Made by a program: the position numbers and the translations under genes | Notes under the pieces: generated by a model | The model's database searches: none | What the model was told of the DNA's origin: nothing | Seen by the model: the letters and a program-made list of their open reading frames with translations, nothing else | Shown: in pieces, positions 1-64,000 of the stretch | Layout of the letters: each line of letters opens with the position of its first letter | Position numbering within the stretch: position 1 is the first letter of the stretch | Assembly (NCBI RefSeq): GCF_024436435.1 | Contig: NZ_JAFMZP010000002.1 | Location: 1 to 64,000 of the forward strand | Source: Desertivirga xinjiangensis | GTDB taxonomy: Bacteria; Bacteroidota; Bacteroidia; Sphingobacteriales; Sphingobacteriaceae | Direction of reading: 5' to 3' | Length of the DNA: 64,000 nucleotides

Positions 1-51
1 AAACGGCTGACCTTTGTTCTCTCGATTTACAAACGTTTCTTTCTGTTCCAT
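1..51 (-). CDS. possible 5' end of a leftward gene, cut by the window edge
   Basis: On the minus strand an ATG at 51 opens 17 codons without a stop to the window edge, giving a hydrophilic start (MEQKETFVNRENKGQPF). The AT-rich sequence just upstream of it could hold a promoter. Seventeen residues are too few to name a family or to exclude chance. If real, it is divergent from the regulator relic and oxidoreductase to its right. Confidence 0.3.
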   Translation of the reverse strand, partial: MEQKETFVNRENKGQPF

Positions 52-86
52 ACACTGTTTTTGTGTATAGCTTTTTTAGGAAGTGA

Positions 87-203
87 CACCTGCTGATGCG
101 GGCCGGACTCGTTAAATCCACCCGGGTAGGGCAGTGGACGTATTACAAAAGGAATGATGAGGCATTTGCCGCATTAAGCCAGCTTATTCAATCAGACATT
201 TAA
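87..203 (+). pseudogene. 3' relic of an ArsR-family regulator
   Basis: The frame ending in TAA at 201-203 encodes the typical end of an ArsR/SmtB winged helix: HLLMRAGLVKSTRVGQW, then TYYKRN and a short C-terminal helix. In this family that stretch is the end of the recognition helix plus the beta wing. A TGA at 84-86 closes the frame upstream, and none of the three forward frames over 1-84 reads like the missing helix-turn-helix. An ATG at 96 could start a 35-residue peptide, but it would lack the DNA-reading helix. I read this as the remnant of a regulator that may once have controlled the adjacent oxidoreductase. Confidence 0.55.
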
Positions 204-212
204 TTTAGAAAA

Positions 213-1319
213 ATGAACACAGACATCTTATTCAGGCCCTTTAACCTGAAATCTTTAAATATTAAGAACCGTATTGTGATGGCTCCAATGACGCGTTCAT
301 TTTCTCCCCAGGGTATACCAACCCCGGAAGTTGCTGCGTACTATCGCAAGAGAGCCGAAGGAGAGGTGGGACTTATTTTATCAGAGGGGACGGTAATTGA
401 TCGTCCGGCATCGTCAAACGACCCTAATGTGCCGCATTTTTATGATGATCAGGCTTTAGCCGGATGGCAAAATGTGATCAGCAATGTGCACGAAGCGGGA
501 GGAAGTATGGCTCCACAGATCTGGCATATGGGCATTATGGATCAGCATCATTCCGGATGGCTACCCTCTTCTCCGTTTGAAGGACCTTCCGGCATGGGTA
601 GACCCGGTGTTGTAAACGGGAATGTAATGAGCGATGCGGATATCGCGGATACCATTGCTGCCTTTGGAAAAGCCGCTGCTGCAGCAAAACGTTTGGGCTT
701 CGATAGCCTGGAGCTCCACGGAGCGCACGGCTATCTGATCGACCAGTTTTTCTGGGAAGAGACCAATAAGCGTACCGATATCTGGGGCGGTAATACCTTA
801 GCAGAACGTACCCGTTTTGCAGTAGAGGTGATCAAAGAAGTGCGCAGACAGGTAGGAGAGGACTTTGCTTTAATAATCCGCCTGTCACAATTTAAGCCTT
901 CTGCATATACCAATAAGCTGGCAAAGAATCCCCAGGAGCTGGAATCATGGATAAATCCACTATCTGAAGCAGGAATCGACCTGTTCCATTGTTCTCAGCG
1001 TCGTTTTTGGGAACCTGAATTTGAAGACTCCGACCTTAACTTTGCAGGATGGGTTAAAAAAGTAAGTGGTAAAGCTACTATCAGTGTTGGTTCTGTGGGA
1101 TTGACCGGCGAGTTTCTGGCGGCTTTCGCCGGAGAAAGCTCTCAGCCAAGTTCACTTGATGAATTGCTTCGCCGGATGGACCGTGGGGATTTTGACCTTG
1201 TGGCTGTGGGAAGACCTTTATTGTCTGATCCTAACTGGGTTCAAAAGATCAGGGAGCATCGTACCGATGAATTGAAAGGGTTTACAAAAGAGGCTCTTGC
1301 AGAGTTGGTAATGGATTAA
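213..1319 (+). CDS. Old Yellow Enzyme family NADH:flavin oxidoreductase
   Basis: FMN-dependent ene-reductase that reduces activated C=C bonds of electrophiles using NAD(P)H in the cytoplasm. The 368-residue length suits the family. The N-terminus has the usual LFRPFNLKSLNIKNRIVMAP block. The active-site segment near residues 165-180 reads ELHGAHGYLIDQFF, giving the substrate-binding pair H169/H172 and Y174. The C-terminal FMN-phosphate region reads DLVAVGRPLLSDPNW. The ATG at 213 lies ten bases after the stop of the ArsR relic, so the two were probably one operon. A strong terminator follows at 1336. The physiological substrate cannot be read from sequence. Confidence 0.93.
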   Translation: MNTDILFRPFNLKSLNIKNRIVMAPMTRSFSPQGIPTPEVAAYYRKRAEGEVGLILSEGTVIDRPASSNDPNVPHFYDDQALAGWQNVISNVHEAGGSMAPQIWHMGIMDQHHSGWLPSSPFEGPSGMGRPGVVNGNVMSDADIADTIAAFGKAAAAAKRLGFDSLELHGAHGYLIDQFFWEETNKRTDIWGGNTLAERTRFAVEVIKEVRRQVGEDFALIIRLSQFKPSAYTNKLAKNPQELESWINPLSEAGIDLFHCSQRRFWEPEFEDSDLNFAGWVKKVSGKATISVGSVGLTGEFLAAFAGESSQPSSLDELLRRMDRGDFDLVAVGRPLLSDPNWVQKIREHRTDELKGFTKEALAELVMD

Positions 1320-1335
1320 GTATTTCATAACGTAT

Positions 1336-1374
1336 AAAAAAAGCCGTTTTCTGGAAGAGGAAACGGCTTTTTAT
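1336..1374 (+). terminator. intrinsic terminator after the OYE gene
   Basis: An inverted repeat pairs AAAAAAGCCGTTT (1336-1348) with AAACGGCTTTTT (1361-1372) around a 12-base loop and runs into a T-rich tail. The A-rich 5' arm means it may also work leftward. Confidence 0.8.
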
Positions 1375-1719
1375 TTTCACACATCTGCTTCGTTTCCATA
1401 GGGCAACTGTAAATGCCGGGATCTTTTTCAAGATTTTTACAGTTCTGAAGCAACGACCCGTTCCACCTAGTTTATAATTTCATAATATATGATTTAGTTT
1501 CCCTTAACGTTGAATGTTTTATTTGCATCGTCATGATACTAATGTAGACATCGTTGTTAAACTATTGAAAAATGCCTAACCTAGCACCTCCTCTAAATCC
1601 TCCAATATTTTTGTTGCTTCCTCAACTTTCGCTCAAAATGAAAGCTTTACAAAAATAGGACGGGCTCCAGATTTCTCGCCTCATTATTTGCCATACAATT
1701 ATTTAATTAAAATTTATAT
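1375..1719. other. intergenic, no gene seen
   Basis: About 345 AT-rich bases between the terminator and the next lipoprotein gene. The reading frames are short and carry no recognisable protein. The part just before 1720 presumably holds the promoter of the lipoprotein gene, but I see no clear TTTG/TAnnTTTG pair. Confidence 0.5.
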
Positions 1720-2277
1720 ATGAACCACAACCTTAAATGCTTATTTATCTGTTTGATAGTGGCACTATCGGTAACAGCTTGTAAAAAGAAACCCAGTGAA
1801 AATCCAATCGACGATTTGCCGCCGATAACCCAGGAAGGCAAGAACACTTTCGGATGCCTGATTAATGGTAAATTATTTTTACCAGGAAAAAAAGTCGGCG
1901 GACTTGCCAACATACTAAGTTGTAATTATGGCCACGATCCTGTATTTAACTATTCCTTTCATTTAAGTGCATATAACGACAGAACACAACCCTACCGAAG
2001 TGTTTACTTTAATTCTAAAAATAAGCCTCTTTCTGTTGGTGAACATGATCTCGGGTCAACAGATATAGATTCAGAGATTTCAGTACAGTATGTTGAATGG
2101 CCTTATGGCAAGGATGCGAAAACCTACAAAATCGATCCTGCTGAGAAAGGGAAACTAAAGATCACAAAACTTGATCTTGCAAACCGTATCATCACCGGAA
2201 TCTTCTCGTTTAATGCTACAAACCAGTTCGGAGAAAAAGTCGAGGTCAGGGAAGGGCGGTTTGATATGCATCATTAG
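1720..2277 (+). CDS. small outer lipoprotein of unknown function
   Basis: A 185-residue protein with a signal peptide ending in the lipobox LSVTAC (lipid-bearing cysteine near residue 21), followed by a lysine-rich linker. The mature part begins with NTFGCLINGKLFLP, a pattern I associate with short Bacteroidota lipoproteins of the DUF6252 type, in which a one-domain beta-rich fold follows the anchor. No catalytic motif is visible. It sits 84 bases upstream of the broken T9SS hydrolase gene in the same direction, so the two could share a transcript. The family link is from memory; the lipoprotein call is solid. Confidence 0.75.
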   Translation: MNHNLKCLFICLIVALSVTACKKKPSENPIDDLPPITQEGKNTFGCLINGKLFLPGKKVGGLANILSCNYGHDPVFNYSFHLSAYNDRTQPYRSVYFNSKNKPLSVGEHDLGSTDIDSEISVQYVEWPYGKDAKTYKIDPAEKGKLKITKLDLANRIITGIFSFNATNQFGEKVEVREGRFDMHH

Positions 2278-2361
2278 AAGAAAACCTCGCATGTCAAAAG
2301 TCACCGGATCTGGTGTACAACACCCTATTAATTCAAGATAAAAAAACTACATGTAGAATAT

Positions 2362-3708
2362 ATGAAACTAAACTTACCTAAACAGCTTATCCCTTGCCTA
2401 TTCTTTATTTTCTTTGCTGCTAATAAATCCACAGCACAACAAGAGATATCGACAGCTTTTTTCGATCAGATGTCTGCCATTTTTGGTTCCCTGGAAACCA
2501 ACCGGGTTCCTCATGGGCTTTTATACGATATAGCTTTCGAGCAAGCGCAGCTAACAAACTATGAAGGTAGCGTTTTGGCTGACAGTAACTCCGTAAATTG
2601 GAAGGAGTTTCAGGCGATATATCAAACCTACCGCTCAATGCGTGTAAATAATTTCAACATTCGTACAATCAACGCACTGGAGAGTCAAGCGCTTCCTTAT
2701 CGGGAGCCAGGAACAATCCTTTTGACGGGATTAGTTTGTAAATATGCGAAGGTTAGAGAAGATGCGTTAATTGAAAACTTAATCTCGCAGGTTGGAAATT
2801 CTTTACGTGATAAATATGTTAATGGAAATTGGCAGGATCCCTACCAGATTAAAACACTATTTGCTGTGAGTCCCTTTGTCTCTGAGTTTAGAGGGTTGTC
2901 TCATAACATTGTCCTTCGCACTTCACTTATTGAAGGTAATTCGTTTGATCCAAGCAGTTTCCGAATTGACGCGGGAGATGGCTTTGGTTACCGCCAAATT
3001 CCTTCAGGACCAATAAATGCTTATGAGGTGACTTACGCTACCGCTGGAGAAAAAACAATAAAGATGAAGGTTACCCTCAATACGGGCGAAGTGCTGCAAT
3101 CTCATTTTAAGATTCTTGTTACTGACAATGCTGAGGAACCTAACAATGAAATGAGGACTCAAACCATTTCATCTCTTCCGGCTAATATGGCACAAATGCA
3201 GATTACTTCCCCAAATTCCTTTGAAGGACAATCAGCTAGCGGATTTGTCACTATTAAATACGCAAATGATAATGCAGGTCTGCAGAAGCCACTAATTGTA
3301 GTAGAAGGATTTGATCCTGGACATATAACTAATCCAGAAAGCAAAGACGGGATAACTGGGATTTATGGATTTTTAAGTGATATTAATGGTGATGCATCAG
3401 ATTTAAAGAACATCTTGTTAAACCTTCCTCAATACGACATAATATATGTGGATTGGAAAAAAGGCACAGACAATCTCAAGCGAAATGCACAATTATTAAA
3501 AGAAGTGATTAGACGCGTGAATGCCTGGAAGACTGAGTCTGGTAGCACAGCTAAAAATATCATCATCGGGCAAAGTATGGGTGGTTTGGAACCCGATGGG
3601 CGCTTAAGGAGATGGAAAATCAAGGGGAGAATCATCAAACAAACTTATTTATCAGCTATGATACTCCACATCAGGGCGCAAATGTGCCTCTCGGGTACCA
3701 GCATTTAG
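2362..3708 (+). pseudogene. frameshifted secreted alpha/beta hydrolase, N-terminal part
   Basis: First part of a gene that should run to 5576. It has a signal peptide (residues 1-25, ending STAQQ), a beta-rich region, and from about residue 310 an alpha/beta-hydrolase core beginning IVVEGFDPGHI. The nucleophile elbow is GQSMGG with S405. Directly after GGL (codon at 3586-3588) the frame is lost: the next bases give EPDGRLRRW in this frame, while one base over they give RWALKEMENQG, the expected continuation of a lipase-like GGLVARWAL segment. Residues after about 409 are therefore out-of-frame noise up to the stop at 3706-3708. One base is missing between 3589 and 3594. Either the gene is dead or the sequence has an error. 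Confidence 0.85.
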
Positions 3709-5576
3709 CAAGACATTTGAGAAATTTGTACGTAAAAACCGGTATTACAGCAACTACAGCTGAAATAGTCCAGTTTCTCGATGGAGGCGCGAGCCCAAAT
3801 GAAATGTTAAACCTAGCAAGCACTGATGCTGCACGCCAGATGCTTATTGATTATGTCAATTCAAATCACCAGATTGACAATAGCGTACACAATACCTGGC
3901 AAACGGAATTACGAAATTTGGGATATCCTCAAGGCATTAGTGGTAGTCCACTAAGACTTGTTGCTGTAAGTAATGGGTCAGAATGCGCATCCCTTCAAAA
4001 TGCCCCCCCAAATGAACTGGTGCTAAGTATACAAGGGAAAGCAAGTACCCGTTTCTTGGGGGATCTAGTGAGTCAAGTAGCATTTCCTGTAGCAACGGTT
4101 TTTACGGGTCAACCGTCTTTTTTGCTCGGTATCTTACCTGGAAGTACCGATTTGAATATTGATCTTCAGGTCAACCATACTTCTGAGGGCGGAGGCAACA
4201 GGGTTTACTATAACAGAATGTGGATCAGAAAAAAAGTACTATGGTTCATACCTGTTACAATAAACATCACAAACAAAAGTTTTAATGCGCCTTCAAATCA
4301 TCACTCATATGAAAGTTTTCCGGGAGGAGTTTATAACACAGGGTTTGACATAAACAGCAGTAGCTCGCAAAATTGGTTCTACAAGTATAACATATCAGCT
4401 TCACACGTTCCAACATTTGGTTTCATTCCGGTTACTAGTGCTTTAGATATTGGCAGGGGTGCAGTTACTCTTACCAGGGCAGATTATACAACAAAATATA
4501 TCGGAGCCTCCCCACCTACCGGAGTTAAGAGCTCTCCATTCGTTAACTTTATAACAGAATATAACGAAGGTTCTATTGCAAATGAAATCCATACATCAAT
4601 CAAGCAACGAAACGGGGATTGGATTGCGTCCGAAATTCTTGCTGCCAGTACCAGTTCCAATAATTATCCCACCGCTGTTAACAGTACCCTGATGTGTGCT
4701 GATCTCTCGATTGTTGGTCCAGCCCATATTTGTCCGGGGGTTGGGTCGACTTTCACTATTTTGGGTGTGCCTTCGGATGCAGTAGTAACATGGAGCGGCC
4801 CTGGCAACATAATTTCATTATCAAATAGTCAGATCAGCCTAAATACATACGTCAATGGTGCCTTAACTTTAACTGCTACGGTAAGAAACGCGGGTGGAAC
4901 AAGGCAAATATCTAAAACCCTAATTGGTGGGATGCCATATTCTGTACAAATCGAAGCTTATTGCGAGGAAGGTTGTTATGCAGAAAAGCTTTGTACCATT
5001 GAAGGTGGAGTTGGTATGTTTGGTGGTTTGTTTGACAATATCCTGTTCTGGAAGGTCTCTGAACAACCAGCGTTTCCTGTCAACCTGCATTATTACCTAG
5101 TGAATTATGAACAAGGTGTCTACTATCAGAATCAGATTCCGGTGACAACAAAATCAGGCTGGTTACGTCTACCAAAAGACCTCAGGCTAGGTGATGGCCA
5201 GGTACTTGCCTATTTAAGTGGAGGGCCATGTGCAATGTCTTATGACTCTGAAGCTTCCTGGGATGTTACGGTAGTTAATTGTGATAATGAATTTAGCCGG
5301 ATCGCTGCCTATCCTAATCCTGCAAATACCGAACTAATAGTTGGTTACCAAAACGACAATGTTTCAAGACAGGCAAACGGACAGAGGCGACCAATCGATC
5401 ATGATTTCGAAGTGAAGTTATTGAATTCCGAAGGGAATATCTTAAAGCAAGGAAGGACAGAAGCTGACGTGAAACGGTTATCACTGCCTGTGGCTGATGT
5501 ACCGAACGGCACTTACTTTCTACATATCTTCCAAGGTGAAAATGTGATTAAAAAGCAAATCGTTATCAAACATTAG
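3612..5576 (+). pseudogene. frameshifted secreted hydrolase, C-terminal part with T9SS sorting domain
   Basis: Downstream part of the gene starting at 2362. The true reading enters this frame near 3594, so the ATG at 3612 is internal. It opens with the rest of the hydrolase core (FISYDTPHQGANVP, a lipase/PGAP1-like loop), continues through a long beta-rich region with an Ig-like segment near residues 365-440, and ends in a type A T9SS sorting domain of about 90 residues (AAYPNPANTELIVGY through the closing KKQIVIKH). Rejoined, the product would be about 1,070 residues, exported and anchored or released by the type IX system. A terminator follows at 5591. Confidence 0.85.
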
Positions 5577-5590
5577 CCCAATTTGTTAGA

Positions 5591-5631
5591 GATAAAGCCA
5601 CTTCCGATCATGGAGTGGCTTTATCTTTTTA
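5591..5631 (+). terminator. intrinsic terminator after the hydrolase gene
   Basis: A perfect 12-base stem, GATAAAGCCACT (5591-5602) with AGTGGCTTTATC (5614-5625), has an 11-base loop and is followed by TTTTT. Confidence 0.85.
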
Positions 5632-6151
5632 TTCGGTGCTATTAACTCGTTTCAAATCACCGAAACAATAAATAAATACACCTGGCAAGGATCAAGATCT
5701 TAATTGTGTGTAGGCGGTATATTCTGCCGCTGGAAGAATTGTAGCTGATTCAAGTATGTTGCCTTTGCTGTTTGCTCTCATTTGCTTTACAATTTTTTTT
5801 CGTATCCTTAAGAAAGATTAAAGTCCCCAATAGCCCGTCTAACTTCCGGTCATATGATCTTAAATTCTAAATTTGATGATCACTTTATAAACGATCACCG
5901 TGCTTGTTATTATGGTAGGCCGTAACAAATGCTCATACACTAAGATATCCAAACACATTTGTAAAATAAATCTAGGTATTGAAATTACAATTTTTATATC
6001 TATAATTGTATATGCTTGTTGGCAAGCTTGCCCGTTCGTGCAAAGATTTCATCGGCCAATAGGTTAATAATGCAAACCTGCCTGCTTATTATCCAAACAA
6101 GATTACGAACGCAAAACTCTGGATAGTTAGTTGGCATAACAGGAATGTATT
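5632..6151. other. intergenic, no gene seen
   Basis: About 520 AT-rich bases with no frame that reads like a protein and no RNA I can recognise. It separates the T9SS hydrolase from the second frameshifted gene. Together with the two broken genes and the tRNA-like half downstream it gives this part of the window the look of eroded accessory DNA. Confidence 0.5.
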
Positions 6152-6951
6152 ATGAAAACAATTGAGTACTTCAAACTCCAAGCAAAAAATCTTCACAAAG
6201 ATTTAAAACCCAAAAACGTTATTTCGATCCCGCTTATGGCCACGACCTTTATGAGTATGCGCCAAAGTTTTTCGATGTAGAAGCACTGGCTCTCGATTTT
6301 GATATCGATGAAGACAACTTTACCCTAATGAAAGCTCAACACTACATTGCGCGATTGGCTGGATCTAGAAAATGGACAGATATGCTCAAAGCTTCTCCTT
6401 TTGCATTAGAGTTATCGAAACTTCTATTTGACAACATGCATAAGATCAGTGTTATAGAATGGGAGATCTATATTTCGGTTGAAGAACGTGATAAAGGTTT
6501 CGAGTTCGACGACGAGTTTAAACTGGACATCTTCAAAGCGGTCTTTGACGAGCGGGATGGCCATCAAAGTGATGGTTTAGATTACCGGATAGGGAGGAAA
6601 AAAGAAAATTTATCAAAAAATAATCTAATTGTTAAACCAAAAGAAGAGAAAATGAAAAATAAAAGTTCTGTGCAGATTTCTGCTTTGCCATTGGCTTCAG
6701 CAGATAAGATGGAATTTATCAAAGCGGCCAACTCTAGTTTCGAGAGGGTCTTTGAGAGCATCGAGCCTGAAAATCCCGAATTGGTCCGTAAAATGTGGGA
6801 TGCAGAAAAATATATCGATGAAGATGTATTGACACCCGATAGGTTGCCTATCGATCGCGATTATGCGCTTTCTATGATCGATGCCTTTATGTTTGGTTAT
6901 GTAATGGAACTTGCCGTTGAAGCTGATAGCCAAGCTGAAGACCTTAATTGA
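6152..6951 (+). pseudogene. frameshifted Bacteroidota accessory protein of unknown function
   Basis: The ATG at 6152 starts MKTIEYFKLQAKNLHKDLK and then fails: that frame goes to nonsense and a stop. One base over, the sequence continues KTQKRYFDPAYGHDLYEY and reads without a break to 6951. One base is missing in the T/A run at 6202-6209. I remember proteins with this beginning as a recurrent family of unknown function in Bacteroidota, continuing with FDID-type acidic and ARLAGxxKW segments, both present here. The in-frame ATG at 6328 could still give a 207-residue protein lacking the first 60 or so residues. No enzyme motif or membrane segment is visible. Confidence 0.7.
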
Positions 6952-7027
6952 CGCCTGTGGATTAAACAATACGTAACCGTGGTTGCAAAAATAGTTCGTA
7001 AACTGCTTCTGTAAGACAGGATGGTTA

Positions 7028-7079
7028 GGCTAGAAGAATCATATTCTTTTGGTCCCTGGTTCGCGTTCAGGTGGGCGCA
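7028..7079 (+). pseudogene. 3' half of a tRNA-like gene (CAT anticodon), possible attachment site
   Basis: Bases 7033-7049 fold as an anticodon arm: five pairs around a seven-base loop ATCATAT with T before and A after a CAT anticodon. Bases 7055-7071 fold as a T arm: five pairs around TTCGCGT. Bases 7072-7079 (TGGGCGCA) look like the 3' acceptor strand and discriminator. The matching 5' acceptor strand and a proper D arm are absent upstream, and the T loop lacks the normal A58 and G53-C61 pair. A bare 3' tRNA half is what insertion of an element at a tRNA 3' end leaves at its far side. It could also be a decayed tRNA, or chance. Confidence 0.4.
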
Positions 7080-7122
7080 TGAAGTACCTTCCAAACAAGT
7101 ACAAACAAGTGCAACAAAATCT

Positions 7123-7159
7123 AAAAATCCTGTAAATACACCCATTTACAGGGTTTTTT
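7123..7159 (+). terminator. terminator-like hairpin after the tRNA-like half
   Basis: AAAAATCCTGTAAAT (7123-7137) pairs with ATTTACAGGGTTTTT (7144-7158), with one G-T pair and a six-base loop, then a T run. The stem is strong in both directions. Confidence 0.7.
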
Positions 7160-7288
7160 GTAAAATTTCAATCAAGTAAATTCAAAGAAATTCAATTTGC
7201 TCGTTACCAATCCGACTGCCAGTTTCTTGTTTTTACCTGGATGTGATCAATCTAAGAAATTAGCGTGATGGATTTATTTCTAAGTTCG

Positions 7289-7320
7289 TGCTCACAGGCG
7301 GAATGATTAGCCTGTGAGCA
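7289..7320. terminator. perfect hairpin after the NmrA-like gene
   Basis: TGCTCACAGGC (7289-7299) and GCCTGTGAGCA (7310-7320) form an 11-base perfect stem with a 10-base loop just beyond the 3' end of the leftward gene ending at 7330. No T run follows on the minus strand, so it may protect the mRNA end rather than terminate on its own. Confidence 0.5.
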
Positions 7321-7329
7321 GAAGTAGAT

Positions 7330-8238
7330 CTACTGTTTTTGATTAGCCGAAGCTACCAGTACTTCTTTGTTTTCAGCTAGATACTCGCGGACTCTTTTTG
7401 CTGGTCTGCCAAGGATGTACGGAATATCATTTTGAACCATCGACATATATGACATTCTTCCATCAAGCATTTGCCTGACAAATTCAATGTTTGCACTTGC
7501 GTACCAATTGTCAGCACCGTTAGCTATCCATGCTTCAATCAGTTCTGTAAACTCTTCAAGACCTTTTTCTTCGCACCTAATTTCAAGTCCGGTAACCTCA
7601 CTCATCAGCCGGGCGATTTCTTTTCCATTATAGCTCTCTACACTCAACCAATAATCTTTACCGGCGTGCCGCCCAGGTCCGTCTACAAGAACTTTTGACG
7701 CAACGGCAGCTATATCACTTGAAGCAATGTACCCTACCCTGCGATCTTCCCAATAAGTGGTGTAGGTGAGATTTTTTGGCAAATAAGCACTTGTAAGGGC
7801 TTCCATAAACATATTCGGATGGAGGTGTGTCCAGGCAATACCGCTCGCCTCAATGTATTTTTCGATCATCTGGTGCCAGGCAAAGTGAGCGTCTGTAGTA
7901 TCCCATTCAGCAAATACGCCAACATGTACGATATGACTAACGCCTGCTTTTTTCGCAGCATCCACTAACGTTTTACTCTGCGTGAGCATGCCAACCGTGT
8001 ACCCCGTTAAAAGAAATACTCTATCAACACCGGCAAGAGCAAATGCAAATGTTTTCGGATCATCAAGGTCAAGAAACTTGCAGTCTTTCCCTTCCGCTAC
8101 CATTTGCTCTACCTTGTTCCGCTTACGGGAAGTGATCCGAACGTTAACAGGTTTATCTTCGAGGTCTTTAACCAGTTGACTCCCGATTGTTCCGCTGGAA
8201 CCTAAGATAAGTACCGTTGGATTTTGCTTATTTTCCAT
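7330..8238 (-). CDS. NmrA-like NAD(P)-binding oxidoreductase
   Basis: A 302-residue member of the atypical short-chain dehydrogenase group that includes NmrA and NAD(P)H-dependent azoreductase-like proteins. The N-terminal Rossmann motif reads LGSSGTIGSQLV (about residues 12-23), and the typical DxDDPKTFxxAL segment, where the sugar-nucleotide or NADP binding loop lies, follows near residue 57. The SDR YxxxK pair is not evident, as is usual in this subgroup, so it may sense the NADP/NADPH state or act on small electrophiles. It is the last gene of a leftward series of redox enzymes, separated from the next by about 156 bases. Confidence 0.85.
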   Translation of the reverse strand: MENKQNPTVLILGSSGTIGSQLVKDLEDKPVNVRITSRKRNKVEQMVAEGKDCKFLDLDDPKTFAFALAGVDRVFLLTGYTVGMLTQSKTLVDAAKKAGVSHIVHVGVFAEWDTTDAHFAWHQMIEKYIEASGIAWTHLHPNMFMEALTSAYLPKNLTYTTYWEDRRVGYIASSDIAAVASKVLVDGPGRHAGKDYWLSVESYNGKEIARLMSEVTGLEIRCEEKGLEEFTELIEAWIANGADNWYASANIEFVRQMLDGRMSYMSMVQNDIPYILGRPAKRVREYLAENKEVLVASANQKQ

Positions 8239-8394
8239 TTGGGTTAGCTTTTTATTTATAATCTTATTGTTTAATGATCTTTATCCTACTTTTCTAAATG
8301 CTGGCTTCCGACGGCATGTCTGGATGCTGCGAGCCCACAAAGTTCCAGCCAGTGCCATCAATATTTGCAGCCAGCTTTAATTTTTTTCTTTCGC

Positions 8395-9435
8395 TCATTT
8401 TAAAACCGTTTGATGAGCACGAGAAGCTTCTGCATTGATATCATTCAAAACTTCTGAAAAAAGCTGAACCGACTTTACCCGGTCTTTCAGGCTATGCGTC
8501 GCAGTTACCACGATGAGTTCATCTACTTTAGTCTCGTTTAAAAATGCCTGAACTTGCTTTTTTACGGTTTGCTTACTGCCCACAAAGGAGTATTTCAGCA
8601 TTTGATGCACTGCAGGGTGCTGCAGCATACCTCTCAATTCATCAGTCATGGCTGTTGGCGGATGCAGTGCGGTCGGAGTTCCGGTCAATACGCCAACGAA
8701 CATCCTGATCAGCGTGGTAAATAAACGCTCGGCTTGTTCATCTGTATCTGCAACAAATACATTAACACCGGCTATAGTGTAAGGGCTCTCCAAAACTGAA
8801 GACGGCTGGAATTCTTCGCGGTAAATATGCAGAGCCTCAAGTAAATGCGTAGAGGCAAAGTGGCTTGCAAATGCATAAGGCAAGCCTTTCTTGGCTGCGA
8901 GGTGTGCGCTGTCGGTGCTTGATCCTAATATATAAAGGGGTACATCTGTACCCTCGGCGATAGCTGCCCTCACTTTTGAATCACTATTACCAGGAGAAAA
9001 GAAAGTTTGAATTTTCTCAATTTCTTTAGGAAAGATATGAGCAGCTTGCATAAAGTCGGACCGGATAGCCTGGGCAGTTGCCGTGTCGGTACCTGGCGCC
9101 CTGCCCAAACCCAAATCGATTCGGCCTGGATACAGATGTGCCAGGGTGCCAAACTGCTCAGCAATCACTAAGGGCGAATGGTTAGGAAGCATGATGCCGC
9201 CCGAACCGACTCTGATGGTTTCGGTGTTTTCGGCCACGTAGCCGATCAATAGTGACGGCGCATTGCTGCCGACATGTTCCGAATTGTGATGTTCAGCAAA
9301 CCAGATCCTCTTATAACCCAGCGCTTCTGCTTCTTTGGCCAAAGCCAGGGAATTGTTCAGCGTTTGTTTGATGGTGCTGCCCTCGGGCACAAGTGCCAAT
9401 TCTAAAATGGAATAAGCAATATCTCGGGTTGTCAT
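8395..9435 (-). CDS. LLM-class flavin-dependent oxidoreductase
   Basis: Luciferase-like monooxygenase of the single-component MsnO8 type, expected to use reduced FMN. The family's RIWFAEHHN block is near residue 45, LLIGYVAENTETIRVGSGG near 65, and DLGLGRAPGTD near 108. I start it at the ATG at 9435 (MTTRDIAYS); an upstream ATG at 9459 would overlap the ohr gene and add eight residues unlike the family start. The length is then 346 residues. It begins 4 bases beyond the ohr stop, so the two are cotranscribed. The substrate is unknown. Confidence 0.9.
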   Translation of the reverse strand: MTTRDIAYSILELALVPEGSTIKQTLNNSLALAKEAEALGYKRIWFAEHHNSEHVGSNAPSLLIGYVAENTETIRVGSGGIMLPNHSPLVIAEQFGTLAHLYPGRIDLGLGRAPGTDTATAQAIRSDFMQAAHIFPKEIEKIQTFFSPGNSDSKVRAAIAEGTDVPLYILGSSTDSAHLAAKKGLPYAFASHFASTHLLEALHIYREEFQPSSVLESPYTIAGVNVFVADTDEQAERLFTTLIRMFVGVLTGTPTALHPPTAMTDELRGMLQHPAVHQMLKYSFVGSKQTVKKQVQAFLNETKVDELIVVTATHSLKDRVKSVQLFSEVLNDINAEASRAHQTVLK

Positions 9436-9439
9436 TATT

Positions 9440-9862
9440 TTAACTATTTGTCGTAACAAGGCTTACCTCGATGTTATTCCTGGTGGCATTGGAATAGGGG
9501 CATACCTGATGTGCACGTTCAGTGAGTCGTTGCGCTTCTTCAATAGAAACATCTGAAATATTTACCGCAAGTTCAACTGCCAGTCCGAATGCACCACCTT
9601 CGAGAGGGCCAATTGACACTTTTGCAGTGACTGAAGTTTCGCCAGTCTTTGCTTTTTCTAAGCGGATGGTATGGTTTAGCGCACTATCAAAACAAGCAGC
9701 GTAACCGGCTGCAAATAATTGTTCTGGATTAGTATAGTCATCATTTGCACCGCCCATTGCTTTGGGTGCTCTTACCTGTATATCCAAAACTCCATTATCA
9801 CTTTTTACCTGGCCATTTCTACCTCCGGTAGCTGTGGCTGCTGCTGTATATAATATCTTCAT
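9440..9862 (-). CDS. ohr: Ohr/OsmC-family organic hydroperoxide reductase
   Basis: Thiol peroxidase that reduces organic hydroperoxides, normally recycled by lipoylated proteins. The 140-residue length is that of Ohr. Both redox cysteines are in place: C57 in YAACFDSAL and C121 in VCPYSNAT. The NPEQLFAAGYAACF stretch is diagnostic. It lies between the F420-type oxidoreductase (25 bases upstream) and the flavin monooxygenase (4 bases downstream), in an operon that looks built for oxidative and electrophile stress. No MarR-type OhrR is adjacent; the nearest regulator is the HxlR gene at 11520. Confidence 0.95.
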   Translation of the reverse strand: MKILYTAAATATGGRNGQVKSDNGVLDIQVRAPKAMGGANDDYTNPEQLFAAGYAACFDSALNHTIRLEKAKTGETSVTAKVSIGPLEGGAFGLAVELAVNISDVSIEEAQRLTERAHQVCPYSNATRNNIEVSLVTTNS

Positions 9863-9887
9863 TGTGTTAGCTTTAACGATATTTAAT

Positions 9888-10631
9888 CTACTTAATTCCC
9901 ATTTGATGTAATCGGTTACCAGCTAAAATTTCTTCGTAGGAAGGCCAGGCGCTCTTACTTCTTAGGTTGTCCATGATAAGGTCCCGGATCGCAGGGGCTT
10001 TTTCTTTTTCAGCGTTGGCAAGGGCCTGTTTTAATTCTGCTTCATTCAGCTCCGTGCAATAGGCTGGCGTGCCTGGCTGCTGTTTCCAGGATTCGGCCAG
10101 CTTTCCTGCATCCACAGTATCGAAACCTGTAAGATCAACCAGTTGAGCAACTAGTTTCTTATGTTCCTCGTTATCGCCGGCTATAGAAATGGCTATTCGA
10201 TCGTTTGCACCGGCTGCTTTGCCATGGTGTTTTAAGGTATATTCCAGAATATTATTAAACACTTTAACAAGCGGGCGATTCAGTATCCCAGATATATATT
10301 CGCTTTCGGACATTTGCTCTAATTCAGCTATCTCACCATCCCTGAAAGGATAGTAGTTCGAAGTATCCATAACTATTACATCCTGAGGTACCTCTTTCAA
10401 TAAGTCTTTGGGCAGATGTTTATAAGCATTAAATGGCATAGAAAAGATGATGGCATCTACATCTTTCACAACATCTTGTATGGTTGCAGCAGTTGCACCC
10501 AAGCTGGCAGCAATTTTTTCCAATTCAGGCATTGCCCTGGTATTGGTTACTTTTATATGATGCCCGGCTTGAGATAATCTCTCTGCCAAAATGCTCCCTA
10601 TGGAACCTGTTCCAACTATTCCTATTTTCAT
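9888..10631 (-). CDS. F420-type NADP oxidoreductase (NAD(P)-binding protein)
   Basis: A 247-residue protein with an N-terminal Rossmann fold (IGIVGTGSIGSILAERL, GxGxxG at residues 7-12) and the layout of the NADPH-dependent F420 reductase family, in which bacteria lacking F420 use other partners. AIIFSMPF near residue 61 and VIVMDTSNYYPFRDG near 88-102 are family landmarks. It lies in the leftward run with ohr downstream and the nitroreductase 79 bases upstream. The true hydride acceptor is unknown. Confidence 0.85.
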   Translation of the reverse strand: MKIGIVGTGSIGSILAERLSQAGHHIKVTNTRAMPELEKIAASLGATAATIQDVVKDVDAIIFSMPFNAYKHLPKDLLKEVPQDVIVMDTSNYYPFRDGEIAELEQMSESEYISGILNRPLVKVFNNILEYTLKHHGKAAGANDRIAISIAGDNEEHKKLVAQLVDLTGFDTVDAGKLAESWKQQPGTPAYCTELNEAELKQALANAEKEKAPAIRDLIMDNLRSKSAWPSYEEILAGNRLHQMGIK

Positions 10632-10710
10632 ATCTTTTTATTTTAAGATTTCAATTTTAAACCCGCAGGTCAATTCCTTATTGTTCCGGAGCACAGATAG
10701 GCTCCCTATT

Positions 10711-11415
10711 TTATCGATGAAAAGTCACATTGTGCGAAATTGGATCACGCCCTAATCTAAACGAGTTGCCTGGCGCATCTGGGTCGGCATAGCCGAATGA
10801 AATCCCGAACAACATTTTAAGTTCGCTTGGCACGTTTAATATTTCTCTTATGGTTCCAGCGAAAAAACCCAGGGCTGTCTGCGGGATACCTGCAAGGCCG
10901 TGCGCTGTAAGGGATAAGAGAAACGTTTGCCCATACATGCCTATATCTCCACCTACACGAACATTGTCACCAAAAGATGGCATGAAAGGGATAGCAACAT
11001 GTGGGGCATTAAAGAATTTATAATTTTGATCTGAAACTTCTTTTCGGCCTTCTTTGTCATCACGTCTAACATCAAATGCCTCATACATTGTCTTACCCAG
11101 GTTAAAGTAGCGTTCCTGGTAACGACCGTGATAGTCATCCGTATCAAAGCTAAAATCCGGCGAGAACCTTCCTGCCTTGTTTGCTCTTACGAGAGCCTCA
11201 GAAAGTTCTTTGAGCTTGTCTCCCGAAACGATATGCGTTTCCCATGGTTGTGTATTGCAATTGGACGGTGCCATTTGCGCGTCTTCCAAAACGGAGGTAA
11301 TCATGTCACCTGACACTGGTGTTGGTAAAAAGCCCCGACATGATTTTCTTAAAAGCAATACTTCTTTAAAGGTATAAGTGTCTGGTTGTATTCTTTCTGA
11401 TGTTACTGTTTCCAT
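10711..11415 (-). CDS. nitroreductase-family FMN oxidoreductase
   Basis: FMN-dependent NAD(P)H oxidoreductase reducing nitro groups, quinones or enones. Family landmarks are LLRKSCRGFLPTPV (FMN phosphate site), MAPSNCNTQPWETHIV, and the late GLAGIPQTALGFF and GISFGYADPDAP blocks. I choose the ATG at 11415 (METVTSERIQ), giving 234 residues. The ATG at 11517 would add 34 basic residues unlike the family and leave no room for a promoter, since the divergent HxlR gene starts at 11520. It is the first gene of the leftward redox operon and the likely direct target of that regulator. Confidence 0.9.
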   Translation of the reverse strand: METVTSERIQPDTYTFKEVLLLRKSCRGFLPTPVSGDMITSVLEDAQMAPSNCNTQPWETHIVSGDKLKELSEALVRANKAGRFSPDFSFDTDDYHGRYQERYFNLGKTMYEAFDVRRDDKEGRKEVSDQNYKFFNAPHVAIPFMPSFGDNVRVGGDIGMYGQTFLLSLTAHGLAGIPQTALGFFAGTIREILNVPSELKMLFGISFGYADPDAPGNSFRLGRDPISHNVTFHR

Positions 11416-11477
11416 AATGAAATGTCTATAAATCGAATATGCAAACTTCCATAAAATATGCTTTACTTTGTATAGTC

Positions 11478-11493
11478 CTTTCCTAAAGGAAAG
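11478..11493. promoter_or_regulatory. candidate operator between nitroreductase and HxlR genes
   Basis: In the 104-base divergent gap, CTTTCC (11478-11483) and GGAAAG (11488-11493) form a perfect inverted repeat around TAAA. The heptamer ACTTTGT flanks it on both sides (11465 and 11495). A dimeric HxlR regulator could bind here. This is inference from position and symmetry only. Confidence 0.4.
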
Positions 11494-11519
11494 CACTTTG
11501 TTATTTTCAAAAGACAATT

Positions 11520-11867
11520 ATGGCAGTAAAGAGAGGTTATAATGATTGTATAAGCACCATCAAGCCGGTGCGGGATTTTTTGGACGTACTGAGCGGTAAG
11601 TGGAAAATTCCGATAATTGTCTCTATCGGTGTGGGCAATGATAGATTTGTTGATATCCAGGAAAGTATACCAGGTATTACTCCAAAGGTATTAGCTAAAG
11701 AGTTAAAAGAGCTGGAGCAGCACCAGCTTATTAAAAGAACCGTGATAGGGGAATATCCAGTAAGAATTACATACACTCACGAGCCTTATGCAGATACCTT
11801 AACACCGATCATTTATGCAATGAAGGATTGGGGCATTAGCCACCGTAAAAAGTTACTAAGCTTTTAA
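11520..11867 (+). CDS. HxlR-family transcriptional regulator, possible redox sensor
   Basis: A 115-residue winged-helix regulator of the HxlR group. The signature is complete: FLDVLSGKWKIPII, then GITPKVLAKELKELEQHQLI and a wing with EYPVRITYTHEPYADTL. C10 sits just before the first helix, the position where redox-sensing relatives such as YodB, HypR and QorR carry their reactive cysteine. That makes a thiol switch answering quinones or aldehydes plausible here. It is divergent from the nitroreductase operon, the usual layout for a regulator of its neighbours. The sensing role is inference; the family is clear. Confidence 0.93.
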   Translation: MAVKRGYNDCISTIKPVRDFLDVLSGKWKIPIIVSIGVGNDRFVDIQESIPGITPKVLAKELKELEQHQLIKRTVIGEYPVRITYTHEPYADTLTPIIYAMKDWGISHRKKLLSF

Positions 11868-12220
11868 ATAGAATAATTTCATAATCCCTTGTTTTTTTAG
11901 TATTGAAAGTTCACTAACAACAGTAATTTCTTCCTAAAAGAAAGGATACACCATCCCATTCCTTTGTTAAGCCGCTCTCCTCCTAAGTGCATGAACCTGT
12001 CAAGAGAACATGGAATGTAATAGCCACTACTTGATCTGACAATTGGTAGTTTTTAAAAAGTGTCAGATGTGCTACACCTTCTTTCGAAAAGCTATGGCGA
12101 ATCTTTCCGGTATTTCTTAGCAGGACCCGTAAAGCTGAATACTAAGAACATTTCCAACCGATTTTTTTTAGCGTAAGCAGTGAAAAAATATCTACACGAG
12201 CAACGAATGAAAAATGAGAT
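11868..12220. other. intergenic, no gene seen
   Basis: About 350 AT-rich bases between the convergent HxlR and histidine kinase genes. I find no coding frame, RNA or strong terminator. Confidence 0.5.
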
Positions 12221-14230
12221 TTAAACTGTTAAAGGCAGTTTAAACGAAAATATAGAGCCCTTTTCTGGTTCACTTTTCAACCATAGTTTCCCATGATGGC
12301 GGCTGATGATTTCCCTGCTTATAAATAAGCCTAGTCCCAGGCCTGACATATGTCCTGCCAGCTCTTCGACTCTGTAGAACCTTGAAAAAACTTGTTCCTG
12401 GTTTTCTTTCTTTATCCCAATGCCAAAATCTTGTACGGCAATAACAACACTAGGATCGCAAGTTGATACAGATAACTCAACCAAATCTGCTTTTGGAGAG
12501 TATTTGATAGCATTCGAAATCAAATTGGTAACAACCTGTTCTATTCTGATTTTATCTGCCGAAATTGTCAAGTGATTTACATTGGCTTTTAATACAATCC
12601 GATGTGTTTTCGCTGCAAACTGCAAAAGGTCTATCAAGTCCTTTAAAAAAGGGATCAAATCGAAAGTGCTGTAATTTAATGTTAGCTGACCACTTTCTAT
12701 CTTAGAAACGTCAAGCAAATCTGAAATCAAACGGGAAAGCTTTCCTGCTTGATTCAGCGCTTTTTGAAGAAACTCTTTATTTTCGTCCTTGTCAGGCAGG
12801 CGTCTATGTACAATCTGCAGGTATCCTTGCAGACTTGTTACGGGCGTTTTTAATTCATGGCTAGCTAATCCAATAAACTCATCTTTTTTGTTGTTAAGCC
12901 GTCGGATTTCCTCATATAATTCTGCTTTCTCCAAGGCTACACTTGCCTGGGCCGCAACAGCTGTCAGTAAACTTTCATAATTCTCAATATATTCATGACC
13001 TTTGGAATAACCATAAAGCATCACTCCAACGTCACCATTATTTCTTGAAATTAAGGGAATGATCAAATAACCGGCGAACGGCAGAGTGTTTTCCATTAAA
13101 GCGGATAGTTGAACGTTAATTTCATGTCTGGCCTTTTTGTGCGTAACAGAAGTTTCCACTTTGGTGTCATCAGATATCAAAGAGTTGAAAAGTGGCAGGT
13201 TGCAGGTGTAAAAGTTTTCGAAGATCTTTTTGTCAGTTCCTCCAAATTTAACCGATCTCAGCAATCCATGTTTTTGCTGATTGTTTAAATAAAAAAATGC
13301 ACCAAAAGAGGCTCCTGTTACCAAAACGGTAGCATCTATAACCTCCTGCAATATTTCATCTATTTCGAGAAGTTCCGAAATCTTCCTACCTATGGTATTC
13401 AGCGCCTCCAGGTGCTCAGCATGTCTCTGCGAGTTTGCTTCGAATAGCTTTTGTTTCGTAATGTCGCGTACTATTTTAGAAGCGCCGGTGATAATACCAG
13501 TTGCATCTTTCACAGGAGATATGGTTAATGCAACAGGAAGATGTGCTGCCTCTTTTGTAAGTCTGTAAGTTTCGTAATGATCAACGCTTTCGCCTTTGGT
13601 GATTTTTCCTATTATCAATTCCTCCTCCTGCAAACGATCTTTCGGAATGAGTATAGTGATAGGCCGCCCCAATACCTCATTTTCCGTATAGCCGAAAATA
13701 CGCTCTGCCGCTTTATTCCAACTGGTTATAATCCCGTCAAGTGTTTTACTTATGATAGCATCCTCTGACGATTCAACAATTGCAGCTAGCCTTGCACTTC
13801 TTTCTTCCGCCTGCTTTAATACTGTGATGTCCCTGGTAAAGCAGCGTGTATGAATAAATTCACCTTCCTTTCTGAACACATTGGAATTAATGAGAACATG
13901 CTTTACAGATCCATCCTTACAGCGAAGTCTGGCCGGATAATTATGCAAAGTTTCATTATTAGCTAAACGTGTTAAAATATTCTCGATAACTAAGCGGTCA
14001 GCATGAAAATGGCTGATTGGAGATCCTATGTATTCTTCCGCGGTGTATCCCAACATATCAAGCTCAGCCTGGTTTGCCCAGATTATGATGCCTTTGCTAT
14101 CTACCCAATGTAAAGGTAATGAGGCGTTTTCAACAAAATCAGTTAATTCCTGTACACGTAACTCTAACTCCTCCCGGGAAAAGGCTTGGAAAGAAACAGA
14201 ACGATTTAAAGAAGGCACGACTGGGTTCAT
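12221..14230 (-). CDS. soluble PAS-PAS-GAF sensor histidine kinase
   Basis: A 669-residue kinase with no membrane segment, so it senses a cytoplasmic signal. PAS 1 covers about residues 25-140 and PAS 2 about 145-262 (GRPITILIPKDR and VRDITKQK are typical), a GAF domain covers about 280-435, and the HisKA helix carries H458 in LASHELKTPVTSL. The ATPase domain follows with NLISNAIKYSP (N box), DFGIGI (G1) and GLGLGLFISREI (G2). No receiver domain is attached and no response regulator is adjacent; the lone receiver at 19702 is a possible partner. It converges with the HxlR gene and stands alone. Confidence 0.93.
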   Translation of the reverse strand: MNPVVPSLNRSVSFQAFSREELELRVQELTDFVENASLPLHWVDSKGIIIWANQAELDMLGYTAEEYIGSPISHFHADRLVIENILTRLANNETLHNYPARLRCKDGSVKHVLINSNVFRKEGEFIHTRCFTRDITVLKQAEERSARLAAIVESSEDAIISKTLDGIITSWNKAAERIFGYTENEVLGRPITILIPKDRLQEEELIIGKITKGESVDHYETYRLTKEAAHLPVALTISPVKDATGIITGASKIVRDITKQKLFEANSQRHAEHLEALNTIGRKISELLEIDEILQEVIDATVLVTGASFGAFFYLNNQQKHGLLRSVKFGGTDKKIFENFYTCNLPLFNSLISDDTKVETSVTHKKARHEINVQLSALMENTLPFAGYLIIPLISRNNGDVGVMLYGYSKGHEYIENYESLLTAVAAQASVALEKAELYEEIRRLNNKKDEFIGLASHELKTPVTSLQGYLQIVHRRLPDKDENKEFLQKALNQAGKLSRLISDLLDVSKIESGQLTLNYSTFDLIPFLKDLIDLLQFAAKTHRIVLKANVNHLTISADKIRIEQVVTNLISNAIKYSPKADLVELSVSTCDPSVVIAVQDFGIGIKKENQEQVFSRFYRVEELAGHMSGLGLGLFISREIISRHHGKLWLKSEPEKGSIFSFKLPLTV

Positions 14231-14774
14231 ATTTATTAATAAGATAAATTATTAAAAAGTTGATACTCATCTATATTATTACTCCCATTACCGCCATTTA
14301 GCCAATATAAGGTGCTTTATAAATGGCAAAAGAGCTCGTGGACTAAACTCTTCGCCACCAATAGATATTATAGCGAAGATAACGAAAAATCGCATAGGGC
14401 AATCCTTGTTCAAGCGAGTGGTTGCCATCGCCCAACCAGGCAGTATAAATATAAAATCGAGTCAAGCTGGCATTGCTTCCGTAACTGGCTATCAAGTAAA
14501 GTGAAACGCATAGGCCTATGGGTTTTATCAACCTGCACAAGTTGTGTGCTCACGCTCTCATTATCAAACATTTTATTATTTTTGAACGTACCTTTCAGAA
14601 ATTATAAAAACCTAAACATGAAACCAACCTTAGAACTATGGCTTTTAAAGCATGGCGTTTTTAATATAAAATCCTGTTATTGCTTAGCTTAACACCCGGT
14701 CAATCAGCGTTCGTTATATTTATATATTATACAGACTGCGCCTGAGAAAAATAAGATTAAAAAACAGACTAAGT
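14231..14774. other. intergenic, possible gene remnant
   Basis: About 540 bases between two divergent genes. Both strands have short frames: 126 codons on the plus strand from 14312, and 65 codons on the minus strand (14343-14540) with a stretch that looks faintly protein-like (YTAWLGDGNHSLEQGLPY). Neither has a credible start region or a family I know. I take it as non-coding or as the trace of a lost gene. Confidence 0.4.
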
Positions 14775-15239
14775 ATGAAAATAATGGACTTAAACAGCAA
14801 ATTTATCGGGCAATGGCAGGGCACATACCGTTTGGTGTTGAGTTGGTTACCAAATCCTGATTTTATCTCCGTTTCAAACATGAGGATTAAATCCATTGCA
14901 AATGGCAAATTCCTGGAACTGAGCTATGACTGGCATCATGAAGGTGTTAAGCAGGATGGTTTATTATTGATTGGCAACAACAACAAACAAGCAGTAGTTA
15001 CTGCCTCGTGGGTTGATTCCTGGGGCATGAGTGGAAAAATAATGAATTGTTATGGAACAATCAATCAACAAGGTAACATTGCCTTAGGCGGTTCGTATGA
15101 AGTGCCGGATAATCCTGATTGGGGATGGCGAATCGAGATTCCGTGTCCAACCGATAATATCTTACAAATGATCATGTATAACCTTAGCCCTGAAGGTGAG
15201 GAATTTTTAGCATCTGATGCAAACTACACAAGAGTTTAA
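14775..15239 (+). CDS. DUF1579-like lipocalin-fold protein
   Basis: A 154-residue cytoplasmic protein without signal peptide or membrane segment. It opens with FIGQWQGTYRL, the short Gly-Trp motif seen at the start of the DUF1579 and nitrobindin-like beta barrels, and goes on in alternating strands (KFLELSYDWHHEG, ALGGSYEVPDNPDWGWRIEI) that fit a ten-stranded barrel binding a small ligand. No catalytic motif is apparent. A second ATG at 14784 would shorten it by three residues. It has no operon partner: the next gene begins 187 bases further. The family placement is by pattern only. Confidence 0.65.
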   Translation: MKIMDLNSKFIGQWQGTYRLVLSWLPNPDFISVSNMRIKSIANGKFLELSYDWHHEGVKQDGLLLIGNNNKQAVVTASWVDSWGMSGKIMNCYGTINQQGNIALGGSYEVPDNPDWGWRIEIPCPTDNILQMIMYNLSPEGEEFLASDANYTRV

Positions 15240-15426
15240 GAATAGTACTAACGTGCTTTTAAACTATGAAGTTAATTCACCAATCTCCTTAAAACTTAAA
15301 ATGTATTCGCTTAAGTAGATTTACACGGGTTAATATTGGGGCAAAATTTTTAACTGCTGGTATTGTAAAGAGAAAAATTAACCATAAGTTTGTTGTGTAA
15401 CATGATTTCCAATCGTTGAAATTACT

Positions 15427-17010
15427 ATGAGACTTAGACCCTTATTAGCAGTTATTATCTTTATAACGTTTTCTTGTAAGAAATCAGAGAATAAGCCAGA
15501 AAACAAGCGCGATCCTGAAATCCTGATCACTGAGCTGACTACTAGCCTAAGCTCAGCCGATAGTATTAGTGATTTCACCAGCGCACTTAAAAATGTAAAT
15601 TTAAGCAATGAAGAAACGGCGGAAGGGATTACCGTGTTTGCACCCTTAGATGATTTAGATAACGTTTCTAATACCTTTAATAAGTTCCAGACCAGCAAGG
15701 GCTCCCCAGAGGCGACGACAATGGAAACAGAAACTCCTGCTGGGTTTTCAGATGCAGTGATAAGAGACCACGTTGTTAAAGGGGTATATAAGTTGGCAGA
15801 TCTGACCGATGGCAAGATGCTTACAGGGCTTAATGGAAAGCAGTTAAGAATTTCCAGGATTGGCGATAATTTATGGATTAACAACATAGCTATTGGCGGA
15901 AAAGAAATTGTTTCTAATACCAACCAGGTGGTCTATGTTGTAAAAGTAAGTTTAGAGAATACCTCAGCGGTAATTGCCCGGAGATTTACTGAAATGGAAT
16001 ATCCTATTGCTCTTGCCGAAATTAAAACAAGTCTTTCTGACTGGCATGAAAAACTGGTTGTATTAGATGCCCTTATAAGCCATGATGTAGAACTTGAGTC
16101 TATTCCTCAATCTTATAGGAATGTTTATCGGGATATCGATAACTTTCGATTCGATGCAAGCCATCAGGCTATTTTGAACGTATGGCGTGAGGGCTATAAT
16201 ACTATCACGAGAGTAAATGCAGTGGAAGCAAAGTTGCCCGAATTACTTTCTGATTCGCGTGAGAAACATGCTCAGTTAAAAGCGATGCGAGCTTATGTGT
16301 ATTTGCAATTGTTAACTTATTACGAAAATATTCCTCTAAAAACATCAAATGCTGTTCCATGGGTAGAAAGCAATACAAATCGTCCAGCAGTTTTCAGGTA
16401 TATTACAGAACAACTACAATCAGCAGCAAGATCAATTACTGAAAATACGTCAGATCGAACTCTGATAAATAAAACTTCGATAAAAATACTTCAGGCGAAA
16501 GCCGCATTGCTTGAAAAGGATTATCAAAAAGTTTTGGACTTTACCAATCAGGTGATTAATTCTAACAAGTACGCACTGGAAGCACCTGATCAAATCTTTT
16601 CAACTAACAGGGAAATGATCTGGGAGGACTCGGCTGAGAAGAGCACAAATATAAAGAGCTATTTCTGGAATCGTGACAAGTTACCTTATTTGAGGTTAAC
16701 TGAAGTCTATCTGATGAATATTGAGGCTAATCTTGCTTTGCAAAATCCTGTTGCTGCGCAGGCAACATACTCTGTACTGATGCAAAGAAAGGGGATACAA
16801 GCACCGGATGTTAATATGAATATCCTGAGGGAAACCTGGACCAGTGAAATGGAGAGGGAAGGAAGTTTGTTCCCCAATTTACTAAGATGGGGTACGGCTG
16901 CAGACATGTTAGCTCCCAAAGGATTTATTGAATCAAAGCACAGAAGGTTGCCTATACCTCAGGCTGAACGAGAGCTTAACAGGAACTTGGTTCAAAACAC
17001 TCTATATTGA
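15427..17010 (+). CDS. FAS1-SusD fusion lipoprotein
   Basis: A 527-residue lipoprotein (lipobox FITFSC, C17) that joins two domains not usually found together. Residues about 30-175 match a fasciclin/FAS1 fold: GITVFAPLDDL, then VIRDHVVKGVYKLADL and NGKQLRI, then NQVVYVVKVSL. Residues about 185-527 look like a shortened SusD/RagB helical domain: KAMRAYVYLQLLTYYENIPL, KLPYLRLTEVYLMNIEANLA, and the classical ending LPIPQAERELNRNLVQN. SusD proteins cap a SusC transporter and hold glycans, but no SusC gene is next to it, and both neighbours are unrelated. It may act with a SusC elsewhere or as a stand-alone adhesin. Confidence 0.8.
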   Translation: MRLRPLLAVIIFITFSCKKSENKPENKRDPEILITELTTSLSSADSISDFTSALKNVNLSNEETAEGITVFAPLDDLDNVSNTFNKFQTSKGSPEATTMETETPAGFSDAVIRDHVVKGVYKLADLTDGKMLTGLNGKQLRISRIGDNLWINNIAIGGKEIVSNTNQVVYVVKVSLENTSAVIARRFTEMEYPIALAEIKTSLSDWHEKLVVLDALISHDVELESIPQSYRNVYRDIDNFRFDASHQAILNVWREGYNTITRVNAVEAKLPELLSDSREKHAQLKAMRAYVYLQLLTYYENIPLKTSNAVPWVESNTNRPAVFRYITEQLQSAARSITENTSDRTLINKTSIKILQAKAALLEKDYQKVLDFTNQVINSNKYALEAPDQIFSTNREMIWEDSAEKSTNIKSYFWNRDKLPYLRLTEVYLMNIEANLALQNPVAAQATYSVLMQRKGIQAPDVNMNILRETWTSEMEREGSLFPNLLRWGTAADMLAPKGFIESKHRRLPIPQAERELNRNLVQNTLY

Positions 17011-17052
17011 TTAGCTTTCTATGGACAGGCTTTACACTACGCTTGGGAACTT

Positions 17053-18534
17053 TTAGCTGGAAGCAGGAAGTGAAAAGTAAAAGCAGCTACCTTTATTCAG
17101 GGTGCTGCTTACAAAAATCCTGCTTTGATGTTGTTTTATTATGTTATGAATAATGTATAGACCCAGGCCAAGTCCTGTTGCTTTGTTGTTGTTTTTGGTA
17201 TCACTCACCCGATAGTACTTTTCAAAGATCTGTTCTAGTTTATCTTCTGGAATACCTGCCCCATAATCGCGTACCTCAAATTTTATAAGCTTTTCATTTT
17301 CACTTCTTATTAGTGACACCTCCACCTGATCTGCATTCGGTGAATATTTGATGGCATTACTTATTAAGTTGATGATCACCTGCATTATCCTTTGCCGATC
17401 AGCATAAACCAGGTACAGGTTATGAAGATCCATGTTTTTTATAACAGTGTGGGTGGGATAGCTTGTAGACAACAGCTCAACAGCTTCTTCCACTACTTCC
17501 TTCATTGAAAAAGAACTAAGATTGAGAGATAGTTGACCTGAATCAATTTTAGAAACGTCTAATAAGGTTGAAACCAGGAATTGCAAGGAATTTAAGGATG
17601 TGTTAGCACGCGACAAGAAGCTGTTTGCAGCAGAAGGTAATGACATCCTTTGAAGGATCTGGTTATATGCTTTTAAACTGGTGATGGGAGTTTTTAACTC
17701 ATGACTTGCTATATTAATAAACTCGTCTCTTTTTTGTATAGATAAAACCTGAGCATCGATATTTGTACAGGACCCTATCCATCGTGCGGCTGTGCCGTTT
17801 TCTTCCATATAAACAGCTGCTTTAATTAAATGCCACTCATATGCTCCAGAATGATTTTCGAGACGGATTTCAACGGTAAAGGTGCTGCCCGTCTGGATGC
17901 TGTTTATCCAAATTCGCAGTAGTTTTAATCGATCGCGGGGGTATACTTTTAACAGTGCTTCCTTAGTGGAGAACTGCAGGGTATTGAAGTATTGATAATA
18001 TCGTTTGTTGACATAATCAATATCTCCATTACTGTTTGCAGTCCATATGATCTCAGGATTAAAATCTGAAAGGAACTCAAAGCGCTTCCGTTCTGCGTCT
18101 GCTTTTTCCTTTGCTAGGAGCAGTTCCTGTTCGTACATTTTCCTTTCTCTTACATCATAGAGAGTTGCATTGATTGCCTGTACCCTCCCTTCAGTGGTTT
18201 TGCTGGCAACGGCACTTAAAAAAACAGGAAAGGTGCCTTTGTCTTTCTTTATAATATCATAACTAAGCTGATTGACTAATCCATTGGCGCTGATAAGGGG
18301 CCTGAAAAACATTTCGAAGTGTAAAGCGCCGCCCTTGGTGATTAAATCCGTAAACTTCTTTTTATACAGAATTTCGTCATATGCGTATCCAAGCCAATTG
18401 GCTAAAGTCTTATTCACTTTAATTATAGTTCCATCAGGCAAGAAGGACAGATATCCACAAGGAGCGTTCTGATACAGGTCTTCCGGATCGATCAGTGTAT
18501 CTAAAAGCTTTTTGTCAATATCGTTATAACTCAA
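17053..18534 (-). CDS. PAS sensor histidine kinase paired with an RsbQ-like hydrolase
   Basis: A 493-residue soluble histidine kinase. PAS 1 covers residues about 15-135 (NAPCGYLSFLPDGTIIKVN, NWLGYAYDEILY) and PAS 2 about 148-265. HisKA carries H278 in IASHELKTPITSL, and the ATPase domain has NLISNAIKYSPNAD, DYGAGI and TGLGLGLYIIHNI. The gene starts 6 bases after the stop of the RsbQ-like hydrolase gene, so they form one operon. In Bacillus subtilis RsbQ activates the PAS phosphatase RsbP encoded beside it; here a kinase takes the place of the phosphatase. A PAS-bound hydrolysis product as the signal is inference by that analogy. The lone receiver at 19702 is upstream on the same strand. Confidence 0.92.
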   Translation of the reverse strand: MSYNDIDKKLLDTLIDPEDLYQNAPCGYLSFLPDGTIIKVNKTLANWLGYAYDEILYKKKFTDLITKGGALHFEMFFRPLISANGLVNQLSYDIIKKDKGTFPVFLSAVASKTTEGRVQAINATLYDVRERKMYEQELLLAKEKADAERKRFEFLSDFNPEIIWTANSNGDIDYVNKRYYQYFNTLQFSTKEALLKVYPRDRLKLLRIWINSIQTGSTFTVEIRLENHSGAYEWHLIKAAVYMEENGTAARWIGSCTNIDAQVLSIQKRDEFINIASHELKTPITSLKAYNQILQRMSLPSAANSFLSRANTSLNSLQFLVSTLLDVSKIDSGQLSLNLSSFSMKEVVEEAVELLSTSYPTHTVIKNMDLHNLYLVYADRQRIMQVIINLISNAIKYSPNADQVEVSLIRSENEKLIKFEVRDYGAGIPEDKLEQIFEKYYRVSDTKNNNKATGLGLGLYIIHNIIKQHQSRIFVSSTLNKGSCFYFSLPASS

Positions 18535-18540
18535 TTTTCC

Positions 18541-19335
18541 TTAATTTAAAAATGCCTTTATTGCAGCGATAGTCTCTTGTGGGTGACTAATATGCGGGCA
18601 ATGGCCGCTGGCCTCCATTATATGCAATTTATTTAACGGAGTGTTTTCCAGAATGTAGGATCCAATATTAAGGGGTGCAATAATGTCGTCATTACATTGC
18701 AGAGTCAGACTTTCAACTTTAAGATTTTGCAAGTCTTTGCGATTATCGGAAAAGAAGGTCACCCTGGCAAATTCTCGTGCTATGTCAGGATTGGTTGAAC
18801 AAAAACTACTGGTTAAAAATTCACCAAGCTCTGGTCTGTCCGGATTTCCCATTATAGCCGGTGCAAGCTGGCTAGACCATCCCAAATAGTTTGAGTCCAT
18901 AAACTCAAAAAGGGCTTCCAGATCGGCCTTTTCAAATCCACCATGGTAATTTTCATCGTTCAAATATCTTGGGGAGGGACCTACAAAAACAAGCTTATTA
19001 AAGAACGAAGGCTGTTCTATGGCAGCAAGCAGCCCAATCATACTACTGACTGAATGGCCAACAAGGATCGTATTATTCAGTTTTAGTTCGTCGCACACTT
19101 CAAGAATGTCTTGTGCATAGCCTTCCAGCCGACCGTACCTGGAAGAGCTGTAAGCTGAGAGATCAGATTTTCCGGCACCTACATAATCAAAAAGCACGAG
19201 TTTGTAATCGTCTTTAAAAGCATCAGTGACAAACTGCCAGGAATTTTGATCACATCCAAATCCATGGGCAAAAAGCATTACTTTTTCGCCATTACCTACT
19301 ACCTTAACGTTATTTCTGTTTGATATTGAATTCAT
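18541..19335 (-). CDS. rsbQ: RsbQ/KAI2/D14-type alpha/beta hydrolase
   Basis: A 264-residue alpha/beta hydrolase closely following Bacillus subtilis RsbQ as I recall it: HGFGCDQNSW in the oxyanion region, LFDYVGAGKSDL, the nucleophile in LVGHSVSSMIG (S95), LVFVGPSPRYLND, the acid in CNDDIIAP (D216/D217) and the histidine in SGHCPHISHP (H245). The length is that of RsbQ and of the plant KAI2/D14 receptors. These proteins cleave a small hydrophobic ligand slowly and pass the information to a partner. Here the partner should be the PAS kinase that follows 6 bases downstream. No Rsb-type phosphatase or anti-sigma factor is nearby. Confidence 0.9.
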   Translation of the reverse strand: MNSISNRNNVKVVGNGEKVMLFAHGFGCDQNSWQFVTDAFKDDYKLVLFDYVGAGKSDLSAYSSSRYGRLEGYAQDILEVCDELKLNNTILVGHSVSSMIGLLAAIEQPSFFNKLVFVGPSPRYLNDENYHGGFEKADLEALFEFMDSNYLGWSSQLAPAIMGNPDRPELGEFLTSSFCSTNPDIAREFARVTFFSDNRKDLQNLKVESLTLQCNDDIIAPLNIGSYILENTPLNKLHIMEASGHCPHISHPQETIAAIKAFLN

Positions 19336-19348
19336 ATATTATAAAGAA

Positions 19349-19615
19349 TTAGTCTATAAGGGATAAAAGAGAAATGCTTTTTTCAGTAAAGAGTTTAAAC
19401 GAGGTCTCTACTATCAGGCAGTCCATCCTTTCATTTAAAAGCCATACTCCAGTTGGGATTAAACCGTTCATTAATAGTGTGTACACTAAAATAAATAACA
19501 TAGTAGAACGCCATATACGATATCCTGGAATATTGGGTAAACTCAGCATGAGAACAATCTTCACAATTTTTTGTTTGACATAATTGTCGATGTTTTCAAT
19601 TGTGTAAAGTCCCAT
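19349..19615 (-). CDS. possible 88-residue membrane protein upstream of the RsbQ-like gene
   Basis: An open frame on the same strand as the RsbQ-PAS kinase pair, ending 13 bases before it. It has one likely membrane segment (STMLFILVYTLLMNGLI) and no known motif. The overlapping plus-strand frame at 19374-19583 is equally unremarkable. Spacing and orientation favour the minus-strand reading, but nothing else supports it. It may be non-coding. Confidence 0.3.
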   Translation of the reverse strand: MGLYTIENIDNYVKQKIVKIVLMLSLPNIPGYRIWRSTMLFILVYTLLMNGLIPTGVWLLNERMDCLIVETSFKLFTEKSISLLSLID

Positions 19616-19701
19616 ATGGTTTTGCTGATAGAGTTTGTTTATCAGCCTGCAAAGCTAAGAATAGAACGCTATATCAGAAATAGGGAAGAGCTTCCCTAGC
19701 C

Positions 19702-20061
19702 TTAGAACTTCATAACAATTTCTTCTATCTCTGAAATATCAAACGGCTTCTCTACATAACCATCAGCAAACGATTTCCTCGCAATCTCGGCGAGACCTTC
19801 GGTGCCTGATACCAGGATAACGGGCACTCGCCTTAACTGGTTTATTGACTTCAAAATAATGCAGAGATCACTGCCTTTAACCCCAATGAGCCATTCATCC
19901 AGAATTATGAGGTCGGGGGCAATATTTATGATCTCCTGGATGGTTTCCGACTTCCAGGTCGGGAAAGTGTATGTTTCGCATCCCAACTCATTAACTACCA
20001 GTTGCATCACCTCAAGTATCGATACATCGTCGTCTATTATCAAAACTTTTTTTCTTTTCAT
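19702..20061 (-). CDS. single-domain response regulator (receiver only)
   Basis: A 119-residue CheY-like receiver with no output domain. The acidic pocket is D10-D12 (IIDDDVS), the phosphoacceptor is D55 in LIILDEWLIG, the switch residue is S85 in VILVSGT, and the conserved lysine is K105 in YVEKPFD. Without an output domain it must act by protein contact or relay phosphate. It lies upstream of the RsbQ-like hydrolase and PAS kinase on the same strand, about 370 bases away, so it is a fair candidate partner for that kinase. Both soluble kinases in this part of the window lack a fused receiver. Confidence 0.92.
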   Translation of the reverse strand: MKRKKVLIIDDDVSILEVMQLVVNELGCETYTFPTWKSETIQEIINIAPDLIILDEWLIGVKGSDLCIILKSINQLRRVPVILVSGTEGLAEIARKSFADGYVEKPFDISEIEEIVMKF

Positions 20062-20148
20062 GAATTATCTGCTGGATTCTTTTAAACGAATAAATGCCTG
20101 AATTGATTGCTTAGGATGTTATAAATGTAAGTTTTAAGTAATGAATTG

Positions 20149-21378
20149 TTAGTTAAAGTTCTCATCTTGTATGTGCAAAGCCCTTTTATCGATGCCATAA
20201 GCGTTGCTGATCATCAAGATACCGAAACTGGTAATGGAACAGCAGGCCATAACACCTGTCATGGGTAATGCAGAATGGTTGCTTAGCAAACTTACGCAGA
20301 AGGATGTCATTGCGCCGCATGCCATCTGGATGCTTCCCATTAAGGCAGATGCGCTTCCTGCGTTTTTGCTGAAGGGAGCAAGTGCTAGTGCGGAGGTGTT
20401 TGGAAAAGTAAATCCCTGGCAGCATAAGAAAAGGAAAATTAAGCCTATAGTACCTGCTAAACCCGTAAAATTAAAAACTGCGCCCAAAAACAACAATATT
20501 CCGGTACTTACCTGAACTGAAAGTGCCCGCTTAATGATTTGCTGGCTGCTCATGTGTTTTAACAGGATAGTGTTCAGCTGACTTGATCCAATGATACCCA
20601 CAGCTATAAAAGCGAAAATCCACCCGTATTGCTGCTCGCTTACATGGAAGATTTCCATAAAAACGTAGGGCGACCCGGCGATGTAAGCATATAATCCGGC
20701 TGCGGCTATTGATCCGCAAAAGGTATATGTGAGGAAAAAAGGATTTCGGAGTACCTGATAAAAATTTTTTAAAATAGGAAGGGGCTTAAGTGAAAGGTTG
20801 GTATCCGGTTTCCTGGTCTCGGGTAAAACAAAATGAACTCCCACAAGGAGTAGGACAGCCATAATGGTTAAGATCACAAACACCCAATGCCAGCCAAAGG
20901 CTGCAGTTACATAACCCCCAACAGTTGGGGCAATGATTGGCGATACTCCGATAACCAGCATAAGGGTGGAGAAAACTTTGGCGCTTTCGGTAACGGGAAA
21001 CAAGTCGCGCACCATTGCTCTTGAGGCAACCATGCCCACGCATCCGCCTGCCGCCTGCATAAAGCGAAGCAGGATCAACTGGTCTGCTGTTATTGCCAGA
21101 GCGCAACCCACTGAAGCAAGAATGTAGACCACTATGCCGAAATAAAGTGGTTTTTTTCGTCCGAAGCGATCAAGCAGGGGGCCATATAAAAGCTGGCCTG
21201 CTGAAATTCCTACAAAGAAACTCGATAGAGAAAGCGCTACCTGTGCAACATCGGTGTGCAGATCTGCTGCAATTGCCGGAAAGCCGGGCAAGTACATATC
21301 AATAGAAAATGGACCTATTGCTGAAAGAGATCCGAGGATTAGAATCAACAGGAAATAATTCCGGGCGGTAGAAGACAT
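20149..21378 (-). CDS. Bcr/CflA-type MFS drug exporter
   Basis: A 409-residue major facilitator protein with about 12 membrane segments. The N-terminus SAIGPFSIDMYLPGFPAIA is the hallmark of the Bcr/CflA subfamily (bicyclomycin, chloramphenicol and related export). Motif A between segments 2 and 3 reads GPLLDRFGRKKPL, and VIGVSPIIAPTVGGYV matches motif C of drug/proton antiporters. It is transcribed alone, 87 bases beyond the receiver gene, and is divergent from phnA. The drug specificity cannot be read from sequence. Confidence 0.93.
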   Translation of the reverse strand: MSSTARNYFLLILILGSLSAIGPFSIDMYLPGFPAIAADLHTDVAQVALSLSSFFVGISAGQLLYGPLLDRFGRKKPLYFGIVVYILASVGCALAITADQLILLRFMQAAGGCVGMVASRAMVRDLFPVTESAKVFSTLMLVIGVSPIIAPTVGGYVTAAFGWHWVFVILTIMAVLLLVGVHFVLPETRKPDTNLSLKPLPILKNFYQVLRNPFFLTYTFCGSIAAAGLYAYIAGSPYVFMEIFHVSEQQYGWIFAFIAVGIIGSSQLNTILLKHMSSQQIIKRALSVQVSTGILLFLGAVFNFTGLAGTIGLIFLFLCCQGFTFPNTSALALAPFSKNAGSASALMGSIQMACGAMTSFCVSLLSNHSALPMTGVMACCSITSFGILMISNAYGIDKRALHIQDENFN

Positions 21379-21500
21379 AAAAGATGTACAAAAATCAAAA
21401 TGCTTTGTTTGCGGATATGGCTGATGCCCGCGTAAACTTGAGCTAAGATTTGCGAACTGAAAATTAAATAAAAAACTAAATTAAAGTACTTTTGCCCAAT

Positions 21501-22079
21501 ATGGCAATAAATACGACCTTACAGGAGAGAAGTAACCAGATTTGCGAGCTTTGCGCTGCCCCTGACGAAAACTTATATGCATATACCGTTCCTCCTAAAA
21601 CTGAGGATGTGGTTGAAAATCAGGTTGTTTTATGCCCGGGCTGTCTTGATCAAATTAAGGCAGATAATTACTCAGATATTCCGCACTGGCGCAGCCTGGA
21701 AGGCAGTATCTGGAGCGAAGTGCCGGCTGTACAGGTCTTATCATACAAGATACTGAATAAATTGTCGTCTGAAGAATGGGCCAGAGATGCGATGGATGCC
21801 GTTTACCTGGATGAAGCACTTGTAGAGTGGGCGAACGCCGAAGATGCTTTGGAGGCAGAAAAAATTATTCATAAAGACAGCTATGGCGTAGTGCTGGAGT
21901 CCGGAGATTCAGTGGTTCTTACTCAGAATTTAAATGTGAAAGGAACTAATTATATCGCTCCCAAAGGTACTATGGTTAGAAAGATTAAGCTGGTTCAAGA
22001 TAATGCGGAGCAGATTGAAGGTAAAATAAATGGGGACACCATTGTAATTTTGACAAAGTTTGTAAAGAAGTCTGTTTAG
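21501..22079 (+). CDS. phnA: PhnA/YjdM-family zinc-ribbon protein
   Basis: A 192-residue protein with an N-terminal zinc ribbon (C15-ELC18 in QICELCAAP and LCPGC about 35 residues later) and a C-terminal PhnA domain: KDSYGVVLESGDSVVLTQ, LNVKGTNYIAPKGTMVRKIKLV, ending in TIVILTKFVKKSV. Despite its historical phosphonate name the family is not required for phosphonate use and its role is unsettled. The ATG at 21501 is the likely start; an in-frame TTG at 21492 is less likely. It is divergent from the MFS gene. Terminator hairpins follow. Confidence 0.93.
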   Translation: MAINTTLQERSNQICELCAAPDENLYAYTVPPKTEDVVENQVVLCPGCLDQIKADNYSDIPHWRSLEGSIWSEVPAVQVLSYKILNKLSSEEWARDAMDAVYLDEALVEWANAEDALEAEKIIHKDSYGVVLESGDSVVLTQNLNVKGTNYIAPKGTMVRKIKLVQDNAEQIEGKINGDTIVILTKFVKKSV

Positions 22080-22099
22080 ATTTAGGCCTAGCGCTTTAG

Positions 22100-22155
22100 C
22101 GAGTCAGAGACTCTTTTTTTATTACTCAATCCTGAGAGCTGCGCTAACTCTCAGG
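22100..22155. terminator. pair of terminator hairpins between phnA and the pectate lyase gene
   Basis: GAGTC-AGA-GACTC (22101-22113) followed by seven T ends the rightward phnA transcript. CCTGAGAG (22131-22138) pairs with CTCTCAGG (22148-22155) and, read on the minus strand, is followed by a T-poor stretch and then the A/T run, so it may serve the leftward pectate lyase gene. Confidence 0.65.
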
Positions 22156-22206
22156 ACAGATTTTACTTTACACTTTAAACTCCAACTTACCGTTACTACT
22201 TACCAC

Positions 22207-23595
22207 TCATAACACCAGCTCATTCAGGTACTTTTCCAACATCGTATAACCGTCTTTTGCTACAGTATTCCTGTCTTCTGGTTGCCGGGGATTAAGATTG
22301 TTGTTTTTCTCCCAGTTGTCGGGCATCCCATCATGGTCGGAATCAAGGGGAGGAGTACCTGCTTTTAGCTCCGGCCAGCCACCCAGGCTTTTTTGAGAAT
22401 CGATGATTCCCTTGTTGGCACCATAAGCTCCGCTACCTTTTGGTTTTGTTTTTCCTGATGCTTCGCTTACAATGCGCGTGTCAACTGCATCTCTTACCGG
22501 GAAAATTGCCCCGGCTTTAGCCAGTACAGATTTGTAGGCATCCTCTGCTGACTCGGTCACCGGTTTCTCGACTTTAAACTCGATGGGAGATTTGATATTC
22601 TCTGCAGAGCCTACTTTACTTACATCGATCGCTTTCCAGTTATCTTTATTGAGGGACTTGTCGCCTTCCATTATATTGCCTGAAATGAACCATTTGGCAT
22701 ATCCTTTAGCGGCACCTTTACGGGATTCGTAGGATGGGGCGGCAAAGTAACGGTCTGCCGAAGTTGCCGGTCCTGGTTTATAATAGTTATTAACCCAGTT
22801 TACCAGGCACTTCGCTTCAGGTGAATTTACTTCAAGTTCGCCACCATAAACCGCACCAGATTTCCCCCAGTTGTAGATCACATTATTCCGGTAATCGCAT
22901 AGAGCCACTGTGTCATGAGATCTGGCTCCGTTAACACGTGGGGAGCGGCTTACATTGTTTGCAATAAGATTATGGTGATAGCTGGCATACTGCCCGCCCC
23001 ATTGGGCTGCATAACTTCTTGCTCCTTTAGAATCAAAAGAACTATACAAACTTTCACTCAGTATACACCACTGTACCGTGATGAATTTATTATCATAGCA
23101 AGTATGGCTCTCCTCATTCGACCAGCTTAGTGAGCAGTGATCGATAATAACGTTTTTAGAATTTTCATTACCCAGGCTGGAAAGATCACTAAGTCCGGCT
23201 TCGTCGCCCGGTCTGAATCTCATGTATCTGATGATCAGATTGCTTCCGCTGAATTTAAGGCAGCCGTCTTTGATGCATATTCCGTCGCCAGGTGCGGTTT
23301 GTCCCGCAATGGTCATGTTAGACCGGCCAACTTTAACCAGGCCCTTAGTTAAAGCTATGGTTCCGGAAACACGGAAAACAATCGTGATGGGGTCCTTGCC
23401 TGGCGTGTTAAGTGCGGCGCGTAAGCTTCCCGGTGATTCATCCCCAAGGAGATTAGTTACTTCAATCACCCGGCCACCCCGGCCTCCTGTTGTGTGTTTA
23501 CCATAGCCCTCTGCGCCTGGAAACGCAAGCTGCTGGGCGTTTACTACGGTGGTGAGGCTTAAAAATAAAAGTGCAGCGCTTAAGATCTTTCTCAT
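22207..23595 (-). CDS. secreted pectate lyase, polysaccharide lyase family 1 type
   Basis: A 462-residue exported parallel-beta-helix lyase. The signal peptide ends at VNAQQ (about residue 20). The mature start LAFPGAEGYGKHTTGGRGG is typical of Bacteroidota PL1 proteins. Helix landmarks are NLIIRYMRFRPGD, NVIIDHCSLSWSNEE and the arginine cluster NVSRSPRVNGARS, where the catalytic base of PL1 enzymes lies. Near the C-terminus is a calcium-type loop, DSDHDGMPDNWEK. It would cleave pectate by beta-elimination outside the cell. It stands alone, with no SusC/SusD beside it, and is far from the glycosaminoglycan locus. Confidence 0.9.
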   Translation of the reverse strand: MRKILSAALLFLSLTTVVNAQQLAFPGAEGYGKHTTGGRGGRVIEVTNLLGDESPGSLRAALNTPGKDPITIVFRVSGTIALTKGLVKVGRSNMTIAGQTAPGDGICIKDGCLKFSGSNLIIRYMRFRPGDEAGLSDLSSLGNENSKNVIIDHCSLSWSNEESHTCYDNKFITVQWCILSESLYSSFDSKGARSYAAQWGGQYASYHHNLIANNVSRSPRVNGARSHDTVALCDYRNNVIYNWGKSGAVYGGELEVNSPEAKCLVNWVNNYYKPGPATSADRYFAAPSYESRKGAAKGYAKWFISGNIMEGDKSLNKDNWKAIDVSKVGSAENIKSPIEFKVEKPVTESAEDAYKSVLAKAGAIFPVRDAVDTRIVSEASGKTKPKGSGAYGANKGIIDSQKSLGGWPELKAGTPPLDSDHDGMPDNWEKNNNLNPRQPEDRNTVAKDGYTMLEKYLNELVL

Positions 23596-23922
23596 AAATT
23601 GCTGTAGTTGGTTTAAAATTTAAGCAAAAGTAATGGACACAGCCTCCCGATTATGTAGCTTCTTTACTAAATATTGTAGGATGTTATTATCGTAATAAAT
23701 CCACTTACTATTTCTTTTCTATTTCTTTACTGGCGCACGCGGTGCCGCGTGTACCAGGTTAGCTATCCAAATTTTCCTATATTGCAATCTTTGAAAAAGA
23801 GATGATCTGATCTTAGTCTTATCTGTATATGTTAAACTTTTTATCGTAAATGCTGTTCCTAATCTACCTATTTACAGCAGGTTTTCCCTGACCTAATATC
23901 AGGCCCTGCAATCTTAACCGGA
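23596..23922. other. intergenic with a GC-rich hairpin
   Basis: About 330 bases between divergent genes. It holds the presumed promoters of both, and a perfect GC-rich hairpin CACGCGG-TG-CCGCGTG at 23736-23751 in otherwise AT-rich DNA. A related GC-rich island occurs at 57111-57128. No gene is visible. Confidence 0.5.
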
Positions 23923-25704
23923 ATGGTCGAAAAAGAACATTTTAAACAATTTACAGCAACACATAAGACCATCCTATCGGTACTTGTAGTAGTAATTGGC
24001 TTATGCCTCTCTGTGACTATATACGTACACTTTCGTTGGAAGTCTGTTATTAGTTCAGAAATTAAAGCTGCGGTGAAAGAATCTGGTAAAGGACTCTATG
24101 ATCTAAGTTTTGATGATATCAGTGTCAATCTGCTAACAGGGGATATAGGGTTTGAAAACTTGTATCTCAGACCAGACACTGCTTTATTCAGACGTTTGAT
24201 GCAGAAAAATCTTGCTCCCCAGTATTTATTGACAATCAAGATGGATGCCTTGCTTCTCCGGGATGTTGGCTTCTGGGAGATCTATTTTCATAAAAAGATC
24301 GACTGGAGTTCTGTCGTCATATACAAGCCTGATATTATTGTCTCGCACAATAGATCGCATACTAGGAAAGATAAATCAAGGTCTAAAAATGTTTACGAGC
24401 TGCTTTCCGGTCTTTTGAAAACTGTTCTAATCAAAAGTATTGTGATAAAGGACGCTGATGTCAGCTACCGGAATGCCGGCACAAGTAAGGATGTTCTGAA
24501 GTTCAAAGGACTTAGCCTGAGGATCTCAGACCTGAAAATAGATTCGGCCAGTCACTTTGACCGCTCACGTTTCTATTATGCAAAGGACATCAGTTTAAAT
24601 CTTAGTAAGCAGAAATTCGTTACGAAAAATAGATTATATACTATTTCTTTTGGAGGGGCAGAGGCTTCAAGTTCGGGGAGGTTCCTGAAGCTTGTACAAC
24701 TAAAAGTAAAGCCAAATTATCCGGAGATGGCTTTTTCGAGGAAATTTAAGCAGCAGCATGACCGGTATGATATCAGTGTTAGAGAAGTGCTGTGCCGCGA
24801 GCTGATCTTTAACACTTTGCTTACCGATGACAGGCTGACAGCCCATGCTGTTTTAATCGATAAAGCGGATATTGATATTTTTATGAACAGGGAATTGCCC
24901 CCGGTTTCTTTTGATAAGGGCCGGAACTATCCCCACGTAGTTTTGAGGCGTTTAAAGTTGAATACATTGGTTGATTCGGTTATAATCAGGAATTCAACCA
25001 TACGCTATTCGGAGTACAACCCAAAATCAAAAAGAAAAGGAACCGTATCTTTTAACCGATTTAATGGGAGTATTCTTAATGTAACGAATGATTCATCACA
25101 ACTTTCTAAAAATAATTGGGCTCGGGCAACGATAAGTACCTGGCTAATGAACAAAGGAAAGATGGATGTGACCCTGAATTTTGACCTGACTGCAAAAAAT
25201 GCTGATTTTAATTTTAAGGGCTCTCTTGGGCCGATGAATATGCCTGAGCTTAATGCAGTCAGCAAGGGTTTGTCGCTCGTTCAAATTGAATCAGGCAAGA
25301 TAAAGAAAGTCACATTTAATGTGAAGGCAGACTGGCGACGCTCATCTGGCTGGCTTAAACTTTATTATAATGATCTGAAGGTTAATATACTGAAGGAAGA
25401 GGATAAGACACTCGAAAAGCGAGGCCTCATCTCATCGCTTGCAAATACTTTGGTGATCAAAAGTAGCAATCCGGATGATGATGGTGAACTTCGGGTAGGA
25501 AAGACAGTTTCGGAACGAAAGGACTCCGGCTCTTTTTTCAACCTGATGTGGACGTCTGTGTTTGCGGGGATGAAAGAAATAATGCTGGCTACTGCCGGCG
25601 ATGTTGAAAAGCGGCAGGTACAACCAACCAAAAAGGAGCTCCGGAAAATGAAACGGGAGAAACGTAAAGCGGAACGAAGTTTAAAGTTGAAAGATCAGAG
25701 TTAA
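23923..25704 (+). CDS. AsmA/DUF748-like membrane-anchored periplasmic protein
   Basis: A 593-residue protein with one N-terminal membrane anchor (TILSVLVVVIGLCLSVTIYV, about residues 15-35) and no cleavage site, followed by a long beta-rich periplasmic part. The repeated pattern of domain openings (GLYDLSFDDISVNLLTGDIGF, then LLKTVLIKSIVIKDADVSYR) is that of AsmA, TamB and DUF748 proteins, which span or shape the periplasm and move lipid between membranes. The C-terminus is strongly basic (KKELRKMKREKRKAER). It starts well away from other genes, and an inverted repeat follows its stop. The family is by layout rather than a single motif. Confidence 0.7.
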   Translation: MVEKEHFKQFTATHKTILSVLVVVIGLCLSVTIYVHFRWKSVISSEIKAAVKESGKGLYDLSFDDISVNLLTGDIGFENLYLRPDTALFRRLMQKNLAPQYLLTIKMDALLLRDVGFWEIYFHKKIDWSSVVIYKPDIIVSHNRSHTRKDKSRSKNVYELLSGLLKTVLIKSIVIKDADVSYRNAGTSKDVLKFKGLSLRISDLKIDSASHFDRSRFYYAKDISLNLSKQKFVTKNRLYTISFGGAEASSSGRFLKLVQLKVKPNYPEMAFSRKFKQQHDRYDISVREVLCRELIFNTLLTDDRLTAHAVLIDKADIDIFMNRELPPVSFDKGRNYPHVVLRRLKLNTLVDSVIIRNSTIRYSEYNPKSKRKGTVSFNRFNGSILNVTNDSSQLSKNNWARATISTWLMNKGKMDVTLNFDLTAKNADFNFKGSLGPMNMPELNAVSKGLSLVQIESGKIKKVTFNVKADWRRSSGWLKLYYNDLKVNILKEEDKTLEKRGLISSLANTLVIKSSNPDDDGELRVGKTVSERKDSGSFFNLMWTSVFAGMKEIMLATAGDVEKRQVQPTKKELRKMKREKRKAERSLKLKDQS

Positions 25705-25751
25705 AAGTTAAAAGCACGGTTGCTAAGCTCTGAACTTTAACCCTTAACTCT
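25697..25751 (+). terminator. imperfect inverted repeat after the AsmA-like gene
   Basis: AGAGTTAA with GTTAAA (25697-25712) is mirrored by TTTAAC and TTAACTCT (25735-25751), forming a long imperfect stem that begins inside the last codons of the gene. It lacks a long T run, so termination is possible but not certain. Confidence 0.4.
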
Positions 25752-25814
25752 CAACCCTCCTGTAGCGCAAGAGTAACTTTTATCGTAATAGTAAAAGTCG
25801 TTAACCAACTTTGT

Positions 25815-26648
25815 ATGAAAAGAGCTTTACTAGCAATCCTTATTCTGCCTTTCTGCATGTCTTTGCAAAATTGCACAGAGAATGAAGTTACACAGCCCGA
25901 AGATTCTCCAGAAAAAAATCCTTCAAGCAGTGCCGAGCTTGTGAAATCAGTAACGTTCGATGTCGGAGTCACTCATAAACTTGAGTTTACTTATAACAGT
26001 GATCTGACTCTGGACAAGGTAACCTCTGGAAGCAGTAATCTGCCCTGGAAATACACGTCGGTTTTTAAATACGATAATGGCAGGTTGAAGGAATCGGTAT
26101 TTGAATCGCAAAGCCCAACGAAGTATTCGTATCAGCAGAACAGGATCACACAAAAGAGCCAGTTTTCTGATAACCTGGAAACCACCAGGTACTTGTATAC
26201 CTACAACAGCCAGGGACAAATCAAAGAACGAAAAATAATGATCGCTTTTGAGGGCGTATTATCTGTTCGTTCAATATGTACTTACACTTATGGAGCAAAC
26301 GATGAATTGACTGAAACCAGAACAGATGCTTTCGACGAATCCGGATCCCAAACAGGTACAATTGTCCGGAAGATCGAGGGTTTTTCGAAAGAGCTGATTG
26401 TAAATCCATTTAGTTTGCTGCATCCCTTATACCAGCATCAGGCAACAGAATTGTTCGACGATGTAGTATTGATGAACACAAATAAACTTCCCCTTAAAAT
26501 CAGCGAAAGCGGTAACGCTGAGGTAGGGCCGGTAACTTACGAATACGTTTATGATGTTACAGGGAAACGGATCGACAAGGTAAGGCTAAAAATTAAAATA
26601 GGAGATAGCGAACCATATTATACGGCAGGAGCTGTATTCCACTATTAA
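25815..26648 (+). CDS. lipoprotein with YD-type repeats, unknown function
   Basis: A 277-residue lipoprotein. The signal peptide ends near LQNCTEN (lipobox cysteine about residue 20). The mature part alternates short strands with repeated Tyr-Asp/Asn units: LEFTYNSDLTLDKV, SVFKYDNGRLKES, YLYTYNSQGQIKER, CTYTYGANDELTET and YEYVYDVTGKRIDKV. This is the spacing of RHS/YD-like and DUF4595-type lipoproteins common in Bacteroidota, which form surface beta structures. No enzyme motif is seen. The next gene starts 2 bases after its stop, so it is cotranscribed with the acetyltransferase. Confidence 0.75.
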   Translation: MKRALLAILILPFCMSLQNCTENEVTQPEDSPEKNPSSSAELVKSVTFDVGVTHKLEFTYNSDLTLDKVTSGSSNLPWKYTSVFKYDNGRLKESVFESQSPTKYSYQQNRITQKSQFSDNLETTRYLYTYNSQGQIKERKIMIAFEGVLSVRSICTYTYGANDELTETRTDAFDESGSQTGTIVRKIEGFSKELIVNPFSLLHPLYQHQATELFDDVVLMNTNKLPLKISESGNAEVGPVTYEYVYDVTGKRIDKVRLKIKIGDSEPYYTAGAVFHY

Positions 26649-26650
26649 GA

Positions 26651-27133
26651 ATGATGAACATCACAGATTTAAGGATCAGGCAGGGGACATTAGCGGACAT
26701 GTATGAGATGCAAAAGCTATATGTGGATACGATTAAGAGTGTCTGTAAAAACGATTATAACCAGGAGCAAATAGCTGTCTGGACATCTTCCGTGGAAAAT
26801 ACCAGTCGCTGGTTGAGTATTTTCGATAAGCAAGACGTTATTACTGCCGAGTACCATGACACGATTGTAGGGTACTGCAGCTTAGATACTGGCGGCTACC
26901 TTGACCTTTTTTATGTACATAAGGATTTTCAAAGAAAGGGTATCGCTAATAAGCTGCTGCATGAGGCTGAACAAAGAGCAATCCAGCTGAACTATGACGT
27001 TCTCACTGCCAATGTAAGTATTACCGCAAAACCTTTCTTTGAAAGGAATGGCTTCGCGGTAATCAAAGAGCAGGAAAATGTTATCAAAGGGCTTGTTATT
27101 GTAAATTTTAATATGTTGAAGCCCCTGGCCTAA
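26651..27133 (+). CDS. GNAT-family N-acetyltransferase
   Basis: A 160-residue acetyl-CoA-dependent transferase. It starts with the GNAT strand-helix LRIRQGTLADMYEMQKLYV. The acetyl-CoA pyrophosphate loop is VHKDFQRKGIANKLLHEAE (Q/R-x-x-G-x-A pattern, about residues 96-114), and NVSITAKPFFERNGFAVI is the classical last helix-strand. A Met at 26654 is an alternative start. It follows the lipoprotein gene after 2 bases and meets the quinone reductase gene tail to tail with no spacing. The acceptor is unknown. Confidence 0.92.
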   Translation: MMNITDLRIRQGTLADMYEMQKLYVDTIKSVCKNDYNQEQIAVWTSSVENTSRWLSIFDKQDVITAEYHDTIVGYCSLDTGGYLDLFYVHKDFQRKGIANKLLHEAEQRAIQLNYDVLTANVSITAKPFFERNGFAVIKEQENVIKGLVIVNFNMLKPLA

Positions 27134-27763
27134 TTAAATAGTAAGAGGATTTTGTTCTGCTTGTTGCTCTGCAAAAACTCTGTTTAAGTGATCTTCATAT
27201 CTTTTCAGGTCCTTTACGATATCAGCATTCTTTTCTACATCATGAAAATGAATGCTTTCCAGAGGCTTCATACCTGTAAACGCGTTCATGCGGTGGAAAC
27301 CAAACAAGGGGCCCTCATCTACGCTGTGTTCATTAAAGAACTCGCCAGGTATCGTAAATGCAGTTTCAGGGGCGTTCCAGGACGTTGTGAGCATATAATG
27401 CCTGCCATGCAGACTGCCTCCGGTACCGTAGTTAATCGCCGGGTTGGCTGATGAACGGCCATCACTCCGGTATATGCCTTTCTGATGTCCTTCCGTGAAA
27501 ACAACATCAATATACTTCTTCAGACCGTGAGGAACCTGAAACCACCAGATCGGAGTGTGGTAGATCACCACATCTGCCCATACGTAATTTTCAACTTCTC
27601 TTGCTGGATAGTATTTTTCGTTTATATCTGTAATCCGTATTTCATAGCCTGCTTGCGCTTCAAAGAAAGCTTGGGTAGCTTGAGTTACAGTTTTATTGAA
27701 GCGTCCTCCGGAATGCCCGAAAACCTGCCCTCCGTTTATAATAAATACCTTCTTTGTATTCAT
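27134..27763 (-). CDS. mdaB: MdaB-like NAD(P)H:quinone oxidoreductase
   Basis: A 209-residue flavodoxin-fold enzyme of the MdaB/NAD(P)H dehydrogenase (quinone) family, which reduces quinones by two electrons and avoids semiquinone radicals. Landmarks are FIINGGQVFGHSGGRFN at the FMN-phosphate site, DVVIYHTPIWWFQVPHGLKKY and the GTGGSLHGRHYMLTTSWNAP loop. It is a single leftward gene meeting the acetyltransferase tail to tail. It adds to the several quinone and electrophile enzymes elsewhere in the window. Confidence 0.92.
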   Translation of the reverse strand: MNTKKVFIINGGQVFGHSGGRFNKTVTQATQAFFEAQAGYEIRITDINEKYYPAREVENYVWADVVIYHTPIWWFQVPHGLKKYIDVVFTEGHQKGIYRSDGRSSANPAINYGTGGSLHGRHYMLTTSWNAPETAFTIPGEFFNEHSVDEGPLFGFHRMNAFTGMKPLESIHFHDVEKNADIVKDLKRYEDHLNRVFAEQQAEQNPLTI

Positions 27764-27877
27764 TTTATTTTAATTGATGACACAAAGATAGATTGGGTTG
27801 AATCTTTATTAAAATAGTATGAGTTATACTCATCTATCATTTTTATAATAGAGGCCTACCTCTAAAGCTTTGGAAAC

Positions 27878-28237
27878 TCATTTTCCGAAGTTTTCCTCCA
27901 GACGGAATTTTACGATTTTGGTGATCAGTCCTAAAGGCATAGGTTCAGTTAAAGGGAATTGAATGGAGCCCTTCCCCGTCTTGTATCGTGATAGTTCGTC
28001 TTTGAACGCATCGTTTCCTTCCGGAAGTGCGTAAAAACCTATATGTTTCTTAAAAGCCGCAAAGTAAACAAGTGGACGTTTATTCCAGGAAAACGCAGGC
28101 ATTGCGTAGCTGATCGATTCTGAGGCTTCAGGGGCAGCTTGTTTAATCGTGATTCGAACTTGTTGCAAAACCTTCTGTATATCTTCGGGAAAACCGGCTA
28201 TATATTCATCGATCGTTTTAAATTTGGCTGTTTCCAT
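27878..28237 (-). CDS. DUF1801 (YdhG-like) protein
   Basis: A 119-residue one-domain protein of the DUF1801/YdhG group. The family pattern is clear: TIDEYIAGFPEDIQKVLQQV at the start, EASESISYAMPAFSW in the middle, FYALPEGNDAF, and a closing KGSIQFPLTEPMPLGLI followed by a basic helix. The fold resembles frataxin and the group has been linked to iron handling, but the function is not established. It has no signal peptide. It is transcribed leftward, upstream of the quinone reductase with a 114-base gap and downstream of the SRAP-like gene with a 50-base gap. Confidence 0.9.
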   Translation of the reverse strand: METAKFKTIDEYIAGFPEDIQKVLQQVRITIKQAAPEASESISYAMPAFSWNKRPLVYFAAFKKHIGFYALPEGNDAFKDELSRYKTGKGSIQFPLTEPMPLGLITKIVKFRLEENFGK

Positions 28238-28287
28238 ACCTAAAGTTAGGAAAGAGAAACAAAGATCAATGGGGCGGGATGATTATT

Positions 28288-28839
28288 TTAGGATTTTAAT
28301 GATTGTATAAACTGAAGCCTTTGCTTCAAGTCGAGACTCCCCGAAATCCATGAGTTTATTTGATTCGCGGTCAAAAGCAATGGAATTCTTCCACCATCCG
28401 GTTCCGATTCCATACTAAGTAAAGTACAACTAAACAACGTAGCCGCCATTAAAGGGTCTTCAGTAACATCCCATACACCTGCAATGAAGGCTAAAGGCCC
28501 CTTGTCGCGCGACTTGAAAGATCGCTTTTTTTTCGATTCTTCATGTTCGATATCAATCGAATTGCAAATGATCACACAAAAATTCTTATTGCTCATTGCT
28601 TGCATGAACAGATCCTGATTGACTTCCTTTTTCAATGAATAGTGAGAATTTTTGCTCAAAGGAAAATATTGAAGCTTACCCGGGCATTCATCCGTAATAA
28701 CAGGCACTGAAAATCCGAAAGCTGCAGCTGGGTTTGACTCAGCAGCTTCTCCTTTGAACTCAAGGTTCAACGTGGATGTAATGAAAAAGGAGGAAGGAAT
28801 GTTTATTGTCTCCTTAAAGTTGTCATTATTCATGGGCAA
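28288..28839 (-). CDS. degenerate SRAP/HMCES-fold protein lacking the active site
   Basis: A 183-residue protein. Two blocks match SRAP (SOS response-associated peptidase, HMCES/YedK) proteins as I know them from Bacteroidota: FGFSVPVITDECPGKLQYF (about 41-59) and GPLAFIAGVWDVTEDP with FSCTLLSMESEPDGGRIPLLL (114-156), where a normal member has FAFAGIWE, TIITTxAN and IHxRMPVIL. The residues that crosslink to abasic DNA are gone: the N-terminus is MPMNN instead of Met-Cys, and the catalytic His before RMP is Gly (G149). The segment that should carry NARAET and the glutamate of FYEW is replaced. It may keep a DNA-binding or scaffold role or be on the way out. The family call is by pattern. Confidence 0.65.
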   Translation of the reverse strand: MPMNNDNFKETINIPSSFFITSTLNLEFKGEAAESNPAAAFGFSVPVITDECPGKLQYFPLSKNSHYSLKKEVNQDLFMQAMSNKNFCVIICNSIDIEHEESKKKRSFKSRDKGPLAFIAGVWDVTEDPLMAATLFSCTLLSMESEPDGGRIPLLLTANQINSWISGSLDLKQRLQFIQSLKS

Positions 28840-29072
28840 GGAAGTAAGTCTATTTATCTCTTTGTATAAAGAATATAAAGAAATAGCTGCCCTATTGTTT
28901 GAGAAAGAAATGCTAAATTAAAATATGTAAACTTGACTTCAATGTTAAATTGAGGTGATTTTTAACTACTTTTGGAAAGCAGCGATCCAATTCAGCTGTA
29001 TCCTAGTCCTTATATTGAATAAGCATACTTAATCCTACTTAATTGTACGTAATTATCTGGCAGCATTGGTTA

Positions 29073-32000
29073 ATGGATAGAATATTTAGTGTTTTTTGTT
29101 TGATGTGCTTTTCTGTTTGTTCCGCTTTTGCTCAACCCTTTGAGCATTTGTCGGTAAATAACGGGCTCTCTCAAAGTACTGTTTTAGCAATTCATCAGGA
29201 TAGCCGGGGATATATGTGGTTTGGCACACGTGATCGCTTAAACAGGTATGATGGCCGCAACTTTAAAATCTATACCAGCGATCCAGCAGACCAGCGAACA
29301 ATCAGCACTGATGATTATATTTATGCGATTACAGAAGATTCAGAAGGCAAACTTTGGATTGGAACTCAAAGCGGTGTAAACTGTTATTCGTCTGAATTTG
29401 ATTCCTTTGAGAGGATCCTATATAATCCATCAGACAAGAACGGCTTGAGTTTTTATGCAGTTCTGGCATTACATATTCCTAAGAGCGGTAGAGTTTGGTT
29501 AGGAACCAATGGAGGACTGAGCATGCTGCCCCACTCCAGGTCAAGAACCTTTAAAAATTTCTATGTTAAAGACGGGCTGGCAGATAATCAGGTTTATGCT
29601 GTATTTGAAGATTCTAAAGGAAATGTTTGGGTAGGGACATCTAATGGCTTAACTCTGATGGTTCCCGCGGGGGACGGAAGTTATCGCTTCAAAACCTTCC
29701 GTTACTCGCCTGATAAAGAGAATACTATAAGCTCTGATTATATCAAAACCATTGCCGAAGACCGTAAGGGCAGGATCTGGATAGGGACAGAAAAGCATGG
29801 ATTCAATCTCTTCTTGCCAGAGACAAGCTCATTTAAACGATTCAAATCCAGCTATTCAAGCCCTAATGGCCTGAGCGGAAATTTCATCAGAAAGATTACA
29901 CCTGCCAAAGATGGCAGGCTGCTTATCGCAACCATGTCCGGATTGAATATTTTTAATCCGGAAACTTCACAATATCAGGTATTCAAACACGATTTCGAGA
30001 ATCCAAAGAGCTTGAGTGACAATTCCATTAAAGATGTGATCGAAGATAAACATGGATCTATCTGGGTGGGAACAATGTTCGGAGGTGTAAACGTTGCTCA
30101 CAAAAACACTGTCCCATTTAATGTTTTTACTTACAACCGGTACAGAAATAGTATCAGCAGCAATATCATAAGCGTAATTGCTGCCGACGAAAATGATAAC
30201 TTATGGATAGGAACAGAAGGGCACGGACTAAATTTCTATAATAAGCAAACGGGGCAATTTAAAAGTTATACTAATGACCCCTCAAATTCGGGAAGTATAA
30301 GGTCGAACACCATAAAGGCAATATTCAAGGATTCCAAAAACCAGATCTGGATAGGTTTGTTCGAAGGCGGGCTTGAACTGTTTAATCCTGTTGACCAGAG
30401 TTTCAGGCATTTCAGGCCAGATCGGAAGAACCCTAAAGCGCTCGGTTTTGGATATGTGAGTGCCATTACCGAAGATAAGAAGGGGAGGTTATGGGTTGGA
30501 ACTTCTACTATGGGTCTGGACCTCTACAATCCGGAAAGCGGAGGCTTTATACATTACCGGGAAAAGGCTGAGTCCTCACAAAATCGTATCGGCAGTAATT
30601 ATATCCGGGTTTTGTATACTGATAGCAAGGGGGGATTATGGGTAGGCACTGCGGCAGGTTTAAATTTCATGAGCCCTGGTAGTGATCGCTTTGTACAATT
30701 TAAAAAGGGGACAAATGGTTTAAATGCAAATTATATAAACTGTATAAAGGAAGATCATAAAGGGAATATCTGGATAGGTGCACATAGAGGAGGAATAAGC
30801 CGCTTCGATATAAAGAAAAAGCGATTCAGTAATTATACCAGTGCCGATGGCCTGGTAAGCGATAACGTTGTAGGTATCGAAGAAGATAATGAAGGTAATC
30901 TATGGATAAGTACAGACAGAGGGCTCTCCAAGTTGAATACCAAAGAACGTTCCTTTAAAAATTATTATGCCAGCGATGGTCTGCCTACCAATGAGTTTAA
31001 CTATAATGCTACCTATAAAGATCAAAAGGGAACACTTTACTTTGGAAGCTACAATGGGTTAGTCACTTTCTTTCCTAAAAACCTTCAAAGTAATAAATCG
31101 ATCCCCAAAGTTTATATCTCAGGTTTAAGTCTCTTCAATACTCCGGTGAAAATTAACGGTCCAGACAGTCTGTTGAAAAGGGATTTGCCATTTACAGACA
31201 AGATTGAGTTCAAAGCGTCGCAAAATATTTTCACTATTGATTTTGTATCGCTGAACCTCATCCATCCTGAGAGAAACCGTTACGCGTATAAGCTTGAGGG
31301 GTTTGAGAAGGACTGGAATTACGTTCGAAGGCCTGCTGCCACTTATACCAATCTGCCTTCAGGAACGTATAGATTCCTGGTTAAAGGAAGTAATAACGAT
31401 GGTGTATGGAATCCCGAGCCAACAGCTATTACTATTAAAATCCATCCGCCTCTCTGGAGAACGTGGTGGGCCTACCTGATCTATTTCGCAATATTTGTTA
31501 CTGCCTGGTACTATATCAACAGGTTTTTAAGACGCCAGGAACGTTTAGAAACTGATCTCTATTACGAGCATTTGAATAACGAGCGGCAAAAGGAATTATA
31601 CCAGTTAAAACTGGATTTTTTCACAAGGATTTCGCATGAGATCAGAACTCCGTTAACATTGATCTTTGCTCCGCTCGAAAAAATAATTGATGCCACGAAG
31701 AATAATCCTGTGCTGAACTACCAGTTACAGAGTATCAAAAATAATTCCGACAGGCTTTTGAGACTGATCAGCGAGTTACTGGACTTCCGAAAAATTGAGA
31801 CAGGTAATCTGAAGCTCCATATCAGCAAAGTAAACCTGGTAGATTTTTGCGCAAATATTTGCAGAGCTTTTCAAAGTCAGACAGCGGTTAAAAATATCAG
31901 TTTGTCTTTTGATTGTGATGACGAGCTGATCGAAGGATATATTGATACCAGCCAGATGGAAAAGGTGCTCTTTAATCTTCTTTCAAATGCATTCAAATAT

Positions 32001-33170
32001 ACTCCTGAGAACGGCGCTATTTCTTTTAAACTGGTATCCACAGAGCAGCACCTGCAGTTTATAGTTAGGGATAGCGGGATTGGAATTCCGGAAGAAGAAC
32101 AGGCCAGGGTGTTTGATAATTTTTACCAGGTTGAAGCGAAGAATAATCAACCGGTAGGCTGGGGAATAGGACTGGCACTCGTTAAAAATATTATTGATCT
32201 GCATAAAGGTGAAATTGCTTTAAAGAGCCGGTCTGCAAAAGAAGGAATCGAAGGCTTTACTGAATTTACTATTACTTTACTTAAAGGCCATCAGCATTTT
32301 TCGGACGAGGAATTACAAGCCGGCGAAAAAGCGGAGGAAAGATCATTTAATTTCACTGATCCGGTTCAGGTTCCCTTTAAAGAAAGTTTGCCACCTGCCG
32401 AAAGACAACATAGTGTCCTGGTAGTGGAGGATAATGACGAGCTAAGACAATTCATAGTCAGGTCTCTGGAACCATCGTACGTGGTTAAGGGCTGTTCTAA
32501 TGGCATCGACGGCTTAAATGTTGCCCGCGAAGAACTTCCTGATATCATTATTACGGATGTAACTATGCCTGGGATAGATGGTTTTCAACTTTGCTCTGCG
32601 CTTAAGCAAGACGACATTACCAGTCACATTCCGGTGATCCTCTTAACAGCGATGGCTTCTCATATGCACCAGGTAAGTGGCCTCGAATCAGGCGCTGATG
32701 TCTATATTACCAAGCCTTTCAGCATCCAGGTCCTGGAACTTAGCCTGAGAAATCTGTTGGTTTCAAGGGAGGCTCTAAAAGAGAAATATAGCAGGCAGGT
32801 AATGCTCATGCCCAGGAAGATTGATATTGAATCACCGGATGAGAAGTTTCTTAACAAACTAATGTTGATTGTTGAAGAAAAGATGGAGGACCCGGATTTT
32901 AATGTAAGTAGCCTGGTGGCTGAAATCGGTATGAGTCAGGCTGTGCTTTATAAAAAAATCAAAGCACTAACCGGAATGACCATAACAGACATGCTCAAGT
33001 CTTTAAGATTAAAAAGAGCTGTACAGCTGTTGGAAGAGGGCCTGAACGTTTCCGAAGTAGCGTATTCCGTTGGATTCAATGACCGGAAATATTTTAGCAA
33101 AGAATTTAAAAAACAGTATGGGAAAACGCCATCTGAGTTTTTGGATCAAAAGGAACGACAAGGGAATTAA
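29073..33170 (+). CDS. hybrid two-component system regulator of the PUL
   Basis: A 1,365-residue sensor-regulator that reads an oligosaccharide in the periplasm and activates the locus. From the Met at 29073 (MDRIFSVFCLM) it has a signal peptide to about 20, then two-domain propeller repeats (WFGTRDRL, LWIGTQSGV, VWVGTSNGL and others) to about 700, a Y_Y_Y domain (YKLEGFEKDWNYV, about 736-790) and one membrane segment (about 797-815). The kinase has H855 in RISHEIRTPL, the receiver D1162 in IIITDVTMPG, and a C-terminal AraC helix-turn-helix follows (GFNDRKYFSKEFKKQYGKTP). An earlier ATG at 29043 would spoil the signal peptide. It is the likely activator of the genes to its right. Confidence 0.95.
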   Translation: MDRIFSVFCLMCFSVCSAFAQPFEHLSVNNGLSQSTVLAIHQDSRGYMWFGTRDRLNRYDGRNFKIYTSDPADQRTISTDDYIYAITEDSEGKLWIGTQSGVNCYSSEFDSFERILYNPSDKNGLSFYAVLALHIPKSGRVWLGTNGGLSMLPHSRSRTFKNFYVKDGLADNQVYAVFEDSKGNVWVGTSNGLTLMVPAGDGSYRFKTFRYSPDKENTISSDYIKTIAEDRKGRIWIGTEKHGFNLFLPETSSFKRFKSSYSSPNGLSGNFIRKITPAKDGRLLIATMSGLNIFNPETSQYQVFKHDFENPKSLSDNSIKDVIEDKHGSIWVGTMFGGVNVAHKNTVPFNVFTYNRYRNSISSNIISVIAADENDNLWIGTEGHGLNFYNKQTGQFKSYTNDPSNSGSIRSNTIKAIFKDSKNQIWIGLFEGGLELFNPVDQSFRHFRPDRKNPKALGFGYVSAITEDKKGRLWVGTSTMGLDLYNPESGGFIHYREKAESSQNRIGSNYIRVLYTDSKGGLWVGTAAGLNFMSPGSDRFVQFKKGTNGLNANYINCIKEDHKGNIWIGAHRGGISRFDIKKKRFSNYTSADGLVSDNVVGIEEDNEGNLWISTDRGLSKLNTKERSFKNYYASDGLPTNEFNYNATYKDQKGTLYFGSYNGLVTFFPKNLQSNKSIPKVYISGLSLFNTPVKINGPDSLLKRDLPFTDKIEFKASQNIFTIDFVSLNLIHPERNRYAYKLEGFEKDWNYVRRPAATYTNLPSGTYRFLVKGSNNDGVWNPEPTAITIKIHPPLWRTWWAYLIYFAIFVTAWYYINRFLRRQERLETDLYYEHLNNERQKELYQLKLDFFTRISHEIRTPLTLIFAPLEKIIDATKNNPVLNYQLQSIKNNSDRLLRLISELLDFRKIETGNLKLHISKVNLVDFCANICRAFQSQTAVKNISLSFDCDDELIEGYIDTSQMEKVLFNLLSNAFKYTPENGAISFKLVSTEQHLQFIVRDSGIGIPEEEQARVFDNFYQVEAKNNQPVGWGIGLALVKNIIDLHKGEIALKSRSAKEGIEGFTEFTITLLKGHQHFSDEELQAGEKAEERSFNFTDPVQVPFKESLPPAERQHSVLVVEDNDELRQFIVRSLEPSYVVKGCSNGIDGLNVAREELPDIIITDVTMPGIDGFQLCSALKQDDITSHIPVILLTAMASHMHQVSGLESGADVYITKPFSIQVLELSLRNLLVSREALKEKYSRQVMLMPRKIDIESPDEKFLNKLMLIVEEKMEDPDFNVSSLVAEIGMSQAVLYKKIKALTGMTITDMLKSLRLKRAVQLLEEGLNVSEVAYSVGFNDRKYFSKEFKKQYGKTPSEFLDQKERQGN

Positions 33171-33342
33171 AACAGCCGGCAAGCTGGCGCGCTTTAATAA
33201 CCATTTGGGAAATGACAAACCTGGCCTGGAATGAATCCATGCCCCCATTTTGACGAATATCTCACCTTTGATGCGGTCTTTTTCTGGAAAATTTGAAGCA
33301 GCACCAATTGTTTCAGGCTTGTCCTGTCCAGTCTCAAATTCT

Positions 33343-34761
33343 ATGAATATAGGAATCAAACAGTTTGTAGTCATCGTCTGCCTGTTCTGGAGTCCCGGTA
33401 AACTGGTATCCCAGGAGAAGATCAGATCAAAAGAGCCCAATATAATTGTCATTGTCAGCGATGATGCCGGATATGCAGATTTCGGCGTTTATGGGGGGAA
33501 AGAAATTCCCACACCCAATATTGATCTCATTGCTGGAAATGGCATACTGTTTTCTGACGCTTATGTAAGTGCATCGGTTTGTGCACCATCCCGTGCCGGA
33601 ATCTTAACCGGGCGTTATCAGCAGCGATTCGGATTCGAACATAACATCTCTAATAAGCCTGCAGACGGCTACCAGTTAAGCGACATTGGTCTCGATCCGA
33701 ATGAAAAAACTATCGGCGACCATATGAAATCAAACGGGTATAGAACCATAGCTATCGGTAAATGGCATCAGGGTGAAGAAGAAAAGCATTTTCCTTTAAA
33801 CAGGGGCTTCGATGAGTTTTATGGTTTCCTGGAAGGACACCGTGATTTCTTTGCCTATAGGAAAGAACGGGCCAGGAAGTTTGCGATGTTTGATAACCAT
33901 CAGATCGTTCCGGAATCAGAAATAGGCTATCTCACTGATATGTTCACCGAAAGAGCTTCCCTATTCATCACTGAAAATCAGGACAAGCCATTTTTTATGT
34001 ACCTGGCTTATAATGCAGTTCACGTTCCGATGAATGCAAAACCAGAACTCATGAACAAATTTTCATATATTCCCGACAAAGGCCGCAGGGCCTACGCAGC
34101 AATGATGGCATCACTGGATGAGGGAGTTGGCAGCATTGTGAATGTTTTACAGAAAAATGATCTGTTTGATAACACGCTGATTGTCTTCATCAACGATAAT
34201 GGTGCTGCCACGGGGAATTTTTCAGATAATGGTCATTTAAGAGGATTAAAAGGCTCTAAATGGGAAGGAGGGATAAGAGTTGCCTGTTTAATGCAATGGC
34301 CTGGCCATATCCCGGCAGGCAAGAAATATAACCAGACCGTTTCGGCCCTTGACATTGTTCCGACTGCAATTGCGGCAGCGGGAGGCAGGCACGCTGGTAT
34401 TAAACCACTTGATGGCAAAGATTTACTTCCTTTTATCTCTGGACGGAATGACAAGACACCTCATAAGATCCTTTTTTGGCGAAGGGGAGTTGCTGCAGCC
34501 GTGCGCAACGGTGAATGGAAGCTCATTCGCAGCGGGCCGCAAAATCCGGTATTACTTTTCAATCTTAAAAAAGATATTTCGGAAACTACGAATCTGGCTT
34601 CCAGATATCCTGCAAAGGTAAAACGACTGTCAGAGCAGCTGGAAAAATGGGAAAAAACAATAGATAAGCCTCATTGGGAGAGTGCTTATGGTGACTACAA
34701 TCAGATCATGAAACACCGCATGGAGGTATCGGGCAGGGAGATGGAGCTTAAATATCCCTAA
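33343..34761 (+). CDS. S1-type formylglycine sulfatase of the PUL
   Basis: A 473-residue exported sulfatase removing sulfate esters. I start it at the Met at 33343, which begins a signal peptide (MNIGIKQFVVIVCLFW, ending VSQEK); the earlier ATG at 33250 precedes 31 residues that do not fit. The metal-binding start is NIIVIVSDDAGYADFG. The signature is CAPSRAGILTGR with C80 to be converted to formylglycine, then GKWHQG and, later, NDNGA. It lies between the hybrid regulator and the first lyase. It is the only sulfatase in the locus and no maturase is in the window. The sulfate position it attacks is unknown. Confidence 0.93.
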   Translation: MNIGIKQFVVIVCLFWSPGKLVSQEKIRSKEPNIIVIVSDDAGYADFGVYGGKEIPTPNIDLIAGNGILFSDAYVSASVCAPSRAGILTGRYQQRFGFEHNISNKPADGYQLSDIGLDPNEKTIGDHMKSNGYRTIAIGKWHQGEEEKHFPLNRGFDEFYGFLEGHRDFFAYRKERARKFAMFDNHQIVPESEIGYLTDMFTERASLFITENQDKPFFMYLAYNAVHVPMNAKPELMNKFSYIPDKGRRAYAAMMASLDEGVGSIVNVLQKNDLFDNTLIVFINDNGAATGNFSDNGHLRGLKGSKWEGGIRVACLMQWPGHIPAGKKYNQTVSALDIVPTAIAAAGGRHAGIKPLDGKDLLPFISGRNDKTPHKILFWRRGVAAAVRNGEWKLIRSGPQNPVLLFNLKKDISETTNLASRYPAKVKRLSEQLEKWEKTIDKPHWESAYGDYNQIMKHRMEVSGREMELKYP

Positions 34762-34790
34762 TACCCGTGTGTAATACAGATGATTATTAA

Positions 34791-36905
34791 ATGAAAACAA
34801 TGACGAGATCAAGGAAAATATTCTGCTTATTATCTTTAATGTTAGCCTTACCTGTTTTAGCAGACGCTCAAGCTACATACCCATTTGGCACTATTATCAA
34901 AAGGGTGTTTGAAGACGTCAGTAAAAATGCAAAAAACGTAGAGAGACCAGCTGAAAAAGCCCTGGGAAGCTTACAAAAGGATGGAACCTGGCCTGATATA
35001 AATTACGGAGATCAGTCAATTACAAACTGGCAGCCTGCTGAGCATATCGGCAGAACGCAAGACCTGGTTCAGGCTTATACCAGCAAAGGAAGTATGTACT
35101 ATGGCAGAGAGGATTTGTACGGTTCCATTATAAAGGCTCTTAGCGTTTGGTTTGAGAAAGACCCTAAAAGCGGTAATTGGTGGCATAATGAAATCAATAT
35201 GCCGCAAAGGCTGGGAATAACCATTATTCTTATGCGATTCGCAACGAAACAACTTCCCGAAGAACTGGAGAATAAGCTTTTTGAACGTATGAAGAGAGGT
35301 GATGTTGAAGCAAAAACAGGTGCTAATAAAACAGATATTGCTACGCACTTTTTTTACAGGGCTCTTTTAACTGAAGATAAGGAGCTCCTTGAATTTTCTT
35401 TAAATGAACTTTTTAAACCTGTAAGCCTGGTAGATGGCGAAGAAGGTTTGCAGCATGACTTCTCGTACCTTCAGCACGGCCCCCAGCTGTATATCAGTGG
35501 ATACGGAAGTGTTTTCATATCGGGCGTAATAAAAATAGCGAAATATGTGGCTGGTACGCCCTATGCATTAAGTAAAGAAAAGTTAGCCCTGTTTTCCACT
35601 TTCTACAGGGATACTTATCTGAAAACTCTGAGATCAAGATATATCGACTTTAACGTTGAAGGGAGGGGAGTGAGCCGGCCGGGCATTTTACGTAAACCAT
35701 CAGAAAAGTATCAATTAAACAACATGGTATTGATTGATCCGGAACATACTGCCCAGTTAGAAAACGAAAGGTTACGAGTAGACAGCTCCGTAACCGAGCC
35801 TTATAAAGTTCAAGCTTTTCATAAACATTTCTGGAAAGGGGATTATACCCTGCATATACGCCCGGAATACTCTTTTAATGTAAGGATTGCGAGTGCCCGT
35901 ACAAAAAGGAGTGAGATGGGCAATAAGGAAAACAATTATGGCCGTTACCTTTCAGACGGGGCAACAAATATACAAGTCAGGGGGCCTGAGTATTATAATA
36001 TTATGCCTGTGTGGGAATGGGATAAGATCCCTGGAACAACCAGTAAGGATCATAACGAAGACCTTAAGATGGAAGTGAACTGGGGGGAAACCGGCCGTAA
36101 TGAATTTGCCGGCGGGGTTTCAGATGGCGTTTACGGAGCTACGGCCTATCAGCTGGATTATGATGGTGTGAAAGCAAAAAAGTCCTGGTTCTTTTTTGAT
36201 GAAGAGGTTGTTTGTTTAGGAGCTGATATTAATTCTTCAGCCTCTGAGGCCGTCACTACATCTGTTAATCAGGCCTGGCTCAATGGAAATGTAAGTACAT
36301 CGCTGGGTAAAAGTTTCAAAAAAGAGAGTTTTGAAGAGCTTAAGTCCGGGGCGAACAGTTGGGTGTTGCATGATAACGTAGGGTATTATTTTCCACAGGA
36401 GACCAATCTGAAAATAAGTACGATGGAGCAATCCGGGAACTGGTTTAAGATCAATAATTCCCATTCGGCTAATAGGGTTTCAGGAAATGTATTCAAATTA
36501 TGGATAGACCATGGAAGTAAACCAGCTTCAGCTAGCTATAGTTATATTGTGTTGCCGGCGATTAAAAATATAAAGAGCTATAATCCCAAAAACTTAAGTA
36601 TCATCAGCAATACCGCGCAGAATCAGGCTGTTTATCATAGCGAGTCTAAAATATTTCAGGCGGTGTTCTATGTGCCGTCTTCCGTAGAAATTAATAATGC
36701 GGTTATAACTGTTAATAAACCTTGCGTGTTGATGCTTAAAGAAGCTAAAGGAGGCAAATTTGATTTATTTGTTGCTGATCCTTTGCAAAAAGAAAGCAGT
36801 GTGGTGGTTAGCATGAAGGATGTTAAAACCGGGAAGTTGAAAAGTGTAAGTGTTGAGCTCCCGGGAGGTGCGTATAAAGGAGATACAAAAAAGGTTGGGT
36901 TCTAA
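34791..36905 (+). CDS. chondroitinase AC-like lyase, polysaccharide lyase family 8
   Basis: A 704-residue exported lyase (signal peptide to about 25, LADAQA) matching Pedobacter heparinus chondroitinase AC in length and in every active-site block I recall. N179 is in TGANKTDIA, H229 and Y238 in YLQHGPQLYISGYG (nine residues apart, as in the AC enzyme), R292 and R296 in VEGRGVSRP, and E375 in SEMGNKEN. The alpha/alpha toroid comes first and the beta domains after about 330. It would cut chondroitin 4- and 6-sulfate or hyaluronan by beta-elimination and leave unsaturated uronic acids for the GH88 enzyme. It follows the sulfatase by 29 bases, probably in one transcript. Confidence 0.93.
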   Translation: MKTMTRSRKIFCLLSLMLALPVLADAQATYPFGTIIKRVFEDVSKNAKNVERPAEKALGSLQKDGTWPDINYGDQSITNWQPAEHIGRTQDLVQAYTSKGSMYYGREDLYGSIIKALSVWFEKDPKSGNWWHNEINMPQRLGITIILMRFATKQLPEELENKLFERMKRGDVEAKTGANKTDIATHFFYRALLTEDKELLEFSLNELFKPVSLVDGEEGLQHDFSYLQHGPQLYISGYGSVFISGVIKIAKYVAGTPYALSKEKLALFSTFYRDTYLKTLRSRYIDFNVEGRGVSRPGILRKPSEKYQLNNMVLIDPEHTAQLENERLRVDSSVTEPYKVQAFHKHFWKGDYTLHIRPEYSFNVRIASARTKRSEMGNKENNYGRYLSDGATNIQVRGPEYYNIMPVWEWDKIPGTTSKDHNEDLKMEVNWGETGRNEFAGGVSDGVYGATAYQLDYDGVKAKKSWFFFDEEVVCLGADINSSASEAVTTSVNQAWLNGNVSTSLGKSFKKESFEELKSGANSWVLHDNVGYYFPQETNLKISTMEQSGNWFKINNSHSANRVSGNVFKLWIDHGSKPASASYSYIVLPAIKNIKSYNPKNLSIISNTAQNQAVYHSESKIFQAVFYVPSSVEINNAVITVNKPCVLMLKEAKGGKFDLFVADPLQKESSVVVSMKDVKTGKLKSVSVELPGGAYKGDTKKVGF

Positions 36906-36910
36906 ACTGT

Positions 36911-36970
36911 AACCACAAATAACCACAGAGGACATGGGGAAGCCACAGAGATACCTGTGCCGTCTGTGTA
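36911..36970 (+). repeat. dispersed CACAGAG repeat, copy 1
   Basis: An intergenic tract with AACCACAGAGGAC, GCCACAGAG and then CTGTGCCGTCTGTGT, able to fold back on itself. A second copy is at 61641-61702. Tracts of this kind are scattered between genes in several Bacteroidota, as I remember. Confidence 0.6.
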
Positions 36971-37024
36971 ATTCGTCATTGTATTCCCTGATTAATCCTT
37001 GTCTTTCATTCAACAAGGAATCTC

Positions 37025-37060
37025 TACCCCTAATCAAACGATTTTATACCCCTGTTTGGC
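37025..37060 (+). promoter_or_regulatory. candidate regulator site, copy A (before the ABC-type lyase)
   Basis: TACCCC (37025-37030), an 18-base spacer, then CCCC at 37049-37052 and TGTTTGG. The same layout occurs at 42961-42996 before susC. Eleven of the 18 spacer bases agree, including AATCA and ATTTT. Position, about 55 bases upstream of the ATG at 37108, suits an activator site such as that of the hybrid regulator. Confidence 0.5.
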
Positions 37061-37065
37061 TTCCT

Positions 37066-37094
37066 AATTTCCCAGATTCGTTATCTGGGAAATT
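37066..37094 (+). promoter_or_regulatory. hairpin in the leader of the ABC-type lyase gene
   Basis: AATTTCCCAGA (37066-37076) and TCTGGGAAATT (37084-37094) form a perfect 11-base stem with a seven-base loop, ending 13 bases before the ATG at 37108. There is no T run, so it is not a plain terminator; it could affect translation or mRNA stability. Confidence 0.55.
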
Positions 37095-37107
37095 ATAACG
37101 GTGCTTT

Positions 37108-40100
37108 ATGAGGCAACTTTTACTCGTATCTCTTTTTATTATACAAACGTATTTTGGCCTTGGCCAGCAACGTTTCGTCAATTTTAATACAGGCATTCCA
37201 TCCAACTGGTCTACGAGCAATGGCGGACAGATTTCTCTCAGCAACGAACATGTAAAAGGAGGCGCGAATGCATTGAAATGGGTACCGCAGGCCGGTGCTG
37301 TTCTAACTGCCGGTGCACTAAATATTCCAGCCGCTGATACCTATAACTATACAGCAAACTCAGCCCAATTCTTTGTCTATAGCAGCAGTGTAAGCACAGA
37401 TACATTGATCTTTAAATTTTATGATGCTAACAATATCCTTAAGCGGGAGGGAAGAATGCTGCTTAATTACCAGGGCTGGCGCGAATTCCATCGAAGTTAC
37501 CGCTATGATTATGATTCAGGAAGTGAGTTGCCGGGTTTTTTCCTAAACAAAATGGAAGTGGTCTACAAACCCTCATCATCGCTGACCAACGTAATTTTCC
37601 TTGATGAAATGACCTTTGTGATGAATGCTGATGTACGTAATCCCGGGCCACACATGGCACTTGATATCGGGCATTTCAGGTTAACATCAAATTATACTAA
37701 CGCTTATTCTGCCTGGAAAAACCAGCCGGATATACCTTTCAGCTCTGTAACAAATTATGAATCAGAAGCTATAAAGGGACTTAAAATTTCTTTTAGGAGA
37801 ACACTGAGCCCGGTATCCGCATCGGCCCTTGCATCAGCAAAAAGTTTTGTCAACAATTGCGCAATATCCTACAATTCAGATGGCTCTGTAAGGGGCAGGG
37901 GAATTTCTGCGATTTATAACATAGATACGCTGATCAAGCTGTCTGAATATTGCGGTGCTCTGACCCGGGCTTATGCCCTCAACAATGACGCTGATGCCCT
38001 CAATAAACTGCAGTTGTTTGCAGCTTATCTTTTAGAACAGGGATTGGCGGAAGGGTCAAGAAGCATAATACCCTATAATAATTATTCAGCGGCAAGGGTA
38101 TATTCTGTGGGTTTTTTAGATGCTCTACCTCATATCGCTGATGCGGGTACCAAATCGGCTATCGTGAAAATGCTGAAATGGTCACATGAGTTTAATACAA
38201 TTTATAATGTGGACCCTGTGCCCGGTTTGGAAATGGATTATCTGCATGTGAAATCAAACTTTTTGGTTGAACTGGCATTGCTGGGCAATTCTGATAGCGA
38301 AATAAGCCGCGACCTCAAAAGCTTTCGCAGGTATCTGGAACAGTTTACATACGACAGTCAGGGCGCGAGAGATGGCATAAAACCCGATGGCGCAGGTTTC
38401 CACCATAATTCCCAACACATCAGTTATCTGTATGCTTACGATACCTGGATCAACAGAGCTTATGAGTTAAAAGGTACGCCGTTCAAAGTAAGTTTAACAG
38501 CCTACCGAAATATGAGCAAGGCTTTAAAGGCGCTTTTTCTTGAAACATCTAAAGGGGCCATCTATCCTCATTCAGCATCCGGGCGTTCTCCTTTTCCTGC
38601 ATCTGTGCCGGTAAGTGCGACGGCATTGGATCGCTTTATTCAAGTTGGAAGTGATATTACTCAGCAAAATGCAGAGCCGGAAATGGCAGGCTTTTATAAT
38701 TATATCTTCCATACAAACAGGTATGCAGTACCTGCTCTCAACTACGATGGTTATCACCAGCTGAATTATGCGCAGACTGGTATTATGCGGAAAGACAATT
38801 GGATCGCTGTTGCTCGCGGATTCACTGACAGGATGTTTGGTGCTGAGATCTATGCTGGAGCTAACCGCTATGGTCGTTACCAGAGTTACGGCGCCTTAGA
38901 AGTGCTTTATAATGGCAGTCTGGCAGCGAGTGGTTATGTCAATGGCGGTGCTGGTTGGGATTGGAATATGATGCCCGGCACAACAACCGTCATGCAGTCA
39001 TATGATAACCTTAAGCCATTGCTTTCTGGGACTGCGTCAGAATACCAGGCTGATGCCTTTGCTGGTGCCCTGGCCAATGGAAATACCGGGGTCTTCGGCA
39101 TGAATTTTTCTGAGAATGCAGGTGCAAGATATATAGGAAGTAATCTTGCTTTTCGTAAAACGGTTTTCACTTTTGATTCTTTAATGCTGTGCCTAGGCAG
39201 TAACATAAGCTCTTCCAATGCCTTGGATCCGGTAATTACAACCCTGTTTCAGTCTGTAAATTCCGGTACCAATAACCCCATCTACATTAACTCCCTAACG
39301 GCAACCAATGGCGGATATAATCAAAGTCTCTCTACGGCATTAAACGGCCTTTGGCTGGTAAACGCGCAAACCACAGGTTATTATATAAGCCAGGGAAATG
39401 GCGATCTAAACATATTCAGGGGTAGCCAAAATACACCTGTACATATGTCAGATAATACTGCGACAACAGCAAGCGCCATTGTTAGTAAATCCTGGCTTTC
39501 TCATGGTACGCAACCAAACGCAGCAACTTACCAGTTTGTGGTTGTCCCTGCTACAACACCTCAAAAAATGAGCGCTTTAGCATCAAAAATTCATCAGAAC
39601 GAAGTGTTTGAAGTTTTGATGCAAACGGATTCTATCCATGCAGTAAAATACATTCCTGGAAATTTAACTTCCTTTGCCGCCTTTTTACCTCAGTCAGATA
39701 TTAACATTGGTTATTTAAAAGGAATATCAGGCAGGGCTTTATTGTCTTTAAAAGAGGAGAGGGATACACTTATTATTAAAATAGCCAGTCCCGATTTAAA
39801 TGCGGTAAGCAACACAGAAAGCACCTGGATATCATCTGTAAATCAGGTGAAGGTTTCCTTATCCGGAAGCTGGAGAGTTAGCGAAAATGCCTCCGGTGCC
39901 GGAATTTTTAAGGATGAAGATCTGCTGGAGGCCAATTTTCATCTTAAAGACGGATTTGCTCAAACCTTAATACTAATTAAGGACAAAAACTCTAATCCGG
40001 CCTCTTTACCCCTACAGGGAAAGCAACTTATCATTTATCCGAATCCTGTCAATGATGAACTAAATGTAACCTGTTTTTCTAATCTGGACAGAAAATCGGT

Positions 40101-40257
40101 AGTGCTAATAACAGACATTTCCGGAAGGATTTTATTGAAAGAAAATCGCCATTTAAGAAATGGTGAAAATCTAATGAAGTATAGTGTCGGGGATTTTCCG
40201 GCGGGCGCTTATATCCTTAAAGTCGGAGATGGCAGGCTGAAATTTATAAAACAATAA
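37108..40257 (+). CDS. chondroitinase ABC-type PL8 lyase with T9SS sorting domain
   Basis: A 1,049-residue exported lyase. The signal peptide ends near GLGQQ (20). A Lyase_N sandwich follows (LSNEHVKGGANALKW near 44-58), then an alpha/alpha barrel with DGAGFHHNSQHISYLY, where H433 and Y440 have the His-x6-Tyr spacing of chondroitinase ABC, and SGRSPF (R493). Next is EIYAGANRYGRYQSYG, the arginine and tyrosine block of ABC enzymes. The last 75 or so residues are a T9SS type A domain (IIYPNPVNDELNV). Chondroitinase ABC types are broader than AC types and often accept dermatan. It is followed 14 bases later by the first paralogous secreted protein gene. Confidence 0.9.
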   Translation: MRQLLLVSLFIIQTYFGLGQQRFVNFNTGIPSNWSTSNGGQISLSNEHVKGGANALKWVPQAGAVLTAGALNIPAADTYNYTANSAQFFVYSSSVSTDTLIFKFYDANNILKREGRMLLNYQGWREFHRSYRYDYDSGSELPGFFLNKMEVVYKPSSSLTNVIFLDEMTFVMNADVRNPGPHMALDIGHFRLTSNYTNAYSAWKNQPDIPFSSVTNYESEAIKGLKISFRRTLSPVSASALASAKSFVNNCAISYNSDGSVRGRGISAIYNIDTLIKLSEYCGALTRAYALNNDADALNKLQLFAAYLLEQGLAEGSRSIIPYNNYSAARVYSVGFLDALPHIADAGTKSAIVKMLKWSHEFNTIYNVDPVPGLEMDYLHVKSNFLVELALLGNSDSEISRDLKSFRRYLEQFTYDSQGARDGIKPDGAGFHHNSQHISYLYAYDTWINRAYELKGTPFKVSLTAYRNMSKALKALFLETSKGAIYPHSASGRSPFPASVPVSATALDRFIQVGSDITQQNAEPEMAGFYNYIFHTNRYAVPALNYDGYHQLNYAQTGIMRKDNWIAVARGFTDRMFGAEIYAGANRYGRYQSYGALEVLYNGSLAASGYVNGGAGWDWNMMPGTTTVMQSYDNLKPLLSGTASEYQADAFAGALANGNTGVFGMNFSENAGARYIGSNLAFRKTVFTFDSLMLCLGSNISSSNALDPVITTLFQSVNSGTNNPIYINSLTATNGGYNQSLSTALNGLWLVNAQTTGYYISQGNGDLNIFRGSQNTPVHMSDNTATTASAIVSKSWLSHGTQPNAATYQFVVVPATTPQKMSALASKIHQNEVFEVLMQTDSIHAVKYIPGNLTSFAAFLPQSDINIGYLKGISGRALLSLKEERDTLIIKIASPDLNAVSNTESTWISSVNQVKVSLSGSWRVSENASGAGIFKDEDLLEANFHLKDGFAQTLILIKDKNSNPASLPLQGKQLIIYPNPVNDELNVTCFSNLDRKSVVLITDISGRILLKENRHLRNGENLMKYSVGDFPAGAYILKVGDGRLKFIKQ

Positions 40258-40271
40258 CCATATACATAAAA

Positions 40272-41198
40272 ATGAACAATATGAAAAGAACCGCAGTACT
40301 AGGTCTAAGTTTCCTGTTGAGTACAGGAATTGCTGAGGCACAATGGAAAAACCAATCTACAACTTGGAGCTACGGATTTGGCGATAGTAAATCAGCCACA
40401 TTGACCGCTACAGCTGACAACGCAGAATATTTATCGAAAAATGCTGCGTCTGTATTGTCCCAGCCTTCTTCGGGCACAGTGAGACTATTTATACCAGGAA
40501 ATACAGACGGGGGTTTTACGATAGAGCCAACTTCGAACACTCTGACTTTCTCTGGTTCCACTGTTGGCTCGACCAAATTCTCTGCTTATAATATCGCGGG
40601 CGCATCTGAAATTGCCAGTATTACCTTCAATGTAACTTTCAGCAATCCAGATAAGCAACAAGCTACATACTATTTTTCTATGGGTACCAAGGGTAAACCA
40701 GGTAATCTGTATAACAGCGCGAATGCCGTATATACCGGAGCAAACTCGGGCGGAGCTTTATTTAATGCTGTCAGATTTTTGTACAGTAATAGTGGGGTGA
40801 CTTTAGGTAGCAGGACAGTTGGCAACTCTACAGGAAAATATGCTACTCTAAGCGGTGGTGTTTTGGCCTATGATACCCCTTATAAAATAGAGATGTACAT
40901 GAACAACTCTCCGGAAGCAAAACATTACTCCAAAAGTGGAAAGGAGCAGATAGTAGCTGCGAACAGTTACCATTTATGGGTTACCAATACGGTTTCTTCA
41001 AAGACAGTTTTATACAGCTTTAACGGCTCAGCTGATTTAATTCGTCCAACAGAAACAAATGTTGCAGAGGGAACAGATGCTACTATACCTGCGAATGCGG
41101 TATTGAATGCCTTCCTGATCCAATCTATAAATGCAAAACCAAATACATCTGCACTCAAGATCAGTGGGAATATAGAACTGGCCTATCACGCAAAATAA
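40272..41198 (+). CDS. secreted beta-rich PUL protein of unknown function, paralogue 1
   Basis: A 308-residue secreted protein (signal peptide to about 24, AEAQW). It is rich in Thr, Ser, Asn and Gly with alternating strands, as in extracellular beta sandwiches. It has no catalytic motif and lacks a T9SS tail. It resembles the next gene product along most of its length: QWKNQSTTWSYGFG against QWVNNTSWVYDFG, QPSSGTVRLFI against KPSNGEVRVLI, and both have FGAY/FSAY and a run of strands in the same order. It begins 14 bases after the ABC-type lyase. I would guess a glycan-binding or lyase-accessory role from the neighbourhood; nothing in the sequence proves it. Confidence 0.75.
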   Translation: MNNMKRTAVLGLSFLLSTGIAEAQWKNQSTTWSYGFGDSKSATLTATADNAEYLSKNAASVLSQPSSGTVRLFIPGNTDGGFTIEPTSNTLTFSGSTVGSTKFSAYNIAGASEIASITFNVTFSNPDKQQATYYFSMGTKGKPGNLYNSANAVYTGANSGGALFNAVRFLYSNSGVTLGSRTVGNSTGKYATLSGGVLAYDTPYKIEMYMNNSPEAKHYSKSGKEQIVAANSYHLWVTNTVSSKTVLYSFNGSADLIRPTETNVAEGTDATIPANAVLNAFLIQSINAKPNTSALKISGNIELAYHAK

Positions 41199-41282
41199 CA
41201 CAAAAGACTGAGGCTTGGCAGCCTACGTTATTTATACTCAGTTATATAAAAACAAAACTTTTAATAATACCCAAATAAAAAT

Positions 41283-42716
41283 ATGAAAAGAAAATTACTA
41301 TTAGGCCTAGGTTTGGTGCTGAATATTGGTTACTCACAAGCGCAATGGGTAAACAACACTAGCTGGGTATACGATTTCGGTACAACCCCGGGCACTTATC
41401 AGGCAACAGCAAGTGGAACCAATTTCTCTTATTCAAATGCGACCACTGCAGGGTTTTTACCCAAACCATCAAATGGTGAAGTAAGAGTGCTAATAGGAGG
41501 AGGTACAGGAACAGAAGGAAGTTTTATGCTGAACGAAAATAATAGCCTTACAATGAACCAACCTATAAGCAGTATAACAAAGTTTGGCGCTTATGGGATA
41601 TCTAATGCCACAGATCTGGTAAAAGCCGACTTTAAAATAAAGTTTAATACAGACTTATCCTCGGGTACTTACATATGGGCAATTGGACACGATGAAAATA
41701 ATCTTTTTAAAAGCGCAAATTCCATATACAGGTCAAGCAACGAGCTTTTTGCCACTTTGCGCTGGACATTTGCAGCTGCAGCCGGAATTACTCTAGCATA
41801 CCGTGTTGGAAGCGACGCCTCAACGACAACAACCTGGACCAATATTAACAATACTACTTTTCAAAAAGGAAGTACTTACCAGGTTGAGGTATACTGTAAT
41901 AATACAGGTGAAGAGAAAACCTACCTTCGGGGTGCAAGTTCGTATACGTTGCCCAATAATACCTACAATATCTGGGTAGATGGGGTTAAATTAGGTGCCA
42001 ATTATCCCCGTTCTTTAGAAGTAAGTGGTGCTGATAATACTTTGACGGCGAATCCCTCGATCGCTTTTTCAAATGGCACAGCCTTAAATGCAACAGTTAT
42101 TCACTCCAGTAGTGCAGCGTCCAATGGTTCCGCAGTTTTATCAGAGCTCTCTTTAATTTATGATGGATCTTCTCTCCCTATATCTTTAACGTCATTCACA
42201 GGTTTAAAAACAAATAATGGAGTAGAATTAAGGTGGAAAACAGGATCAGAACAAAATAATGATTTTTTTGAAATCTTGCGATCGGTAAACGGCAAGGAGT
42301 ATACCTCAATAGGAATTGTTAAAGGTAAGGGAGATAGCGATGAAACAAGAAGTTATAACTTTAAAGATGCTTATCCTGTTTCCGGGATAAATTATTATAG
42401 GCTAAAACAGGTGGATAAAGATGGGAGCGATGAGATTTTTATGAATACCGTGGCTATTAATTATGATCTTGAAAAAAGCCGTTTCTCTGTGTATGCTAAT
42501 GCACAAAAAATCACCGTATCTGCTTATGCCCATAAACCGGGTATCGCAACACTCATTATTTCAGATATGCAGGGTAGAAAGTTAATAGAAAGAAAGGTCA
42601 GTTTAGTATCTGAACATAATGCCTTATCATTTGACGCCGCTGGAATTAGTCCGGGTGTTCTGGTAGCCCAACTCATTACAGAAGAGGCCAAGCAGGTACT
42701 TAAGTTTGTGAAATGA
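41283..42716 (+). CDS. secreted PUL protein with T9SS tail, paralogue 2
   Basis: A 477-residue secreted protein. The signal peptide ends YSQAQW (about 20). Residues about 20-300 are the same beta-rich domain as in the preceding gene product. The extra C-terminus (about 305-477) is a beta-sandwich joint (FTGLKTNNGVELRWKTGSEQ, common in T9SS cargo) and a T9SS sorting domain ending QLITEEAKQVLKFVK. So one paralogue is built for type IX export and the other is not. No family name comes to mind. A terminator follows, closing this transcription unit before susC. Confidence 0.78.
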   Translation: MKRKLLLGLGLVLNIGYSQAQWVNNTSWVYDFGTTPGTYQATASGTNFSYSNATTAGFLPKPSNGEVRVLIGGGTGTEGSFMLNENNSLTMNQPISSITKFGAYGISNATDLVKADFKIKFNTDLSSGTYIWAIGHDENNLFKSANSIYRSSNELFATLRWTFAAAAGITLAYRVGSDASTTTTWTNINNTTFQKGSTYQVEVYCNNTGEEKTYLRGASSYTLPNNTYNIWVDGVKLGANYPRSLEVSGADNTLTANPSIAFSNGTALNATVIHSSSAASNGSAVLSELSLIYDGSSLPISLTSFTGLKTNNGVELRWKTGSEQNNDFFEILRSVNGKEYTSIGIVKGKGDSDETRSYNFKDAYPVSGINYYRLKQVDKDGSDEIFMNTVAINYDLEKSRFSVYANAQKITVSAYAHKPGIATLIISDMQGRKLIERKVSLVSEHNALSFDAAGISPGVLVAQLITEEAKQVLKFVK

Positions 42717-42740
42717 AACCTGAATTCTTTATTTAAAGTA

Positions 42741-42779
42741 AAAAGCCGTCTAGAAAATAATATTTGAGACGGCTTTTTG
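42741..42779 (+). terminator. intrinsic terminator ending the lyase unit
   Basis: AAAAGCCGTCT (42741-42751) pairs perfectly with AGACGGCTTTT (42767-42777) around a 15-base loop, ending in TTTTT. It separates the lyase unit from susC. The 300 bases up to 43094 otherwise hold the shared upstream motif and the susC promoter; the 64-codon frame in it looks like chance. Confidence 0.85.
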
Positions 42780-42960
42780 CGTTTTGTTAGTATTAATCCG
42801 ATTGATGTTTCATGGTTTGGTTGTCTTTTTTCTATTTTATTGCTTCTTTTGGTGTGTTTTTATTAACGAGAGTGGTTTTTTGTTGGTAATTCGTTATAAA
42901 ATTGGATTGCGTGTTTGTTTCCTTTGTAAAGGGCTGAAATTTTTAGATAAAACGAATATT

Positions 42961-42996
42961 TACCCCCAAATCACATAATTTTTATCCCCGTTTCGG
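42961..42996 (+). promoter_or_regulatory. candidate regulator site, copy B (before susC)
   Basis: TACCCCC at 42961-42967, an 18-base spacer, CCCC at 42986-42989 and GTTTCGG. It matches copy A at 37025 in both C blocks, in the 18-base spacing and in 11 spacer bases. It ends about 100 bases before the susC ATG. An inverted repeat CCCAAATC (42965-42972)/GATTTGGG (43011-43018) overlaps it. Confidence 0.5.
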
Positions 42997-43094
42997 AGTC
43001 TTTATATGGAGATTTGGGATAGGTTCTTCAGAAGAATGAAGTATGAGAGCATCTGAATGATGCATTTAAAACAGTTATAATTTAATTATAGATT

Positions 43095-46000
43095 ATGAGG
43101 AAGATTTTTATTTTCTTTTTATTTATCGCACATTATTCAACTCTCTTCGCTCAGCAGACTAAGCAAGTTAGTGGTGTTGTTACAGATGCCAAATATGGCG
43201 ATCCGCTGGTCGGTGTAAGTGTATCAGTGAAAGGCAAAACGTTGGGGGCTGTGACCGATGTAAACGGTAAGTACAGTATTAAGGTGCCTGTTGACGGAGC
43301 ACCGGTATTAATATTCCGTTATATAGGGTTTCTTTCGGAAGAAATACTAGTTGGCGGAAAAACGACGATCAATTTAAAGCTTCGGGAGGATAGCAAAACC
43401 TTAAGTGAGGTTGTTGTTATTGGATACGGGGAAGTACAGCGTAAAGACCTGACTGGGTCTGTAGCATCCGTAAAGATGGAAGATCTGCAGAAGGCACCGG
43501 TTGGTTCGGCAATTGATGCATTAGCGGGACGGGTTGCAGGTGTACAGGTGTCGTCGGAAAGTGGTAAACCAGGAGCTGGGGTAAACATCGTAATTAGAGG
43601 AGCTAACTCACTTACGCAGGATAACTCCCCGCTGTATGTAATTGATGGCTTCCCGATGGAGGATGCGAATGCAAGTATCCTGAATCCTGCGGAAATAGAG
43701 TCTATGGAAGTGTTAAAAGACGCTTCTGCAACAGCTATTTATGGTGCGAGAGGTGCTAACGGTGTAATCATCATTACAACAAAAAGAGGTAAAGAAGGGG
43801 CTCCAACTATTACTTATAATGCCTATGGCGGTTTTCAGCAAGTAATCAATAAGATTGACCTGATGGGGCCCTATGAGTTCGTGAAACTACAGGCAGAAAG
43901 AGATCCTACTGGTGTAAAAACCAGTTATCTCAGAGGCGATACTACACTGGATTTCTACCGCACAGCTGGAGGTACAGACTGGCAGGACAGGTTGTTCCGA
44001 ACAGCCAGTATGCAAAATCATTCCCTGTCTGTATCTGGCGGAACCAAGAGTACAAAGTACTCCCTTTCAGGCAATATTTTTGACCAACAGGGAGCGGTTA
44101 TAAACTCCGGATTTAATAGAAAGCAGGGTAAATTTACATTAGATCAAACAGTTAACGATAAGTTTAAACTTGGCTCAACTGTCATATATACAGGGGCTAA
44201 AACTCATGGCGCCAATCCTGCAACGCCGGATCAGAATCATTCTGCCATGAATTACCTCATGTATAGCGTTTGGGGGTACAGGCCGGTGTCGTCAAGTGGT
44301 GCAGATTTAGAACAATTTTTAAATGACCCCGATTTAACTGCCAATGAAGCCAGAAATGACTACCGTATTAATCCTATACTCTCAGCAAATAATGAATTGA
44401 GGCATAATTTTGAAAACAGACTGGTAGCTAATGGCTTTGCAGAGTACGCATTTACTAAAAGTCTCAAGCTCAAAATTTCAGGAGGTGTCAATAATGCTAC
44501 ATACAGAAGCGAGACTTTCAATAATTCCAAAACTCGTTACGGATATTCGGGAAGTACTGACAGAGTGAATGGCGGTATTCTGTATACCGATAATAACACC
44601 TGGCGGAATGAGAATTTATTGACTTACGCCAAAAAAGTAAAAAAGCATACAATAACCGCAGTTGGAGGATTGGAGTTTCAGGAAAACAGCTATAAACGAT
44701 ATGGGCTGAGAGCTACACAGCTTCCTAATGAAATACTGGGATTAGCCGGTTTGAGTCAGGGCGAATCACAGCCAGTAACCTCTGTTAATAGTGAATGGTC
44801 TTTAATGTCATACCTGGGACGTGTGAATTATAACTATAGTTACAAGTATTACCTTACTGCCTCGTTCAGGGCAGATGGGTCCTCCAAATTCAGAAAAGGC
44901 AACCATTGGGGATACTTTCCTTCTGCATCACTTGCCTGGAGAATCAATAATGAAGAATTTATGAAGGAATATCGGTTTGTGTCTGATGCAAAGTTAAGGA
45001 TGGGTTACGGTGTTACAGGGAATAACAGGGTAAGCGAATATGCAACATATGCACAAATGAACTTCGACAATACCAGCAACATTTATAACGGTTATTATTC
45101 TTTTAATAATAATTTGATTCAAGGTGTGTTCCTGAGTTCAATCGCTAATCCGGATTTGAAATGGGAGTCTACTTCACAAACTAACATCGGCTTAGATTTA
45201 GGTTTCTTCAAGCAACGAGTAACGTTTACCGCAGATTATTATAAAAAGATCACATCAGACCTTCTGCTTGATGCATTATTGCCATACTCAACTGGTTATA
45301 CTTCTGCCTATAAGAATATAGGTAAGACCTCAAATGAAGGATTGGAATTAAGCTTCACTACAGAGAATATCAGGAAAGCTGATTTTAGCTGGACATCTTC
45401 ATTCAATATCGCATTTAATAAAAACAAGATACTTGAGCTGACGCAAAATCAGGAAAGTATTGTCCGTACAGTGCAGTGGGATCAAAATTTCAGAGAACTG
45501 CCTGGATATATAGCAAAAATCGGACAGCCTTTAGGTCAGATATATGGTTACATATGGGATGGCGTTTACCAGTATTCAGACTTCGATCTTTTACCCAGCG
45601 GCGCATACCAGCTTAAAGACAATATCGCAACCAATGGCAATTCACAAACCTTTATTAAGCCGGGAGATATTAAATACAGAGATCTAAACGGAGATGGTAC
45701 AGTAAACGATTTAGACAGAACCGTTATTGGTCGCGGATACCCCATACATCAGGGAGGATTCACTAATAATTTCAGATATAAAAACCTGGATCTCAATGTG
45801 TTTTTTCAATGGTCTTACGGCAATGATGTGTTGAATGCGAACAGGCTACTATTTGAAGCCGGAAACAAATCAAACCTGAACCAGTATTCCAGCTTTGAAA
45901 ACAGATGGACCCCCGAAAATACAAATACAACGATGTTCAGGGTGGGGGGGGAAGGACCCAATGCCTATTCAAGCAGAATTGTGGAGGATGCTTCATACCT

Positions 46001-46232
46001 GCGGTTAAAAACTGTTGACTTAGGTTACAGATTACCAAAAAGTGTTCTTGATCATGTCAAGGTAAAATCTGCGAGGGTATACGTTTCAGCCCAAAATCTT
46101 TTTACTATCACTGATTATACAGGTTACGATCCGGAGGTAGCTGTCTACTATTCGCCCTTAACACCTGGCTTTGATTATTCTTCTTATCCTCGTCCAAAGA
46201 CAATCGTTTTCGGTTTAAATGTGTCTTTATAA
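43095..46232 (+). CDS. susC: SusC/RagA TonB-dependent glycan importer of the PUL
   Basis: A 1,045-residue outer-membrane transporter. The signal peptide ends LFAQQ (about 20). A carboxypeptidase-D-like regulatory domain covers about 23-105 (VSGVVTDAKYGDPLVGVSV), followed by the TonB-box region and plug (EVVVIGYGEVQRKDLTGSV, PLYVIDGFPMED, MEVLKDASATAIYGARGANG) and a 22-strand barrel to the closing aromatic end GLNVSL. With SusD it takes up large oligosaccharides. The gene contains an eight-G tract at 45944-45951, a slippage-prone site. SusD starts 11 bases after the stop. It is probably induced by the hybrid regulator through the motif at 42961. Confidence 0.96.
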   Translation: MRKIFIFFLFIAHYSTLFAQQTKQVSGVVTDAKYGDPLVGVSVSVKGKTLGAVTDVNGKYSIKVPVDGAPVLIFRYIGFLSEEILVGGKTTINLKLREDSKTLSEVVVIGYGEVQRKDLTGSVASVKMEDLQKAPVGSAIDALAGRVAGVQVSSESGKPGAGVNIVIRGANSLTQDNSPLYVIDGFPMEDANASILNPAEIESMEVLKDASATAIYGARGANGVIIITTKRGKEGAPTITYNAYGGFQQVINKIDLMGPYEFVKLQAERDPTGVKTSYLRGDTTLDFYRTAGGTDWQDRLFRTASMQNHSLSVSGGTKSTKYSLSGNIFDQQGAVINSGFNRKQGKFTLDQTVNDKFKLGSTVIYTGAKTHGANPATPDQNHSAMNYLMYSVWGYRPVSSSGADLEQFLNDPDLTANEARNDYRINPILSANNELRHNFENRLVANGFAEYAFTKSLKLKISGGVNNATYRSETFNNSKTRYGYSGSTDRVNGGILYTDNNTWRNENLLTYAKKVKKHTITAVGGLEFQENSYKRYGLRATQLPNEILGLAGLSQGESQPVTSVNSEWSLMSYLGRVNYNYSYKYYLTASFRADGSSKFRKGNHWGYFPSASLAWRINNEEFMKEYRFVSDAKLRMGYGVTGNNRVSEYATYAQMNFDNTSNIYNGYYSFNNNLIQGVFLSSIANPDLKWESTSQTNIGLDLGFFKQRVTFTADYYKKITSDLLLDALLPYSTGYTSAYKNIGKTSNEGLELSFTTENIRKADFSWTSSFNIAFNKNKILELTQNQESIVRTVQWDQNFRELPGYIAKIGQPLGQIYGYIWDGVYQYSDFDLLPSGAYQLKDNIATNGNSQTFIKPGDIKYRDLNGDGTVNDLDRTVIGRGYPIHQGGFTNNFRYKNLDLNVFFQWSYGNDVLNANRLLFEAGNKSNLNQYSSFENRWTPENTNTTMFRVGGEGPNAYSSRIVEDASYLRLKTVDLGYRLPKSVLDHVKVKSARVYVSAQNLFTITDYTGYDPEVAVYYSPLTPGFDYSSYPRPKTIVFGLNVSL

Positions 46233-46243
46233 AGCAGTTAATT

Positions 46244-47899
46244 ATGAAAAAGAATACTAATACTTCAGAAAATATAGTGCTGGACTACTTATTTTCCGCA
46301 ATTCATAAAAATGAATTGCATAAAGGTGTATTGTCAGTGGTGATGATGCTCTTACTATTACTTACCACTGGTTGTGAAAAATTCCTTGAAAAGGATCCGA
46401 CCTTTATAGTGAAGGAGAACTTTTATAATAACGAAACCGATGTAAATGCCGGTTTGGCCGGGGTTTATGATATTTTAGGAAGGGAGCAGCTCTACGGAGA
46501 CCGGCTCGCGGTAGACTTTAGTATAGCAGATGAGGGCTTTTATAACCGAAGTTCTTATACTTCCGGTCCGGCGGTCTATAATTTCGATGCGTCAAACTCT
46601 GATGTGGCTAATGCATGGAAATATCTTTATGAAGGGATAGAAAGGGCGAACGTCTTTCTAAGTCGGATAGATGGTGTAAGCATGGATGAGAAGAATAAGA
46701 CGGCAGCCAAAGGTGAGGTTAAGTTCCTCAGAGCCTATTACTACTTTTTACTGGTTACTAATTGGGGCGATGTGCCACTTAAAACAGAACCAACCTCATC
46801 AGTCGACGATATAGACATTGCCCGTACCCCCCAAAAAGATGTTTACGATTTTATTACAGCAGAAATGGAGGCTTCTGAAGCTATGGTAAAAACAGCGACA
46901 GAAATAGGTTACGGTGGAAAAGTATCTAAATCTGCGGTTAGAGGTATTCTGGCAAGGGTTTATCTAAAAATGGCTGGTTATCCCCTAAATGGTGGCAGGC
47001 CTATGTATGAAGAAGCTTTAAAATGGGCTAAGAAAGTTGTAGACCCGGAGGGAGAAGGCAAAGAGCACCGGCTGCTGCCAAGTTATAAACAGATATTCAT
47101 TAATTACGCAGCAGATAGATATGATATTGGTGAGTCTATTTGGGAAGTTGAGTTCTATGGTAATCGTGGCGGAGATTTCGAAGCAGGTAGAATTGGCAAC
47201 ACTTTGGGACTGCAATGTAATGAGGAAATTGGCGATGGTCATGGTTTCAGCTACGGTCTGATCAGTACAACGAAAAAGCTGTTTGACAGTTATGAAGCAA
47301 CAGACCTGAGAAGAGACTGGAACATAGCTCCCTATCAATACACATATCGAACAGTAAACAATACTGTAAACGTAGCCGATTCTACGTTTTGGACAGCGAC
47401 ACAGATCTACAATCGAAACTGCGGTAAATTTCGCCGGGTGTATGAGTCTGTTAAACCTAAAAATAAGAACTACACACCACAGAATTATCCCTTATTACGC
47501 TATGCTGATGTTTTATTGATGCTTGTAGAAGCCGAGAACGAAGTAAACGGCGCCACAGCTTATGCTGTTGGTTATTTAAAGGAAGTTAGAGACAGAGCGA
47601 ATGCTTCTGACATCACGAATACAGTATTGGGCAACCCTGAAGCATTAAAAACTGCCTTACGGAAAGAAAGATTTATAGAATTGGCATTTGAAGGATTAAG
47701 AAAATTTGATCTGATCAGATGGGGGATCTTTGTTTCAGAAATGGATCAGCTGGGCACGGACATATCTGCTACAGCGGGTAGCGCTTTAAATTTTGGTGCT
47801 TTGGCTGGTAATAATGTTACAAGCCGAAATAATCTGTTGCCTATACCTGTGTTAGAACTATCATTAAATAAAGCAATGGTTCAAAATGAAGGCTGGTAA
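46244..47899 (+). CDS. susD: SusD/RagB glycan-binding lipoprotein of the PUL
   Basis: A 551-residue surface lipoprotein that lids the SusC barrel and holds the glycan. The lipobox is LTTGCEK (cysteine about 44), unusually far from the chosen ATG; the hydrophobic part VMMLLLLLTTG is normal, so the 30 extra N-terminal residues may be an over-long start. SusD marks are NNETDVNAGLAGVYDIL, GEVKFLRAYYYFLLVTNWGDV, YPLLRYADVLLMLVEAENE, and the end EGLRKFDLIRWG with LLPIPVLEL. It lies 11 bases after susC and 77 bases before the DUF5017 gene. Confidence 0.95.
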   Translation: MKKNTNTSENIVLDYLFSAIHKNELHKGVLSVVMMLLLLLTTGCEKFLEKDPTFIVKENFYNNETDVNAGLAGVYDILGREQLYGDRLAVDFSIADEGFYNRSSYTSGPAVYNFDASNSDVANAWKYLYEGIERANVFLSRIDGVSMDEKNKTAAKGEVKFLRAYYYFLLVTNWGDVPLKTEPTSSVDDIDIARTPQKDVYDFITAEMEASEAMVKTATEIGYGGKVSKSAVRGILARVYLKMAGYPLNGGRPMYEEALKWAKKVVDPEGEGKEHRLLPSYKQIFINYAADRYDIGESIWEVEFYGNRGGDFEAGRIGNTLGLQCNEEIGDGHGFSYGLISTTKKLFDSYEATDLRRDWNIAPYQYTYRTVNNTVNVADSTFWTATQIYNRNCGKFRRVYESVKPKNKNYTPQNYPLLRYADVLLMLVEAENEVNGATAYAVGYLKEVRDRANASDITNTVLGNPEALKTALRKERFIELAFEGLRKFDLIRWGIFVSEMDQLGTDISATAGSALNFGALAGNNVTSRNNLLPIPVLELSLNKAMVQNEGW

Positions 47900-47976
47900 G
47901 CTGTAGGTCAATTATTAGAAATTAATCTGGATAATATCAAAGAAATTCTGATAAAAGCCATAAATAAGAATAACTC

Positions 47977-48906
47977 ATGAAAAAAATATATATACTTCCG
48001 CTGCTAATGATCATATTGGCAAGCTGCAACAAAAAAGAAGTAACAGAGCTAACGTTTGATGTAAAAACAGACAGAACCACCTATAATGTAGGTGATACAG
48101 TTAATTTCTTGCTCTCAGGAAATCCGGATCAGTTGGTGCTTTTCTCTGGAGAAGATGGTCATAAATATATTTATAAAGACCGGACCGAGGCTCAAAGCGA
48201 TTTGTTCACACTTGAATTTGCCACGAACAGACGGTATGGTTCTGATGTACAACAACCTCAATCTCTGAGGTTATTTGCTTCTCAAACGTTCAACGGGCAA
48301 TATCAGCCCGAAAGCATTAATGAGAGTGCAGACTGGACAGATATAACCAGTGCTTTTACTCTTTCGGGAATACAAAGTACCGACGCTGCCTATGTTTCGT
48401 CCGGTACTGTTGATTTGACCCGATTAGCTAATCTCGGTTTTAATCTGGACAAAAGCAAAGCCGTTTATTTCGCATTCAGATATAAAGGAAATACAGGGTC
48501 TAACCAGCCAAGATGGTGGATCAACAAGTTTGATATCAAAATAACTACAACAGACGGGGAAGCCCTGACTGTAGCAGATATCTCTACTGCAGGCTGGACA
48601 GCTGTAAAAGTCCTGCCCTCATCTCCGGTTAACTGGATATTTGGTGAAGACAAAACGGTGAAATTCCAGGGAGGCGGAGCTACTGTGCTAAGTAATCATG
48701 TATGGGCAATTACGAAAGGTCTAAACCTCACTACAGTTGAACCGGACAAAGGTGTTGCGCTAAAAAACATGAGCACCCGGATGGATTCTTATCCATATGT
48801 TTTTACAAAAGAAGGTGTCTACACGGTTACATTTATAGCATCCAATGTTAATATTTACGGGGAAAGCAAAGTCATAAAGGAAGTCCAGGTAAAGGTAGAA
48901 CCATAA
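47977..48906 (+). CDS. DUF5017-type glycan-binding lipoprotein of the PUL
   Basis: A 309-residue lipoprotein (lipobox ILASCNK, cysteine about 16). It starts with an Ig-like domain: LTFDVKTDRTTYNVGDTVNFLLSGNPDQLVLFSGEDG, typical of DUF5017 and of SusE/F-like surface glycan-binding proteins. A central domain has aromatic residues (RWWINKFDIKI, SADWTDI) that could stack on sugars, and the end is another strand-rich module. It lies directly after susD, the position of SusE-like proteins. It probably helps hold chondroitin fragments at the surface. No catalytic motif is present. Confidence 0.82.
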   Translation: MKKIYILPLLMIILASCNKKEVTELTFDVKTDRTTYNVGDTVNFLLSGNPDQLVLFSGEDGHKYIYKDRTEAQSDLFTLEFATNRRYGSDVQQPQSLRLFASQTFNGQYQPESINESADWTDITSAFTLSGIQSTDAAYVSSGTVDLTRLANLGFNLDKSKAVYFAFRYKGNTGSNQPRWWINKFDIKITTTDGEALTVADISTAGWTAVKVLPSSPVNWIFGEDKTVKFQGGGATVLSNHVWAITKGLNLTTVEPDKGVALKNMSTRMDSYPYVFTKEGVYTVTFIASNVNIYGESKVIKEVQVKVEP

Positions 48907-49017
48907 ACAGAGTTGGGCTAAACCTCCCTCTGTTTCATAAACAGTTTTAATTCAATCAAGCTAACATCATATCCGCCGGTGATACGATGACAGGAATATT
49001 ATTTACTAAAAAAAGGT

Positions 49018-50283
49018 ATGGTGAACGGAAAAAGTTCAATTTTAACGCAGAATGGATTGGCGATTGCCCTGGCAATGATGATGTTCATTTCCTGCAATAC
49101 GAAGAATAACTTTGTAAAAAAAGATTTTAAAGTGGCATCAAAACAATATAAAATGATGCTCGAACAGGAGAAGGATCTAACTAATTTCCCAAGAACAACC
49201 AAAAATGATGGTACAGTAAAAGGTACCGATGTCTGGGACTGGACGGGAGGGTTCTTTCCGGGCGGACTCTGGTATATTCATGAGTATATACAAAAACCAG
49301 AATGGCAAACTGCCGCTACCAAATGGACAGAAGCTTTAGAACAGGGACAATTTTTAACTCAGCACCATGATGTTGGATTTGTAATGTACTGCTCTTACGG
49401 TAACGCGGTAAGGTTGGAAAATGATACTGCTAAAATTAATGCTTACAACAAAATACTGATCCAATCGGCAGAATCAGCATTAACGAGGTTTGATCCAAAG
49501 GTTGGTCTTATCAAGTCCTGGAACCCCAAAATGTCCTGGGACGGCAAAACTAAGTGGCAATATCCTGTCATCATTGACAATATGATGAACCTGGAAATGT
49601 TGTGCTATGTATCCCGGATTACAGGTAATCCAAAATACAAAGAGGCGGCGATCAGTCATGCATTGCATACCATGAAAAATCATTTCCGGGAAGATAACAG
49701 CACATACCATGTGGTGGATTATGATCCGGAAACAGGCAAGGTACTACACCAGCAAACAAACCAGGGTTATGCAGATAATTCTACATGGTCAAGAGGGCAG
49801 GGCTGGGCTATTTATGGCTTTACCATGATGTACCGCGAGACTAGGGACAAAAGGTTCTTAGAGACGGCGCAGAAAGCAGCAGATTTCTTTATCAGCCATC
49901 CTAACCTGCCAAAAGATAAAATACCCTACTGGGATTTTAACGTCGGACAGGAAGGTTTTACTCCTGATTGGGATAACAAAGACCGGAAGAAACTAAGCTA
50001 TATTCCAAAGGATGCGTCTGCCGGATCTCTGGTAGCTGCCGGGTTGCTGGAACTAAGCACCTATACAGGAGACAAAGGGAAAGAATATTACAGCACAGCA
50101 GAAAAGATGCTTAAATCACTTTCCAGCAGCGAATACCTTGCTAAACCCGGAACAAATTCTGGCTTTATATTAAAGCATTCGGTGGGTAGTTTTCCGCATA
50201 ACAGCGAAATAGATGTGCCTTTAATTTATGCCGATTACTATTTCCTTGAAGCGCTGTTGCGCTATCAAAAACTAAACAAGTAG
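49018..50283 (+). CDS. GH88 unsaturated uronyl hydrolase of the PUL
   Basis: A 421-residue lipoprotein (lipobox FISCNTK, cysteine about 26) of glycoside hydrolase family 88, which removes the unsaturated uronic acid that lyases leave at the non-reducing end. The two catalytic aspartates are D118 in QHHDVGFVMYCSYG and D187 in VIIDNMMNLEML, and STWSRGQGWAIYGF is the family signature. It is the natural partner of the two PL8 lyases. The fucosidase gene follows with no gap (TAG directly before ATG), so the two are translated in tandem. The location is probably the periplasm. Confidence 0.94.
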   Translation: MVNGKSSILTQNGLAIALAMMMFISCNTKNNFVKKDFKVASKQYKMMLEQEKDLTNFPRTTKNDGTVKGTDVWDWTGGFFPGGLWYIHEYIQKPEWQTAATKWTEALEQGQFLTQHHDVGFVMYCSYGNAVRLENDTAKINAYNKILIQSAESALTRFDPKVGLIKSWNPKMSWDGKTKWQYPVIIDNMMNLEMLCYVSRITGNPKYKEAAISHALHTMKNHFREDNSTYHVVDYDPETGKVLHQQTNQGYADNSTWSRGQGWAIYGFTMMYRETRDKRFLETAQKAADFFISHPNLPKDKIPYWDFNVGQEGFTPDWDNKDRKKLSYIPKDASAGSLVAAGLLELSTYTGDKGKEYYSTAEKMLKSLSSSEYLAKPGTNSGFILKHSVGSFPHNSEIDVPLIYADYYFLEALLRYQKLNK

Positions 50284-51696
50284 ATGATGAGGCAGCTAAA
50301 CACACAGAATGTTATTTTAATTCTTTTTCTCCTTGTTAGCAAGGCAGTATTTGCTCAAAATGATCCAAACAAAAGTCTGAAAGAGTGGCAGGATGCAAAA
50401 TTCGGCATGTTTGTTCACTGGGGCTTATATTCTGTGGCCGCAGGTGACTGGAACGGAAAACCATCCAGAGGGAATGAACACTTTATGCTGTATGAGCGGG
50501 TTCCTTTAAAAGAATACGCCAAACTAGCGGATAGGTTTAACCCTGTACAGTTCGATGCCGACGAATGGGTAAAGAGGGCTAAGGATGCCGGCATGAAGTA
50601 CGTGGTGTTCACGTCTAAACACCATGATGGGTATGCCATGTACGACTCGAAAACAAGCGACTACAATATAGTCAAGACCACTGCATTTAAAAGAGATCCG
50701 ATTAAGGAACTTGCAGCGGCCTGTAAAAAACACGGCTTAAAACTGGGAATATATTATTCCCTGGGGCGTGATTGGGAAGATCCGGATGTGCCAACAGATT
50801 GGCCAACGAAAGGCGGTCGCAGCAATACCTGGGACTTTCCGGATGAAGACAGTAAAGACTTTTCTAAATATTTCGAACGCAAGGTAAAGCCGCAGGTCAA
50901 AGAATTGCTCACACAATATGGGCCCATTGCTGTCATGTGGTTCGATACGCCCGAAGGCCATATCACCAAAGCTCAAAGTACTGAGCTACGCCAGATGATA
51001 AAGACGCTGCAGCCGGACTGTATTATTAACAATCGTATCGGTAATAACGTTGGTGATTACAATGTTTATGAGCAGAAAATAGCAGTAAAAAGGGATGCTC
51101 TGCCCTGGGAATCCTGCATCACGATGAGTGGTAAATGGAGTTATAACCGTCACGATAAAGCATGGAAGTCTTCAGAATTGATGATTCGCCAACTGACAGA
51201 GATAGTGAGCAAAGGTGGTAACCTGTTATTAAATGTAAGTCCGAATGGGGAAGGGGCTCTGCTGACTGAAAGCAAAGAGCGTTTGGACGATATAGGTAAA
51301 TGGATGAAAGTTAATCAGGAAGCCGTTTATGGGACCCATCCATGGATAGTGAACAGCGAAAGTATCTCATTTGAGAAAACTGCAGAAGCTCAGGATAAAG
51401 CGGGCAAAAATACCATGCAGGATACCGATAACGATAACACTTCTAAAGAGATTCATCCCGACATCTGTTATACTGCAAAAAATAATGTTGTTTATCTTTT
51501 TGCGCGAAGCTGGAAATCAGAAGACCTTATTGCAAATTCTTTTGCCGGCTCTAAATTTACAGTGAAAAAAGTGGACCTTCTGGGGAGCTCCAAATCAATC
51601 AAATGGATGCAGGATGAACAGGGATTGCGTATCAATATGCCGGATAAGTTACCAGAAACGGTACCTGTATATGTGTTTAAATTGACGATGAACTAA
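50284..51696 (+). CDS. GH29 alpha-L-fucosidase of the PUL
   Basis: A 470-residue exported alpha-L-fucosidase. The signal peptide ends FAQND (about 25). Family marks are AKFGMFVHWGLYSVAAGDW, YVVFTSKHHDGYAMYDS and the nucleophile in VMWFDTPEGH (D221), then NNRIGNNVGDY. The Met at 50284 or 50287 can be the start. It overlaps neither neighbour. Chondroitin of animal skin has no fucose, so its presence next to two PL8 lyases is the main hint that the substrate is fucosylated, as in sea cucumber chondroitin. It could also serve glycoprotein glycans met with the glycosaminoglycan. Confidence 0.93.
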   Translation: MMRQLNTQNVILILFLLVSKAVFAQNDPNKSLKEWQDAKFGMFVHWGLYSVAAGDWNGKPSRGNEHFMLYERVPLKEYAKLADRFNPVQFDADEWVKRAKDAGMKYVVFTSKHHDGYAMYDSKTSDYNIVKTTAFKRDPIKELAAACKKHGLKLGIYYSLGRDWEDPDVPTDWPTKGGRSNTWDFPDEDSKDFSKYFERKVKPQVKELLTQYGPIAVMWFDTPEGHITKAQSTELRQMIKTLQPDCIINNRIGNNVGDYNVYEQKIAVKRDALPWESCITMSGKWSYNRHDKAWKSSELMIRQLTEIVSKGGNLLLNVSPNGEGALLTESKERLDDIGKWMKVNQEAVYGTHPWIVNSESISFEKTAEAQDKAGKNTMQDTDNDNTSKEIHPDICYTAKNNVVYLFARSWKSEDLIANSFAGSKFTVKKVDLLGSSKSIKWMQDEQGLRINMPDKLPETVPVYVFKLTMN

Positions 51697-51731
51697 AAAA
51701 ATTAGTTGTCTGAAAAGGTTATAATTTTAAG

Positions 51732-54146
51732 ATGAGTATAAAAAAGAAACATGCCGTGCTGGCATTATTTGCGGTACTGTTAACACCGGTATCATTCGCA
51801 CAGAAAAGTGCAAAAATTTACAAAAAGGACTGGATTGATCTCAATAAGAATGGAAAAAAAGACATCTATGAAGATCGTACGCAGGCCGTCGACCTGCGCA
51901 TAAAGGATTTGTTGCAGCAGATGTCTCTGGATGAGAAAACCAACCAAATGGCCACTCTTTATGGCTGGAAGAGGGTGCTAAAAGATTCTTTGCCAACAAA
52001 AGAATGGAAAAACGCAATATGGAAAGATGGTATCGCTAATATTGATGAGCATCTTAACGGTTTTTTAAACTGGAATTCTGTTGAGGAAAAATTGGACCTG
52101 GTGACAGATATTAAGCGCCATGTTTGGGCAATGAATGAAACACAGCGCTTCTTTATAGATCAAACGCGCCTGGGAATTCCTGTTGATTTTACGAATGAAG
52201 GGATCAGGGGAATAGAAGCCTATGAAGCAACAGGATTTCCTACACAATTAAACATGGGTATGACCTGGAACCGCTCGCTGGTACGGCAAATGGGGCGGAT
52301 CACCGGCAGCGAAGCCAGGGCTTTGGGGTACACCAATGTGTATGCACCGATCCTGGATGTTGCCCGGGATCAGCGCTGGGGACGTTTAGAAGAGGTGTAT
52401 GGGGAAGATCCGTATCTGACAGCACGCTTAGGCGTTGAAATGGCCCTTGGTATCCAGGAAAGCGGAGCCGCGTCTACACCAAAACATTTTGCAGTGTACA
52501 GTGCCAATAAAGGAGCACGCGAAGGCTTGGCTCGTACCGACCCGCAGGTATCTCCGCGGGAAGTGGAGGACGTATTGCTCTATCCATTCAGAAAAGTGAT
52601 CAAAGAAGCAAAGATCAAGGGAGTAATGAGCTCTTATAATGACTATAACGGCATCCCGGTTTCGGGAAGCAGCTACTGGCTGATTGATCGCCTGAGGACT
52701 GACTTTGGCTTTGGCGGTTATGTGGTGAGTGACAGCGATGCTCTTGAATACTTATATAATAAACATCATGTCGCTGCCAATCTTAAGGAAGCCGTTTTCC
52801 AGGCTTTTATGGCCGGAATGAATGTTCGGACAACATTCAGGGCTCCGGATAGTATTATTTATTCCCTTAGAGAGTTGGTAAAGGAAGGCCGCATTCCAAT
52901 CGATACAATTAATAACCGGGTTCACGACGTTCTGAAAGTGAAATTCCAGCTTGGCCTGTTCGATGTGCCGTATGTAAAGGATGCGGAAAAAAGTGCCAGA
53001 CTTGTGAATAATCAGCAGCATCAGCAAGTTGCGCTACAGGCATCAAGAGAGAGCATCGTGTTGTTGAAAAATAAAGATAATGTGCTTCCGCTTTCTAAAG
53101 CTTTAAAAACCGTAGCGGTGATCGGGCCCAACGCCCTTGATAATGATTATGCGCATACTCATTACGGCCCACTTCGTTCAAAAAGTGTAACCATCTTAGA
53201 TGGAATCCGCAACAAGTTGGGTGAGAACAGGGTGCTGTACGCTAAGGGAGCAGATTTAATCGACAAAAGATGGCCTGAAAGTGAGATCTTCCCTGAAGCG
53301 CCCAATAAGGAAGAACAAGCGTTAATTGATGAAGCGGTCTCCCAGGCGCGTAAGGCCGACTATTCTATTTTAGTATTAGGAGGAAATACCAGGACGGCTG
53401 GGGAAAATAAAAGCCGGACCTCGCTTGATCTTACGGGTCACCAGCTGGCATTAGCAAAAGCTATCCACGCTACAGGTAAGCCCTACGTTGTTGTACTGGC
53501 AGGCTCACAGCCATTAACAGTGAACTGGATCGACCGGTATGCTAAGGGAATAGTCTACGCAGGTTATCCGGGCGTAAAAGGAGGGATAGCAGTTGCCGAT
53601 GTCTTATTTGGTGATTATAATCCTGGCGGGAAAATTACTTTAACCTTCCCAAAATCTGTCGGGCAACTGCCGCTTAACTTTCCTACAAAACCCAATGCGC
53701 AGACAGATGAAGGCGAGAATGCAAGAGTGCCTGGCTTGCTGTATCCTTTCGGCCATGGCCTCAGCTATGCAACATTTAAATACCAGAATCTGAAAATTAA
53801 TAACCAGATTGCCTCTAATCAGAAGCTAACTATTTCGGTAGAGATCACGAATACCGGAAAAGTCACAGGTGAAGAGGTGGTTCAGTTATATTTGCGCGAT
53901 GTCCTTAGCAGCGTTACCACGTATGAGAAATTGCTTAAGGGATTTGAGCGGGTATCACTAAACCCCGGAGAAACTAAGACCTTGAAGTTTACCGTAGAGG
54001 CAGACGATCTGATGTTGTGGAACAGGCAAATGAAACGAGTGGTAGAAGCCGGAGATTTCAAAGTCATGGTAGGATCTTCCTCGGAAGATATCAGGCTCAA
54101 CGGAAAATTTACGGTAAAAGATCCGGTATATGAAAAAGCGCAATAA
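51732..54146 (+). CDS. GH3 exo-beta-glycosidase of the PUL
   Basis: An 804-residue exported glycoside hydrolase family 3 enzyme. The signal peptide ends SFAQKS (about 24). A calcium-type loop DLNKNGKKDIYED follows, then the barrel (GIPVDFTNEGIRG, TPKHFAVYSANKG) with the nucleophile D334 in YVVSDSDALEYL, the alpha/beta sandwich (ILVLGGNTRTAGENKSR) and a fibronectin III-like C-terminal domain. GH3 members include beta-glucosidases, beta-xylosidases and beta-N-acetylglucosaminidases; the position here suggests a role on the released fragments but the specificity is open. The start of the GH20 gene overlaps its last 17 bases. Confidence 0.92.
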   Translation: MSIKKKHAVLALFAVLLTPVSFAQKSAKIYKKDWIDLNKNGKKDIYEDRTQAVDLRIKDLLQQMSLDEKTNQMATLYGWKRVLKDSLPTKEWKNAIWKDGIANIDEHLNGFLNWNSVEEKLDLVTDIKRHVWAMNETQRFFIDQTRLGIPVDFTNEGIRGIEAYEATGFPTQLNMGMTWNRSLVRQMGRITGSEARALGYTNVYAPILDVARDQRWGRLEEVYGEDPYLTARLGVEMALGIQESGAASTPKHFAVYSANKGAREGLARTDPQVSPREVEDVLLYPFRKVIKEAKIKGVMSSYNDYNGIPVSGSSYWLIDRLRTDFGFGGYVVSDSDALEYLYNKHHVAANLKEAVFQAFMAGMNVRTTFRAPDSIIYSLRELVKEGRIPIDTINNRVHDVLKVKFQLGLFDVPYVKDAEKSARLVNNQQHQQVALQASRESIVLLKNKDNVLPLSKALKTVAVIGPNALDNDYAHTHYGPLRSKSVTILDGIRNKLGENRVLYAKGADLIDKRWPESEIFPEAPNKEEQALIDEAVSQARKADYSILVLGGNTRTAGENKSRTSLDLTGHQLALAKAIHATGKPYVVVLAGSQPLTVNWIDRYAKGIVYAGYPGVKGGIAVADVLFGDYNPGGKITLTFPKSVGQLPLNFPTKPNAQTDEGENARVPGLLYPFGHGLSYATFKYQNLKINNQIASNQKLTISVEITNTGKVTGEEVVQLYLRDVLSSVTTYEKLLKGFERVSLNPGETKTLKFTVEADDLMLWNRQMKRVVEAGDFKVMVGSSSEDIRLNGKFTVKDPVYEKAQ

Positions 54147-55803
54147 TCACATCAAAAGACTGACTGCTTACTGTTTCGTAGTGGCTGCATTTATCTCAGG
54201 AGCTCTTGCCCAGTCAAGGATCAGCCCTGTGATTCCAATGCCGCAAAGCATACAGCCTCGGGAAGGCGTTTTCGTATTAAGCGATCAGACACCAGTCTAT
54301 TCGGATCCCATAAGCAAGGGGACTGCTGTCAGGTATTTTTTAACGGAATTGCTGAAGCATAAAGGCTTAGCGTTAAGCCGGAATGCCTCTTCATCATTGC
54401 CCGCTGTTAAATTTATCCTCCAGTCTGAAAAGCGCTCAAAGGATGCTCTGTATCAACTGGACATCAGACCGGAGGGAATTCAGGTGAAGGCCTCCACAGA
54501 AGAAGGGCTGTTCGCAGGTTCAGTTTCCGTTCTGCAGATCGTTAGAAATACGGCTTTAAAAGATAAAAAGCTTGAACTTGCATGTTATGCGATCAGTGAT
54601 GCTCCTTTTTATAACTGGAGAGGCTTGATGCTGGATGAGTCGCGTCATTTCTTTGGTAAAGAGAAAGTAAAAGACATTCTTGATTGGATGGCTTTTTATA
54701 AGCTTAACAAATTTCATTGGCACCTTACCGACCAGCCCGGATGGAGGCTGGAAATCAAAGGCTATCCTAAATTAAATTTGATCGGCGGCATTGGTAATTA
54801 TTCAGACCCACTGGCGCCGGCGAAATATTATACACAGGATGATATCAATGAAATTGTAGCCTATGCTGCAGCAAGGTTCATACAGGTGATACCCGAAGTT
54901 GATATGCCGGGTCATGCTACTGCGGCCAATAAAGCCTATCCTGAATTCAGCGGCGGTGGCAATGAAAAATATCCAGAATTCACTTTTAATCCAGGAAAAG
55001 AAGCAACTTTCCAGTACCTGAACAATATATTAAAGGAAGTAAATGTGTTATTTCCCTCTGGTATGATTCATATAGGTGCTGATGAAGTTCATTTCGGCAA
55101 TGACAACTGGAATAAAGATCCGGCAGTCCAGGCATTAATGAAGGATAAGCAGTTGAAAGATCTGAAGGAGGTTGAAAATTACTTTGTGCATCGGATAGCC
55201 GACAGCATAGTGAAAATGGGTGCTGAAGTGCTGGCCTGGGATGAGGTAGTTGGATCATCTTTGCCGATCAATAAAACAACTGTTTTCTGGTGGAGACATG
55301 ATAAACGAGCTGAATTGATGAAAGCTTTTAATAAAGGATTTAAAACGGTGTTATGCCCAAGGCTGCCACTTTACTTTGATTTCGTGCAAGACAGCACGCA
55401 GAAGATCGGAAGAAAGTGGGCCGGAAATTTCGTTCCAATAAAATCAGTGTATGAATTTCCGGATAAAGAAATCCTCGAGCATCCAAAGTCTAAACAGTTA
55501 GTAAGAGGTATTCAGGCAAATATCTGGACTGAATCTGTGTCAACAGAGCAGCACCTGGATTACATGCTCTTTCCTCGCATTACCGCTTTGGCGGAATCGG
55601 CATGGACTAATCCGCTTAAGAAAAATTATTCAGATTTCGAATTGAGGCTAAAAAGACATTTAAGGCTCTTTGCTGAAAGCGGCCTGTATTATTTTGATCC
55701 CTTTGAGCCAGGTAAATACAAAGAATTTAACGGGCCGGTTCAGAGAAAAAACATGATGCCGGACACTGACGAATTAACCAGGCAGGAGAGGCAGATCAAG
55801 TAA
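54130..55803 (+). CDS. GH20 beta-N-acetylhexosaminidase of the PUL
   Basis: A 557-residue exported GH20 enzyme that releases terminal GalNAc or GlcNAc by a substrate-assisted mechanism. The signal peptide ends ALAQSR. A GH20b domain comes first, then the barrel beginning YNWRGLMLDESRHFFG. The catalytic pair is D318-E319 in HIGADEVHFGND (usual members have HIGGDE), and DMPGHATAANKAYP and AWDEVVGSS are family blocks. It is the expected last step on chondroitin disaccharides after GH88. Its ATG lies inside the GH3 gene (17-base overlap), so translation is coupled. A terminator follows at once. Confidence 0.94.
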   Translation: MKKRNNHIKRLTAYCFVVAAFISGALAQSRISPVIPMPQSIQPREGVFVLSDQTPVYSDPISKGTAVRYFLTELLKHKGLALSRNASSSLPAVKFILQSEKRSKDALYQLDIRPEGIQVKASTEEGLFAGSVSVLQIVRNTALKDKKLELACYAISDAPFYNWRGLMLDESRHFFGKEKVKDILDWMAFYKLNKFHWHLTDQPGWRLEIKGYPKLNLIGGIGNYSDPLAPAKYYTQDDINEIVAYAAARFIQVIPEVDMPGHATAANKAYPEFSGGGNEKYPEFTFNPGKEATFQYLNNILKEVNVLFPSGMIHIGADEVHFGNDNWNKDPAVQALMKDKQLKDLKEVENYFVHRIADSIVKMGAEVLAWDEVVGSSLPINKTTVFWWRHDKRAELMKAFNKGFKTVLCPRLPLYFDFVQDSTQKIGRKWAGNFVPIKSVYEFPDKEILEHPKSKQLVRGIQANIWTESVSTEQHLDYMLFPRITALAESAWTNPLKKNYSDFELRLKRHLRLFAESGLYYFDPFEPGKYKEFNGPVQRKNMMPDTDELTRQERQIK

Positions 55804-55807
55804 TTGC

Positions 55808-55839
55808 AAAATGCCCGTTCTAATACGACGGGCATTTTT
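55808..55839 (+). terminator. intrinsic terminator ending the susC-GH20 operon
   Basis: AAAATGCCCGT (55808-55818) pairs with ACGGGCATTTT (55828-55838) around a nine-base loop with T-rich ends. It closes the operon begun at susC and separates it from the epimerase gene. Confidence 0.85.
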
Positions 55840-55912
55840 GTATTTAAACAGAAGTATTTTAAAATAAATATAATTACTTTCGGTTTTAAATCTTAAAAAC
55901 CTATAAATACTC

Positions 55913-57094
55913 ATGAAAGTTAATTTATTGCTATTTTTAGCCGTTGGAGCGTTGGGATTCTCGGCGTGCACCAACAATTCAAAGCAAACAAGTACATCAA
56001 ATACAGACTCAGATTCAGTTTCAGTTTCTAAACAGATTATGATCCCAGATAGTAATAATTTTAAAGCAACAGTTGACGGTAAGCAAACGGGCTTATTCGT
56101 TTTAAAAAATAAAAACAATTTCCAGGTGGCTATCACTAACTATGGAGGTCGTATCGTAAGTATCCTGGTGCCTGACAAGAGTGGGAATCTAACAGATGTA
56201 GCCTTAGGTTATGAGAATGTTGCCGGATATCAGCAAACAGGAGAGCCATATTTTGGGGCTTTGATTGGAAGATACGGAAACCGGATCGGAAAAGCCCAGT
56301 TTACCCTGGAAGGAAAAACGTATAAGGTTCCTGCTAATGATAACGGACAGTCGCTTCATGGAGGCCCTAAAGGTTTTCATGCGCAGGTGTGGGACGCAAA
56401 ACAGGTAAACGACTTTACTCTTGAGTTGTCGCGTATTTCTGTTGATGGTGAAGAAGGTTACCCAGGAAATCTGACAGTAAAGGTTACTTATGCGTTAACC
56501 GATGACAACGCGATTAAAATGGACTATCATGCTACCACCGATAAGACTACGGTAGTGAACCTCACCAATCATGCTTACTTCAACCTAAACGGTCAGGGAA
56601 ATGGAGACATCAATGATCATGTTTTAACGATCAATGCTTCTAGATTTACCCCTGTAGATGCAGGCTTAATTCCGACAGGTGTGTTGCAAGATGTAGCAGG
56701 AACGCCCTTTGATTTTACGAAACCTACAGCAATCGGCGAAAGGGTAGATGCGGATAATGAGCAACTAAAATTAGGGAAAGGTTACGATCATAACTTTGTC
56801 CTTACTAATTCATCTACAGACCTGAAGCAGGCTGCGAAAATAACTGGTCCGAAAACCGGGATTACGCTTGAGGTTCTTACTACAGAGCCGGGTGTACAAT
56901 TTTATGGAGGTAATTTCCTTGATGGAAAATTAAAAGATGGCAAAGGTGGCGCAGTGTATGCTCATCGCTCAGGTTTTTGTTTAGAAACTCAGCACTTTCC
57001 TGATTCGCCGAACCAACCTTCTTTCCCAAGCACTACTTTGAAGCCTGGCCAAACGTATAAAACAACTACTTTGTACAAATTTTCTGTAGAATAA
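55913..57094 (+). CDS. galM: lipoprotein aldose 1-epimerase
   Basis: A 393-residue aldose 1-epimerase (mutarotase), made as a lipoprotein: the lipobox is GFSACTN (cysteine about 19), followed by a Ser/Thr-rich linker. The catalytic His is H220 in VNLTNHAYFNL and the catalytic Glu is E358 in FCLETQHFPDSPNQP, with GRYGNRIGKAQF and SLHGGPKGFH as substrate blocks. It interconverts the anomers of the released hexoses, here probably in the periplasm. It lies beyond the terminator of the PUL operon and before its own, so it is a separate unit; I count it as the right edge of the locus. Confidence 0.94.
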   Translation: MKVNLLLFLAVGALGFSACTNNSKQTSTSNTDSDSVSVSKQIMIPDSNNFKATVDGKQTGLFVLKNKNNFQVAITNYGGRIVSILVPDKSGNLTDVALGYENVAGYQQTGEPYFGALIGRYGNRIGKAQFTLEGKTYKVPANDNGQSLHGGPKGFHAQVWDAKQVNDFTLELSRISVDGEEGYPGNLTVKVTYALTDDNAIKMDYHATTDKTTVVNLTNHAYFNLNGQGNGDINDHVLTINASRFTPVDAGLIPTGVLQDVAGTPFDFTKPTAIGERVDADNEQLKLGKGYDHNFVLTNSSTDLKQAAKITGPKTGITLEVLTTEPGVQFYGGNFLDGKLKDGKGGAVYAHRSGFCLETQHFPDSPNQPSFPSTTLKPGQTYKTTTLYKFSVE

Positions 57095-57145
57095 TAGATT
57101 GATTTTTTAGCACACGCGGCACACGCGCTAGCAAGAGTTTTTAAG

Positions 57146-57187
57146 AAAAAGGCTGCATTCAATCAGAATTGCAGCCTTTTTGTTTTT
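57146..57187 (+). terminator. intrinsic terminator after galM
   Basis: AAAAAGGCTGCATTC (57146-57160) pairs with GAATTGCAGCCTTTTT (57166-57181), with one unpaired base, and a T run follows. The GC-rich tract CACACGCGGCACACGCGC (57111-57128) lies just before it. Confidence 0.85.
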
Positions 57188-57255
57188 TACTAGTATTTGC
57201 TGGCGCACTCCCTTCTGTCCATAGTAACAGATTGATTTTGCGTTTGCAGACCATC

Positions 57256-57513
57256 CTATTGTAGGTTTTTATGATAATTCCTGTTTATCTTGATGAATTT
57301 CCGGTTATATCCAATAATCGCTACGGCGATCAGAAACGCTACACATACAAAGAACCAGAAGCTGTTATGCCAGTTTTTATTAGTGCCAGCCTGGTTGCTA
57401 AGGTCACTGTCTATATAATTAGTTGCAAAAGCCTGCACCGAACTGATTAGAAAGAATAGGCAGAAAAAAAAGATGCGGCCTATCATGTTACGTGATTTTT
57501 TTAGTGCTTTCAT
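57256..57513 (-). CDS. small exported membrane protein, unknown
   Basis: An 85-residue frame with a basic start (MKALKKSRNMIGR), a hydrophobic signal segment (FFFCLFFLISSVQAFA), a short polar stretch and a second membrane segment (FWFFVCVAFLIAVAIIGY) with a basic tail. The signal and anchor layout is convincing for a real protein though no family is recognised. It is leftward and ends well before the terminator of galM; the hydrolase gene upstream (57588) leaves a 74-base gap and could share its transcript. Confidence 0.55.
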   Translation of the reverse strand: MKALKKSRNMIGRIFFFCLFFLISSVQAFATNYIDSDLSNQAGTNKNWHNSFWFFVCVAFLIAVAIIGYNRKFIKINRNYHKNLQ

Positions 57514-57587
57514 AAATAATAGTTTTTATATCGTAACAAGCAAAGCTGCGGGATGTTCTATCACATTCTTTTACAACGGAATAGATG

Positions 57588-58211
57588 TTATACGAAAATC
57601 AGCTGATTGGCTAACTCAATCTCTTCCTGCGAAATCGTATGTTCTCTTCTTTTATATACGCGCTGATTCACCACCGCCCCCATGTTACTCAGTATGGCAA
57701 CACTCTCTTCAACCCTTGTGAGGGGCACATGCATGTCAGGATCTCCGGTTGTTACCAGTACCGGTGTTTGAAGAAAATCGCCTTGATAGCTCTTTAAGTT
57801 TAATGCCTCGCCGATCAGACCGCCGGTAAAGGCAATGATGCCCCCATACCTTGCAGCATTTCTAGCAGCATATTCCAGCGAAAGACAAGCACCCTGGGAG
57901 AATCCCAGCAGGTAAATTTTTTCTGAGGAAAATTCTTGCATCTGCAGGTCCTTTATTATAGATCCAATCTGCTCTAAAGCTGAGTCCAAAGCAGGTTGAT
58001 TCTCCTGCTCCGGAGCCAGAAAACTGTAAGGATACCAGCTGAAATTTGTAGCCTGGGGAGCCAGGACGGCAGCATCACTTAAGTTGAGATGCTGCACAAG
58101 TGATATGATGTTTTCAGCCCTTGCACCCCGCCCGTGGATCATGATAACTACTTTATCAGCTTCAGCCAGGGGCTTTCCTGCTGTAATAACCTGTTTGCTG
58201 TGTGTATACAT
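57588..58211 (-). CDS. MhqD-like phospholipase/carboxylesterase-family hydrolase
   Basis: A serine hydrolase of about 207 residues in the phospholipase/carboxylesterase family. The oxyanion loop is VVIMIHGRGARAENI, the nucleophile lies in LLGFSQGACLSL, the acid in VTTGDPDMHVP and the histidine in RREHTIS. I start at the ATG at 58211 (MYTHSKQ), one base after the stop of the dioxygenase gene; the ATG at 58262 would overlap that gene. The pair resembles Bacillus MhqO-MhqD, a ring-cleaving dioxygenase with a hydrolase that protects against hydroquinones. The substrate is inferred from the pair only. Confidence 0.85.
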   Translation of the reverse strand: MYTHSKQVITAGKPLAEADKVVIMIHGRGARAENIISLVQHLNLSDAAVLAPQATNFSWYPYSFLAPEQENQPALDSALEQIGSIIKDLQMQEFSSEKIYLLGFSQGACLSLEYAARNAARYGGIIAFTGGLIGEALNLKSYQGDFLQTPVLVTTGDPDMHVPLTRVEESVAILSNMGAVVNQRVYKRREHTISQEEIELANQLIFV

Positions 58212-58212
58212 G

Positions 58213-59148
58213 TTAATCAAGTTTTGGTAATTTACTACTAATATCCTCCCTGCGAGTTTCATATTGAGCAGGCAGTTTTAAGCCGCTTCCCAGCTCTTCG
58301 ACACTTTCGTCAATCGCAAATCCCGGATTGTCGGTAGCCAGTTCGAATAATACTCCACCGGGCTCCCTGAAATATAAAGAGTAGAAATAGTTACGGTCGA
58401 TTTTTTCGGTGATATGATGGCCTTTCTCCACTATTTTATCCCTGAACCGCATCAGCACCTGATCATCCTTTACCCGGAAGGCCACATGATGAACCGACCC
58501 GCCCGCTACATGTCCGATACCTTCGCCTTGTGCTTCCACAACATCCACGATAGCTGCATTTTCAGATGCATCGGTAATGAACCGGTAGCGATTTACGTGC
58601 TGTTCCAACAACTTGTAGCCAAATATTTCTGTTAGTACATCAGCGGTGGGCTGCAATTTGTTGGTGGTGATGGTCACATTGTGGAATCCTCTCGTGGCTA
58701 CATCTGCAGCTACTTGATCAGTTTCCCATGGAGTTCTTGAATCGGTGTTTTTTGGTACGATCAATTCGAATTTTAAACCGTCGGGATCCAGAAACGTAAG
58801 ATATTGTTCTCCGAATTTCTCAGACGTCTTGTTGTAAGTGATATTGTTTTGCTCAAAACGTTTTAACCAGAAGTCAAGGCTGTTTTCAGGAACTGAATAT
58901 CCTATTTCAGTCACCTGGCGTGTGCCCCTTCTTCCGGTACCTATTCCTTCCCATGGGAAAAAAGTAAGGATAGTGCCCGGAGTCCCAACCTTATCACCAT
59001 AATAAAAGTGGTAAGTATAAGGATCGTCAAAATTTACTGTTTTTTTAACCAGGCGTAAACCAAGTACTCGGGTATAGAAATCAAAGTTCCTTTTTGCTCC
59101 ACCTGCTATCGCTGTGATATGGTGAAGTCCTAAAATTTTATCTTCCAT
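58213..59148 (-). CDS. MhqO-like glyoxalase-fold ring-cleaving dioxygenase
   Basis: A 311-residue protein with two VOC (glyoxalase/extradiol dioxygenase) halves, like MhqO and LinE/PcpA ring-cleaving enzymes, which open hydroquinones at an Fe(II) site. Landmarks: LGLHHITAIAGG (metal His H10) at the start, FDDPYTYHFYYGD, GTPGTILTFFPWEG, then GSVHHVAFRV (second-half His) and GGVLFELATD (metal Glu). It is directly followed by the MhqD-like hydrolase gene. A Crp/Fnr regulator gene is the next upstream. A role in quinone or phenol resistance is likely. Confidence 0.9.
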   Translation of the reverse strand: MEDKILGLHHITAIAGGAKRNFDFYTRVLGLRLVKKTVNFDDPYTYHFYYGDKVGTPGTILTFFPWEGIGTGRRGTRQVTEIGYSVPENSLDFWLKRFEQNNITYNKTSEKFGEQYLTFLDPDGLKFELIVPKNTDSRTPWETDQVAADVATRGFHNVTITTNKLQPTADVLTEIFGYKLLEQHVNRYRFITDASENAAIVDVVEAQGEGIGHVAGGSVHHVAFRVKDDQVLMRFRDKIVEKGHHITEKIDRNYFYSLYFREPGGVLFELATDNPGFAIDESVEELGSGLKLPAQYETRREDISSKLPKLD

Positions 59149-59250
59149 TTTTTCTATGTTTTAATGTTAACAGATAGGCCTTGTTAGCCCGTTTGATACA
59201 TCAAAAGTAAGAGGGTAGGGGAAGCTGTGCCTTGATGTAGGATAAGAACT

Positions 59251-59844
59251 TTAGATAACTTTCTTTTTGTGCAGGTTCGACCGGATGCGGCTGAGGGATT
59301 CAGGCGTTATGCCCAGATATGAAGCAATTTGAAGCTGAGGAACCCGCTGAGGTATACTAGGATATCTTTTAATGAAATCCAGGTATCTCGCTTCGGCTGT
59401 GTGGGATACGGTAGCGTAGAGGCGACTTTCAAGCACCACGTACGAACGCTGAAGCATCAGGCGAAAAACTCTTTCCATCTGCGGAATTGCATGATAAAGA
59501 TGCTCTTTGCTTTCATAGTCGATCACCAGTAGCTCGGTGTCTTCTAATGCTTCGATAAACAGATTCGATGGTTTTTGCTCAGAGAAGCTGCCAATGTCAC
59601 TGATCCACCAATCCTCCACAGCAAATTGCAGGATAACTTCATCGCCGTTGTCGTCGATATAATATTTCTTGACACAGCCCTTTACAATGTAGGCCTCAAA
59701 CTTACAGATCTCCCCCTGACGCAACAAAAACATCTTTTTATGGATGTTTTTGGTTTTCAAGCGCGAATGGAAAAGCTCGAGTTGATCTTCTGTAAAACTG
59801 GAACAGCGTGTAAGATGTTTATCTATTTCCTGGAACATTTTCAA
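59251..59844 (-). CDS. Crp/Fnr-family transcriptional regulator
   Basis: A 197-residue protein with a cyclic-nucleotide-binding-type barrel (about 20-120: KMFLLRQGEICKFEAYIVKG, DDNGDEVILQFAVEDWW) and a C-terminal winged helix (VPQLQIASYLGITPESLSRIR, about 168-188) with the Crp-type Q/E-x-x-S-R recognition pattern. It lacks the cysteine cluster of FNR and the full cAMP-contact set, as do most Bacteroidota relatives of this length, so the ligand is unknown. It lies between the dioxygenase operon (102 bases) and the pirin gene (57 bases), all leftward, and may regulate either. Confidence 0.92.
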   Translation of the reverse strand: MKMFQEIDKHLTRCSSFTEDQLELFHSRLKTKNIHKKMFLLRQGEICKFEAYIVKGCVKKYYIDDNGDEVILQFAVEDWWISDIGSFSEQKPSNLFIEALEDTELLVIDYESKEHLYHAIPQMERVFRLMLQRSYVVLESRLYATVSHTAEARYLDFIKRYPSIPQRVPQLQIASYLGITPESLSRIRSNLHKKKVI

Positions 59845-59901
59845 ACATAAATATTTTTCACAATATCTTGTTTAAGTACCCGAAATAGTCTTTTTGCTTA
59901 T

Positions 59902-60612
59902 TTAATGATTGATAGGAGCTTCGATGATCAGAAACTTGCTTTGCTGGACATTCCGTATTTCAATAGCCTGTGTATTCCAGATCCCTATGGCATCCCTTTG
60001 CTGAAGAGCCTGCCCTGCCAGTTCAAGCTCGCCTTCGATAACAAATATATAAAGGCATTTATTGAGGGGATTTAAGGTGTAGCTCAGATCCTTGCCTTCA
60101 TCAAAATACCCAAGCGACAGTTTAGCGTTTTGGTTGATCCAGCAGTGTTCTGTTCCTTCTTCATTGCTGACAATGGTTTTCAAGGAGTTTTTTCTGCTCG
60201 CCTCAGGGAAAGACCTCCGCTGATATCTTGGATTGATATTTTGCAATTTTGGTTCTATCCAGATCTGAAGAAAGTTTACTTCCTCTTCTCCTACATTGTA
60301 TTCTTCATGCCGGATGCCCGTACCGGCACTCATGATCTGCACCCAATCTTTTTCAACCACTTCTGTATAGCCTAACGAATCTTTGTGGTTCATTTTGCCA
60401 TTTAGCATGATGGAAATGATCTCCATATTATAGTGGGGGTGGATGCCAAACCCTCTGCCGGGCTCTACAAAATCGTCGTTGAAAACTTTTAATAAGCCAA
60501 AGCCTGCTTTATTTGGCTGGGTATAGTTTGAAAAGCTGAAGGAAAAGTTGCTTAGCAGCCAGCCGGCATCTTTTATGCCGCGATCGTCTGCCTTAAATAA
60601 TTTAAAATCCAT
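59902..60612 (-). CDS. pirin-family bicupin (YhhW-like)
   Basis: A 236-residue pirin. Metal ligands of the N-terminal cupin are visible: the His pair in GRGFGIHPHYNMEIIS, His in GKMNHKDSLG and the later HEE in GTGIRHEEYN. In Escherichia coli the YhhW pirin oxidises quercetin-like flavonols. The C-terminal cupin (LSLGYFDEGKDLSYTL, then LYIFVIEGELELAGQ) is complete. It begins 2 bases after the stop of the upstream FMN reductase, so the two form an operon. Dioxygenase or co-regulator roles are both known in the family. Confidence 0.93.
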   Translation of the reverse strand: MDFKLFKADDRGIKDAGWLLSNFSFSFSNYTQPNKAGFGLLKVFNDDFVEPGRGFGIHPHYNMEIISIMLNGKMNHKDSLGYTEVVEKDWVQIMSAGTGIRHEEYNVGEEEVNFLQIWIEPKLQNINPRYQRRSFPEASRKNSLKTIVSNEEGTEHCWINQNAKLSLGYFDEGKDLSYTLNPLNKCLYIFVIEGELELAGQALQQRDAIGIWNTQAIEIRNVQQSKFLIIEAPINH

Positions 60613-60614
60613 AG

Positions 60615-61181
60615 TTATTTTTTAATAAGAACCATTTCTTTCAATGCTTCTAATTTCTGTACAAGCAGCTCTTCGGCTTTTTTATCAATGAGCGTTCCAT
60701 CTTCATCGAATTTTGTATTAGCCTGAGATATCAGAACCTCCGGCTTATAAACCGGCTGCATATTCAAAAATTGAAAAACGGGCAGAAAAGCCAGTTGCAT
60801 TCTCACTGTGCCTAGCAAGCCTGGTGTTGCACCCACTATGGCGACTGGTTTGTTCAGTAAAGGCGAGTCGCTTCCGCGGGATGCCCAGTCAATAGCATTT
60901 TTCAAACCTCCTGGGATAGAATAGTTATATTCCGGGCTTGAAATTAATATAGCGTCAGCATCATGAAGTAATTCCCTGAATATCCGGACGGATTCAGGTC
61001 TTTCATTGGCAATCGGCAAGTCCAGATCAGAGTTATACAGAGGAAGCTCGGCAATAGAAGCGATTGTCATACTAACAGCTTGAGGAAGTAGATCCTGGGC
61101 AGCTTTTAAAAGCATGGTATTGAATGAGCCTTTTCGAAGGCTTCCGGAAATGCCGGTAAATTTTATGTTTGTGTCTGTCAT
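60615..61181 (-). CDS. NADPH-dependent FMN reductase, ArsH/ChrR-like flavodoxin fold
   Basis: A 188-residue enzyme with a flavodoxin-like fold. FTGISGSLRKGSFNTMLL is the FMN-phosphate loop, ILISSPEYNYSIPGGLKNAIDWASR is the strongly conserved family block, and VAIVGATPGLLGTVRMQLAF follows. I choose the ATG at 61181 (MTDTNIKF); the ATG at 61295 would add 38 unrelated residues. Family members reduce quinones, azo dyes, chromate or ferric complexes. It is the first gene of the pirin operon and ties that group to quinone handling. Confidence 0.92.
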   Translation of the reverse strand: MTDTNIKFTGISGSLRKGSFNTMLLKAAQDLLPQAVSMTIASIAELPLYNSDLDLPIANERPESVRIFRELLHDADAILISSPEYNYSIPGGLKNAIDWASRGSDSPLLNKPVAIVGATPGLLGTVRMQLAFLPVFQFLNMQPVYKPEVLISQANTKFDEDGTLIDKKAEELLVQKLEALKEMVLIKK

Positions 61182-61370
61182 ACAGGATGTGTTTTGGAAC
61201 TTTCCTAATTGCAGGTTGTTTGTTGCTGCCGTAAATTTATAAGACGTAAGGCGGCAAAATATTGATCTATGATAAGAAACCCTTAATCCAGACATTTTTT
61301 ATGAATAAAAACTCTTTTCTTGTTTATGGTGTTCAAGTAGTTAATACGTACATCTAAAAACTGGAAAAAC

Positions 61371-61619
61371 ATGACAACTAATTTCAATCCTGAACACACA
61401 GAAGGACCAGTGGCACGGACCATTGAAGAACAAACAGCGAAATTACCCTCAGATCTGTTTTTATGGACTGCAGGTGTAGCTATTGGGGCATCCCTAGTGT
61501 TGCAAGTAATAGGTAAAAAACCTAAGAGCTTATTTGTTGGGCAATGGGTAGCACCATTTTTACTGCTTGGTATTTACAACAAGCTTGTAAAGTTGGAAGG
61601 CCATGACAGTGTTTCATAG
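61371..61619 (+). CDS. small membrane protein of unknown function
   Basis: An 82-residue protein with a polar start (MTTNFNPEHTEGPVART, then EEQTAKLPSD) and two membrane segments (FLWTAGVAIGASLVLQVIG and FVGQWVAPFLLLGIYN). Proteins with this layout and the same EEQTAKLPSD-type linker recur in Bacteroidota near stress genes, as I remember. The function is unknown. It is divergent from the FMN reductase gene and stands alone. A repeat tract follows at 61641. Confidence 0.75.
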   Translation: MTTNFNPEHTEGPVARTIEEQTAKLPSDLFLWTAGVAIGASLVLQVIGKKPKSLFVGQWVAPFLLLGIYNKLVKLEGHDSVS

Positions 61620-61640
61620 CACAGGCATGAGCTGCTTATA

Positions 61641-61702
61641 AACCACAGAGTACACAGAGGAATCACAGAGAACTGGAAGAAACACTCTGTGTCCTCTGTG
61701 TT
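61641..61702 (+). repeat. dispersed CACAGAG repeat, copy 2
   Basis: AACCACAGAGTACACAGAGG and ATCACAGAG are mirrored by CACTCTGTGTCCTCTGTGTTG, forming a long imperfect hairpin. It matches the tract at 36911-36970. The rest of the gap 61620-61881 shows no gene. Confidence 0.65.
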
Positions 61703-61881
61703 GTAGTTGGAACCGTATATACGTTTCAGGCATTCTTTTTTGAGTTTTTTTTCGGATGGTAAATTCTTATATGTAATTTCATGCCTTCAATCAGGAAAGA
61801 AAAGGAGGAGAATGAAAATTGAAATAGCGACCCCTGTCTCTAGACATAGGCAAATATTACCAATCCGCAAACTGGCACGTT

Positions 61882-62700
61882 ATGTCTCTTTTGATCGCCT
61901 CTCTTAATTCGGGCAGTAATGGCAACTGTTATTATATTGGCAATGAATCTGAAGCTATTCTGGTAGATGCCGGTATTTCCTGCCGCGAGACAGAAAAACG
62001 GATGAAGCGTCTGGGCTTGTGCATGTCTAAAGTTAAGGCAATTGTAGTTTCTCATGAACACTCAGACCATATAAGGGGAATCGCCACTCTGGCTAAAAAG
62101 CACAGACTTCCGGTTTATATTACTGAGCGCACTTACCTTAACGGAGGCCTAAGTATTGATAAAGAGCTGTTACGGTCATTTGAAGCCTATCAGAACATCC
62201 GTGTAGGACAGCTCAAGATCTCTGCTTTTCCGAAGTTTCATGACGCTGCCGACCCGCATAGTTTTATAATTGCATTTAATGATATTAAAGTCGGGGTTTT
62301 TACAGATATAGGTAGCCCTTGCGAACATCTTATTGATCATTTTCAGCAGTGTCATGCAGCCTTTTTGGAGGCTAATTATGATGAGGAAATGCTTGAAAAC
62401 GGACGGTATCCCTGGTTTTTAAAAAGACGCATATCAGGTGGTCACGGGCATTTGTCCAATGCGCAGGCTTTAAAGCTCTTTAAAGATTACAAACCTCAGC
62501 ATATGAGCCATCTGTTATTATCCCATTTATCAAAAGATAATAACTGTCCGCAATTGGTTTATGAATTATTTAGTAGATGTGCCGATCACACGAAAGTGAT
62601 TGTGGCTTCCAGGTATGAAGAAACCGAAGTGTATCATATAGGGGAGCCAGGCAAAAGAAGAGAGAGGCAAATCGCCGGCGTTCAAACCGCACTATTTTAA
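61882..62700 (+). CDS. YycJ/WalJ-type metallo-beta-lactamase-fold hydrolase
   Basis: A 272-residue metallo-hydrolase of the MBL fold with the metal signature SHEHSDHIRG (H58, H60, D62, H63), the start LIASLNSGSNGNCYYIG, VGVFTDIG and the later GGHGHLSNAQAL block. Length and start fit the YycJ/WalJ group of presumed DNA- or nucleotide-acting hydrolases. It is transcribed alone, with a terminator 15 bases beyond its stop. The cellular role is not settled for the group. Confidence 0.9.
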   Translation: MSLLIASLNSGSNGNCYYIGNESEAILVDAGISCRETEKRMKRLGLCMSKVKAIVVSHEHSDHIRGIATLAKKHRLPVYITERTYLNGGLSIDKELLRSFEAYQNIRVGQLKISAFPKFHDAADPHSFIIAFNDIKVGVFTDIGSPCEHLIDHFQQCHAAFLEANYDEEMLENGRYPWFLKRRISGGHGHLSNAQALKLFKDYKPQHMSHLLLSHLSKDNNCPQLVYELFSRCADHTKVIVASRYEETEVYHIGEPGKRRERQIAGVQTALF

Positions 62701-62714
62701 TCGCAACAGATAAT

Positions 62715-62748
62715 AAAAAAGCCCTGAAGTTTTATCTTCAGAGCTTTT
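62715..62748 (+). terminator. intrinsic terminator after the metallo-hydrolase gene
   Basis: AAAAAAGCCCTGAAG (62715-62729) pairs with CTTCAGAGCTTTT (62736-62748) with one mismatch and a short loop, ending in TTTTCT. Confidence 0.75.
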
Positions 62749-62845
62749 CTAACCAATCATGGCATTTTTGATCTCAGATTGGTTTTCAGGTATTTTTGTG
62801 GTTTTAGTGTTACTTAATCATCCAAATCTTTTTACAATTCAATTG

Positions 62846-63037
62846 TTAACAAACATTTACATTCCAGGTCATACCGTTCGATCCTTTTATCTGCTGAGCA
62901 ATCAAAACTATTTTTTTGTCGTTAACCGACAGTTCCTTTTGATAAACAGATTGAGGACTACGAGTAGCATCTGGTAACTCTTTTAAAAATACGTTGATTT
63001 TTGAATCAAGATCGTGTTGGATAGTTTTTTTCGGCAT
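62846..63037 (-). CDS. small cytoplasmic protein, unknown
   Basis: A 63-residue leftward frame with polar composition: MPKKTIQHDLDSKINVFL, then LPDATRSPQSVYQKEL and SVNDKKIVLIAQQIKGS. It is short and soluble, and an AT-rich promoter-like stretch precedes the ATG. No family is recognised. It lies alone between the metallo-hydrolase terminator and the last gene. It may be a real small protein; the composition is better than most random frames of this size. Confidence 0.45.
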   Translation of the reverse strand: MPKKTIQHDLDSKINVFLKELPDATRSPQSVYQKELSVNDKKIVLIAQQIKGSNGMTWNVNVC

Positions 63038-63224
63038 TGTTTATTGATTGAGTGACAAGACAACGCACCATTTACAACTTTGTTTTAGTTTTTTTTTTAA
63101 AATATATATCAGAGGAAATATGTTAACATTTCAGCGGCAGATTTTTAATCTTCAAACATTTGACCGAAATAATTATCTTTGCCGCAACACACTCATACAC
63201 ACACTTATAAATCGCTCTACATTC

Positions 63225-64000
63225 ATGAGGAATTTCCAAATTCTTCCAGCACTACTCATACTGTTTTTGGCAAAGAATTCTTTCGCCCAAAGCACACCAT
63301 ATACGGTTCGAGGATTAGTACAAGACACCTCAGGGGCTTCTTTGCCTGGCGCGATTGTTAAACTGGTATCTGGCGTAGACAGCTTATCCAGCTCTGTAAG
63401 ACCCGATGGAACCTATATTTTTAATAATGTAAAATATGCGGCTTTTAATTTAAAGGTTGCATTTCTCGGTTTTAAAAATCACGTCAGTAAGCATAAACAT
63501 AACAACGAAAAAGTACTTCAGCTGCCGGTGGTCAAGCTCAGTGAAAGCTCTAATGCTTTAAAGGAGGTAGTAGTCTCGGGTATTACGCCGGTAAGGGTAA
63601 TGGAAGATACAATTCAGTTTAGCGCGGCAGCTTATAAAGTTAGGGAAGGTGATGCTGTAGAGGAAGTGATCAAAAAACTCCCTGGCGTAACGGTCGATAA
63701 AGATGGCAATGTAACCACCCAGGGTAAGCCCATCACTAAGATTAGAGTGAATGGTAAAGACTTCTTTGGCTCCGATGTGGCTACTGCAATCCAAAATTTA
63801 CCAGCTGATGTTGTTCAGAACCTTCAGATAATTGATGACTATGGCGATCAGGCAAAGCTTACCGGGATAAAAACAGGCGAGCCTGAAAAAGTATTGAACA
63901 TAAATATTCAACCAGATAAGAAAAAAGGGTACTTCATCCGCGGAACAGGCGGAATGGGAAATGAAGACCGGTATATTTCCAGTATACGGGGGAATACTTT
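63225..64000 (+). CDS. TonB-dependent-receptor-like outer membrane beta-barrel protein, N-terminal part
   Basis: The ATG at 63225 begins a signal peptide (LPALLILFLAKNSFAQ, cleaved after about residue 22) and a gene that runs past the window end; 258 codons are seen. A carboxypeptidase-D-like domain comes first (YTVRGLVQDTSGASLPGAIV), then the plug-like region with VVVSGITPVRVMEDTIQF, KKLPGVTVDKDGN, ITKIRVNGKDFFGSD and VQNLQIIDDYGDQAKLTG. These are the marks of the outer-membrane beta-barrel family with a degenerate TonB plug, common in Sphingobacteriaceae and different from true SusC. The substrate is unknown; no SusD is visible because the sequence ends. Confidence 0.9.
   Translation, partial: MRNFQILPALLILFLAKNSFAQSTPYTVRGLVQDTSGASLPGAIVKLVSGVDSLSSSVRPDGTYIFNNVKYAAFNLKVAFLGFKNHVSKHKHNNEKVLQLPVVKLSESSNALKEVVVSGITPVRVMEDTIQFSAAAYKVREGDAVEEVIKKLPGVTVDKDGNVTTQGKPITKIRVNGKDFFGSDVATAIQNLPADVVQNLQIIDDYGDQAKLTGIKTGEPEKVLNINIQPDKKKGYFIRGTGGMGNEDRYISSIRGNT

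Follow-up and report, generated by a model that had tools for sequence, protein, structure and literature searches.

An RsbQ-family hydrolase paired with a two-PAS histidine kinase in Desertivirga xinjiangensis, and a possible parallel KAI2-type module in Sphingobacteriaceae

What does an RsbQ-type alpha/beta hydrolase do when the gene directly downstream encodes a histidine kinase with two PAS domains? The question is raised by a locus of the soil bacterium Desertivirga xinjiangensis (Bacteroidota; Sphingobacteriaceae) that lies within the first 64,000 nucleotides of contig NZ_JAFMZP010000002.1, the stretch analyzed here and referred to as the window. An earlier note, made from the sequence alone, had read the two genes as an RsbQ ligand-sensing module rewired to two-component signalling. 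Wiring of this kind is in print: Nadezhdin, Brody and Price described in 2011 a set of 45 RsbQ and RsbP-PAS neighbours, in which the output domain is PPM, a histidine kinase (in Gram-negatives), or a diguanylate cyclase (PMC3183031). Thus, the reading given in the earlier note is correct in kind and is the best one, but it is not new. The word ‘Bacteroidetes’ is absent from the available text of the same paper, the species in its figures aside, and the window pair is a well-supported Bacteroidota addition, with a two-PAS kinase, to the published class of RsbQ-PAS kinases. The features discussed below are collected in Table 1.

Table 1. Features of the locus in the window (positions on the forward strand) and, in the last two rows, loci of the second module described in the text.
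Feature	Position	Strand	Basis or remark
Sensor histidine kinase, 493 aa, TTG start	17053..18534	-	ORF, Pfam
HATPase_c kinase domain	17062..17400	-	residues 379-491
HisKA, dimerisation and phosphoacceptor domain	17536..17730	-	residues 269-333
Second PAS domain	17770..18084	-	PAS_8/PAS_3, residues 151-255
First PAS domain, RsbP-PAS type, presumed hydrolase docking site	18145..18459	-	PAS_9, residues 26-130; aligned with B. subtilis RsbP
RsbQ-family alpha/beta hydrolase, 264 aa	18541..19335	-	ORF, PDB match, alignment, predicted fold
Hydrolase triad	S95 = 19051-19053; D217 = 18685-18687; H245 = 18601-18603	-	
Decayed BLUF photoreceptor remnant	19352..19514	-	overlaps 88-aa ORF 19349-19615
Terminator-like hairpin directly after receiver	19681..19698	-	weak
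Stand-alone receiver, 119 aa, candidate target	19702..20061	-	Response_reg, E 6.2e-14
KAI2-type hydrolase and NTD partner, L089	3801-6260		
Other NTD-pair loci: L081, L090, L091, L093, L097, L099, L104, L105, L110, L114, L115, L117, L120, L127			

The hydrolase belongs to the RsbQ family by full-length similarity and by its S-D-H triad. Its best relative in the PDB is RsbQ of B. subtilis (1wom; E 1.3e-96, residues 1-263), and the three triad columns hold S, D, and H in all 104 aligned sequences (96 collected hydrolases and eight PDB sequences), including the triad of the window. The hydrolase part of an AlphaFold2 model, described below, superposes on 1wom with a TMt of 0.95, and phylogenetic trees place the protein in the RsbQ half, among PAS-partnered hydrolases, with B. 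subtilis RsbQ on the same side. The Pfam matches are all to generic Abhydrolase families, as would suit an everyday esterase of metabolism or detoxification that happens to share a transcript with a sensor kinase to which it has no functional tie; against such an enzyme, the models for BioH and PcaD score far under their cut-offs on this sequence. We return to this explanation once the conservation of the pair has been described.

The hydrolase gene ends in a TAA stop, and the kinase gene follows after a 6-bp gap in the same reading frame. The open reading frames, the Pfam domains, and the 1wom match bear out the description of a triad-bearing RsbQ homolog placed directly before a two-PAS histidine kinase. 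The partner also has the layout of the 2011 class: a PAS protein sits immediately downstream of the hydrolase, this PAS is the most N-terminal domain, and the output is one of the three named for the class (PPM, histidine kinase, or GGDEF), namely HisKA plus HATPase_c. Pfam finds no PPM domain in the 493 residues of the partner, which sets it apart from the sigma-B energy-stress output of RsbP. The second PAS domain is not without parallel, as the 2011 set holds five proteins with extra PAS domains, counted among the exceptions to a coiled-coil linker (PMC3183031).

At the residue level, the first PAS domain (PAS1) resembles the RsbP-PAS class with some departures. For the alignment, the reference sequence is one that we take to be B. 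subtilis RsbP, and its nine class positions agree with the numbering in the 2011 paper. The window PAS1 is identical at C10, L13, and P86, and it also keeps the conserved P62; similar residues replace L48 (by I), F55 (by H), and Y59 (by F). At C56 it has F, a position where Y or F occurs in 60 of the 66 PAS domains of the collected set. It departs at Q53 (A) and at E72 (Q), and these departures count against docking as in RsbP. The E72 position is E in 63 of the 66 domains; the three with Q include the window and its two relatives L021 and L022. A methods passage of PMC3183031 lists E72A with the null substitutions. A search for hydrolase residues that covary with E72Q was dropped, since the only ones to stand out (N2, S65, F111, and Q156) are too few to use. 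The 2011 set is described as lacking the DIT motif at the PAS end (PMC3183031). The window has DVR at this position, and D[IV][TS] occurs in 18 of 66 relatives; thus, absence of DIT is not defining for the collected set.

How widely is the pair kept? A profile of the RsbQ family was run against whole genomes in three overlapping samples, with matches in 60 of the 251 genomes that represent the family (E ≤ 1e-60), 16 of 395 genomes of the class (E ≤ 1e-55), and 22 of 395 genomes of the phylum (E ≤ 1e-60). These loci were pooled with a further set, and merging hydrolases with identical last 255 residues reduced 115 sequences to 111, all but three of which (L034, L035, and L037) come from Bacteroidota, i.e., 108. 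An RsbP-type PAS partner lies directly downstream of 66 of the 111: 51 are PAS kinases (PAS-HK), 10 carry PAS with a lone DHp, three carry PAS and GGDEF, and two carry a PAS whose protein end is not seen. Another 15 have a partner with a different N-terminal domain, or NTD (12 NTD-HK, two NTD-DHp, and one cut short), and none was found for the remaining 30, which include L151, at a contig end, and the orphan L118, where a kinase without an RsbP-type PAS begins 404 bp downstream of the hydrolase. Conversely, when a profile of the RsbP-type PAS was run on the 251 family genomes and places were compared by eye, 33 of 37 matches adjoined a listed hydrolase; inspection of the other four loci (L157-L160) found no hydrolase beside them. 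The earlier note had named a survey of Bacteroidota as its check, and the pair proves to be conserved well beyond this genome.

Plasmids add to this picture. Among 72,556 plasmid records, 74 match the window hydrolase at E ≤ 1e-30, and the 30 listed share 53-59% identity with it, more than the 38-42% that the 30 matches listed for a KAI2-like query share with the KAI2-like query. In each of the four records opened (from Pelagibacterium, Neorhizobium, Bradyrhizobium, and Hymenobacter, the last of these a member of Bacteroidota), a PAS kinase gene overlaps the hydrolase frame by 1-8 bp; in the Pelagibacterium plasmid, the hydrolase frame is shortened at the 5' end and carries no annotation. A search of viral contigs with query A1 found no relatives. 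As a separate observation, RsbQ-type hydrolases occur on plasmids of Bradyrhizobium, Neorhizobium, Rhizobium, and Sinorhizobium, several of them from root nodules, and both opened rhizobial records have the overlapping kinase genes.

Recurrence in many genomes shows that the pairing is not due to chance. The hydrolase is paired with one type of PAS domain in Actinomycetota and Pseudomonadota as well as in Bacteroidota, although the output domains vary, a pattern at odds with an esterase that merely shares a transcript with its neighbour. The one further point in favour of such an esterase is a clade of RsbQ-type hydrolases that have no PAS partner beside them, so that an RsbQ-type hydrolase can do without a neighbouring one. 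This clade, like the four PAS matches that lack a hydrolase neighbour, also counts against the RsbQ-PAS reading. On balance, we regard the esterase explanation as highly improbable. The unpartnered clade has 12 rows in the clustered tree, all with an intact triad (L065, L075, L079, L080, L094, L101, L109, L111, L112, L116, L118, and L122); other neighbours are common to many loci of the unpartnered class (17 loci). A further variation was seen in the PAS partners of L064, L070, L073, L074, L078, L082, L087, L098, L100, and L107, which end in a lone DHp-like region with no ATPase domain. In those of the sequences that were inspected, L or M, not E, was found after the histidine, and such an output is absent from the three in the 2011 list.

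Taken together, the two genes probably make up a signalling pair of the RsbQ-PAS kind whose output is a histidine kinase; the hydrolase would be the receptor half and dock on the first PAS domain. The hydrolase would act in the cytoplasm, where a small molecule, probably of the lactone or ester type, would enter the S-D-H pocket, and its slow turnover of this ligand could serve as a timer. Docking would take place on PAS1 of the kinase dimer, close to the F-alpha helix, as it does in RsbP of B. subtilis, and this contact would shift the kinase between on and off states; phosphate would then pass to a receiver, perhaps the one just upstream. Both the contact with PAS1 and the need for the triad are carried over, by analogy, from genetic and two-hybrid work on B. 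subtilis, in which the PAS domain was reported to be necessary and sufficient for interaction with RsbQ in yeast (PMC3183031). The direction in which the kinase responds, like the target of its phosphate, is something that we infer. In a predicted AlphaFold2 model of the in-frame read-through fusion of hydrolase and PAS1 (mean pLDDT 91.2), a helix follows PAS1, and no interface is resolved; in the full-length kinase, the second PAS sits between PAS1 and the output. The pTM of 0.64 is about what we estimate for two unlinked domains of such size, so the model is silent on the contact. Hence, it was rejected as evidence for or against docking.

A different mode of action would also explain the pairing, in that the hydrolase could make a small molecule and hand it to the first PAS domain, which would be the true sensor. 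The invariance of the triad throughout the aligned set fits a product-making enzyme. Against it, KAI2 and D14 are known receptors and are close structural kin of the hydrolase. Both models, hydrolase as receptor and hydrolase as supplier of a PAS ligand, are in print, the latter as Model 1 of PMC3183031; that the authors of this paper knew of no cofactor of RsbP counts against the supplier model. The data of this analysis do not decide between the two. We consider delivery of a product the less probable arrangement, albeit one to be taken seriously, and lean modestly toward a receptor role. No conserved neighbours that would hint at the ligand were found beyond receivers, kinases, and, in two loci, a BLUF gene.

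The neighbourhood upstream of the receptor-kinase pair bears on its output. The lone receiver that the earlier note had pointed to is confirmed by its Pfam match and is a plausible candidate target of the kinase. A receiver-bearing gene is the next upstream gene on the same strand in seven of the 51 PAS-HK rows (L024, L030, L032, L058, L071, L129, and L135; rows L136 and L148 are garbled), which makes the window receiver a reasonable target, whereas the hairpin directly after it counts against this assignment. The hairpin itself is weak evidence, with four such sites found between positions 16900 and 20200 against 2.1 expected by chance. Elsewhere in the window, positions 15427-17010 encode a single protein in which SusD-like regions come after a fasciclin domain.

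Between receiver and hydrolase lies the decayed BLUF gene. It consists of three collinear pieces (residues 1-10, 83-99, and 106-124) in two frames, with most of the middle missing, and was found by tblastn with the BLUF proteins of L021 and L022 (E 1e-5 in 1000 bases; none of 300 shuffles scored as well). These two loci, from Pedobacter sp. SYSU D00535 (L021) and Desertivirga arenae (L022), are the nearest relatives of the window. In both, an intact BLUF gene precedes the hydrolase by 7-8 bp, at 5600-5992 in L021 (Pfam 9.9e-28) and 5595-5987 in L022 (8.8e-29), and a large kinase plus a receiver lie downstream of the pair. Limited searches found no printed account of a BLUF gene upstream of the pair or of its loss.

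This arrangement raises the question of whether the pair once belonged to a BLUF-controlled light-signalling circuit, of which the window would be a survivor that has lost its photoreceptor. An intact BLUF upstream with a large PAS kinase and a receiver downstream in the two relatives, together with the remnant in the same slot of the window, speaks for such an origin, and a response of RsbP and RsbQ to both red and blue light is reported for B. subtilis (PMC10403212). The same source, however, reports that blue light still affected the reporter when rsbP or rsbQ was mutated (PMC10403212). Furthermore, a profile built from the two BLUF sequences matched L021 and L022 alone among the listed loci, so the BLUF gene looks like an addition in one genus. 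We therefore consider a light-signalling origin unlikely, somewhat less so than the esterase explanation.

The earlier note had also linked the hydrolase to strigolactone and karrikin receptors. The link holds for the family as a whole, but not for the window hydrolase; the residues that mark these receptors are carried by another bacterial group. Nineteen of the 111 hydrolases form a separate group on the side of plant KAI2/D14. For instance, L013 (the same gene as in L089) scores 244.7 bits against a moss KAI2-like protein and 193.3 against RsbQ, whereas the window hydrolase reverses the order, with 204.5 and 326.3 bits, respectively. At twenty alignment positions, the KAI2-side group agrees with the plant proteins in a residue that the RsbQ group seldom has. 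A score of ten residues picked from these 20 is descriptive rather than an independent test, having been found on the same sequences; it is 9-10 in all 15 NTD-partnered hydrolases, 7-10 in four group members without an adjacent partner, 8-10 in six plant-type sequences (one of them a reconstruction), and 0-1 in all 66 PAS-partnered hydrolases, including all 51 PAS-HK. The window hydrolase has none of the ten.

Phylogenetic trees agree with this division. The first tree held 96 rows, after clustering of the 111 at 88% and removal of the partial L151; two further trees, of 62 and 45 rows, included only a selection from the RsbQ half (34 and 21 rows, respectively). In the 45-row tree, whose root is not placed, the RsbQ group forms one side of a 100/100 branch with the window opposite KAI2/D14, and in the 62-row tree, the plants and the KAI2-side group are held together at 99/100. 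The sequence of 7ukb, an ancestral reconstruction by its record title, was counted as a plant in the earlier alignments and trees and left out of the 45-row tree. Both the residues and this branch led us to reject the window hydrolase as a KAI2 relative proper. A nesting of plants inside the bacterial KAI2-like group, suggested by supports of 96/89 (62-row) and 95/83 (45-row), was not adopted, as AU tests of the same split from both sides do not reject a tree in which the bacterial sequences stay in one group (p 0.202 and 0.193). Rooting with three distant hydrolases failed, giving branches of length 10.

The partners of the two groups are as distinct as the hydrolases. Fifteen KAI2-type hydrolases are paired with an NTD of about 165 residues borne by kinases or lone-DHp proteins, and partner types never mix with hydrolase types (15 NTD pairs versus 66 PAS pairs). 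Since a single branch separates the two partner types, this match may reflect one evolutionary event, not 81. No Pfam family matched the NTD stretch in the proteins scanned, and a PDB profile search with the NTD gave no convincing match, with a single one at chance level (E 0.016). An assignment of the NTD to GAF, which came from our own pattern reading, was not retained; hhalign against a one-sequence GAF profile gave a weak P of 0.012, the best of six. In the L089 partner (820 aa), the NTD is followed by a PAS domain with a weak match and then by HisKA, HATPase, and two receivers, and in L018 and L020 the partner (about 500 aa) comprises the NTD, PAS domains, and a lone DHp.

An NTD profile matched 18 places in 16 of the 251 family genomes, 15 of which adjoin a listed KAI2-like hydrolase. 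The other three are L161, with a hydrolase fragment near a contig end; a contig fragment (G464:C353); and a place in the window’s own genome (L156, contig C22, 5660-7485). There, the KAI2-like hydrolase frame is only 112 aa: its start and end match relatives, and the central part that would carry S95 and D217 is absent, while the 493-aa NTD-PAS-DHp partner beside it is open. This deletion could be an assembly error.

These observations suggest that Sphingobacteriaceae may hold two parallel receptor-kinase systems of common origin, a proposal that we judge about evenly poised. The KAI2-type system would have its own docking domain, feed hybrid kinases or lone phosphotransfer domains, and be a bacterial counterpart of the plant karrikin/strigolactone receptor; the window’s genome would have lost the middle of its hydrolase and kept the partner. 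Limited literature searches did not find bacterial KAI2-type operons with an NTD partner in the titles or abstracts listed. Wang et al. 2022, cited for the transfer of KAI2 from bacterial RsbQ (PMC9828678, PMC10504578), may already show the KAI2-type bacterial group, which is the main doubt about its novelty. The value added by this study lies in the KAI2-type module and the lost BLUF gene.

If the proposal is true, perception of the KAI2 type already served as a signalling receptor before plants or outside them, and the bacterial ligand may help to find the unknown KAI2 ligand. The different partner domains, kept without exception in the sample within one family, offer natural pairs for mapping how receptors pass on binding. 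The window pair itself is a Bacteroidota two-PAS kinase member of a sensing module, and its wider value is comparative.

Among the closest known systems is RsbQ-RsbP of B. subtilis, with a hydrolase 54% identical to that of the window and with the same fold, triad, and gene order; the output domain of RsbP, however, is a terminal PPM phosphatase that acts on the sigma-B pathway, unlike the HisKA-HATPase end of the window partner. The RsbQ-PAS histidine kinase modules of the 2011 set share with the window a hydrolase directly upstream, an RsbP-type PAS as the first domain, and kinase output in Gram-negatives, but the window kinase differs in its second PAS and in the residues at the E72 and DIT positions. 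The KAI2-like pairs of Sphingobacteriaceae likewise have a hydrolase followed by a signalling protein within a few bp or overlapping, although the hydrolase is of KAI2 type and the partner starts with the unnamed domain instead of the RsbP-type PAS. Finally, plant KAI2/D14 have the triad and fold of the window hydrolase (TMt 0.91-0.96, with 31-39% identity among 50 matches listed), whereas the window protein lacks the ten scored residues and stands on the opposite side of the fully supported branch.
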